Part shown: positions 1 through 40,677 of the stretch, in pieces
Layout of the letters: every line of letters starts with the position of its first letter
How positions within the stretch are numbered: the stretch's first letter is position 1
Assembly (NCBI RefSeq): GCF_913055775.1
Contig: NZ_CAJXJX010000004.1
Coordinates: 1-40,677, forward strand
Length of the DNA stretch: 40,677 nucleotides
Origin: an uncultured Demequina sp.
GTDB taxonomy: Bacteria > Actinomycetota > Actinomycetes > Actinomycetales > Demequinaceae
Direction: 5' to 3'
Notes under the pieces: model-generated
The model's input: only the letters and a program-made list of their open reading frames with translations
What the model was told of the DNA's origin: nothing
Database searches by the model: none
Position numbers and translations under genes: made by a program

Positions 1-467
1 TCGCCGGCGGCATCACCGCCCAGATCAACTCGAGCTGGACCACCCGCGTCAACCGCGACGAGCTGGTCGAGTTCCAGGTGGATGGCACTCACGGCTCTGC
101 GGTCGCGGGGCTGTTCGGCTGCAAGATCCAGCCGCGCAACGCCACCCCCAAGCCCGTGTGGAACCCGGACCTCAAGAACGAGATCGACTTCGACTCGACC
201 TGGCTCGAGGTGCCGGACACCGAGGATGCTGTCAACGGCTTCCGCGCACAGTGGGAGCAGTTCCTGCGCCACGTGGTCGAGGATGCGCCGCACGCGTACG
301 ACTTCCTCGCGGGCGCCCGCGGCATGCTGCTCGCAGAGAAGGGACTCGAGTCAGACCGGACCGGCGCTCGAGTCGCGCTGCCGACGATCACCGCGGACGG
401 CGTTCCTGCGTCGCCTGCCGGGGCGGACACCGCGCCCACCGACGCGCTCGCCTCCACGGACAGCTGA
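1..467 (+). CDS. Gfo/Idh/MocA-family oxidoreductase, C-terminal part
   Basis: The reading frame is open from the window edge and ends at TGA 465-467, so only about the last 155 residues are present and the start is missing. Segments such as QINSSWTTRV, VEFQVDGTHGSAVAGLFGCK and PVWNPDL look like the C-terminal beta-sheet domain of NAD(P)-dependent Gfo/Idh/MocA sugar or inositol dehydrogenases. The Rossmann domain and catalytic lysine lie outside the window, so the substrate cannot be read. The tail after about residue 120 is Ala/Pro/Thr-rich and probably disordered. The next gene starts one base after its stop, and the gene after that overlaps, so the three form one sugar-catabolic operon. The family call is good; the substrate is unknown. 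Confidence 0.8.
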   Translation, partial: AGGITAQINSSWTTRVNRDELVEFQVDGTHGSAVAGLFGCKIQPRNATPKPVWNPDLKNEIDFDSTWLEVPDTEDAVNGFRAQWEQFLRHVVEDAPHAYDFLAGARGMLLAEKGLESDRTGARVALPTITADGVPASPAGADTAPTDALASTDS

Positions 468-468
468 C

Positions 469-1656
469 GTGTCCGACCTCACCCTTCTCGACGCGGACGG
501 CGCGACGCGGACCGTCGCCCTTGCCGAGGCTCCTGCATTCGAGCGTCCCCCCGGCCCGCTCAAGTCCCGCGTCGCCTACGCCGCCGCTCACGTGGTGCCC
601 CAGCCTCACGCCGACAACACCCCCGGGCAGCCCGCGGAGATCGATTGGGACGCGACGCTCGCCTACCGTCACCACCTGTACTCATGGGGCCTGGGAGTGG
701 CGGACGCCATGGACACCGCCCAGCGCAACATGGGCCTGGATGCGGCCGCGACGCGCGAGCTCATCACGCGCAGCGCGGCCGAGGCCACCGCGGCCGGTGC
801 GCGCCTCGTGGTGGGCGTCAACACGGATCACGTCGAGGACCCCGACCTCACTCTGGACCAGGTGATCGACGCCTACAAGGAGCAGCTCTTCCACGCCGAG
901 GATGCAGGCGCTGGAGTGGTGCTCATGGCGAGCCGACACCTCGCGAGAGCCGCGCAATCCGCGGCCGACTACCGGCGCGTCTACGGCGAAGTTCTCGCGG
1001 TCGCGGGCGCGCCGGTAGTCCTCCACTGGCTGGGCACCGCGTTCGACCCGCAGCTCGCCGGGTACTTCGGCTCGGACGACTGGCGCGTCGCCTCGGACAC
1101 CCTGATCGACATCATCGAGGCCGAACCCCAGGCCGTGAGCGGCGTCAAGATGAGCCTGCTCGACGCCGACTCCGAGGTCGCTGTGCGACGCCGCCTCCCG
1201 GACAGCGCTCGGATGCTCACCGGCGACGACTACCACTACTGCGCGCTCATCGAGGGCGACGAGAAGGGACACTCTGACGCACTGCTGGGCGCCTTCGCGG
1301 CTCTGGGGCCTCACGCCTCTGCGGCGATCCAGGCTCTCGACGCGGCGGATGTGGCGCGCTACCGCGACATCCTCGCCCCCACCGAGGAGCTGTCGCGGCA
1401 GATCTTCGCGGCTCCCACCTTCTACTACAAGACCGGAGTCGCCTTCATGTCTTGGCTCAACGACCACCAGGAGGCCTTCCAGATGGTCGGCGGCCTGCAC
1501 GGTGCCCGGTCGCTGCCGCACCTGTCGCGCATCGTCGAGCTCGCGAACGCCTGCGGCGCGCTCGAGAAGCCCCCGGTGGCGCTCGAGCGCTGGCACGGCA
1601 TGCTCGCGCTCAACGGCGTCGAGACCGCGCACCGTACGGCGGGAGCCCTCGCATGA
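469..1656 (+). CDS. DUF993 / dihydrodipicolinate synthase-like protein
   Basis: A 395-residue protein starting at GTG 469, one base after the upstream stop, so probably translationally coupled. The frame is open further upstream, but there it only shadows the oxidoreductase gene. The body (YSWGLGVADAMDTAQRNMGL, VVGVNTDHVEDP, VLHWLGTAFDP, VSGVKMSLLDAD, MLTGDDYHY) matches DUF993, a TIM-barrel family related to DHDPS/N-acetylneuraminate lyases. Lys227 in GVKMS is a candidate Schiff-base lysine, by analogy with class I aldolases. The partners (an Idh/MocA dehydrogenase and a sugar isomerase-like protein) suggest it cleaves an oxidised sugar or polyol intermediate. That role is inference; the family has little experimental work that I know of. 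Confidence 0.8.
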   Translation: MSDLTLLDADGATRTVALAEAPAFERPPGPLKSRVAYAAAHVVPQPHADNTPGQPAEIDWDATLAYRHHLYSWGLGVADAMDTAQRNMGLDAAATRELITRSAAEATAAGARLVVGVNTDHVEDPDLTLDQVIDAYKEQLFHAEDAGAGVVLMASRHLARAAQSAADYRRVYGEVLAVAGAPVVLHWLGTAFDPQLAGYFGSDDWRVASDTLIDIIEAEPQAVSGVKMSLLDADSEVAVRRRLPDSARMLTGDDYHYCALIEGDEKGHSDALLGAFAALGPHASAAIQALDAADVARYRDILAPTEELSRQIFAAPTFYYKTGVAFMSWLNDHQEAFQMVGGLHGARSLPHLSRIVELANACGALEKPPVALERWHGMLALNGVETAHRTAGALA

Positions 1657-2534
1657 CCGCGCACCCCCGACTCTCGCTCAACCAAGCGACCGTCCGCAAG
1701 GCCACTCTCGCGCAGGCCATCGAGGCCGCCGTGGGCGCCGGCTATCAGGCGCTCGGCACGTGGCGCGAGCCCGTGCAGGAGGTGGGCCTCGACACGGCCG
1801 TCTCGATGATCGCGGACTCCGGGCTGCGCGTCTCGACGCACTGCCGCGGGGGCTTCTTCACCGTTCCCGAAGGACCGGACCGGCGCGCGTCAATCGCCGA
1901 CAACATCGTCGCGATCGAGGAGACTGCGCGGCTCGCCGCCGCGGGCGCTCCAGGGTCGCGGCCCGTGCTCGTCCTCGTGGTGGGAGGCATCCCCGAAGGC
2001 TCGCGCGACCTCGTGGGCGCACGCGCTCGGGTGGCCGATGCGCTGGCGGAGCTGGCGCCGCACGCGGCCGCCGCGGGGGTCACGTTGGCGATCGAGCCAC
2101 TGCACCCGATGTACGCGACCGACCGCGCGGTGGTGTCGACGCTGGGCCAGGCGCTCGACCTCGCAGAGCCCTTCGACCCCGCCGTGGTGGGAGTGACCGT
2201 CGATACGTTCCACGTCTTCTGGGACCCGCAGGTTCTCGACCAGATCGAGCGCGCGGGCCGCGAGCGTCGCATCGCGACCTACCAGGTGTGCGACTACGCG
2301 ACGCCCCTGCCGGCGGACGTGCTGCTCGCGCGGCGGTACATGGGCGAGGGCGTCATCGACTTCGCGCTGCTGACCCGCGCCGTAGAAGCCACGGGCTACG
2401 ACGGCGATGTCGAGGTGGAGATTTTCAACGCGGGCGTCTGGGCCGCTCCCTTCGACCAGGTCGCGGAGCGCACCGCGCAGGCGTTCGACCAGACGGTCGC
2501 CCCGCGACTGCGCACACCCTCTGCACTCGCGTAG
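1653..2534 (+). CDS. Sugar phosphate isomerase/epimerase (xylose isomerase-like TIM barrel)
   Basis: A 293-residue protein. Its ATG overlaps the upstream stop in an ATGA junction, so it is coupled to the DUF993 gene. It has the AP-endonuclease-2/xylose-isomerase-like fold: an N-terminal LNQATVRKATLAQAIEAA strand-helix unit, LAIEPLHPMY with a metal-binding Glu, VDTFHVFWDP with Asp and His, a YQVCDYATP strand, GEGVIDF, and a final Glu in VEVEIFNAG. These acidic and His residues are those that bind the divalent metal in this superfamily. It probably isomerises or epimerises a keto-sugar or inositol-derived acid in the same pathway as its two partners. The exact substrate cannot be told. It is the last gene of the operon. 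Confidence 0.82.
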   Translation: MTAHPRLSLNQATVRKATLAQAIEAAVGAGYQALGTWREPVQEVGLDTAVSMIADSGLRVSTHCRGGFFTVPEGPDRRASIADNIVAIEETARLAAAGAPGSRPVLVLVVGGIPEGSRDLVGARARVADALAELAPHAAAAGVTLAIEPLHPMYATDRAVVSTLGQALDLAEPFDPAVVGVTVDTFHVFWDPQVLDQIERAGRERRIATYQVCDYATPLPADVLLARRYMGEGVIDFALLTRAVEATGYDGDVEVEIFNAGVWAAPFDQVAERTAQAFDQTVAPRLRTPSALA

Positions 2535-2572
2535 CCCGGAGCAGCGAGCGGCGCCCGCCTGAGCCAGGCAGG

Positions 2573-2578
2573 TAGGCT
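2573..2578 (+). promoter_or_regulatory. -10-like hexamer of maf (leaderless arrangement)
   Basis: TAGGCT ends seven bases before the ATG of maf, with no Shine-Dalgarno sequence between. This spacing would put transcription initiation at or next to the start codon. No convincing -35 box is visible 17 bases upstream. Confidence 0.45.
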
Positions 2579-2585
2579 CGCGCGC

Positions 2586-3266
2586 ATGCCGGTCCCGTTC
2601 GTCCTCGCCTCGCGCTCGCCCGCTCGTCTTGCCACACTGCGGTCCGCCGGCGTCGAGCCGCGGGTGATCGTCAGCGACGTGGACGAGGACCAGGTCCTGG
2701 CCGATGCCCGGGACGCCGCCGCGCGCAACGTCGCCGCCGGCATCGGCTTCGCGCTCGAGCTGCGCGACCAGCCCGCGCTCCTCGCCCGCGCCAAGGCCGA
2801 TGCCGTCGTGGCGCGCCACGACCCCGACGCGCTGGTCCTGGCCTGCGACTCGATGCTGGAACTCGACGGCGAGATCATGGGCAAGCCCGCGGATGCGGCG
2901 CAGGCCCGCAAGCGCTGGAGGGCGATGCGTGGGCGCATCGGCATCCTCCACACGGGGCACGTCCTCGTGGACAACCGCCACGAGCGCCGCGCGCCCACGG
3001 GATCGCCCACGCTCGCGGGCGACACCTCGTCGACCGTGGTGCACTTCGCCGACCTCACCGACGAGGAGATCGACGCCTACGTCGCGACGGGCGAGCCGCT
3101 CCACGTCGCCGGGGCCTTCACCGTCGATGGACTGGGCGGCCCGTACGTGACGCGAATCGAGGGCGACTTCCACGGCGTGGTGGGCGTGAGCCTTCCGCTC
3201 CTGCGCGACCTGCTGCGCACGTGCGGCGTGGACTTCCACGAGCTGCGCAGCGGCCGCGGCTCCTGA
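2586..3266 (+). CDS. maf: Maf family nucleotide pyrophosphatase
   Basis: A 226-residue Maf/Ham1-superfamily protein, slightly longer than the usual ~200. Maf proteins hydrolyse non-canonical or pyrimidine nucleoside triphosphates (dTTP/UTP, or modified bases) to monophosphates in the cytoplasm. The N-terminal signature LASRSPARLATLRSAGVEP is the substrate-binding loop. LVLACDSMLELDGEIMGKP carries the catalytic Asp of the family, followed by the conserved GKP and a later DEEIDAYVATGEPLHVAGAF block with the second conserved Glu and Ala-Gly-Ala-Phe. It lacks a ribosome site and starts just after a TAGGCT hexamer. In other actinobacteria maf often neighbours the acyl-CoA carboxylase genes, as here. 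Confidence 0.92.
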   Translation: MPVPFVLASRSPARLATLRSAGVEPRVIVSDVDEDQVLADARDAAARNVAAGIGFALELRDQPALLARAKADAVVARHDPDALVLACDSMLELDGEIMGKPADAAQARKRWRAMRGRIGILHTGHVLVDNRHERRAPTGSPTLAGDTSSTVVHFADLTDEEIDAYVATGEPLHVAGAFTVDGLGGPYVTRIEGDFHGVVGVSLPLLRDLLRTCGVDFHELRSGRGS

Positions 3267-3294
3267 CCGCCGCCAGGCTTCGACCGACGGTCCC

Positions 3295-3315
3295 GGTTGT
3301 GGAACCGCTACAACC
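3295..3315. promoter_or_regulatory. Inverted repeat upstream of the carboxylase gene
   Basis: GGTTGT (3295-3300) and ACAACC (3310-3315) form a perfect 6-bp inverted repeat around GGAACCGCT. A GGAACC followed 17 bases later by CGTA resembles an ECF -35/-10 pair only loosely. It could be an operator for a lipid-metabolism regulator. Nothing but symmetry and position supports this. Confidence 0.3.
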
Positions 3316-3399
3316 TACGCGCACGTAACCCAAGAATTCACCAAGTCCGTTGGAGGAACCCCACAACGGCGCTGACTCAGGCCTATCCCGCCTGCCAAA

Positions 3400-3431
3400 G
3401 TTCCCCCGCCGCCCTCGCACCGGTGGGGAAC
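3400..3431. repeat. Inverted repeat GTTCCCC/GGGGAAC before the carboxylase start
   Basis: GTTCCCC (3400-3406) and GGGGAAC (3425-3431) are perfectly complementary with an 18-base loop. The repeat sits directly upstream of the -10-like hexamer of the carboxylase gene, where a repressor or activator site would be expected. Function is unproven. Confidence 0.3.
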
Positions 3432-3447
3432 GCCTGGTGAGGCGCGC

Positions 3448-3453
3448 TACCGT
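3448..3453 (+). promoter_or_regulatory. -10-like hexamer of the carboxylase gene (leaderless arrangement)
   Basis: TACCGT ends six bases before GTG 3460 and no ribosome site lies between, which supports both the GTG start and a leaderless transcript. Confidence 0.5.
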
Positions 3454-3459
3454 AGCCGC

Positions 3460-5247
3460 GTGTCTGCCTTCTCCTCCGTTCTGATCGCGAACCGCGGCGA
3501 GATCGCGGTCCGCATCATCCGCGCGTGCGCCGATGCCGGTCTGCGCTCGATCGCCGTGTACGCCGATCCCGACCGCGACGCGCCGCACGTCCACCTCGCG
3601 GACGAGGCGTATTCGCTGGGTGGAGCGACAGCGGCGGAGACCTATCTCGACATCCCGTCGCTGATCGACGTCGCCCGCCGCTCCGGCGCGCAGGCGGTCC
3701 ACCCGGGCTACGGCTTCCTCGCGGAGAACTCGACGTTCGCCCAGGCCGTGATCGATGCCGGGCTCACGTGGATCGGACCGTCGCCCGCAGCCATCGACGC
3801 CCTCGGCGACAAGGTCAGCGCGCGCCACATCGCGCAGCGCGCCGGCGCTCCTCTGGTGCCCGGCACCCAGGACCCCGTCGCCAACGCGGACGAGGTCGTG
3901 GCCTTCGCGGACGAGCACGGGCTGCCCGTCGCGATCAAGGCGGCCTTCGGCGGCGGCGGCCGCGGCCTCAAGGTCGCCCGCACGCGCGAGGACATCCCCG
4001 AGCTGTTCGAGTCCGCCACCCGCGAGGCCGTTGCGGCGTTCGGTCGCGGCGAGTGCTTCGTCGAGCGCTTCCTCGACCGTCCCCGCCACGTCGAGACCCA
4101 GTGCCTCGCGGACAGCCACGGCAACGTGGTCGTGGTCTCGACGCGCGACTGCTCGCTGCAGCGTCGCCACCAGAAGCTGGTCGAGGAGGCGCCCGCGCCG
4201 TTCCTCTCCGATGAGCAGAACCGGCGACTGATCGAGGCGAGCGAGGCCATCCTGCGCGAGGCCGGCTACGAAGGCGCGGGCACCTGCGAGTACCTCGTGG
4301 GCACCGACGGCACCATCAGCTTCCTCGAGGTCAACACGCGCCTCCAGGTCGAGCACCCCGTGACCGAGGAGGTCACCGGCGTCGACCTGGTGCGCGAGCA
4401 GTTCCGGGTCGCGGCCGGCGAACCCATCAGCAACCTCGCTCCCGTCACCCGCGGCCACTCGATCGAGTTCCGCATCAATGGCGAGAACCCCGCGCTGAAC
4501 TTCATGCCGTCGCCGGGCACGCTCCACCGCGTGCACTTCCCCACCGGTCCGGGCGTCCGCATCGACGCGGGTGTCCGCCAGGGCGACAAGGTCTCCGGCG
4601 CCTTCGACTCCATGATCGCCAAGGTCATCATCACGGGCGCGACTCGCGAGCAGGCCCTCGAGCGCTCGCGCCGCGCGCTCGCAGAGATGGAGGTCGAGGG
4701 CATCCCCACGGTCCTGCCCTTCCACCGCGCCGTGCTCGACGCGCCAGAGTTCACCGCCGCCCACGGGAGCTTCGGCGTCTACACCACGTGGATCGAGTCC
4801 GAGTTCGCCGATGCCGTGGCTGAGCTGGGAGGCGCCGGCGCCGGAGCGGATCTCCCGTCAGACGCCGACGCGACGGAGCGCGTGGTCGTCGAGGTCGGCG
4901 GCAAGCGGCTCGAGGTCGTGCTGCCCGCATCGCTCGCGCAGGCCGGGCGCGCCAACGCCCGTCGCACGGCGCCCGCGAAGCGCTCGACGCGTCGGGGCAA
5001 CGGCGGCGGCCGCGCAAGCGTGTCCGGCACCTCGCTGACGTCGCCCATGCAGGGCACCATCGTCAAGATCGCGGTCGAGGACGGCGCGAGCGTCGCCGAG
5101 GGCGACCTCATCGTCGTGCTCGAGGCCATGAAGATGGAGCAGCCGCTGGTCGCTCATCGCGCGGGCACCATCACTGGTCTCGCTCACGCCGTGGGCACCT
5201 CCGTGAGCTCCGGCACCATCATCTGCGAGATCGCTGACCCCGCCTGA
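3460..5247 (+). CDS. accA3: Acyl-CoA carboxylase alpha subunit (biotin carboxylase + biotin carrier)
   Basis: A 595-residue biotin-dependent carboxylase alpha chain of the actinobacterial AccA type. The biotin carboxylase part covers about residues 1-450: [19 protein letters not shown] at the N-terminus, ATP-binding Lys160 and the AFGGGGRG loop at 161-168, then Glu290, Asn292, Arg294 and Glu298 in [13 protein letters not shown] basic, low-complexity linker (about 500-525) leads to the biotin carrier domain (about 525-595), with Lys558 in EAMKMEQP as the biotinylation site. With a separate carboxyltransferase beta chain, not in this window, it makes malonyl-CoA and other acyl-CoAs for fatty and mycolic-type lipids. 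The symbol follows the mycobacterial orthologue. The GTG start fits the upstream -10-like hexamer. Confidence 0.93.
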
Positions 5248-5254
5248 CCCCAGG

Positions 5255-5260
5255 TACGGT
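5255..5260 (+). promoter_or_regulatory. -10-like hexamer of the EEP-domain gene (leaderless arrangement)
   Basis: TACGGT ends seven bases before ATG 5268. This spacing is the main reason for preferring that ATG over the in-frame GTG at 5259, which lies inside the hexamer. Confidence 0.45.
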
Positions 5261-5267
5261 GTGGTTT

Positions 5268-7403
5268 ATGCACACCGCTCAGCGCCGTGTCCTCGGCGTC
5301 ACGGCTGTCGCCGCGTGGCTGCTGCTCGACGCGATCCGCGCCGCAGGGCCCCTCGTCGCCAACCTCCTCGACACCAGCACGCTGCTCGCTCTCGGAGGCG
5401 CCGTCGCCGTGTTCGCGGCGGGCGGCGTCCTCGCGTGGGTGTGCGCGCTGGCCGGGCGGCACTTCGGCCACGGCGTGGTGCTCCTGTTCATGCTCGGCCT
5501 CGTGGGCATCACGCGGCTCGGCATGCCCCTGGTCGGCGGCGGCTGGCTGGTCGCGGCGGGCCTGTACCTGGCCGCGCTCGCGCTCACCACCATGGTGCTG
5601 GCCGCCCGTGTCGCTCTCGGCAACGGCGGCTCCGGACCTCTCGTCGCGGGCACGATGCTCGGGATCGCGGCGGCGATCGCCGAGCAGACGGTCCTGCGCA
5701 CGTGGGACGCCGTGTGGCGTGGCGACCTGTGGGGATGGATCGCGCTCGGTGGCCTGGCGCTCCTCGCGCTGATCAACGGGTGGCGCTGCCGTCACCTCGA
5801 GCCTGTGGCATCCTCCCGAGGCTGGTGGTCCTACGGGCTGCTGTGGGGACTGATCGCAGTGGCATTCGGCAACCTCGCCTGGATCGCCGCACAGACCGGG
5901 CTGCGCACGTCGGCGACTTCCGCGCTCGCCATCGTCTCCCTGGTCACGGGAGCCGTCCTGGCCGCACAGGTGCGTCGCGTGTCCGCGGTCGTGACCGCAG
6001 TGCTGGCGGCCACGGGGCTGGCGGCGGTGTGGTTCCTGGTCGCCGATGCGGACGCAGGCCTCGCCACCGGAGGCGCCGCTGCGGTGGAGCCGGCGGTCTC
6101 GCTCGCCGCGATCGCGCTCCCGATCGCCGTTGCGGTCACGGCTCTGGCAGCGGCGCAGATCATGCGCCCGGCGCACAGCTCGGTCGCACGCAGGCTGGGC
6201 GCGGCGACGGTCTTCGGGCTCGCGATCCTGCTTCCGGCCGCCGGATCGGAGGCGTACGCGCTCGTCGACCTGCCGGGCGCTCCCGGCTGGGTGCTGGCCG
6301 CGAGCGCCGCCGCCGTGATCGCGGTCGCGGTGTGGCGCGCCTTCGCGCCTCAGCCTGCGCCCGGGAGCCACGAGCCCGCGGACGCAGACGCTGCCATGGT
6401 CGAGGACGGCGGGAGTGAGGGTCGGGAGGCCGCTGCCGTCGACGGCGACCAGGACGGCGGGGTGGGGGACCCCGACCCGGCGCCCTGGATCGCCCCCGGC
6501 GTTCTGCTCCGAGCCGGCCTCGGGCTCGTCGTCGCAGCAGGCGCCTACGCCTGGACCAGCGCGACCTACGAGCAGCCGCGGGCCCTGTCCGCTGACTTCC
6601 TCAACGCCCCCACCATCGCGACGTGGAACATCAACGGCGGGGTCCAGCCGGGCATCACTGGCGGGCCTGCGGTCGAGCTCGGTGAGATGGCGACCGCGCT
6701 CGTCGACGGCGCGACGGACGTGATGATGCTGCAGGAGGTTGAGCGTGGATCGCTCTTGTCCGGCGGCGCCGACACGCTGGAGTTCCTCGCCGGCGAGATC
6801 GACCTGCCGTACGCGTACGCGGGCGGCCACCACGGCGTCGCGCTCTTCACCTCGCGCGCACACACGAATCCTCGGTCGCTCGCGCTGCCGGCGGTCGACG
6901 GGCCGCGCGATCACGCCGCGGTCGCCGTCGACTTCATGGGCGCCACCTACGCGACCACCCGGCTGGCAGGGCCGGGCCTCGACGCCGACCGCGCCACTCA
7001 GGCGGACCAGCTGATCACCTGGCTCGACGCCCCGCAGCCCACGATCGTGGGCGGTGACCTCGGCGCCGAGCCCGGCACCCCGGTCCCGACGGCGTTCAAG
7101 GATGCGGGCTTCGTCAGCGCGCAGGACACCGTGGGAACGCCGGGGCCCACCTACCTGGGCACGGACCCGTCGGGATCCGCCGCCACCATCCGCGACTACG
7201 TGCTGGGCCGTGGCGTCGAATTCTCCGTCTTCGGCACGGTGGGGGTGCCGTGGTCCGACCACCTGCCCGTCGTCACGCGAGGCGCCACCGGCGCCGTGGC
7301 CCCGACGGACACCGATACGGACGTCAACGAACCCCAGCCCGAGGCCGGGCCTTCGGCGTCCCCGACGCCCACCGCATCGGCCTCCCCCAGCGCGGAGGAA
7401 TAG
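5268..7403 (+). CDS. Multi-pass membrane protein with C-terminal endonuclease/exonuclease/phosphatase domain
   Basis: A 711-residue protein. About residues 1-350 hold roughly 12 hydrophobic helices (for example VTAVAAWLLLDAIRAAG and GVVLLFMLGLVGITRLGMPL). A charged Asp/Glu/Gly linker, one more helix (about 405-430) and an EEP-fold domain (about 445-680) follow. The EEP motifs are IATWNING, MMLQEVE, GGHHGVALF, GGDLGAEPG and SDHLPVVT, so the metal-binding Asn and Glu and the final Asp-His pair are present. The usual GDFN motif reads GDLG, losing a normally catalytic Asn. The tail is Pro/Ser/Thr-rich. Such fusions occur in actinobacteria and may act on lipid phosphates or nucleic acids outside the cell. 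The substrate is unknown and activity uncertain. Confidence 0.78.
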   Translation: MHTAQRRVLGVTAVAAWLLLDAIRAAGPLVANLLDTSTLLALGGAVAVFAAGGVLAWVCALAGRHFGHGVVLLFMLGLVGITRLGMPLVGGGWLVAAGLYLAALALTTMVLAARVALGNGGSGPLVAGTMLGIAAAIAEQTVLRTWDAVWRGDLWGWIALGGLALLALINGWRCRHLEPVASSRGWWSYGLLWGLIAVAFGNLAWIAAQTGLRTSATSALAIVSLVTGAVLAAQVRRVSAVVTAVLAATGLAAVWFLVADADAGLATGGAAAVEPAVSLAAIALPIAVAVTALAAAQIMRPAHSSVARRLGAATVFGLAILLPAAGSEAYALVDLPGAPGWVLAASAAAVIAVAVWRAFAPQPAPGSHEPADADAAMVEDGGSEGREAAAVDGDQDGGVGDPDPAPWIAPGVLLRAGLGLVVAAGAYAWTSATYEQPRALSADFLNAPTIATWNINGGVQPGITGGPAVELGEMATALVDGATDVMMLQEVERGSLLSGGADTLEFLAGEIDLPYAYAGGHHGVALFTSRAHTNPRSLALPAVDGPRDHAAVAVDFMGATYATTRLAGPGLDADRATQADQLITWLDAPQPTIVGGDLGAEPGTPVPTAFKDAGFVSAQDTVGTPGPTYLGTDPSGSAATIRDYVLGRGVEFSVFGTVGVPWSDHLPVVTRGATGAVAPTDTDTDVNEPQPEAGPSASPTPTASASPSAEE

Positions 7404-7412
7404 CGCGCCGCG

Positions 7413-8813
7413 TCAGCGCCCCTGCGGGTCCTGCATGTGGTGCAGCCTCCGCGCCACCTCGGACACGGTGCCCGACAGCGACGGGTAGACCGTGAAGGCA
7501 TTGGCGACGTCGTCCACCGTCAGGTGCTGCGCCACCGCGAGCGACAGCGGGAAGATGTGCTCGCTCGCGCGCGAGCCCACGATGACGGCGCCCAGCACCT
7601 GTCCCGTGACGGTGTGCCCGAAGATCTTGACGAAGCCGGTGTCGATGCCGAGCATCTTCGCGCGCGGGTTGCGCGCGAGCTCGAGCTTCGAGACCTCGTA
7701 GAAGATGCCTCGCTCCTTGAGCTGCGCCTCTGTCGATCCCACCGACGCAATCTCCGGAGCCGTGAAGACGTTCGAGGACACGTGGCCCAGCTCAAGCGGC
7801 TGCACGGCATCGCCGAGCGCGTGCGCCATCGCGATGCGGCCCTGCGTCGCCGCGACCGAGGCGAGCGGGAACACCCCCGTGCAGTCACCGGCGGCGTAGA
7901 CGCCGCGTGCGGTGGTGCGCGAGACGCGGTCCACGCGGATGTAGCCGCGCTCGTCGAGCTCGACGCCGGCCTCCTCGAGCCCGACTCCTCTGGTGTTGGG
8001 CTCCGAGCCCACGGCCATGAGGCAGTGCGAGCCCTCGATCACGCTGCCGTCGCCCAGCGTGACGCGCACCCCGTCGCCGGCGTTCTCGACGGCCTCGGCG
8101 CGCGCGCCGCTCAGGAGGGTCATGCCGCGCGAGACGAAGACCTCCTGCAGCAGCTCGGCCGCCTCGGGGTCCTCGCCGGGCAGGACGCGCTCGCGGCTCG
8201 ACACCAGGGTGACCTCGCTGCCCAGCAGGCGATAGGCACCGGCGAACTCGGCGCCGGTCACGCCGGAGCCGACCACGATCAGGTGCTCGGGAAGCTCCGT
8301 CAGGTCGTACAACTGCGTCCACGTGAGGATGCGGTCCCCGTCAGGAAGGGCCGATGCGAGGGTGCGCGGGCGGGCGCCCGTCGCCAGCAGCACGGCATCG
8401 GCGTCGAGGACCTCGTCGGGCGTCTCGACCTGCGTGGGGCTGAGGAGTCTCGCCTCGCCGTCGATGACGCGGATGCCGTTCTTCGCCATGCGGGTGGAGA
8501 TGTCGTGCGACTGCTTGAGCACCAGCTTGCGGATGCGGGAGTTGACCGCCGCCATGTCCACGACGTGCTCGGCGAATTCCGCCGAGTCGGACCCGTCGAG
8601 GTCCCTGATGCCCAGCTGCGGTGCGCGGTCGGCGATCGTGCGCCACTCGGCCGTGGCGATGATGGTCTTGGACGGCACCACATCGGTGAGCACCGCGTTG
8701 CCGCCCAGTCCCTGACGCTCGACCAGGGTGACCTCGGCCCCCTGCTTGACGGCGACGATCGCCGCCTCATAGCCGCCGGGCCCGCCACCGATGATCACCA
8801 TGCGTGTCGCCAT
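7413..8813 (-). CDS. lpdA: NAD(P)H-quinone dehydrogenase-type flavoprotein (LpdA)
   Basis: A 466-residue flavoprotein of the pyridine nucleotide-disulfide reductase class I family. It has an FAD-binding VIIGGGPGGYEAAIVA at the N-terminus, an NAD(P)-binding IVVGSGVTGAEFAGAY in the middle, GVYAAGDCTG closing the FAD site, and a C-terminal dimerisation domain. Where lipoamide dehydrogenases have a CxxxxC redox pair, this reads GGNAVLTDVVPSKT with no cysteine. That places it with mycobacterial LpdA (Rv3303c), which reduces quinones instead of disulfides. Start ATG 8813 is chosen because GACAAT lies seven bases upstream; an in-frame ATG at 8822 and one at 8801 are alternatives. It is divergent from the purine nucleoside phosphorylase gene. 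Confidence 0.88.
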   Translation of the reverse strand: MATRMVIIGGGPGGYEAAIVAVKQGAEVTLVERQGLGGNAVLTDVVPSKTIIATAEWRTIADRAPQLGIRDLDGSDSAEFAEHVVDMAAVNSRIRKLVLKQSHDISTRMAKNGIRVIDGEARLLSPTQVETPDEVLDADAVLLATGARPRTLASALPDGDRILTWTQLYDLTELPEHLIVVGSGVTGAEFAGAYRLLGSEVTLVSSRERVLPGEDPEAAELLQEVFVSRGMTLLSGARAEAVENAGDGVRVTLGDGSVIEGSHCLMAVGSEPNTRGVGLEEAGVELDERGYIRVDRVSRTTARGVYAAGDCTGVFPLASVAATQGRIAMAHALGDAVQPLELGHVSSNVFTAPEIASVGSTEAQLKERGIFYEVSKLELARNPRAKMLGIDTGFVKIFGHTVTGQVLGAVIVGSRASEHIFPLSLAVAQHLTVDDVANAFTVYPSLSGTVSEVARRLHHMQDPQGR

Positions 8814-8820
8814 GCCCACC

Positions 8821-8826
8821 ATTGTC
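8821..8826 (-). promoter_or_regulatory. -10-like hexamer of lpdA (leaderless arrangement)
   Basis: On the minus strand GACAAT ends seven bases before ATG 8813. It is a weaker match than the TANNNT hexamers elsewhere, but nearly the same sequence (AACAAT) sits at the same distance before trpS. Confidence 0.35.
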
Positions 8827-8872
8827 CCTGATCTGGGCGCGGGCGCAGGCACTGCCCCACCCGCGCATCGGC

Positions 8873-8889
8873 CCTGCTGCGCCAGCAGG
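8873..8889. repeat. Perfect 7-bp hairpin in the lpdA/PNP divergent region
   Basis: CCTGCTG (8873-8879) pairs with CAGCAGG (8883-8889) around a CGC loop, directly after a copy of the GCATCGGCC motif (8865). It is not followed by a T-run on either strand, so it is more likely an operator or structural site than a terminator. Confidence 0.35.
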
Positions 8890-8909
8890 TGAAGCCGCTG
8901 GAACGGGGA

Positions 8910-8915
8910 TAGTCT
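8910..8915 (+). promoter_or_regulatory. -10-like hexamer of the PNP gene (leaderless arrangement)
   Basis: TAGTCT ends six bases before ATG 8922. The bases between (CGAGGT) include a short GAGG that is too close to the ATG to be a normal ribosome site. Confidence 0.5.
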
Positions 8916-8921
8916 CGAGGT

Positions 8922-9722
8922 ATGACTGATGCCACCACTCGTGCGGCGGAGGCCGCCGATGCCCTGCGCGCCGCGACCGGCGTGGACTCCTTCGACATCG
9001 CCCTCGTGCTCGGCTCCGGCTGGGGCGGGGCGGCAGACCTGATCGGCGAGGAGGTGGGCTCGATCGAGGCGGCGGACCTGCCCGGCTTCGACGCGCACGC
9101 GGTCGCCGGCCACAGCTCGCGGATGCGCGCGCTGCGCACCTCCGACGGCCGCCACATCCTGGTGCTAGGCTCGCGCCAGCACTTCTACCAGGTGCGCGAT
9201 GCCGGCAAGGTCGCTCACGGCGTGCGGATGGCCGCCGCAGCGGGCGCGAAGCAGCTCGTGATCACCAACGGCTGCGGCTCGACACGTCCTGAGGTGGGTC
9301 CGGGCTCCGTCGTGCTGCTCGCGGACCACATCAACTTCACCGGCGCGACCCCCCTCGAGGGCGCGAGCTTCGTGGACATGACCCAGGCCTACTCGCCTCG
9401 ACTGCGGGACCTGGCGCGGTCCATCGACCCCGAGCTCCCCGACGGCGTCTACATCCAGTTCACCGGGCCCCAGTACGAGACCCCGGCCGAGGTGCGCATG
9501 GCCGCGATCCTCGGGGCGAACCTCGTGGGCATGTCGACCGCGCTCGAGGTGCTCGCCGCCCGTCAGGCGGGGCTCGAGATCCTGGGCCTCTCTCTCGTCA
9601 CGAACCTCGCGGCCGGCATCGGTGGCGACACCCTGGATCACTCGGAGGTGCTCGACGTAGGCGCCTCGTCGGGCCCGCGCATCTCGCGCCTGCTCGCGGA
9701 CATCGTGGAGGGCATGCAATGA
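8922..9722 (+). CDS. deoD: Purine-nucleoside phosphorylase
   Basis: A 266-residue trimeric-type (PNP/MTAP class) purine nucleoside phosphorylase. It splits (deoxy)inosine or guanosine with phosphate into base and (deoxy)ribose-1-phosphate. Visible motifs are the phosphate loop LVLGSGWGG near residue 30, GHSSRM, GSRQHFYQ, ITNGCGSTRPEVGPGSVV, the base-site region FTGPQYETPAEVRM, and VGMSTALEVLAARQAG. The last 4 bases overlap the phosphosugar mutase gene (ATGA), so both are made from one transcript and ribose-1-phosphate can be passed on. The symbol deoD follows mycobacterial usage; punA is an equally valid name. The divergent neighbour is lpdA. Confidence 0.93.
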   Translation: MTDATTRAAEAADALRAATGVDSFDIALVLGSGWGGAADLIGEEVGSIEAADLPGFDAHAVAGHSSRMRALRTSDGRHILVLGSRQHFYQVRDAGKVAHGVRMAAAAGAKQLVITNGCGSTRPEVGPGSVVLLADHINFTGATPLEGASFVDMTQAYSPRLRDLARSIDPELPDGVYIQFTGPQYETPAEVRMAAILGANLVGMSTALEVLAARQAGLEILGLSLVTNLAAGIGGDTLDHSEVLDVGASSGPRISRLLADIVEGMQ

Positions 9723-11416
9723 CGGACATCGGCGCGCTGGCTGAGGCGTGGATCGAGGACGACCCTGATCCCGTGACACGGGAGGAGCTCACGCGCCTGC
9801 TCGAGGGGTATCGCGCCGGCAGCGCGGACGCCGGCGCGGAGCTCTCCGACCGTTTCCGCGGCACTCTCGAGTTCGGCACCGCCGGCCTGCGAGGAGCGAT
9901 CGGCGCCGGCCCCAACCGCATGAACCGAGCGGTCGTGATCCGCGCCGCTGCCGGGCTGGCGCAGTACCTGACGGACGCGCTCGCCTCTGTCGGAGTCGAG
10001 GGTCCGGCGCGCGTGGCGATCGGGTACGACGCGAGGCACGGTTCGCATCAGTTCGCCGTCGACACGGCCGCCGTCATGACCGCGGCAGGTCACGAGGCGC
10101 TGTTGCTGCCGCGCACGCTCCCCACTCCCGTGCTCGCCTACGCGACGCGCTCGCTCGACGCCGATGCGGGGGTCATGGTGACCGCCTCGCACAACCCCCC
10201 GCAGGACAACGGATACAAGGTCTACCTGGGCGGAAGGGTGGTCACAGACCAGGGTCAGGGCGCTCAGATCGTGCCGCCGTACGACGCGGAGATCGCCGCG
10301 CGCATCGCGGCCGTGGCGGCCGTGGCGGACGTGCCTCGAGCCGAGAGCGGCTGGACGACCCTTGGCGACGAGGTCGCGGCCGACTATGTCGATGCTGTCT
10401 CCCGCGTCGCCGGACCGTCGGACCCCGTCGAGCGCGAGGCCGTGCGCATCGTGCTGACCCCGCTGCACGGCGTGGGCGGCGACACGGTCGAGGCCGCGCT
10501 CAAGGAGGCCGGGTTCCACGACCTCCACACCGTGCCCGAGCAGGCGGATCCCGACCCGAACTTCCCGACCGTCGACTTCCCCAACCCCGAAGAGGCGGGC
10601 GCGATCGATCTGTCGCTCGCACTCGCCCGCGCGGTCGATGCCGACCTGGTGATCGCGAACGACCCCGACGCCGACCGCTGCGCCGTCGCGACCCAGATCG
10701 ACGGAGCGTGGCACATGCTCCACGGGGACGTGGTGGGCTCGCTGCTGGGCGAGCGCATCGCCGGTCACGCGGACACCAGCAAGGGGACCGTGCTGGCCAA
10801 CTCGATCGTGTCCTCGCAGCAGCTCGAGAAGATCGCCGCTGCGCACCACCTGGACCACGCGAACACGCTCACGGGCTTCAAGTGGATCGGGCGGGCGGAC
10901 AACCTGCTGTTCGGGTACGAGGAGGCGCTGGGCTACTGCGTGGCGCCGGATCTCGTGCGCGACAAGGACGGTGTCAGCGCCGCGGTACTGGTCGCGGACC
11001 TGGTTGCCGAGCTCAAGGCGGCCGGGCGCACACTGCAGGACGCGATCGACGACCTCGCGCGCACGTACGGCGTGCACCTCACGCGCCAGGTGTCCGCGCG
11101 ATTCGTGGACATCGCGCAGATCCCGGCACTCATGGAGCGGCTGCTCGCGTCCCCGCCGTCCACGCTGGCCGGATCGCCCGTGACGTCCACGGACGACATG
11201 AACGCGGGCTTCCGGGGGCTGCCTCCCACCAACGGGCTGCACCTCGCGACCGAGTCCGGCGCGCGGGTGATCATCCGGCCGTCGGGCACCGAGCCCAAGG
11301 TCAAGGCCTATCTCGAGGTGATCGAGCCTCCTGGCGAGGACGTGGCCGGCGCCCGGGAGGCGGCCGCGGCCGCGATGGACCAGCTCGAAGCAGACGTGCG
11401 CGCGCTCTTCCCCTGA
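9719..11416 (+). CDS. pmmB: Phospho-sugar mutase (phosphoglucomutase/phosphomannomutase family)
   Basis: A 565-residue alpha-D-phosphohexomutase superfamily protein. The phosphoserine loop is MVTASHNPPQDNGYK with Ser157. The metal loop is NDPDADRC with Asp315, Asp317 and Asp319. The sugar loop is GFKWIG followed by GYEEALGY, and the C-terminal phosphate loop is RPSGTEPKVKAYLEV. The length and the GYEEALGY loop fit the phosphopentomutase/PGM2-like subgroup better than short phosphomannomutases. Coupling to the nucleoside phosphorylase by an ATGA overlap therefore suggests ribose-1-phosphate to ribose-5-phosphate conversion. The symbol follows the mycobacterial locus next to deoD. It is convergent with the UvrA-like gene. 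Confidence 0.88.
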   Translation: MTDIGALAEAWIEDDPDPVTREELTRLLEGYRAGSADAGAELSDRFRGTLEFGTAGLRGAIGAGPNRMNRAVVIRAAAGLAQYLTDALASVGVEGPARVAIGYDARHGSHQFAVDTAAVMTAAGHEALLLPRTLPTPVLAYATRSLDADAGVMVTASHNPPQDNGYKVYLGGRVVTDQGQGAQIVPPYDAEIAARIAAVAAVADVPRAESGWTTLGDEVAADYVDAVSRVAGPSDPVEREAVRIVLTPLHGVGGDTVEAALKEAGFHDLHTVPEQADPDPNFPTVDFPNPEEAGAIDLSLALARAVDADLVIANDPDADRCAVATQIDGAWHMLHGDVVGSLLGERIAGHADTSKGTVLANSIVSSQQLEKIAAAHHLDHANTLTGFKWIGRADNLLFGYEEALGYCVAPDLVRDKDGVSAAVLVADLVAELKAAGRTLQDAIDDLARTYGVHLTRQVSARFVDIAQIPALMERLLASPPSTLAGSPVTSTDDMNAGFRGLPPTNGLHLATESGARVIIRPSGTEPKVKAYLEVIEPPGEDVAGAREAAAAAMDQLEADVRALFP

Positions 11417-11420
11417 CCGC

Positions 11421-11534
11421 GTCCGGCACTCAGCGACCTCTATCTGAACCCCGCGCGTGCTGTCCGGCACTCAGCGACCCGCGCCGCCGGACAGGAAGCC
11501 GCGAGCGCGCACAGGGGTCTGCCAGTGCCGGACA
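11421..11534. repeat. Two direct and one inverted copy of TGTCCGGCACT
   Basis: GTCCGGCACTCAGCGACC occurs at 11421-11438 and again at 11462-11479, a 41-base period. AGTGCCGGACA at 11524-11534 is an inverted copy of the core. The second direct copy and the inverted copy can form an 11-bp stem. The element fills the gap between the convergent mutase and UvrA-like genes, so it could act as a bidirectional terminator or belong to a dispersed intergenic repeat family. Confidence 0.6.
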
Positions 11535-11563
11535 CCGGACTGGGCCATAGGCACCGCGGTGGC

Positions 11564-13921
<2,358 letters not shown>

Positions 13922-13972
13922 GGGGACTCCCTTCGCGGCGGCGCGCCGCTGGGTTGATGGTGGCAGGCGGAC

Positions 13973-13986
13973 GGCCGATGCGCGGG
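13973..13986. repeat. GCATCGGCC motif copy (between deoC and the UvrA-like gene)
   Basis: GGCCGATGCGCGGG is exactly the reverse complement of the extended motif CCCGCGCATCGGCC found at 8862 and 32848. It lies upstream of the UvrA-like gene and downstream of deoC. Confidence 0.5.
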
Positions 13987-14084
13987 CGGGGCGCCGCGCT
14001 CACCCTCCAGCAGGAATCAGCGACACCTGGATTTCCACACTCACGCTCCTCTGGCACGCTAAGGAAGTGCCACCGGGGGTTGGG

Positions 14085-14756
14085 TCAGTAGGAGTCCGTC
14101 GACTCTGTGCCATCCAAGACCGCGCGGGTGCCGGACAGTCCGAGGCGCGTGGCGCCGGCCTCGATCATCGCGAGCGCATCCTCGGCCGTACGGATCCCGC
14201 CCGAGGCCTTCACGCCCAGGCGTCCGCCCACGGTCTCGGCCATGAGGCGCACCGCCTCGACCGACGCACCGCCGGCGCCGTGGAAGCCCGTGGAGGTCTT
14301 CACGAAGTCCGCGCCCGCGGCCTCCGCAGCACGGCACGCACCCACGATCGCGTCGTCGCTGAGCGCGGCGGATTCGATGATGACCTTGAGGATCTTGCCT
14401 GCGGGCACGGCCGCGCGCACCGCGGCGATGTCCGCCTCGACGTCCGCGAAGCGCCCCGCGTTGGCCGCGGCGACGTCGATCACCATGTCGATCTCGTCCG
14501 CGCCCTGCTCGATCGACAGCGCGGCCTCGGCGGCCTTTACCGACGAGTGGTGCTTGCCCGACGGGAACCCGCACACCGTCGCGACCGCGAGACCCTCGGG
14601 GGTCACGACGGGCAGCATCGACGGCGACACACACACGGAGAACACCCCCAGGTCTGCGCCCTCGGCGATCAGCGCGGCGACGTCCTCGGGCGTCGACTCG
14701 GGCTTGAGCAGCGTGTGGTCGACGTACTTGGCGAGCTCGGCGCGGGACAGGGTCAT
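14085..14756 (-). CDS. deoC: Deoxyribose-phosphate aldolase
   Basis: A 223-residue class I aldolase that cleaves 2-deoxyribose-5-phosphate into glyceraldehyde-3-phosphate and acetaldehyde, the last step of deoxynucleoside catabolism. The TIM barrel shows [10 protein letters not shown] at the start, [25 protein letters not shown], the Schiff-base Lys153 in FVKTSTGFH, and Lys183 in GVKASGGIR, which tunes the active site. Length is normal. ATG 14756 is preceded by a strong AGGAGG. A TAGGCT hexamer on the minus strand at 14790-14795 may be its -10. It is separated from the other deo/add genes by the oppositely oriented exporter gene. Confidence 0.95.
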
Positions 14757-14865
14757 AGCGGGCCTCCTGGCAGATGGTGGACTGCCTCCAGCCTACGCCG
14801 CGCGAGCCCGCCGCACCGTCTAACGAGCCCACCCGGCCGCGCGGCCACCCCAGCCCACCTGCCGT

Positions 14866-14885
14866 GTGGTGACCTTCGTCACCAC
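14866..14885. promoter_or_regulatory. Perfect 20-bp palindrome between deoC and the guanidine exporter
   Basis: GTGGTGACCTTCGTCACCAC has two perfect 8-base arms around CTTC. It ends four bases before a TTGCCA -35 candidate of the exporter and lies about 110 bases upstream of deoC. The size and position suit a dimeric regulator operator; a structural hairpin is the alternative. Confidence 0.45.
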
Positions 14886-14888
14886 GCT

Positions 14889-14917
14889 TTGCCACCGCAT
14901 CGGCCGTGTGCGATCCT
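14889..14917 (+). promoter_or_regulatory. Candidate promoter of the guanidine exporter
   Basis: TTGCCA (14889-14894), a 17-base spacer and GATCCT (14912-14917) would start a transcript around 14924, just ahead of the riboswitch at 14937. The -10 box is poor. A GCATCGGCC motif copy (14897) occupies the spacer. Confidence 0.4.
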
Positions 14918-14936
14918 CGAAGCAGAGCCCACCCGG

Positions 14937-14990
14937 CTCCCGGACGAGGTGACGTACCCGGCGCATGCGACAAGACGTCTCGAACGGGAG
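14937..14990 (+). promoter_or_regulatory. Guanidine-III (ykkC-III) riboswitch with ribosome-site switch
   Basis: The stretch 14940-14979 matches the ykkC-III consensus as in Thermobifida: CCGGACGAGGTG, then TACCCGG, then ACAAGACG. The expected H-type pseudoknot can be drawn: CCGG 14940-14943 pairs with CCGG 14958-14961, and GACGT 14951-14955 pairs with ACGTC 14975-14979. Downstream, CGGGAG (14985-14990) is the ribosome site of the exporter ATG. CTCCCG (14937-14942) is its perfect complement and overlaps the first P1 strand. Ligand-stabilised P1 would therefore free the ribosome site. The class is known; this switching scheme is my inference. Confidence 0.9.
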
Positions 14991-14996
14991 CACGTC

Positions 14997-15311
14997 ATGG
15001 CGTGGGTCATTCTTCTCATCTCCGGCATTCTCGAGGCCGTCTGGGCGACCGCGCTCGGCCGCATCGACGGCTGGGCCAAGCCCCTGCCGATCATCGTGTT
15101 CGGCACCGCGCTGGCGCTCAGCATGGGCGGCCTGGGCCTCGCGATGAAGTCGCTGCCCATCGGCACGGCCTATGCGGTGTGGGTGGGCGTGGGAGCCGCG
15201 CTCACCGTCGGCTACGCGATGTGGTCCGGTGCGGAGTCCGTCTCGATCGCCAAGGTCGCGCTGATCCTGGGCATCGTGGGCTGCGTCGTGGGCCTCAAGC
15301 TGCTGCACTGA
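14997..15311 (+). CDS. gdx: SMR-family guanidinium exporter (Gdx/SugE type)
   Basis: A 104-residue four-helix small multidrug resistance protein that works as an antiparallel dimer, exchanging substrate for protons. The catalytic Glu13 is in [12 protein letters not shown]. Gly10, Trp16, Ala17, Ser42, Tyr59, Ala60, Trp62 and Lys101 are present; several of these mark the guanidinium-exporting Gdx subtype rather than the Emr polyaromatic-cation subtype. The guanidine-III riboswitch directly upstream gives independent support for guanidine as the substrate. The ribosome site GGGAG is six bases before the ATG. It is a single-gene unit inserted between deoC and add and ends at a strong hairpin. Confidence 0.93.
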
Positions 15312-15324
15312 CGCACACATGCGA

Positions 15325-15355
15325 ACGGCCGGGCCCCGGCGCGGGGCCCGGCCGT
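15325..15355. terminator. Strong GC hairpin between gdx and add
   Basis: ACGGCCGGGCCCC (15325-15337) pairs perfectly with GGGGCCCGGCCGT (15343-15355) around a five-base loop. It lies between the convergent ends of gdx and add. There is no clear T-run on either side, so it may work as a bidirectional GC-type terminator. Confidence 0.65.
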
Positions 15356-15371
15356 CAGCTGCTCAGGGGCG

Positions 15372-16439
15372 CTACAGCTCGATGCCGTAGCCCTCGAGGA
15401 TCAGCTCGGCGAGGTCGCCGCGCTCCTCGTAGGGCAGGAACGCGCCCCACGCGGCGGCCAGGGTCGCCTCGAGCAGGTCCTCCGCGGTCCAGCCGGCCTC
15501 GACCAGCGCAGCGAACTCCCCGGACATCGACACGCCGGACACGAGCCGGTTGTCGGTGTTGACCGTCACGGCGAAGCCCAGGTCGCGCAGCGCGTGCATG
15601 GGGTGGTCCTCGATCGACGGCGCCGCGGCGGTCTGCACGTTCGAGGTCGGGCAGCACTCGAGCGGAATCTGCTGGTCGAGCGCGTGGCGGGCGATCAGCC
15701 CGAGCACCGGCTCATCGGAGTCGAAGCCCTTGATGTCCTCGTGGATGCGCACACCGTGGCCCAGGCGGCGAGCGCCGTGGAACAGGGCGTCGGACACGGA
15801 GTCCGCGCCGTCCGCCTCGCCGGCGTGAATGGTCACGGGCAGATGCGCGGCTCGGAGGGCGGCGAAGGCGGCGGCGTGGTTCGAGGCCGGGAAGCCCAGC
15901 TCGGGGCCGGCGATGTCGAAGCCCACGCAGCACTTGTCCCGGTTCACGATCGCGAGCGCGGCGATCTCCTCCGAACGATCCAGGTGGCGCATCGCGTCGA
16001 GCAGTGCGCCCACGCGGATGCCGTTGCCGGCCTCGGCCGCCTCGGCGATGCCCTCCTCGATGCCGGCCTGCACGGCCTCGACGACCTCCTGCAGGTCCAG
16101 CCCGCCGGCGACGTGCTGCTCGGGCGCGTAGCGCAGCTCGGCGTAGATGACACCGTCCGCCGCGAGGTCCACCACAGCCTCGCGCGCGACCCGGCGCAGG
16201 TTGTCTGCGGTCTGCATGACCGCGGTGGTGTGGGCGAAGGCCTCGAGGTAGCGGACCAGGTCGCCGGAATTGGCGTTCGTGGAGAAGATGGTCGCGAGCT
16301 CGTCGGGGTCGGTCGAGGGCAGCTCGTGGCCGATCTCCGCCGCGAGCTCGATCAGCGTCGACGGGCGCAGGCCGCCGTCGAGGTGATCGTGCAGGAGGAC
16401 CTTGGGCAGGGCGACGATCTCGTCGTGAGTGAGGGTCAT
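15372..16439 (-). CDS. add: Adenosine deaminase
   Basis: A 355-residue zinc hydrolase that converts (deoxy)adenosine to (deoxy)inosine, which the nearby nucleoside phosphorylase can cleave. Motifs are HDHLDGG near residue 17 (two zinc His), AELRYAPEQH, the catalytic THAGEAD-type segment ITHAGE in the form TIHAGEADGADSV, LGHGVRIHED with a zinc-site His, ECCPTSNVQT, and VNTDNR with the last metal Asp. Length is normal. ATG 16439 has TAGCCT six bases upstream and no ribosome site. The 222-base gap to the upstream gene of the same strand holds a hairpin, so add probably has its own promoter. Confidence 0.94.
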   Translation of the reverse strand: MTLTHDEIVALPKVLLHDHLDGGLRPSTLIELAAEIGHELPSTDPDELATIFSTNANSGDLVRYLEAFAHTTAVMQTADNLRRVAREAVVDLAADGVIYAELRYAPEQHVAGGLDLQEVVEAVQAGIEEGIAEAAEAGNGIRVGALLDAMRHLDRSEEIAALAIVNRDKCCVGFDIAGPELGFPASNHAAAFAALRAAHLPVTIHAGEADGADSVSDALFHGARRLGHGVRIHEDIKGFDSDEPVLGLIARHALDQQIPLECCPTSNVQTAAAPSIEDHPMHALRDLGFAVTVNTDNRLVSGVSMSGEFAALVEAGWTAEDLLEATLAAAWGAFLPYEERGDLAELILEGYGIEL

Positions 16440-16445
16440 GGCTCC

Positions 16446-16451
16446 AGGCTA
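16446..16451 (-). promoter_or_regulatory. -10-like hexamer of add (leaderless arrangement)
   Basis: On the minus strand TAGCCT ends six bases before ATG 16439, separated by GGAGCC. The GGAG there is too close to the ATG to act as a normal ribosome site. Confidence 0.5.
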
Positions 16452-16544
16452 GCCGCGCGCGGGCTTCCCCACCGACCGGCGCGGGCACCCGACGATCGTG
16501 TGCCCACCGGTCCTGCACACGCCTGGGACTGGCGTGACGCCTGA

Positions 16545-16568
16545 GGCCCCTGTGCCGTCACAGGGGCC
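16545..16568. terminator. Perfect 10-bp hairpin downstream of the C39-like gene
   Basis: GGCCCCTGTG (16545-16554) and CACAGGGGCC (16559-16568) enclose a CCGT loop. It lies after the stop of the C39-like gene on the minus strand and before add. It lacks a T-run but is the best candidate for the 3' end of the nucleoside operon. The rest of the 222-base gap shows no gene. Confidence 0.5.
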
Positions 16569-16661
16569 ACTCCAGCGACAGCGTTCCCAGCCGTGTGCAG
16601 AACGGGTAGCGGTCAGCCGCGGCGCACACCCGAGTGCTCCGACGCGAGGCCCGTGAGTCCG

Positions 16662-17681
16662 TCAGCGGTCCTCGCGCTTGCGCTGCGGCAGGATCATCCA
16701 GCACGCCCGCGACCACGCGCCATACGCGGGTTCCTTGGGCCCCGCCCCGTACAGCCGCGCCTCGCCGAGCGGCAGCACGCGCCCGGAACCGGGCTCGTAG
16801 ACCGCGAACCCGTGCGACGTGCGCCCCACCAGCAGCACCACGTGCCGCGGCACCACGTCCGACAGTCCGCCGCTCGAGTCGCCGCCGGTGTACAGCGGCA
16901 CCGGGATACCGTCCCGCAAGGAGGCCGATGCGTGGGCGATGGCCGCCGCGACCACGTCCCGGTTGGCGTCGTCCAGGATCGCGCCACGGAACCTCAGCCC
17001 CGCGAAGCGCGTCTCGTCGTCCACGCGCCACGGCGGCGTGCCCAGCGCGCGCGGCCAGGGCAGCGGTCCGAGCCCGCCTCGCGTGGTCCGCGCGTGCAGC
17101 ACCCGCTGAAGCGCGCGCCACCGCTCCTCGAGCGTGCGGGCCTCGGGGTGACGCACGAGGACCTCCAGCACCTCGGGAGGGCTGTAGTCGCCGAATCGCC
17201 GGCCGGTCATCAGCCACGCGGTCACGAGCGGGTCACCCATCATCAGCATCACAGCCATCGACGCCGCGCCGCACGTGGTCTCATCGATCTGCTGGGCTCG
17301 CATGCCGCCGTAGCGCAGCGCCCCCATGCCCGAGCCCGCAGGGTGGCGGATCACCGCTCGATCGCGAGCGTTCAGGCCCGCCCACGCAGCCGCGAGGCCC
17401 GCGACGGCGGCGACAGGAGCGCCGGACGCAGCCGCGCGGCGGATCACCTCGGCGTCCTCTCCCACCTCGGACAGCGCCGTGGTGAGGGCTTTCGCATCGG
17501 CGGCCGATGCTGTGGCCAGCCGGCGCGACGTGGCCCTCGCGAAGACGGTGTCGGTCGAGGAGCCGCCGCGCTGCGCGCGGCCGGCGGCATGGGCGGCGCT
17601 GTAGGGCGTGGACCAACTGCCGCGCAGGCCGATCGCACGGCCGATGCGGGAGGCGACGGAGGTCAGCGTCCAGCCGGGCAT
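16662..17681 (-). CDS. Predicted C39-like (papain-fold) cysteine peptidase, function unknown
   Basis: A 339-residue protein that I do not recognise as a named gene. The N-terminal ~125 residues are Ala-rich, helical and low in hydrophobicity, with no signal peptide. Then QQIDETTCGAASMAVMLM gives a candidate oxyanion Gln (130/131) and nucleophile Cys137. PRHVVLLVG has His280, and FAVYEPGSG follows, where C39-like peptidases normally have Asp-Pro or Asn-Pro; here it is Glu296-Pro. The order Q-C-H-(D/N)P is that of bacteriocin-processing and related C39 folds. The gene follows deoA by 23 bases, so it is probably the last gene of the nucleoside operon. No ribosome site is visible before ATG 17681. 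Confidence 0.65.
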   Translation of the reverse strand: MPGWTLTSVASRIGRAIGLRGSWSTPYSAAHAAGRAQRGGSSTDTVFARATSRRLATASAADAKALTTALSEVGEDAEVIRRAAASGAPVAAVAGLAAAWAGLNARDRAVIRHPAGSGMGALRYGGMRAQQIDETTCGAASMAVMLMMGDPLVTAWLMTGRRFGDYSPPEVLEVLVRHPEARTLEERWRALQRVLHARTTRGGLGPLPWPRALGTPPWRVDDETRFAGLRFRGAILDDANRDVVAAAIAHASASLRDGIPVPLYTGGDSSGGLSDVVPRHVVLLVGRTSHGFAVYEPGSGRVLPLGEARLYGAGPKEPAYGAWSRACWMILPQRKREDR

Positions 17682-17704
17682 GGAGTCAGGATGTCATGCG
17701 CGGC

Positions 17705-19012
17705 TCAGGTCGCGGTGCCGACGCGGTCGAGGATGATCTGTCGCTCCGGCGCCGAGTCGCCGATCTCCACGGCGCCCGCGCCGTCGCACGCCTCGTCGAG
17801 CGCCTGGAGACCGCGCGGCATGCGCGTCTCCGTCTCCGTGTGGAGCGTCATGATGACGTCGCCCTTCGACACCCGCTCGCCGAGGGTCTTGTGCAGCATC
17901 ACGCCCGAAGACACCTCGACGGCGTCCCCCTGGCGGGCGCGCCCGGCGCCCAGCCGCCAGGCCGCGACGCCCACGCCCAGCGCGTCGAGACGGGTGATGA
18001 CGCCATCCGACTCGGCGCGCACCTCCTCGACGTGAGGCGCGTCGGGCATGGCGGCATCGGCGTCGCCCCCCTGCGCCTCGATCATGCGCCGCCAGGCATC
18101 CATCGCGCGGCCGTCCTTCAGCGCATCGGCCGGGTCGACCCCAGTGACGCCGGCGCCGGCGAGCATCTCTCGCGCGAGCTCGACCGTCAGCTCGATCACG
18201 TCTGCCGGACCGCCGCCGGCGAGCACCTCGACCGACTCGGCGACCTCGTTGCCGTTGCCGATCGCCAGTCCCAGCGGCGTGGACATGTCGGTCAGCAGGG
18301 CGGAGGTCTTGACGCCAGCGTCGGTACCCAGGTCCACCATGGTGGCCGCGAGCTCGCGCGCCTGGTCCAGGTCCTTCATGAACGCGCCGGTGCCCACCTT
18401 GACGTCGAGCACCAGGCAGCCGGTGCCCTCGGCGATCTTCTTGGACATGATCGAGGAGGCGATCAGCGGGATGCATTCCACCGTGCCGGTGACGTCGCGC
18501 AGCGCGTAGAGCTTCTTGTCCGCCGGAGCAAGCCCGGACCCTGCGGCGCAGATGACCGCGCCGACGTCCTTGAGCTGCTCGTGCATCTCCTCGTTGCTGA
18601 GCGCCGCGCGCCAGCCCGGGATGGACTCGAGCTTGTCGAGCGTGCCGCCGGTGTGACCCAGCCCGCGCCCCGACAACTGCGGGACGGCGACGCCGTAGGC
18701 GGCCACGAGAGGCGCCAGCGGCAGCGTGATCTTGTCCCCCACGCCGCCGGTCGAGTGCTTGTCCGCGGTCGCCTTGCCGAGCCCTGAGAAGTCCAGCCGC
18801 TCCCCCGTCGCGATCATCGCTGCGGTCCAGCGCGCAATCTCCTCGCGCGTCATCCCGCGCTGCAGAATCGCCATCGCGAGGGAGCTCATCTGCTCGTCCG
18901 CGACCACGCCGCGCGTGTAGGCGTCGACCACCCAGTCGATCTGGTCGTCGGCGAGCGTGCCTCCGTCGCGCTTGGTACGGATCACATCAACGGCATCGTG
19001 ACGCTCGGTCAT
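17705..19012 (-). CDS. deoA: Thymidine phosphorylase
   Basis: A 435-residue pyrimidine nucleoside phosphorylase that splits thymidine or deoxyuridine with phosphate into base and deoxyribose-1-phosphate. The N-terminal helical domain has DVIRTKRDGGTLADDQIDW. The phosphate site KHSTGGVGDK is followed by the family signature SGRGLGHTGGTLDKLES. The base-binding region has YALRDVTGTVE and SSIMSKKIAEG, then LVLDVKVGTGAFM. The C-terminal alpha/beta domain has SDGVITRLDA. Its ATG overlaps the stop of cdd (ATGA), linking deamination of cytidine and deoxycytidine with cleavage of the product. Confidence 0.95.
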   Translation of the reverse strand: MTERHDAVDVIRTKRDGGTLADDQIDWVVDAYTRGVVADEQMSSLAMAILQRGMTREEIARWTAAMIATGERLDFSGLGKATADKHSTGGVGDKITLPLAPLVAAYGVAVPQLSGRGLGHTGGTLDKLESIPGWRAALSNEEMHEQLKDVGAVICAAGSGLAPADKKLYALRDVTGTVECIPLIASSIMSKKIAEGTGCLVLDVKVGTGAFMKDLDQARELAATMVDLGTDAGVKTSALLTDMSTPLGLAIGNGNEVAESVEVLAGGGPADVIELTVELAREMLAGAGVTGVDPADALKDGRAMDAWRRMIEAQGGDADAAMPDAPHVEEVRAESDGVITRLDALGVGVAAWRLGAGRARQGDAVEVSSGVMLHKTLGERVSKGDVIMTLHTETETRMPRGLQALDEACDGAGAVEIGDSAPERQIILDRVGTAT

Positions 19013-19410
19013 CACACTCTCCCCAGGTCGTCGGGCCCGAACGCGCCGGGCAGGAACTCGTCCATGGTCATCACCCCGTGAGCCGTGTCGACCAGCAGCG
19101 CGCGACCGCCGTGCTCGAACAGCAGCTGGCGGCACCGGCCACACGGCGCGAGCAGGTCGCCGTTGGCGTCCACGCAGGTGAACGCCACGAGCCGCGCGCC
19201 GCCGTGGTCCACGTGCAGCTTCGACACCAGCGCGCACTCGGCGCACAGCGTGAGGCCGTAGCTGGCGTTCTCCACGTTGGCGCCCACGACCACGTCGCCA
19301 GCGTCGGTGAGCGCGGCAGCTCCCACGGGGAACTTCGAATAGGGCACGTATGCCCTCGTGGAGACCTCGCGCGCCTCAGCGCGCAGTGCCTCCCAGTCGA
19401 CGTCGGGCAT
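19012..19410 (-). CDS. cdd: Cytidine deaminase
   Basis: A 132-residue tetrameric-type cytidine deaminase making (deoxy)uridine from (deoxy)cytidine. Zinc ligands are Cys56, Cys90 and Cys93, with the proton-shuttling Glu58 in LCAECALVSK and the pair in APCGRCRQLL. PYSKFPVGAA and GANVENASYG form the nucleoside site. The gene begins seven bases after the permease stop and overlaps deoA, so import, deamination and phosphorolysis are encoded in order on one transcript. Confidence 0.95.
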   Translation of the reverse strand: MPDVDWEALRAEAREVSTRAYVPYSKFPVGAAALTDAGDVVVGANVENASYGLTLCAECALVSKLHVDHGGARLVAFTCVDANGDLLAPCGRCRQLLFEHGGRALLVDTAHGVMTMDEFLPGAFGPDDLGRV

Positions 19411-19417
19411 GACGCTC

Positions 19418-20707
19418 CTACTTCTTGTACGGGATGCCCTCGGCGGCCGGCGGACGCGAGTGGCCCACGAGGCCGGCGACGGCGAAGATGGTCGCCAGGT
19501 ACGGCAGCATCAGCAGGAACTGCGACGGAATCGGCGAGCCGATCACTCCCAGCTGCTGCTGTAGCGCATCGGCGAAGCCGAACAGCAGCGCGGCGGCCAG
19601 GGCACCCTTGGGGCTCCACCGGCCCAGGATCATCGCGGCGAGCGCGATATACCCCTTGCCTGCAGACATGTCCTTGCCGAACGCGAGGCCTGACGCCACC
19701 GTGAAGAACGCTCCGCCCAGGCCGGCGATCGCGCCGCCCAGAACCGTGTTGCGCACCCGCGTGCGGTTGACCTTGATGCCCACGGTGTCCGCGGCCTTGG
19801 GGTGCTCGCCCACGGACCGCATGCGCAGACCCCAGCGGGAGCGGAACAGCATGATCTGGATGATCACCACGACCGCGTACATGATGTAGACCAGCAGGTT
19901 CTGGTCGAACAGCACCGGGCCGATCACCGGGATGCTCGACAGCACGGGGATCGCGATGTCGGGCATGTTGAGCGGCTGGTTCAGGTTCGGGTTGTCGCTC
20001 ATCACGGTGCTGAAGAAGAAGCTCGTGAGCCCCAGCACCAGCAGGTTGAGCACCACGCCCACGACAATCTGGTTCACCCAGTACCTGGTGGAGAACACCG
20101 CGAGCAGCCAGCCCACGAGCGCACCGGCGATGGGTGCAGCGATCAGACCCACGTAGGCGTTGCCGACGGCGGACGCGACCAGCGCGGCGAGGAAGGCACC
20201 CGCGAGCAGCTGCCCCTCGATGGCGATGTTGATGATGCCCGAGCGCTCGCACAGGGTTCCGGCGAGGGAGCCGAACACCAGCGGGACCGCCAGGAACAGC
20301 GCGGACGTGAGCAGCCCGGTGAGCTGGATCGTGGTCGTGGAGCGATCCGCACCGGCCCACGTGAGCAGCGCGCCCATGATCGCCATGCCGAACACGATGG
20401 GCAGCCAAATGCCCACCTTGCGGTACTGATTCGCGCGGTAGGCGACCCACGCCACGAGCAGCAACGCGACGATCGACAGTCCGACGGCGGCCGCGCGCGA
20501 GGGCACGGTCACGCTCGGCAGCTCGATGAAGTCGCTGCTGCGCGCGATCGTGAAGGTGGTCTGCACGCCGGTGGGCGTGCCGAAGCCGAAGAACAGCAGC
20601 GACAGGAGCGCGACCACGCCCAGGCCGATGGTGGACTTCCAGCTCTTCGTGCGGGGGGCCTCGGCGCCAGCGGCGGCTGACGACGTCTCGACGGCGGTGG
20701 TGCTCAT
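19418..20707 (-). CDS. Nucleoside ABC transporter permease (second permease)
   Basis: A 429-residue membrane protein of the BPD_transp_2/LivH-like family used by BMP-type nucleoside transporters. About ten hydrophobic segments are seen after a polar N-terminal stretch, with the typical GTLCERSGIINIAIEGQLLAG motif near the middle and VGEHPKAADTVGI and GGAIAGLGGAFF later. It starts at ATG 20707, overlapping the stop of the other permease. It forms the translocation pore together with that subunit. A ~60-residue loop between the first two helices is longer than in the shortest homologues. Confidence 0.9.
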   Translation of the reverse strand: MSTTAVETSSAAAGAEAPRTKSWKSTIGLGVVALLSLLFFGFGTPTGVQTTFTIARSSDFIELPSVTVPSRAAAVGLSIVALLLVAWVAYRANQYRKVGIWLPIVFGMAIMGALLTWAGADRSTTTIQLTGLLTSALFLAVPLVFGSLAGTLCERSGIINIAIEGQLLAGAFLAALVASAVGNAYVGLIAAPIAGALVGWLLAVFSTRYWVNQIVVGVVLNLLVLGLTSFFFSTVMSDNPNLNQPLNMPDIAIPVLSSIPVIGPVLFDQNLLVYIMYAVVVIIQIMLFRSRWGLRMRSVGEHPKAADTVGIKVNRTRVRNTVLGGAIAGLGGAFFTVASGLAFGKDMSAGKGYIALAAMILGRWSPKGALAAALLFGFADALQQQLGVIGSPIPSQFLLMLPYLATIFAVAGLVGHSRPPAAEGIPYKK

Positions 20708-22011
20708 GCCGCGACCTCCTTTTCGTGGGCCGGGGCAGGCAAGCGGAAGATGGACCTCACCAGGGGCGGCGCGGCGATGAACAGCACGATGAGCGCCTGG
20801 ATGACGAACACAATGTCGACCGGGAGGCCCGCCTGCACCTGGAGCGTGGGCCCGGACGCGCGCAGGCCGCCGAACAGGATCGCCGCCATCACGGTCCCGA
20901 GCGGCCGCGAGCGACCCAGCAGCGCGACGGTGATGGCGTCGAAGCCGAGAGATCCCGCAGTGGCCGTCGTCAGCACCTTCTCGGTGCCGAGCACGGGCGC
21001 GGATCCCGCGAGGCCGGCAAGCGCACCGGCGATGACCATGACCAGGATGTACGCCTTCGTGACGTTCATGCCCGCTGTGCGCGCGGCGTGCGGGTTCGCG
21101 CCCACGGCGCGGAATTCGAATCCGAGCGTGGACCGCTCCATCAGCCACCAGACGCCGGCCGCGCACGCGAGCGCGAGCACGAAGCCCCAGTGCAGGTTGA
21201 AATCGCTGCCGAGCAGCAGCGGATACTGCGCGGTCTCATCGACGATCGGGGTGATGGGGTTGTCGCTGCCCTCGCGCTGGAACGCGTCGAGGGTCAGCAG
21301 CCACGCCACCAAGTTGAGCGCGATGTAGTTGAGCATGATCGTGACGATCACCTCGTGCGCGCCGGTCCTGGCCTTGAGGAAGCCGGGGATGAAGCCCCAG
21401 ATGGCTCCGCCCAGCGCGCAGCCCACGATCGCGACGAGCAGGTGGATGCCCCATGGCAGGTGCCACGCGAATCCGACGTAGGCACCGAGCGTGGCGCCGA
21501 TGAGCAGCTGTCCCTGCGCACCGATGTTGAACAGGCCTGCACGGAAGCCGATGCCCAGGCCCAGTCCCGCGAAGATCAGCGGCGTCGCCTGGGTGAGAGT
21601 CTGGGTGAACGGCTTGATCACTCCGGAGAAATCGTTCGCATTGAAGTTGAGCACCGCGCCGCTGAACATCGCGGAGTAGGCGCCACCGAGCGCGTCGCCC
21701 ATCGCCTGGAACGTGTCCGCCGGGCGAGAGAAGAAGTAGGTCGCGGCCTCACGCACGTCCTCGTCCGCGAACACGATGAGCAGGCCGCCGATCGCCAGCG
21801 ATGCGACGATCGCCATGATGACGACGAGCGTCGAGGACTCGAGGATCTCCCGCAGGACAGTGCGCGACCGGCTGCCGGAGTCAGCGCCGGGGTCTCCAGG
21901 GGCGTCCGCCCGGGGCGGCTCGGGCGCGGTCTCCGGGTCAGCCGGCGACGCGGCCTCCGGCTCATTCGGCGTGCGCTCCTCGGCAGCGCCGCCCTTCTCC
22001 TCGCCGCTCAC
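20704..22011 (-). CDS. Nucleoside ABC transporter permease (first permease)
   Basis: A 435-residue permease starting at GTG 22011, whose GTGA junction overlaps the stop of the ATPase gene. The first ~50 residues are Pro/Glu/Ala-rich and probably cytoplasmic and disordered. About nine membrane helices follow, with GIGFRAGLFNIGAQGQLLIGA as the conserved cytoplasmic-loop region, VIVTIMLNYIALNLV and VGANPHAARTAGM. This matches the NupP/YufP type of permease in BMP-family systems. The partner is the adjacent permease; together they import nucleosides delivered by the BMP lipoprotein. Confidence 0.9.
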   Translation of the reverse strand: MSGEEKGGAAEERTPNEPEAASPADPETAPEPPRADAPGDPGADSGSRSRTVLREILESSTLVVIMAIVASLAIGGLLIVFADEDVREAATYFFSRPADTFQAMGDALGGAYSAMFSGAVLNFNANDFSGVIKPFTQTLTQATPLIFAGLGLGIGFRAGLFNIGAQGQLLIGATLGAYVGFAWHLPWGIHLLVAIVGCALGGAIWGFIPGFLKARTGAHEVIVTIMLNYIALNLVAWLLTLDAFQREGSDNPITPIVDETAQYPLLLGSDFNLHWGFVLALACAAGVWWLMERSTLGFEFRAVGANPHAARTAGMNVTKAYILVMVIAGALAGLAGSAPVLGTEKVLTTATAGSLGFDAITVALLGRSRPLGTVMAAILFGGLRASGPTLQVQAGLPVDIVFVIQALIVLFIAAPPLVRSIFRLPAPAHEKEVAA

Positions 22012-23531
22012 GCCGCCTCCTCCTCATCTCCATGCGCACCGGCCATCATCAGGCCCATGGTGTCGCGGTCCGTGTCAGGGCTGACGATGTCGACGATCCG
22101 CCCGTGGTACATCACGGCGATGCGATCAGCGAGCGCGTAGACCTCGTCGAGCTCGGAGCTGACGATGACCACCGCCACGCCCTTGTCGCGCTCCTCGATG
22201 ATCCGTTTGTGCACGAACTCGATGGATCCCACGTCCAGTCCACGCGTGGGCTGGGAGGCGATCAGCAGCTTCAAGTCGCGCGCGAGCTCGCGCGCCAGCA
22301 CGACCTTCTGCTGGTTTCCACCGGACAGCGAGCCGGTCAGCGCCTCGGTCGAGGTGGTGCGGACGTCGAACTTCTCGACCTGCTCCTCCGCGTTGCGGGA
22401 CACGACGCCGGGGTCGATCGCGCCGCGCTTCGAGTAGGGCTCGCGGTCGTACAGGTCGAGGATCAGGTTGTTGGCGACGGTGAAGGATGCGACCACGCCG
22501 TCCTCGGTGCGGTCCTCCGGCACGAAGCCGATGCCCGCATCGAGGTTGTCGCGGATGGAGCGACCCATGAGTTCCGTGCCATCGAGCGTGACGCTGCCCT
22601 CGACAGCATCGACCACACCCAGGATTGCCTCGGCGAGCTCGGTCTGGCCGTTGCCCTGCACACCTGCCACCGCCAGGATCTCGCCGCCGCGCACCTCGAA
22701 CGAGACGCCGTCGAGCAGCTTGATCCGCGTGTCCTCATCGATCACGGTCAGGTTCTCGACGCGCAGCATGGGCTCGCCGGGCGTGGCGTCGTCCTTGTCG
22801 ACGGTCATCGACACGTCGCGGCCGACCATGAGGGACGCCAGTTCCTCCTGCGACGCGGTCGGCTCGGCGGTGCCGACCACCTTCCCGCGCCGGATCACCG
22901 TGATGGTGTCCGCGATGGCCTTGACCTCGCGCAGCTTGTGGGTGATGAGAACAACGGCGGTGCCGGAGTCGCGTAGCTGGCCCACGATCTCGAGGAGCTC
23001 GTCCGTCTCCTGCGGCGTGAGCACCGCCGTGGGCTCGTCCAGGATCAACACCCTCGCGTCCCTGGACAGCGCCTTGATGATCTCGACGCGCTGCTGCGCG
23101 CCCACGGACAGGTCCTCGACCATGGCGTCCGGGTCCACGTGGAAGCCGAACCGGTCAGAGATCTCGCGCACCTTCTCGCGCGCGGCCTCGAGGTCGAGCA
23201 GCTTGGCGGGCCCGCGCACCTGCTCGTGGCCCAGCATCACGTTCTCGGCGACGGTGAAGACGGGCACCAGCATGAAGTGCTGGTGAACCATGCCGATGCC
23301 TGCGGCCATGGCGTCTCCCGGGCCGGCGAAGACGCGCGTCTCGTCATCGAGCAGGATCTCGCCGCCGTCGGCGTCGTACAGGCCGAACAGCACATTCATG
23401 AGCGTGGACTTGCCGGCGCCGTTCTCGCCCAGCAGAGCGTGCACGGTCCCCGACTCGACCACCAGGTCGATCTGGTCGTTGGCGGTGAAATCGCCGAACT
23501 TCTTCGTGATCTTCCTGAGCTCGAGTTTCAC
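22008..23531 (-). CDS. Nucleoside ABC transporter ATPase (two ABC domains)
   Basis: A 507-residue tandem ABC ATPase. The first half has Walker A GENGAGKST, signature LSVGAQQRVEI and Walker B VLILDEPTAVLT. The second half has a degenerate Walker A (GVQGNGQTE, no GK[ST]), an intact signature LSGGNQQKVVLAREL and a non-canonical LLIASQPTRGLDVG in place of DEP. That asymmetry is normal for BMP-type (YufO/NupO/RbsA-like) ATPases, so it is not a sign of decay. It starts at GTG 23531 with GGAAGG upstream. A long hairpin separates it from the lipoprotein gene. It is cytoplasmic and drives the two permeases. Confidence 0.93.
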   Translation of the reverse strand: MKLELRKITKKFGDFTANDQIDLVVESGTVHALLGENGAGKSTLMNVLFGLYDADGGEILLDDETRVFAGPGDAMAAGIGMVHQHFMLVPVFTVAENVMLGHEQVRGPAKLLDLEAAREKVREISDRFGFHVDPDAMVEDLSVGAQQRVEIIKALSRDARVLILDEPTAVLTPQETDELLEIVGQLRDSGTAVVLITHKLREVKAIADTITVIRRGKVVGTAEPTASQEELASLMVGRDVSMTVDKDDATPGEPMLRVENLTVIDEDTRIKLLDGVSFEVRGGEILAVAGVQGNGQTELAEAILGVVDAVEGSVTLDGTELMGRSIRDNLDAGIGFVPEDRTEDGVVASFTVANNLILDLYDREPYSKRGAIDPGVVSRNAEEQVEKFDVRTTSTEALTGSLSGGNQQKVVLARELARDLKLLIASQPTRGLDVGSIEFVHKRIIEERDKGVAVVIVSSELDEVYALADRIAVMYHGRIVDIVSPDTDRDTMGLMMAGAHGDEEEAA

Positions 23532-23584
23532 GCCATTGTCCTTCCTCAGCGCCGGGCCTGCCTCGGCGAATACGTCAAGTCAAG

Positions 23585-23624
23585 CACGAGGGGCGGGCCG
23601 CGTCCACGCGACCCGCCCCTCGTG
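23585..23624 (-). terminator. Long hairpin between the BMP lipoprotein gene and the ABC ATPase gene
   Basis: CACGAGGGGCGGG (23585-23597) pairs perfectly with CCCGCCCCTCGTG (23612-23624). An inner CGCGT/ACGCG stem (23599-23610) continues it almost to a two-base loop. It lacks a T-run in the direction of transcription. It may be a leaky terminator or RNA-stabilising hairpin that keeps binding-protein mRNA more abundant than transporter mRNA. Confidence 0.65.
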
Positions 23625-23649
23625 ATCTGTCAGGGGTGTTCCCCGGCGA

Positions 23650-24690
23650 CTAGCCGGCGGTCGACGGCTCGATGTCGCCCGCGATGATGCCATCGCGGAG
23701 CGTGTCGAGCTCGGAGACGACCTCGTCAGGAACGACGCCCTCGGGGAACTCGGCGATGCCGACGCCCTCGTTCTCGAGCGTGCCCACGTAGGGGTCGTTC
23801 GAGAACTCGGTGATCGAGGACTCGATGGTGTCGAACACCGCGTTCGAGATGTTCTTGAGCACCGAGGTCAGCACCACGTCCGCGTAGTCGGGAGCGCTCT
23901 GCGACCAGTCGGAGTCCACACCGATCAGCCAGGCGTCGCCAGCCGACTGCACGGCCTGGGCGGCACCGAGTCCCACGGGACCGGCCACGGGCATGACGAT
24001 GTCCGCGCCCTGGTCGAGGAAGCCCTGGGCGGTGTTCTGACCGTTGGTCTGGTTCTCGAAGTCACCGGTGAACGAGCCGTCCGAGCCGTCCCAGCCGAGG
24101 ACCGTGACGTCGCCGCCCATGTCCTCGTTGTAGCGGTTCGCGCCGGCCAGGAAGCCGTCCATGAAGATCGACACGGTGGGGATGTTGATGCCACCGAAGG
24201 TCGAGATCGTGCCGGTCGCCGAGGCGCCTGCGGCCGCGTAGCCGGCCAGGAACGCCGCCTCGTCGGTCTCGAAGAACAGCGGCTTCACGTTGTCGATGGG
24301 CTCGTCGTAGCCGAAGTCCACGATCGCGAAGTTGACCTCGGGGTTGGCCTCGGCCGCAGCTGCAGTGGCGTCGCCGAGCAGGAAGCCGACGGTGATGATC
24401 AGGTCGCAGCCAGCGTCGACCTGGGCCTCGAGGTTGGGGCCGTAGTCGGACTCAGCGGTCGACTCGGCCTCGGCGGTCTCGACACCGAGCTCGTCGGCGG
24501 CGCGCTGCAGGCCCTCGTAGGCCGACTGGTTGAACGAGGCGTCGTCGAAGCCTCCCGCGTCGGAGACCATGCAGGCCTTGTAGTCCTCGGCGCCCTCGGG
24601 GGCGTCGCCGTCCTCAGGGGCGGAGGAGCACGCGGCAAGCGCGAGAGCGGACGCAGCCGCGACCGCGCCGAAGCGAATCGTGTTCTTCAT
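23650..24690 (-). CDS. BMP-family nucleoside-binding lipoprotein
   Basis: A 346-residue lipoprotein of the BMP/Med/PnrA family. It has a signal peptide with lipobox LAAC (Cys21), followed by an acidic linker. The body shows DAGGFDDASFNQSAYEG (the family's ligand-gating start), ITVGFLLGDAT, ISTFGGINIPTVSIFMDGF and GVDSDWSQSAPDYADVVLTS, all typical of purine/pyrimidine nucleoside receptors. It sits on the outer face of the membrane and hands nucleosides to the permeases encoded next. ATG 24690 has GAGG about ten bases upstream. TAGCAT on the minus strand (24753-24758) may be a -10 box. It is the first gene of the operon. Confidence 0.93.
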   Translation of the reverse strand: MKNTIRFGAVAAASALALAACSSAPEDGDAPEGAEDYKACMVSDAGGFDDASFNQSAYEGLQRAADELGVETAEAESTAESDYGPNLEAQVDAGCDLIITVGFLLGDATAAAAEANPEVNFAIVDFGYDEPIDNVKPLFFETDEAAFLAGYAAAGASATGTISTFGGINIPTVSIFMDGFLAGANRYNEDMGGDVTVLGWDGSDGSFTGDFENQTNGQNTAQGFLDQGADIVMPVAGPVGLGAAQAVQSAGDAWLIGVDSDWSQSAPDYADVVLTSVLKNISNAVFDTIESSITEFSNDPYVGTLENEGVGIAEFPEGVVPDEVVSELDTLRDGIIAGDIEPSTAG

Positions 24691-24833
24691 AGGGAGTAGT
24701 CCTCACTAGATGTCTTGCCTGTTGGGTACGCCAGGCGTGTGCGTTGGCACCAATGCTAGTCACGGTTTGTTACGGCTTCGCGTCGGATGCGGACTCTAGA
24801 GCAACGGTTCGGTATCGATCCGACCTGGCATGC

Positions 24834-24847
24834 GGGCCGATGCGCGG
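24834..24847. repeat. GCATCGGCC motif copy (between the guanylyltransferase and BMP genes)
   Basis: GGGCCGATGCGCGG is the motif in reverse orientation. It lies in a 199-base gap that otherwise holds the presumed BMP promoter, and no gene is seen there. Confidence 0.5.
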
Positions 24848-24889
24848 TTTCCTTGCGTACCGCGCGGCAGCGCCGCACTGGGCTGCGCC

Positions 24890-25972
24890 CTAGAGGTCCA
24901 CGTCCTTGACGCGCTGTGCCGCGTGGCGCGACAGCACCAGCAGCGCCTCGTCCGTATCCACGACCACGGCATCGGCGATGCCCACGACGGCCACCGGCTT
25001 GGTACCGCCCACGAGCACCGTGCCCGGGGCGTCCACCAGCGAGGCCGGGGCATCCCGGCCGATGCGGATGGCGCCATCCGCGCCTGGCGCGAGGAGCGCC
25101 GCGAGCGAGTCGAAGTCGCCTACGTCGTCCCACACGAAGGAGCCGGGCACCATCGCCACGCCGCCCTCGGCGGCGACGGGCTCCGCGATCGCATGGTCGA
25201 TCGCGATCTTGGTGAGAGTCGGCCAGACCCGAGCCAACGCATCGGCCCTCCCTGGACCGTCCCAGGCCGCGGCGATCTCGCGCACTCCCGACTCGAGGGT
25301 CGGGTGCAGCCGTGCGAGGTGTGCCAGCAGCACGGACGTCGACACCACGAACATGCCCGCGTTCCACGAGTAGCCACCGTCGGCGAGCATCTGCGCCGCG
25401 GTCTCGGGGTCCGGCTTCTCCGTGAACGCCTCGACCTCGAAGGCGCCCGGAGCGTGGGTGAGTTCGGCGCCGGACTCGATGTAGCCGAACGCGCTCGAGG
25501 GCTCGGTCGGTTCGATGCCGATCGTCACGACCTTGCCGGTGGCCGCCGCCGCGATCGCGGTGCGGACCGTGTCGCGGAACGCTGCAGCGTCGGGGATCAC
25601 GTGGTCCGCCGCGAAGGAACCCATGATCTGCTCGCCGTGGCGGTGCTCGATCAGTGCGGCCGCGAGCGCGATCGCCGCCATCGAGTCCCGCGGACTCGGC
25701 TCGGTGACGATGTTCGCGGCCGGCACGTCCGGCAGTTGAGCGGCCACCGCATCGGCGTGCCTCTCGCCCGTGACGATCATCACCTCATCCCCCAATGGGG
25801 CGAGCCGCGCGACCGTGTCCTGAATGAGCGTCGCTCCCGAGCCCAGCAGGTCGATGAGGAACTTGGGCCGGTCCGGCCTCGACAGCGGCCATAGTCGAGA
25901 GCCGACGCCCCCGGCGGGGACCACGGGGAAAAAACCGGAGTTCTTGCGGGGGGCCGTGGGGTTTTCAGTCAC
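24890..25972 (-). CDS. manC: Mannose-1-phosphate guanylyltransferase
   Basis: A 360-residue nucleotidyltransferase making GDP-mannose from GTP and mannose-1-phosphate for glycans and lipoglycans. FFPVVPAGGVGSRLWPLSRP and RPKFLIDLLG are the nucleotide loop and metal/sugar-1-phosphate site. EPSPRDSMAAIALAA, GSFAADHVI, GYIESG, AFTEKPD and SWNAGMFV follow in the usual order, and FVWDDVGDFDS ends the core. The C-terminal ~60 residues form a short beta domain. I chose GTG 25972 because TAATGT lies seven bases upstream; GTG 25978 and 25981 are also in frame. It is divergent from sdhC. Confidence 0.9.
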   Translation of the reverse strand: MTENPTAPRKNSGFFPVVPAGGVGSRLWPLSRPDRPKFLIDLLGSGATLIQDTVARLAPLGDEVMIVTGERHADAVAAQLPDVPAANIVTEPSPRDSMAAIALAAALIEHRHGEQIMGSFAADHVIPDAAAFRDTVRTAIAAAATGKVVTIGIEPTEPSSAFGYIESGAELTHAPGAFEVEAFTEKPDPETAAQMLADGGYSWNAGMFVVSTSVLLAHLARLHPTLESGVREIAAAWDGPGRADALARVWPTLTKIAIDHAIAEPVAAEGGVAMVPGSFVWDDVGDFDSLAALLAPGADGAIRIGRDAPASLVDAPGTVLVGGTKPVAVVGIADAVVVDTDEALLVLSRHAAQRVKDVDL

Positions 25973-25979
25973 GGACACC

Positions 25980-25985
25980 ACATTA
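25980..25985 (-). promoter_or_regulatory. -10-like hexamer of manC (leaderless arrangement)
   Basis: On the minus strand TAATGT ends seven bases before GTG 25972. It overlaps the region where the divergent sdh promoter should be (TAGGAT, 25984-25989, plus strand), so the two promoters may compete. Confidence 0.4.
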
Positions 25986-26024
25986 GGATGGTGGCACTCG
26001 TGAGTCACATTCGAAGGAGAGTCC

Positions 26025-26399
26025 GTGTCGCCCGCCCCCACGCTGTATCGAGGCCGTGAAGGCATGTGGATGTGGGTCGTGCACCGTGCGACCGGCGTCG
26101 CGATCTTCTTCTTCCTCCTGGTCCACGTCCTCGACACCTCGCTCGTGCGCGTCTCCCCCGAGGCCTACAACGAGGTGATCGGCGCCTACAAGACGCCCAT
26201 CTACGGCCTGATCGAGGCCGGCCTGGTCGCGGCGATCGTCCTGCACGCGTTCAACGGCCTGCGGATCATCGCGGTGGACCGGTGGACGTGGGCGCTGCGC
26301 CGTCAGCGCATGCTGGTGTGGATCGTGTGGGGCATCTTCGCCGTCCTCATGGCCGGCTTCCTGCCGCGCCACCTCATGCACGTGTTCGGAGGTGCCTGA
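26025..26399 (+). CDS. sdhC: Succinate dehydrogenase cytochrome b subunit
   Basis: A 124-residue membrane anchor of complex II with three hydrophobic helices (about 21-41, 62-80 and 97-114). WVVHRATGVAIFFFLLVHVLD contains His20 of the conserved HRxTG and His34, a likely haem b ligand. The start GTG 26025 has a strong AAGGAGAG ribosome site four bases upstream. The next gene overlaps its stop by one base, giving the usual actinobacterial order sdhCDAB. Confidence 0.92.
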   Translation: MSPAPTLYRGREGMWMWVVHRATGVAIFFFLLVHVLDTSLVRVSPEAYNEVIGAYKTPIYGLIEAGLVAAIVLHAFNGLRIIAVDRWTWALRRQRMLVWIVWGIFAVLMAGFLPRHLMHVFGGA

Positions 26400-26853
26400 T
26401 GACCGCCCCCGAGCTCACCGCACCCCGGCGGCCCATGAACCGCCGCACCGTGGGCGGCGCCGAGCGCTGGTCGTGGATCTTCCAGCGCGTCTCCGGCGTG
26501 GTCCTCATCGTGCTGATCTTCACCCATCTGTTCGTCAATCTGCTCACCGGCGACGGCGTGAGCCAGATCGACTTCGCGTTCGTGGCCGGCAAGTGGGCAT
26601 CGCCGCTGTGGCAGTGGTGGGACTTCGTCATGCTGGTGCTGGCGATGATGCATGGCACCAATGGCATGCGCATGCTGGTCAACGACTACGCGACGCGGCC
26701 CTTCGTGCGCGCGATGCTGCACTGGGCGCTGCGGATCTCGATGATCGTCATCATCGTGCTCGGCTCCCTGGTGATCTGGACCTTCGACCCCTGTCCCACT
26801 GACGCCGCCGGCGAGCTGCTGGAAGGCGTCCCCAGCTTCTGCGAGAGTGTGCT

Positions 26854-26857
<4 letters not shown>
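26399..26857 (+). CDS. sdhD: Succinate dehydrogenase hydrophobic membrane anchor subunit
   Basis: A 152-residue protein with three membrane helices (about 29-50, 70-92 and 108-130). FTHLFVNLL and [16 protein letters not shown] contain the His residues expected for haem and quinone-site contacts. The conserved RxSGVVL segment follows a polar N-terminus. The start is fixed by the TGATG junction with sdhC; the end overlaps sdhA by four bases. It anchors SdhAB to the membrane together with SdhC. Confidence 0.9.
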
Positions 26858-28623
<1,766 letters not shown>

Positions 28624-28637
28624 GCCGGGGAGGGCTG

Positions 28638-29405
28638 ATGACTGCGACTGCAGAGAAGACCGAAGAGGTCGGCGCCGTGGAGTCCTTCACGGTGACGCTG
28701 AAGATCCTCCGCCACGACCCCGACGGGCTCGACGGGCGTGAGCCCGGCGCCGAGTATTGGGAGGAGTTCCAGGTCGAGGCACACGCGACCGACCGCGTCC
28801 TGGACGCGCTCCACGCGATCAAGTGGGAGCAGGACGGCACGCTCGCCTTCCGCCGCTCGTGCGCCCACGGTGTGTGCGGCTCGGACGCGATGCGCATCAA
28901 CGCGCGCAACCGGCTCGCCTGCAAGACGCTGCTCAAGGACCTCAACCCGGCGCGACCCATCACCGTGGAGCCCATCAAGGGGCTGCCGGTCGAGAAGGAC
29001 CTGATCGTGGACATGGAGCCGTTCTTCGCCTCCTACCGCGACATCATGCCGTTCCTGATGCCCTCGGGCCCCACGCCCGAGCGCGAGCGGCTGCAGTCGC
29101 CGGAGGACCGCGAGCGCTTCGACGACACCACCAAGTGCATCCTGTGCGCGGCCTGCACCACGAGCTGCCCGGTGTTCTGGACGGACGGCCAGTACTTCGG
29201 GCCGCAGGCCATCGTGGGCGCCCACCGCTTCATCTTCGACTCGCGCGACGACGGCGAGTGGGACCGTCTCGAGATCCTCAACGACCAGGCCGGCGTGTGG
29301 AAGTGCCGCACGGCCTTCAACTGCACGGAGGCCTGCCCACGCGGCATCGAGGTCACCAAGGCGATCTCCGAGGTCAAGCGCGCGCTGACCAGCGGCGAGG
29401 TGTGA
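28638..29405 (+). CDS. sdhB: Succinate dehydrogenase iron-sulfur subunit
   Basis: A 255-residue protein carrying the three iron-sulfur clusters that pass electrons from FAD to quinone. The [2Fe-2S] site is SCAHGVCGSDAMRIN with a later NRLAC. One ligand position is Asp, as in other SdhB proteins. The [4Fe-4S] and [3Fe-4S] sites are CILCAACTTSCPVF and CRTAFNCTEACPRGIEV. GGGAGGG two bases before the ATG is the ribosome site. It is the last gene of sdhCDAB, followed by a strong terminator. Confidence 0.96.
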   Translation: MTATAEKTEEVGAVESFTVTLKILRHDPDGLDGREPGAEYWEEFQVEAHATDRVLDALHAIKWEQDGTLAFRRSCAHGVCGSDAMRINARNRLACKTLLKDLNPARPITVEPIKGLPVEKDLIVDMEPFFASYRDIMPFLMPSGPTPERERLQSPEDRERFDDTTKCILCAACTTSCPVFWTDGQYFGPQAIVGAHRFIFDSRDDGEWDRLEILNDQAGVWKCRTAFNCTEACPRGIEVTKAISEVKRALTSGEV

Positions 29406-29423
29406 GCGCCCTCACCCCGACGT

Positions 29424-29460
29424 GACGAGGGCGGCACCCCACTGGGGTGCCGCCCTCGTC
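29424..29460 (+). terminator. Intrinsic terminator of sdhCDAB
   Basis: GACGAGGGCGGCACCCC (29424-29440) pairs perfectly over 17 bases with the arm 29444-29460 around an ACT loop. TTCTGTT follows on the plus strand. On the minus strand there is no T-run, so it mainly ends the sdh transcript. Confidence 0.92.
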
Positions 29461-29476
29461 TTCTGTTCAGGGTCGG

Positions 29477-30217
29477 TCAGTACTCGCACCAGACCTGTCC
29501 GTCGGGCCTGCCGAGGCCGCCGCAGGTGTCACCGAACTCCTCGTACTCGGAGTTCAGCGGTGACTCGAAGTAGAGGTCGTCGCACGCCGCCATGTCGCCG
29601 GCGGCGCAGCCGTCCCACAGCGCGTCGAGCTCGGGGTCGTCGCCGTAGGTGTCGGCGTCCGAGAAGATGATGTCCGTCGAACCCTCGAGGTCGTCGAACT
29701 CGAGCCCCGAGGAGGTGACGATCGCGGCGCCCGCGATGAACCATGCCGCCGCGAGCGACCACCCGATCGTGCCCAGGATTCCCAGGATCACTCCCGCCCA
29801 GGCCATGCCGGTTCCCTTGCGCGTGCCGTCCGCGGTCTTGCGCAGCCCGATCGCGCCCAGGATGGTCGCGACGGCGCCCAGGCCCAGGACGCCGGTGACG
29901 AGGGCCGCGATCGACGTGCCGTCGGTGCCCTGCGAGCCGGGCGTGCCGTACGCGGGCTGGTAGGCGCCGGCGTAGGTGGGCTGCGCCTGTGCGGCCGACG
30001 CATCCGTCGCCTGCTGCGAGAAGCCCGGCGCAGGCTGAGCGTACGTGGAGGCGGACGCCGGCTGGCCGTAGTCGTAGGTGGCGTAGTCCGGCTGGCTGGG
30101 GGCGGTGGGCGGCTGCTGCGAGGGCACAGTTGATGCCTGCCACTGGGTGGCCGGCGGCTGGCCGGGCTGCTGCGCGCCGGGGTCCGGGGTCGAGGCGAAC
30201 GGATCGGGCGTGGTCAC
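29477..30217 (-). CDS. DUF4190-type membrane protein with Cys-containing C-terminal domain
   Basis: A 246-residue protein of unknown function. Residues 1-95 are a Pro/Gln/Ala/Thr/Tyr-rich, low-complexity cytoplasmic segment. Two hydrophobic helices follow (about 100-122, SIAALVTGVLGLGAVATILGAIGL; about 133-165), as in DUF4190 proteins. The acidic C-terminal part has LDALWDGCAAGDMAACDDLY and FGDTCGG with a final Cys near the end, a four-cysteine module that recurs in actinobacterial surface proteins and probably lies outside the cell. GTG 30217 has GGAAGGA upstream, within a structured leader. It is convergent with sdhB. Confidence 0.75.
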   Translation of the reverse strand: MTTPDPFASTPDPGAQQPGQPPATQWQASTVPSQQPPTAPSQPDYATYDYGQPASASTYAQPAPGFSQQATDASAAQAQPTYAGAYQPAYGTPGSQGTDGTSIAALVTGVLGLGAVATILGAIGLRKTADGTRKGTGMAWAGVILGILGTIGWSLAAAWFIAGAAIVTSSGLEFDDLEGSTDIIFSDADTYGDDPELDALWDGCAAGDMAACDDLYFESPLNSEYEEFGDTCGGLGRPDGQVWCEY

Positions 30218-30270
30218 CGGGAGTCCTTCCAGGTAGGCGGCGCACCGCCGGCGGCGGTGCGAGACTCCCG
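30218..30270 (-). promoter_or_regulatory. Nested hairpin in the leader of the DUF4190 gene
   Basis: An outer pair, CGGGAGTC (30218-30225) with GACTCCCG (30263-30270), encloses a perfect hairpin CGCACCGCC/GGCGGTGCG (30241-30249, 30253-30261). The outer arm covers the bases between the ribosome site and the GTG, so folding could hinder translation. The rest of the 114-base gap to the YihY gene shows nothing. Confidence 0.45.
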
Positions 30271-30331
30271 AACGCTATCGCACGGGCGTGCCACGCGAGA
30301 AGACGCACGTGACGCGGTTCACGCCGGGGAC

Positions 30332-31792
30332 TCAGCGCCGGAGCCAGGCCCGCACGTGGTCGCCGATGCTCGCCCGGCGACCGTCCGGGCCGCGGAAGAT
30401 GTCGCCGCCATCGGATTCGAGCACTGCCTGGCCGATCTCCTCCATGGTCGTGGCCAAGTACACGCCTGCCTCCCGGGCGTCGCTGGCGCGAGCGAATCGC
30501 CCCAGCTCGTCCTCCCCAAACCGCACCACGAACGGGAAGCGCTCATTGGAGGTCGCAGCGAGTTCGACGCCCGGCAGCCGCGCATCCCGGTCGCCGCGCA
30601 CCACCAGCGTGCCGTCGACGTTGCCGCGCTTGCGGGCGGGTCCGGCGAGCGCGAACACGGCGTGCCGTTGCGCGACTCGCAGGGAGGAGGTCTCCATAGC
30701 CTGCCAGGGTTCGCCCACGGCAGCGACGTGCGCGACCGTGATCACGTTGTCCGGCGCGCGCGAGAACTCGAGCGCCACATACTGCGGACCGGGGTCGATG
30801 CGCAGGACTCCGGGCCGCACCTCCGAGATGGTCGCGCCGGCCCGCTCCCGGGCCCAGTCCGCGAACCAGTCGGACAGCTCCTCGATCTCGAGCAGCCCGA
30901 GTTGGCGACGGGTGCCCAGGAAGGCGGCCGAGTACAGCATGATGCGCGCCGAGTAGGCGGTGAACAGCAGCAGCGTCAGGATTCCGGCGAACGGCGCGAG
31001 CACCGCGTTGTCCGAGACCCCGGAGATGATGAGCGACATCGCCTGCCGCAGGACGCCCATGGCGAAGGCCGCGATCGCCAGCGTCCACAGCACCGACCGC
31101 AGAGGCATCCGCACGCCCCCGAGGAACACCAGCACGATGGCCGCGAACAGCATGTCCACGATGAACATCACGCCGGCGCCCGACAGCCGCACCAGCCACT
31201 CCTGAGGCGCCTCACCGAAGAGGATCTCCGAGACCTGGTTCGCGACCACGGAGGTCGCCACCTGCAGTCCAGCGCCGAGGATCACCATGAGCGCGATTCC
31301 CAGCAGCGCCGCGAAGTCGCGGAGCTTGCCCTGCAGCGGCGTGCGGTCGTCCACCTCGAGCATCGCCCACACACCCATGCGCATGCCGCTCACGTAGCGC
31401 GCTGCGGTGTTGAACAAGATGAGGAAGGCGATGATGCCGACCAGGCCGGTCACTGCCGTGGGCTGCAGCGACTCCGGGTCGACCAGTCCCGATGACGAGT
31501 CCGTCGAGATGATGCCTGGCACGGCGTCGTCGATGAACCCGAACAGCTGATCCGAGAGCTCCTCGTCGCCCGCGATGAACCAGCTCGCGAGCGTCACGGC
31601 GATCAGGACGCCGGCCGCGATGGAGGTCAGCGAGTAGAACGCGATGCCGCCGGCGACGACGTTGCCGTTGCCGTCCCGGTAGCGCTCGAGCGTGCGACCC
31701 ACGTGCGAGGCGTCGAAGCGCTCCTTGAGCGTCTTCGCCTGCGCGACCGCGTCCTTGCCGCGGTCGACGAGTGACTCGTCGCTGTCCGTCAC
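30332..31792 (-). CDS. YihY/BrkB-family membrane protein with long C-terminal extension
   Basis: A 486-residue protein; typical YihY/BrkB proteins have about 290-400. After a charged start, VAGGIAFYSLTSIAAGVLIAV opens the six-helix core (about 46-310), with RYVSGMRMGVWAMLEV, the PLRSVLWTLAIAAFAMGVL helix and FTAYSARIMLYSAAFLG near its end. Residues ~330-486 form a soluble, mixed alpha/beta region of unknown type (PGPQYVALEFSRAPDNVITV, FPFVVRFGEDELGRFA). The family was once called ribonuclease BN in error; its function is not settled. GTG 31792 begins three bases after the trpS stop, so the two are co-transcribed, an association also seen in mycobacteria. Confidence 0.82.
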   Translation of the reverse strand: MTDSDESLVDRGKDAVAQAKTLKERFDASHVGRTLERYRDGNGNVVAGGIAFYSLTSIAAGVLIAVTLASWFIAGDEELSDQLFGFIDDAVPGIISTDSSSGLVDPESLQPTAVTGLVGIIAFLILFNTAARYVSGMRMGVWAMLEVDDRTPLQGKLRDFAALLGIALMVILGAGLQVATSVVANQVSEILFGEAPQEWLVRLSGAGVMFIVDMLFAAIVLVFLGGVRMPLRSVLWTLAIAAFAMGVLRQAMSLIISGVSDNAVLAPFAGILTLLLFTAYSARIMLYSAAFLGTRRQLGLLEIEELSDWFADWARERAGATISEVRPGVLRIDPGPQYVALEFSRAPDNVITVAHVAAVGEPWQAMETSSLRVAQRHAVFALAGPARKRGNVDGTLVVRGDRDARLPGVELAATSNERFPFVVRFGEDELGRFARASDAREAGVYLATTMEEIGQAVLESDGGDIFRGPDGRRASIGDHVRAWLRR

Positions 31793-31795
31793 GCA

Positions 31796-32809
31796 CTACC
31801 TCCCGGGTGTCGGCGGAACCAGTCCCACTCTGTCGTACAGGCGGTCGAGCGTCGCGCTCGCGATCGTCCGCGCCTTGGCGGCGCCGTCCGCGAGGACGGC
31901 GTCGAGCCGGTCGGGCGACTCGATCCAGTCGAGCGCGGCCTCCCTGATCGGAGTCAGGTACTCCACCACCACGTCCGCTACGTCAACCTTGAGGTGGCCG
32001 TACATCTTCCCCTCGTAGTCGGCGACCAGCTGCTCGACGGAGCGGCCGTCGAGCGCCGAGTAGATCGTGAGCAGGTTCGACACGCCCGCCTTGGACTCGC
32101 GGTCGAACGCGATGACCGTGTCAGAGTCCGTCGCGGCGGACTTGATGTTCTTGGCGATCTTCTTGGGGTCCTCGAGGATCTCGATGGTGCCCTTGGGGCT
32201 CACCGAGGACTTCGACATCTTCTTCGTGGGCTCCTGAAGGTCGTAGATCTTCGCCGTCGCCTCGACGATGTGCGCGTCCGGCACCACGACGGTTCCCTCG
32301 CCCAGCCGGGTGTTGAGACGCTCGGCAAGATCGCGCGACAGCTCGAGGTGCTGGCGCTGGTCCTCGCCCACCGGCACCAGGTCGGTGTCGTACAGGAGGA
32401 TGTCCGCGGCCATGAGGATCGGGTACGTGAACAGGCCCACGTTGGTCCCTGACTCCCCCACCTTGGCGGACTTGTCCTTGAACTGGGTCATGCGGCCGGC
32501 CTCGCCCATGCCCGTGTAGGTGCTGAGCAGCCACGCGAGCTCGGCGTGCTCGGGCACGTGGGACTGCACGAAGACGATCGACCGCTCGGGGTCCACGCCC
32601 GCGGCCAGGAACTGCGCCGCGGTCGCGCGGGTGCGGTCGCGCAGCTGCTGGGGCTCAGGCGCGACCGTGAGAGCGTGGAGGTCGACCACGCCGTAGATCG
32701 CGTCGTGCGTGTCCTGCAGCTTCACCCACTGGACCAGCGCCCCGAGGTAGTTGCCGAGCTGGAGGGAATCGGAGGTCGGCTGCATGGCCGAGAACACGCG
32801 GGGCTTCAT
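31796..32809 (-). CDS. trpS: Tryptophanyl-tRNA synthetase
   Basis: A 337-residue class Ic synthetase that charges tRNA-Trp. [20 protein letters not shown] contains the HIGH-equivalent (LGNY); [36 protein letters not shown] and the KMSKS loop in [10 protein letters not shown] follow in normal order. I chose ATG 32809 because AACAAT lies seven bases upstream; an in-frame ATG at 32818 would overlap that hexamer's end. The upstream 180 bases hold an unusual repeat element, not a recognisable T-box. Confidence 0.95.
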
Positions 32810-32816
32810 GGCCCCC

Positions 32817-32822
32817 ATTGTT
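32817..32822 (-). promoter_or_regulatory. -10-like hexamer of trpS (leaderless arrangement)
   Basis: On the minus strand AACAAT ends seven bases before ATG 32809, mirroring the GACAAT of lpdA. The match to the usual -10 is partial. Confidence 0.35.
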
Positions 32823-32850
32823 CCCCACGCCCGGGCGAGAACCCAACCCG

Positions 32851-32991
32851 CGCATCGGCCCTCCCCCCATCCCCCTGGCGGTGCATTCTCGCTCACCTAG
32901 CGCCTGAGGCGAGCGAAATGGGCCCGATTCGCTCGGTTAAGCGCGTACGCGAGCGGAAATCGACCGCGGGAGCGTGGGGAGGGCCGATGCG
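32851..32991. repeat. 141-bp element with perfect 16-bp terminal inverted repeats
   Basis: CGCATCGGCCCTCCCC (32851-32866) and GGGGAGGGCCGATGCG (32976-32991) are perfect complements. Inside lie CGCTCA (32890), CGAGCG (32910), CGCTCG (32930) and CGAGCG (32950), alternating in orientation with exactly 20 bases between starts. CGAGCGAA (32910-32917) and TTCGCTCG (32928-32935) form a perfect hairpin. No coding frame is supported. It could be a MITE-like insertion, a tandem operator for trpS, or a structured leader. The outer ends are copies of the GCATCGGCC motif. Confidence 0.7.
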
Positions 32992-32995
32992 GTTG

Positions 32996-33322
32996 TCAGG
33001 TGGCGTCGGCGTCGAACGGCGCCGGGCGCCCCGGCTCGGACGGCCGGGGCGGCTCGGCGGCCGGAGCGGGAGCGGCAGGCTCGTACAGGGCCTCGCGCAC
33101 GATGCGGCGCGGGTCGTACTGGCGCGGGTCGTACTGCTTCCAGTCGACGTCGTCCGCACCGAGCTCGGTCTTGAGCTGGTCCGTGTTCCGCGTCACGAGG
33201 TCACGAGCGCTGCGAATCCACTCCCGCAGCTGGCGGGCGTACTCGGGCATGCGTTCCGGCCCCACCACCAGGATGGCGACCAGGACGATGACCAGGAACT
33301 CCCAGCCGTTGATGCCGAACAT
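32996..33322 (-). CDS. tatB: Twin-arginine translocase subunit TatB
   Basis: A 108-residue TatA/B-family protein. FGINGWEFLVIVLVAILVVGP is the membrane helix with the Glu and Gly-Pro hinge typical of the family; an amphipathic helix (ARQLREWIRSARDLV) and a Pro/Ala-rich tail follow. The length and the Glu near position 8 favour TatB over TatA. TatB passes folded proteins with twin-arginine signals to the pore. It begins five bases after the htrA stop. The sigE-rseA-htrA-tatB order is conserved in actinobacteria. Confidence 0.88.
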   Translation of the reverse strand: MFGINGWEFLVIVLVAILVVGPERMPEYARQLREWIRSARDLVTRNTDQLKTELGADDVDWKQYDPRQYDPRRIVREALYEPAAPAPAAEPPRPSEPGRPAPFDADAT

Positions 33323-33327
33323 GCCGC

Positions 33328-34740
33328 CTATTCTTGCGGCTCGGTCGTCTCGTCCTCAAGCTGGAAGTCGACCTGGGCGCTCGAATCGAGCGTCACTCGG
33401 ATCTCCAGCTCCTCGCCGTCACGCTGAATGGTCAGCACGACGTCGTCGCCCACGGCCTTGGCGCGGATCGCGACCACCAGCTTGTCGAGATGCGTGATGG
33501 GACGTCCGTCGATGCCCGTGATGACGTCGCCGGGCTCCACGCCCGCGTTGTCCGCAGGGCCGCCTGCCACCACGCCCAGCTCGTCGTCGATCACGAGGAC
33601 GCCCTCGCCGGTGTAGCGCTCGTCGAGCTGCACGCCGATCACGGGGTAGGTCGCGGTGCCGGTCTCGATCAGCTGCTCCGCGGTGCGCATGGCCTGGTTG
33701 GACGGGATCGCGAACCCGAGCCCCACGGACCCGGTGCTGGAGCTCGACACCCCTGGCAGCGCGGCGATCGCGGAGTTCACGCCGATCACCTCGCCGCTCG
33801 CGTTCAGCAGTGGACCGCCCGAGTTGCCGGGGTTGATCGCGGCATCGGTCTGGATAGCGTCGATGAACGCCGTGCTCGAACTGTCGCCGGCGGTGACCGG
33901 GCGGTGCACGGCGGACACGATGCCGGTGGTCACGGTGCTCTGCAGGCCCAGCGGCGAGCCCACCGCGATGGTGTCGTCGCCCACGACCACCTCATCCGAG
34001 TCGGCGAACGTCAGCGGCGCGAGGCCCTGGGCGTCGATGCTCACCACGGCCAGGTCGTAGTCGGCGGTGGCGCCCACGACCTCGGCCTCGAACTCGGTGC
34101 CGTCGGACATGACGACGGTGATCTCCTGCGCGCCCTCGACCACGTGGTTGTTCGTCAGGATGTAACCGTCCTCGCGGATCACGAAGCCCGATCCCGTGGA
34201 CGTGCCGATTCCGCCCACGGAGGCCTCGAGCGAGACCACCGACGGCATGACCGATGCGGCGACGGCGGCAACCGAATCCTCGGCTCGCTCGACCGGGTCG
34301 CTGGTGGCCACCTGGACCGTCGGCGTCGAGGAGAAGAACTCGTCATAGGCCCACGCTCCACCGAATCCGCCTCCCACGCCGAGCAGGAGTGCGGTCGCTG
34401 CGATGCCGGCGACCGCGCGCTTGCGCACGCGTCCGACGGGACGCTCCGAGGGCGGCGCCTGCGGCGGCTCGGGAGGCTCGTAGCCGGCGCCGTCGTGGCT
34501 GGGCTCTGCGGTGGAGATCACGCCCTGGGCGTCAGGCGCGAGGGGATCGCGCGGAGCCTGCGCCGGGGTCGCCGCCGTGGCTGGCTGCACCGGGGTGGCC
34601 GCCGTGGGGTGCGCGTGGACCGGCGCTTCGGACGGCGAGGAGTCGGTCGCGACCGAGCCCTCATCGCCCACGCGGCGCTGCTCGTCGGGGGTGGGGCCGC
34701 CCTGGTTGCTGCCAGGAGGCGCGAAGATGTTGTCGTTCAT
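33328..34740 (-). CDS. htrA: HtrA/DegP-type serine protease with PDZ domain
   Basis: A 470-residue membrane-anchored protease. Residues 1-105 are Pro/Ala/Gln-rich and cytoplasmic, 109-131 form one membrane helix, and the trypsin-like domain (about 160-350) lies outside the cell. The catalytic triad is His199 (LTNNHVVEG), Asp229 (DYDLAVV) and Ser307 (GNSGGPL). A PDZ domain (about 370-455) shows GGPADNAGVEPGDVITGIDG. It degrades or refolds damaged envelope proteins. It follows rseA by 11 bases, so it is made with the sigE regulon and in mycobacteria helps process the anti-sigma factor. ATG 34740 has GAGAG upstream. Confidence 0.93.
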   Translation of the reverse strand: MNDNIFAPPGSNQGGPTPDEQRRVGDEGSVATDSSPSEAPVHAHPTAATPVQPATAATPAQAPRDPLAPDAQGVISTAEPSHDGAGYEPPEPPQAPPSERPVGRVRKRAVAGIAATALLLGVGGGFGGAWAYDEFFSSTPTVQVATSDPVERAEDSVAAVAASVMPSVVSLEASVGGIGTSTGSGFVIREDGYILTNNHVVEGAQEITVVMSDGTEFEAEVVGATADYDLAVVSIDAQGLAPLTFADSDEVVVGDDTIAVGSPLGLQSTVTTGIVSAVHRPVTAGDSSSTAFIDAIQTDAAINPGNSGGPLLNASGEVIGVNSAIAALPGVSSSSTGSVGLGFAIPSNQAMRTAEQLIETGTATYPVIGVQLDERYTGEGVLVIDDELGVVAGGPADNAGVEPGDVITGIDGRPITHLDKLVVAIRAKAVGDDVVLTIQRDGEELEIRVTLDSSAQVDFQLEDETTEPQE

Positions 34741-34751
34741 GGCTGCTCTCC

Positions 34752-35597
34752 TCACGCGCCGGGAGTAGTGGCATCGGCGATATCGCTCAGGCCGTCCAGG
34801 ACGCGGTCGATGAAAGTGGGGTCGTCATGCGCCGGGAACGTCGAGGCCGCGGCCTCGAGCGTGGTCAGGGGGCATGAGCACGTCACGGAGATCACGACAT
34901 CTCCGGTCTGCCATACCAACTGTCGAGGCTGATCGCTGACCAGGTACGCCTGGCCGTGGCCCAGGTCCACGCTGACGTAGTAGTCCGAGATCGACGCCGA
35001 CAATCGGCCGTGTCGTTCAGTGATGATCATAGGGTCCAGGCCCGAGAGCATGGACGCCACGAGGATGTTCTCGCCGTTGCTGGCGCGCAGGACCTTGGCG
35101 TTCACGGGCTTGAGCCCGGTCTCCTCCCAGTCCGGGTGGACCCAGCTGCGCAGCTGGTCGCCGGTGCGCATGTGCTGCGCGTTCAAGGCGAGCAGCGCCG
35201 GCTCGCCGTCGTAGTCGCTCTCGGCAAACTCGAGGGAGACCTCATCCGGGGCACCAGCCAGGTAACCGCTCACCACCAGGACGCCCAGCACCGCGATCAC
35301 CGCGACGGCGGCGACGCTCATGCGCCGGTCGCGCGGGCGCGCGGCGCGGGCAAGATGGCGCGGCTCCCCGCTGGCGATCTGCGCCATGCGGTCGCGGTCC
35401 AGCAGCTGCTGCGCGAAGGTGAGGTCGATGCCGGCGTCGGAGGTCTTGAGGGCGTCCCTTGCGGCTCGCAGCTCGTCCCAGCGGGTGCGACACTCCTCGC
35501 AGGCGTCAAGGTGCGCCATGGCGAGCGCGGACTTCGCCGGGCTCAGCCGGTTGTCGAGAAGATCGTGGATCTCGTCGCCGAGGTGCTCGTCGCTCAC
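34752..35597 (-). CDS. rseA: Anti-sigma factor of SigE (zinc-associated type)
   Basis: A 281-residue membrane anti-sigma factor. The cytoplasmic N-terminus has the zinc-associated motif His29-x3-Cys33-x2-Cys36 in [12 protein letters not shown], which binds SigE. One helix spans about 94-114 ([20 protein letters not shown]). The external part of about 165 residues ([29 protein letters not shown]) is longer than in mycobacterial RseA and could sense envelope damage. GTG 35597 overlaps the sigE stop (GTGA), coupling the two products. Call by motif and context. Confidence 0.87.
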
Positions 35598-36205
35598 TCG
35601 CCACCTCGCACCGGCGCGCGGTGAGCCAAGGACTCACGGAGCTTCGCACGGGCGCGAGACAGTCGGGAGCGGACGGTGCCCATCTTGATGCCGAGCGTGG
35701 CGGCGATCTCCTCGTACGACAGGCCCTCGATGTCGCTCAGCACCACGGCCGCCCGGTATTCGGGCTGCAGATCGGCGAGCGCGGCGACGATGTCGTCGCC
35801 CAGGTGAGACATGTCGAACGCATCCTCGGGCTGCCCCGACCGCTCATGGCGGTCGAAGCTGTCGGACGTGGCCACCGCCGCATCGTCATCCGCCATGAAG
35901 TCGAAGCGGATCCTCTTCTTGCGACGCATGCGGTCGAGGAAGAGGTTGGTGGTGATGCGGTGAAGCCAGCCCTCGAAGGTGCCGGGCTTGTACTGCGACA
36001 GCGAGTTGAACACGCGGACGAACACGTCCTGCGTCAGGTCCTCGGCGTCGTGCTGATTGCCCGTGAGGTGATAGGCGAGTCGGTAGACCCGTCCGGAGTG
36101 CTCCGCGACGATCCGCTCCCAGGTGAGGTCCTGGGGCTGCGCCTCGGTCGCGAAAGGGGTCGCCTGAGACGCGTTCGTGATGTTCTTCACGACCGTGCTC
36201 GTCAT
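35594..36205 (-). CDS. sigE: ECF RNA polymerase sigma factor SigE
   Basis: A 203-residue ECF sigma factor. Region 2 (about 35-105) includes [26 protein letters not shown] and [15 protein letters not shown]; region 4 (about 140-195) includes [19 protein letters not shown] and [16 protein letters not shown]. These bind the -10 and -35 DNA elements. ATG 36205 has GGAGGAGGGAG upstream. A longer in-frame start would run through the promoter and is rejected. A GGGAACA-N16-CGTT promoter lies 28-54 bases upstream, so SigE probably drives its own operon with rseA, htrA and tatB. Confidence 0.94.
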
Positions 36206-36232
36206 TCGGGCTCCCTCCTCCACGCTTCGCTC

Positions 36233-36259
36233 AACGGATACCGACAGACCAATGTTCCC
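36233..36259 (-). promoter_or_regulatory. ECF-type (SigE/SigH-like) promoter of sigE
   Basis: On the minus strand GGGAACA (36259-36253) and CGTT (36236-36233) are separated by 16 bases. This matches the GGGAAYA-N16/17-CGTT consensus known for mycobacterial SigH/SigE promoters. A transcript would begin about 15-20 bases before the ribosome site. Confidence 0.65.
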
Positions 36260-36276
36260 ATGAAAGGGGCTGCGCG

Positions 36277-36284
36277 GCATCGGC
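36277..36284. repeat. GCATCGGCC motif copy (sigE/O-methyltransferase divergent region)
   Basis: GCATCGGC sits in GCGGCATCGGCCGC, just upstream of the ECF promoter of sigE and of the O-methyltransferase start. Confidence 0.45.
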
Positions 36285-36328
36285 CGCAGGGAGGATGTGA
36301 CGGATACCATTCGGGAAAGGAGGCCGCC

Positions 36329-36961
36329 ATGAGCACCGATTCCGCCAACTGGGCGTACTGCGAGGACTTCGTCCCCGAGGACGAAGTACTGCTCGCGGCA
36401 CGCGACACCGCCGATCAGCTGGGGTGCGTGCCGGTGCACCCCGGAGCAGGCCGGGTGCTCGAACTCGTCGCGCGCATGGCGGGGATCCGCTCGGCCGTCG
36501 AGATCGGCACCGGTGCGGGCGTCTCCGCCACGTACCTGCTGCGCGGCATGGGCGACGCCGGAGTGATCACGACCATCGACGTCGAGGCCGAGCACCACAA
36601 GGCCGCGCGCCGCACGCTCGCCTCGGCTGGATTCGCGCCCGAACGGGCACGCATGATCACGGGGCGGGCGCTCGACGTCCTTCCCCGACTCACCGACGGC
36701 GGCTACGACCTGGTGCTCATCGACGCCCGCAAGGCCGAGTACCCCGAGTACCTCGAGCAGGCCATGCGACTGCTGCGCGTGGGAGGCGTCGTCGCGATCG
36801 ACAACGCGCTGTGGCACGGGCGCGTGCCGGACCCGGCGCAGCGCGACGAGAACACCACGGCGGTGCGCACGACTCTCAAGGCAGTGCGCGAGTCCGACGC
36901 GCTCGCGCCGATGCTGCTGCCCAGCGGCGACGGACTCCTCGTGGCGGTCAAGATCGCCTGA
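36329..36961 (+). CDS. SAM-dependent O-methyltransferase (class I, family 3)
   Basis: A 210-residue methyltransferase of the catechol/caffeoyl-CoA O-methyltransferase type. [18 protein letters not shown] is the SAM-binding motif [12 protein letters not shown] holds the acidic ribose ligand, [20 protein letters not shown] has the metal-binding Asp, and [16 protein letters not shown] follows with the next Asp-Asn pair. The substrate is unknown. ATG 36329 has a strong AAAGGAGG, and TACCAT (36305-36310) is a possible -10. It is divergent from sigE, an arrangement also found in mycobacteria (Rv1220c/Rv1221), suggesting a link with envelope stress. Confidence 0.9.
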
Positions 36962-36962
36962 G

Positions 36963-36983
36963 CCACCGCATCGGCCGCATGCG
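36963..36983. repeat. GCATCGGCC motif copy (after the O-methyltransferase)
   Basis: CCACCGCATCGGCCGCATGCG closely repeats the copy at 14892: GCCACCGCATCGGCCG, two differing bases, then TGCGA. It lies between convergent genes, so promoter function is unlikely for this copy. Confidence 0.5.
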
Positions 36984-37000
36984 AGCCGAGCGAGGGAGAC

Positions 37001-37021
37001 TGCCGGGAGGCGGGCCCGGCA
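37001..37021. terminator. Hairpin between the convergent O-methyltransferase and DUF3117 genes
   Basis: TGCCGGG (37001-37007) pairs with CCCGGCA (37015-37021) around a seven-base loop. The position between convergent stops suggests a shared terminator. No T-run is visible. Confidence 0.4.
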
Positions 37022-37027
37022 AGACGA

Positions 37028-37195
37028 CTACTGGAGAGCGCCTGCGAGGGCGTCCCGGAGCTCCGCGACCTCGTCCGCGTTGATCTCGACGACCAGACGG
37101 CCACCGCCCTCGAGCGGGACGCGCATCACATAGCCACGACCCTCCTTCACGACCTCCATCGGGCCGTCACCGGTACGGGGCTTCATCGCAGCCAT
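37028..37195 (-). CDS. DUF3117 small conserved actinobacterial protein
   Basis: A 55-residue protein that matches the highly conserved DUF3117 family: MAAMKPRTGDGPMEVVKEGR, then GYVMRVPLEGGGRLVVEIN and an EVAELRDALAGAL helix. Function is not known. The family is nearly invariant across actinobacteria and its members are usually well expressed. ATG 37195 has GAGGAGA eight bases upstream. It has its own leader of about 50 bases with a stable hairpin and a TAGAAT -10 candidate, which suggests a monocistronic, independently regulated gene. Confidence 0.93.
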   Translation of the reverse strand: MAAMKPRTGDGPMEVVKEGRGYVMRVPLEGGGRLVVEINADEVAELRDALAGALQ

Positions 37196-37223
37196 GTGTG
37201 TGTCTCCTCCGTGATGCTCAGGT

Positions 37224-37242
37224 CGCCGTCGATCGGACGGCG
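37224..37242 (-). promoter_or_regulatory. Hairpin in the leader of the DUF3117 gene
   Basis: CGCCGTC (37224-37230) and GACGGCG (37236-37242) form a perfect 7-bp stem with a GATCG loop, between the candidate promoter and the ribosome site. It may stabilise the short mRNA. Confidence 0.4.
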
Positions 37243-37251
37243 ATCGAATCC

Positions 37252-37279
37252 ATTCTACGCTGGACCGTCGGTCGTCAGA
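37252..37279 (-). promoter_or_regulatory. Candidate promoter of the DUF3117 gene
   Basis: On the minus strand TAGAAT (37257-37252) is a good -10 box. TCTGAC (37279-37274), 16 bases upstream, is a moderate -35 box. Confidence 0.45.
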
Positions 37280-37292
37280 ACCCCGCGGCCCG

Positions 37293-38066
37293 TCACATCG
37301 CCTCGGTCGCGGGCCTGTTCTCGTCGTCCTCCGGGCCGGTCTCCTCGCCACGGGCGTGAGCCGTGACGATGTGCACCGCCTCCTCGACGCTGTCGGTGAC
37401 GTGGAAGAGCTCGAGATCGGTCGCCGCCGCCTTGCCGTCGGCCACCACAGAGTCGCGCAGCCACGTCACGAGTCCGTCCCAGTACGCGTGCCCCACGAGC
37501 ACGATCGGGAAGCGGGTGACCGTGCGCGTCTGGACCAGCGTGAGCGACTCGAACAGCTCGTCCATCGTGCCGAATCCGCCCGGCAGGACAATGAATCCCT
37601 GCGCGTACTTGACGAACATCGTCTTGCGCGCGAAGAAGTAGCGGAAGTTAATGCCGAGGTTCACGTACTTGTTGACGCCCTGCTCGAACGGCAGCTCGAT
37701 GCCGAGCCCCACGGACACGCCCCCGGCCTCGTGGGCACCCTTGTTGGCGGCCTCCATCACGCCCGGGCCTCCGCCCGTGATGACCGCGAAGCCCTCTTCG
37801 ACCAGGCGCCTGCCCGCCTCCTCGCCCTGGGCGTAGTCGGGAGCATCGGCCTTCGAGCGGGCCGAGCCGAACACCGAGATCGCCGGTCCCAGCTCCGCGA
37901 GCGCCCCGAAGCCCTCGACGAACTCGGACTGGATGCGCAGCACGCGCCACGGATCCTCGTGCAGCCAGTCGGGCGAGTCCTGCTCGCCCAGCAGTCGGCC
38001 GGAGGTCGACAGCTGCGGGACGTTGGGGCCGCGCAGAATCACGGGACCCTTGTGGTAGTCGGTCAT
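37293..38066 (-). CDS. LOG-family protein (TIGR00730, cytokinin riboside 5'-monophosphate phosphoribohydrolase type)
   Basis: A 257-residue Rossmann-type protein. VITGGGPGVMEAANKGA and VLPGGFGTMDELFESLT are the nucleotide-binding GGGPGxME and catalytic PGGxGTxxE motifs of LOG proteins, which release adenine-type bases from nucleoside 5'-monophosphates. RKTMFVKYA is also conserved. The first ~60 residues and the acidic C-terminal tail extend beyond the core. ATG 38066 has a strong AGGAGG. The mycobacterial orthologue (Rv1205) lies near dapE and dapD as here. The physiological role in bacteria is unclear. Confidence 0.9.
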   Translation of the reverse strand: MTDYHKGPVILRGPNVPQLSTSGRLLGEQDSPDWLHEDPWRVLRIQSEFVEGFGALAELGPAISVFGSARSKADAPDYAQGEEAGRRLVEEGFAVITGGGPGVMEAANKGAHEAGGVSVGLGIELPFEQGVNKYVNLGINFRYFFARKTMFVKYAQGFIVLPGGFGTMDELFESLTLVQTRTVTRFPIVLVGHAYWDGLVTWLRDSVVADGKAAATDLELFHVTDSVEEAVHIVTAHARGEETGPEDDENRPATEAM

Positions 38067-38094
38067 GTCGCCTCCTGAGTTCGTCGGTGCCGCG

Positions 38095-38108
38095 CAGCCG
38101 ATGCGCGG
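38095..38108. repeat. GCATCGGC motif copy (between dapE and the LOG gene)
   Basis: CAGCCGATGCGCGG is an 8-base core match in reverse orientation with the CCGCGC extension, in a 43-base gap. The base after GCATCGGC differs from the main motif. Confidence 0.4.
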
Positions 38109-38109
38109 G

Positions 38110-39204
38110 TCAGGCTGTCAGCCACGCCTCCAGACCGGCGCGGCACGAGCGGATGTCGCTGGCGGGGCAGGCCTCGTCGGCGGGGTGGGCGAGCTCGGGG
38201 TTGCCGGGCCCGTAGTTGACGGCGGGGATCCCCAGCGCCCCCAGGCGGGCGACGTCCGTCCACCCTTCCTTCGCTCGAGGGGCGCCTCCACCGGCCGCCG
38301 CCACCGCATCGGCGAACGAGACCGCGAGGGGCGCGTCGAGACCCGGCCGGCAGGCGGCCGCGAGGTCCGTCCATTCGAGGGTGTGCTCGACTCCCGACCG
38401 GGCGATGACGTCCGCCACGTGCTGCTGGGCCTGCTCCAGAGTCTTGTCCGGCGCGAAGCGGTAGTTGACGGTGACGGTCGCGGCGTCCGGGATGACGTTG
38501 CCGGCGATGCCGCCACGAACTCCGACCGCGTTGAGTCCCTCGCGGTACTCGAGCCCGTCGACGGTGACCGTGGCGGGCTCGTAGGCCGCGAGCGTCCCGA
38601 GAACCGGAGCGAGCCCGTGGATCGCGTTGACGCCCTTCCACGCGCGGGCACTGTGGGCGGCGCGTCCGGCGATCGTGATGTCCGCCCGCAGGGTGCCGTT
38701 GCAGCCGCCCTCGATGCCGGCGCTGGTGGGCTCGCAGAGCACCGCGAAGTCCGCGCGGAGCAGCTCGGGGTAGCCGCGTGAGAGCCGCCCCAGGCCGTTC
38801 TTGGTCTCCTCGACCTCCTCGTGGTCGTAGAAGACCCACGTGATGTCGCGGCTCGGGGCATCGAGCTGCGCGGCAAGAGACAGCATCACGGCCACGCCGG
38901 CCTTCATGTCGACGCTCCCCCGTCCCCACAGCGTCGCACCCTCGTCGCGCCACTCGTGCGGCACGTTGGTCTTGATCGGCACCGTGTCGAGGTGGCCGGC
39001 GATCAGCGCTCGCTGTGCGGCGCCGGTCTCGGTGCGCGCGATGAGCGCGTCGCCGTCGCGCGTGAGGCTCAGGTGCGGGGCCTGGCGCCGCAGGGCGGAT
39101 TCGACGGCATCCGCGATGGCCGCCTCGCCCCCGGAGACCGACGGGATGTCGATGAGGTGCGCCGCGAGCTGCTCGACGGGCGCGGTCAGGTCGAGATCGG
39201 CCAT
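38110..39204 (-). CDS. dapE: Succinyl-diaminopimelate desuccinylase
   Basis: A 364-residue M20-family dizinc hydrolase removing succinate from N-succinyl-LL-diaminopimelate for lysine and peptidoglycan synthesis. Metal ligands are visible: His71 and Asp73 in GHLDTVP, Asp99 in [10 protein letters not shown], the Glu pair 129/130 in YDHEEVEE, and later [20 protein letters not shown]-type dimer-domain sequence appears as [10 protein letters not shown], and GWTDVARL near the C-terminus. ATG 39204 has TAGGGT six bases upstream. It is divergent from dapD by only 53 bases, so one step of the pathway lies on each side of a shared promoter region. Confidence 0.94.
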
Positions 39205-39210
39205 GGGCCC

Positions 39211-39216
39211 ACCCTA
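39211..39216 (-). promoter_or_regulatory. -10-like hexamer of dapE (leaderless arrangement)
   Basis: On the minus strand TAGGGT ends six bases before ATG 39204, with GGGCCC between and no ribosome site. Confidence 0.5.
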
Positions 39217-39245
39217 TCCGGGGGCTCGGCGCGTGTAGCCTCAAC

Positions 39246-39251
39246 TACCCT
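39246..39251 (+). promoter_or_regulatory. -10-like hexamer of dapD (leaderless arrangement)
   Basis: TACCCT ends six bases before ATG 39258. It lies only 29 bases from the dapE hexamer on the other strand, so the two polymerase sites must overlap and may exclude each other. Confidence 0.5.
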
Positions 39252-39257
39252 GGTGCC

Positions 39258-40205
39258 ATGACGCGACCCGCATACGGATTCGGCCTGGCCACCATCGACG
39301 AGAGCGGCACGGTCCTCGATACCTGGTACCCGTCCCCCGCCCTGGGCGACGCGCCGTCCGGCGCCACCGCGCCGCAGGATCTCATCGACGCGGAGCGCAG
39401 TGATGACCTGCGCGCGGTCGAGGTGCGCGCGGTGCGCACCGTGATCGATCTGGACGCAGCGCCCGGATCCGTCGAGGACGCCTACCTGCGCCTGCACCTC
39501 ATCTCCCACCGCCTGGTCCAGCCGCATGGGCTGAACCTCGACGGCGTCTTCGGCGCGCTGACGAATGTGGTGTGGACGTCCGCTGGGCCGTGTGCGATCG
39601 AGGGCTTCGAGGCGACGCGCCTTCGCTTCCGCGCCGCGGGCCAGCAGCTCACGGTGTACGGCGTGGACAAGTTCCCGCGTCTGGTCGACTACGTGGTGCC
39701 GTCCGGCGTGCGCATCGCCGATGCCGACAGGGTCCGCCTGGGTGCCCACCTCGCGGAGGGCACGACGGTCATGCACGAGGGCTTCGTCAACTTCAATGCC
39801 GGCACGCTGGGCCACTCGATGGTCGAGGGACGCATCTCCGCGGGCGTCGTCGTGGGCGACGGTTCCGACGTCGGCGGCGGCGCGTCGATCATGGGCACGC
39901 TGTCCGGCGGCGGTACCGAGGTCATCTCGATCGGCGAGCGCTCGCTGCTGGGCGCGAACTCCGGATTGGGCATCCCGCTGGGCGACGACTGCATCGTCGA
40001 GGCGGGCCTCTACGTGACCGCGGGCTCCAAGGTGCTGCTCGTGGGCCAGACCGGCGAGGACGGGTCGCCGGTGGTTGTGAAGGCTCGGGACCTGGCCGGT
40101 CGCGACGGGGTTCTGTTCCGCCGCAACTCCGTGACAGGCGCACTCGAGGCCGTCGCCCGCCAGGGCAAGGGCGTGGAGCTCAACGCCGCCCTGCACGCGA
40201 ACTGA
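39258..40205 (+). CDS. dapD: Tetrahydrodipicolinate N-succinyltransferase
   Basis: A 315-residue actinobacterial-type DapD. It transfers succinate from succinyl-CoA to tetrahydrodipicolinate, the step before transamination and DapE. The N-terminal domain (about 1-125) has [18 protein letters not shown] at its end. A left-handed beta helix follows (about 140-265) with hexapeptide turns such as [36 protein letters not shown] and [31 protein letters not shown] is the conserved active-site and CoA region. Length is normal for the mycobacterial form. Confidence 0.95.
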
Positions 40206-40207
40206 CC

Positions 40208-40525
40208 GTGGCCCGCCGGCGGCGGGGCGGCGGTGTCGCCGCCATGCTGGTGCTCGTCTTGGCCGCGGGGGCGGCCATCCTGTGGGGCCCCACGCTGTGG
40301 GACCGGTTCGGTGACGAGGTGCTGCCGTCGGGCCGATGCACGGTCACGCTGGGCGACCGCAGTGACACCAAGACGGCCGAGCAGGCGAACAACATCGCGC
40401 TCATCGTCGCCGGCTCGATTCGGCATGGCCTGCCGGCGCGCGCGGCGTCGATCAGGTCGCGCACACCCTCCGGCGGATTGCCGGTGGCCGCCGCGATCAC
40501 GTCGCGCATATGGGGGAAGGAATAG
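40208..40525 (+). pseudogene. Start of a membrane-anchored actinobacterial protein, broken by an apparent sequence junction
   Basis: GTG 40208 opens two bases after the dapD stop. The protein starts with a basic segment and one helix (VAAMLVLVLAAGAAILWGP), then RCTVTLGDRSDTKTAEQANN, IALIVAGSIRHGLPARAASI. This resembles a widespread actinobacterial family whose members continue with an ALATAxQES-type lytic segment. Here the frame instead runs into unrelated, proline-rich sequence after about residue 82 and stops at 40525. The first ~245 bases look native and the remainder does not belong. Whether this is a real gene fusion or an assembly error cannot be settled from the sequence alone; I favour the latter. 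Confidence 0.6.
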
Positions 40526-40677
40526 GCCTGCTCGGTCAGCGCGGCCGCGCCATAGGCGGTCTGGCCGAGGCCGGAGTAATGGCGGAGCGATCCGCCCGCG
40601 CGGCGCAGGCGTTTCTCGAAGATCGAACAGGCGATGAGGCAGGTATCGGCAAGGGCGCGCATCTCGGCCGGAGCGGC
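40453..40677 (-). CDS. Fragment of an unrelated coding sequence at the window end
   Basis: The minus-strand frame is open from the window edge and reads as a plausible protein: ALADTCLIACSIFEKRLRRA, then LRHYSGLGQTAYGAAALTEQ, AYSFPHMRDVIAAATGNPP and EGVRDLIDAARAG. Composition and codon use look more like an alphaproteobacterial gene than its neighbours. I do not recognise the family. Beyond 40453 the frame continues into antisense of the upstream gene, which carries no protein-like pattern. The region of overlap (about 40433-40452) is GC-rich and could be shared between two genomes. Partial at its 5' end. Confidence 0.45.

Follow-up and report, generated by a model that had tools for sequence, protein, structure and literature searches.

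A 40,677-nt stretch of DNA from an uncultured Demequina species (hereafter, the window) contains an SMR-family gene preceded by a ykkC-III RNA element, and this unit lies between deoC (14085–14756, minus strand) and add (15372–16439, minus strand). The locus raises two questions: what the RNA controls, and by which structural change; and whether its position links guanidine handling to purine breakdown, as an initial annotation had speculated.

A Guanidine-III aptamer precedes the SMR gene

A search of the window against Rfam matched the Guanidine-III (ykkC-III) covariance model RF01763 to positions 14922–14984 of the plus strand over the full model (1 to 67), with 45.9 bits against a cut-off of 36 (E = 1.5e-6), so that the check proposed for this class assignment came out above the threshold. 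The whole window held no second Rfam match above cut-off, and the 2.71-Mb genome held no further RF01763 match at E ≤ 0.001. The score is the fifth lowest among 26 Demequina matches, which range from 44.7 to 64.1 bits.

The Rfam model begins with an upstream hairpin (GAGCC/GGCTC, 14925–14939, plus strand), for which 87.7% of cells are paired across the 26 Demequina leaders and changes on both sides occur at two of the five pairs. The pseudoknot helix (P1 of the crystal structure; 14940–14961), formed by CCGG at 14940–14943 and CCGG at 14958–14961, is paired and invariant in all 26 leaders and is thus conserved without covariation. P2 (14949–14981) pairs 14949–14955 with 14975–14981; six of the seven Rfam-model pairs are formed, and pair 13-40 is a U·U mismatch (14950/14980). 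The pseudoknot had been described as complete in both stems and as spanning 14940–14979. This description holds for the CCGG helix but not for P2 with its mismatch, and the interval captures the H-type pseudoknot core, but P2 reaches 14981 and Rfam adds the 14925–14939 hairpin and ends at 14984. When the guanidine contacts C6, G7, and G17 (PDB 5NWQ numbering, PMC5696562) were mapped by hand, they corresponded to C14945, G14946, and G14954, and all are present.

Among unique Demequina aptamers of fixed pattern, all 11 with a 1-nt linker are broken at pair 13-40, all 4 with a 2-nt linker have a full P2, and all 3 with a 3-nt linker are broken at pair 15. The 1-nt linker form was seen once outside Demequina, with the same P2 break. 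From these patterns, the 1-nt-linker Demequina aptamers would have a complete GGU third strand and, after it, a P2 of 5 bp.

Manual reading of the sequence 5′ of the aptamer revealed a promoter-like −35 element, TTGCCA (14889–14894, plus strand), located 17 nt 5′ of a putative −10, and an extended −10-like element, TGCGATCCT (14909–14917, plus strand), that fits the loose pattern TGN[GTA]ANNNT. The order before the aptamer is TTGCCA, 17 nt, and GATCCT with TG upstream. TTGCC was found upstream in 19 of 26 Demequina leaders and the TGN[GTA]ANNNT pattern in 24 (it is absent in L017 and L025), at distances within a 6-nt range. A generic scan found no promoter. Transcription would start at about 14922.

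The gene product has the signature of a Gdx exporter

The SMR gene, here called gdx (14997–15311, plus strand), encodes a 104–amino acid predicted guanidinium exporter. The protein matches Pfam Multi_Drug_Res (PF00893) with 56.9 bits (cut-off, 23.7) and two PDB sequences at E ≤ 0.001, 6wk5 (E = 1.1e-13, residues 1 to 101 matched) and 8vxu, which we take to be Gdx-Clo and a Gdx-Clo variant, respectively. All five Gdx binding-site residues that were checked (E13, W16, S42, Y59, and W62) are present, as is K101, presumably a Gdx mark; Glu13, Trp16, and Lys101 had been pointed out from the sequence and are indeed there. The six residues show no variation in an alignment of 19 of the 26 Demequina proteins. 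The score against the NCBIfam SugE equivalog NF008512 (72.5 bits) is below the cut-off of 126; that model describes SugE proper, an identity that we do not claim.

The Shine-Dalgarno sequence GGGAG (14986–14990, plus strand) begins 1 nt past the Rfam match and lies 6 nt 5′ of the ATG; 12 nt separate the aptamer end (14984) from the start codon (14997). On the other side of the gene, a strong hairpin at 15325–15355 lies between the convergent gdx and add genes and is a possible terminator. It is GC-rich and has a 14-bp stem; the fold covered the 60 nt that follow gdx and came to −40.5 kcal/mol for that stretch. It has no T-run, the generic scan made no call at this site, and such a hairpin is not evident in every relative.

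The aptamer-gdx unit is common in the class

In a sample of the family, Guanidine-III RNA was found in 26 of 47 genomes, and gdx of at least 59% identity in the same 26; one of these genomes (G043) has an additional SMR protein of 37% identity. A second, weak match in G032, which at 27.7 bits falls short of the cut-off, was taken as chance; its locus, L027, has no gdx, deoC, or add. In a sample of the class, RF01763 matched 175 of 394 genomes at E ≤ 0.001, 168 of them over cut-off, which shows how common Guanidine-III is in the class.

Among the 80 nearest named SMR loci, 75 matched an aptamer model derived from the 26 Demequina leaders; 4 of the 80 are Demequina species already used in building it. 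The weakest model matches were at L125, L073, L077, and L123. When Rfam was run on 11 loci, all five model-found ones among them were confirmed, and there was no match in L066, L092, L098, L110, L111, and L027. Conversely, a recognizable gdx adjoins the aptamer in 115 of 130 class loci chosen by aptamer; the 15 loci without a gdx match starting near the N terminus were set aside. The riboswitch class, the exporter type, and their coupling, all proposed in the initial annotation, are thus supported by Rfam, by Pfam, by the PDB match, by the residues, and by the 75 of 80 loci.

We also searched for other guanidine responses. The genome contains no Guanidine-I or Guanidine-II RNA at E ≤ 0.001 and no match to the urea-carboxylase family over cut-off; weaker matches to that family, also present in each of the 14 control genomes, are consistent with biotin-carboxylase relatives. 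In these searches, export is therefore the only guanidine response seen.

A candidate OFF hairpin pairs the 3′ strand of P2 with the ribosome-binding region

Inspection of the leader suggested a candidate OFF hairpin (14974–14996, plus strand) in which GACGTCTC (14974–14981) would pair with GAG (14988–14990) and ACGTC (14992–14996). In RNA terms, GACGUCUC, made up of the P2 3′ strand and one further base, can form pairs with both the Shine-Dalgarno GAG and the ACGUC that precedes the AUG. The energy of the hairpin is −11.0 kcal/mol (z = −3.1), and 1 of 200 shuffled sequences was as good.

To estimate the fit between the two partner segments, the energies of own pairs were compared with those of permuted partners. 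Own pairs were lower in 26 Demequina leaders (−6.14 versus −5.21, p = 0.0002) and in 62 other leaders (−7.13 versus −6.34, p = 0.0006). In the class sample, 84 of the 115 loci had a spacer no longer than 24 nt and a start codon that could be used, and 79 leaders, none of them Demequina, remained after removal of duplicates; 29 loci with longer spacers, of which 13 also have GUC, and 2 with an unusable start were left out. The own mean energy was −8.33, compared to −7.19 for permuted partners, −7.62 for partners permuted within family, and −7.83 within genus, and none of 1500 permutations was as low as the own pairs in any of the three schemes. A reversed-strand control, permuted over all rows of the class sample, gave no such fit (p = 0.91). 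In a separate test on grouped rows, a single row per genus gave a median p of 0.032 (33 groups), and the signal was lost when each family was reduced to one row (median p = 0.23, 16 groups); at least two Rhodococcus entered the taxonomic groupings as Gloeocapsa. Several species occur in both the class sample and the named set, which are therefore not fully independent. Motif filters left 88 rows in each of the tests on the Demequina and the other leaders and 66 rows in the grouped test.

The bases next to the start codon point in the same direction. In the class sample, 41 of 79 leaders carry GUC immediately 5′ of the start codon. Among named loci, it precedes the start in 29 of 64 gdx leaders versus 22 of 618 background open reading frames (Shine-Dalgarno–led, at least 150 codons, from the named loci), the latter being mechanical calls with uncertain starts. 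Within Demequina, GUC occurs in 8 of 26 gdx leaders and, among 75 starts of other genes defined by homology, in 7. Among class leaders with GUC, A at −4 was found in 5 of 9 with GACU versus 1 of 32 with GACG (Fisher test, 9e-4); in the named set, where 13 of the 80 loci were skipped for want of an exact CAAGAC motif close by, the numbers are 3 of 7 and 1 of 22. Base 4 of GAC(G/U) and base −4 thus appear to covary to some degree; since 12 of the 17 class GACU leaders come from one family, the number of independent covariation events is small.

Single-sequence folds of the leader are not decisive, and their outcome shifts with length. The minimum-energy fold of the 109 nt from 14922 to 15030 contains the P2-3′ hairpin, the fold of 14922–14999 (78 nt, up to the AUG) prefers CUCCC on GGGAG, and that of 14940–14999 gives a third pairing. 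For the shorter leaders, the probability of CUCCC-type pairing was above 0.5 in 8 of 26 Demequina, the window included. When the aptamer was held and the pseudoknot strands of the window leader were kept free, the Shine-Dalgarno sequence was predicted to be unpaired only 21 to 54% of the time; this fold model thus does not yield a cleanly open ON state. CUCCC/GGGAG was also tried as a general OFF helix and was kept only as an alternative: its own-versus-permuted p was 0.075 for the 26 Demequina and 0.13 for the 62 others, and the pooled p of 0.0035 was discounted because relatedness can produce such a value.

We give the P2-3′ hairpin an even chance of being the main OFF structure of short-spacer members. 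The wider proposal, which we consider equally open to being right or wrong, is that short-spacer actinobacterial Guanidine-III RNAs would share a common platform: the 3′ strand of P2 (GAC plus G/U) would re-pair with (C/A)GUC before the start and hide the Shine-Dalgarno sequence, so that ligand-stabilized P2 and start-codon sequestration would be mutually exclusive. In Demequina, the short P2 would free its last bases, and the subgroup with fully paired P2 would use CUCCC/GGGAG. The useful addition is a concrete, mutable prediction of the competing structure. The passages of PMC5696562 considered here name no competing helix, and the candidate helix may already be drawn in other papers on the class.

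Of the 115 class leaders, 29 have long spacers (over 24 nt from P2 to the start), 27 of them from two families (f25 and f27); their platform may differ.

The deoC-gdx-add order is seen only in Demequina

The gdx unit is convergent with add and divergent from deoC. Its single placement between the two genes, remarked on in the initial annotation, is evident in the window and recurs at 23 of the 26 Demequina gdx loci, with deoC (at least 80% identity) on one side and add on the other. The three exceptions are a locus that reaches a contig edge before add (L007), one with a different deoC (37% identity; L023), and one in which gdx is located elsewhere (L002, genome G041). The order was also compared in relatives, and it was seen only in the genus: deoC or add was found near gdx at none of 76 named loci outside Demequina, with 5 kb inspected on each side for most.

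We next considered 20 add regions without gdx at that site, counting in G041 and two sister-genus genomes. In 15 of the 20, add and deoC are adjacent and co-directional, with matched ends 5 to 173 bp apart; of the others, one has a 1.4-kb gap and four lack a close deoC (contig end or otherwise). The sister genera are represented by one region of the adjacent type (L045, 5 bp) and one without deoC within the stretch (L046). These adjacencies suggest that an add-deoC operon is probably ancestral and that the gdx unit was later placed inside it with reversed orientation. In a tree built from add plus deoC (45 rows, two of them under half filled), the presence of gdx at the site needs six changes when G041 is scored as lacking it because its copy is elsewhere. 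The gene is missing in two outgroup rows and in the two deepest Demequina rows and is present in all 14 members of the window's clade. A single gain followed by several losses would explain this most simply, on a tree that cannot separate gain from loss. The seat of gdx thus looks like a lineage-specific insertion into the add-deoC operon within Demequina.

Several further features of the region were observed. A different deoC (35 to 37% identity) lies near gdx or add at L023 (1989–2636), L064 (3855–4502), and L042 (1704–2351), which represent two Demequina genomes, G028 (L023 and L064) and G038; this suggests replacement by another copy. Beside intact gdx units, add is split over two frames in G023 and fragmented in G011 (L010, 1915–2981; L021, 2045–3061); the completeness of G011 is only 50%, and faulty assembly is thus possible.

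Between deoA and add, the window encodes an unannotated 339–amino acid protein (16662–17681, minus strand), a relative of which occurs near add in 15 of the 20 add regions without gdx there. It has no match in Pfam, NCBIfam, or PADLOC, and Cys137 (TCGAA) and His280 (RHVVL) are invariant in eight aligned sequences. Its AlphaFold model (pLDDT 80) resembled PDB entries only weakly (best E = 0.064); papain-like cysteine peptidases and phytochelatin synthase made up most of these matches. Between a phosphomutase gene and deoC lies a gene for a short UvrA-like protein (11564–13921, minus strand; 785 amino acids; 686 bits to TIGR00630, under the cut-off of 729.8), which also matches PADLOC mad3 with 231 bits; this may be plain UvrA likeness. 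The neighbor of deoC is the phosphomutase gene in many relatives and the UvrA-like gene in L029, L035, and L037.

DISCUSSION

Our analysis makes it very likely that a standard Guanidine-III riboswitch turns on translation of a Gdx-type guanidinium/proton exporter and that its seat between deoC and add reflects an insertion within Demequina. The aptamer, the pocket bases, the exporter signature, the spacing, and the comparative support for the P2-3′ hairpin were obtained here; the ligand response, the start site, and the direction of switching are inferred, the direction being taken from the class. Guanidine-III is described as a translational ON switch (PMC12186494, PMC5696562); the functional mechanisms of Guanidine-II and Guanidine-III are called less well established in PMC5696562. 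In the proposed course of events, transcription would begin at the aptamer or just 5′ of it. Without guanidine, the 3′ strand of P2 would pair with the Shine-Dalgarno sequence and with ACGUC before the AUG, or, alternatively, the C-rich CUCCC beside the pseudoknot would pair with GGGAG; either pairing would hide the ribosome site. Guanidine would stabilize the pseudoknot and P2, the ribosome site would be freed, and Gdx would be made.

The order of genes could instead be functional, with guanidine handling coupled to nucleoside breakdown. In favor of this, 23 of 26 Demequina carriers retain the order, across gdx proteins that differ by 28 to 41% from that of the window. Yet gdx is transcribed in the opposite direction from its own promoter-like site, a hairpin separates it from add, and add and deoC adjoin each other without it in 15 of 20 other regions. 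As for chemistry, section 7 of PMC12186494 gives three bacterial guanidine-forming routes (ethylene-forming enzyme, NapI, and guanylurea hydrolase), none of which starts from purines. The absence of deoC and add from all 76 loci outside Demequina removes the case for a purine link, and we regard such coupling as very improbable. The deoC-gdx-add placement probably carries no metabolic meaning, and this neighborhood of apparent meaning is best read as an accident of lineage.

Nor is the SMR protein likely to be a broad quaternary-ammonium exporter that just happens to sit 3′ of the riboswitch. It does match Qac models, at 40.5 bits or lower and far below all their cut-offs, but its only PDB matches at E ≤ 0.001 are the presumed Gdx-Clo and its variant. 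Moreover, W16, which is invariant in the aligned proteins, is conserved in Gdx according to PMC7695847, and proteins of the Qac subtype have Gly or Ala at its position; we consider a Qac-type function hardly credible. Somewhat more weight, while still unlikely, is due to a switch that acts mainly on mRNA stability or transcription rather than on translation start. Guanidine-III additionally blocks RNase E scanning according to PMC12186494, and the spacers of over 24 nt leave room for other platforms. However, the 12 nt between aptamer and start codon would be too few for a terminator, the distance from ACAAGACG to the start is short in most named loci bearing the exact motif, and there is both a fit and partial covariation between P2 and the bases 5′ of the start. 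Effects on stability or transcription and on translation may also be additive. We retain translational control of gdx as the main reading.

The unit can be compared with several known systems. With the Thermobifida fusca Guanidine-III RNA (RF01763, PDB 5NWQ) it shares the H-type pseudoknot, the CCGG/CCGG helix, the C6/G7/G17 contacts, the ACAAGACG strand, and the location of the aptamer upstream of the ribosome site. Unlike in T. fusca, the Demequina P2 has a U·U mismatch in the Rfam register, which we read as a GGU third strand with a 5-bp P2, and only 1 nt separates the end of the Rfam match from the Shine-Dalgarno sequence, compared to 16 nt in T. fusca (PMC5696562). The exporter resembles Gdx-Clo (described in PMC7695847) over residues 1 to 101, including E13, W16, S42, Y59, W62, and K101, but belongs to an actinobacterial branch in which many hydrophobic positions and loops differ. 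As in Rhodococcus, Nocardioides, Mycobacterium, Arthrobacter, and Microbacterium, the aptamer lies directly 5′ of gdx, whereas the units of those genera have other neighbors, with neither deoC nor add in the stretch. The Guanidine-III-gdx unit of the window is thus an ordinary one, well explained by the established behavior of its class, to which the candidate OFF helix is an addition.
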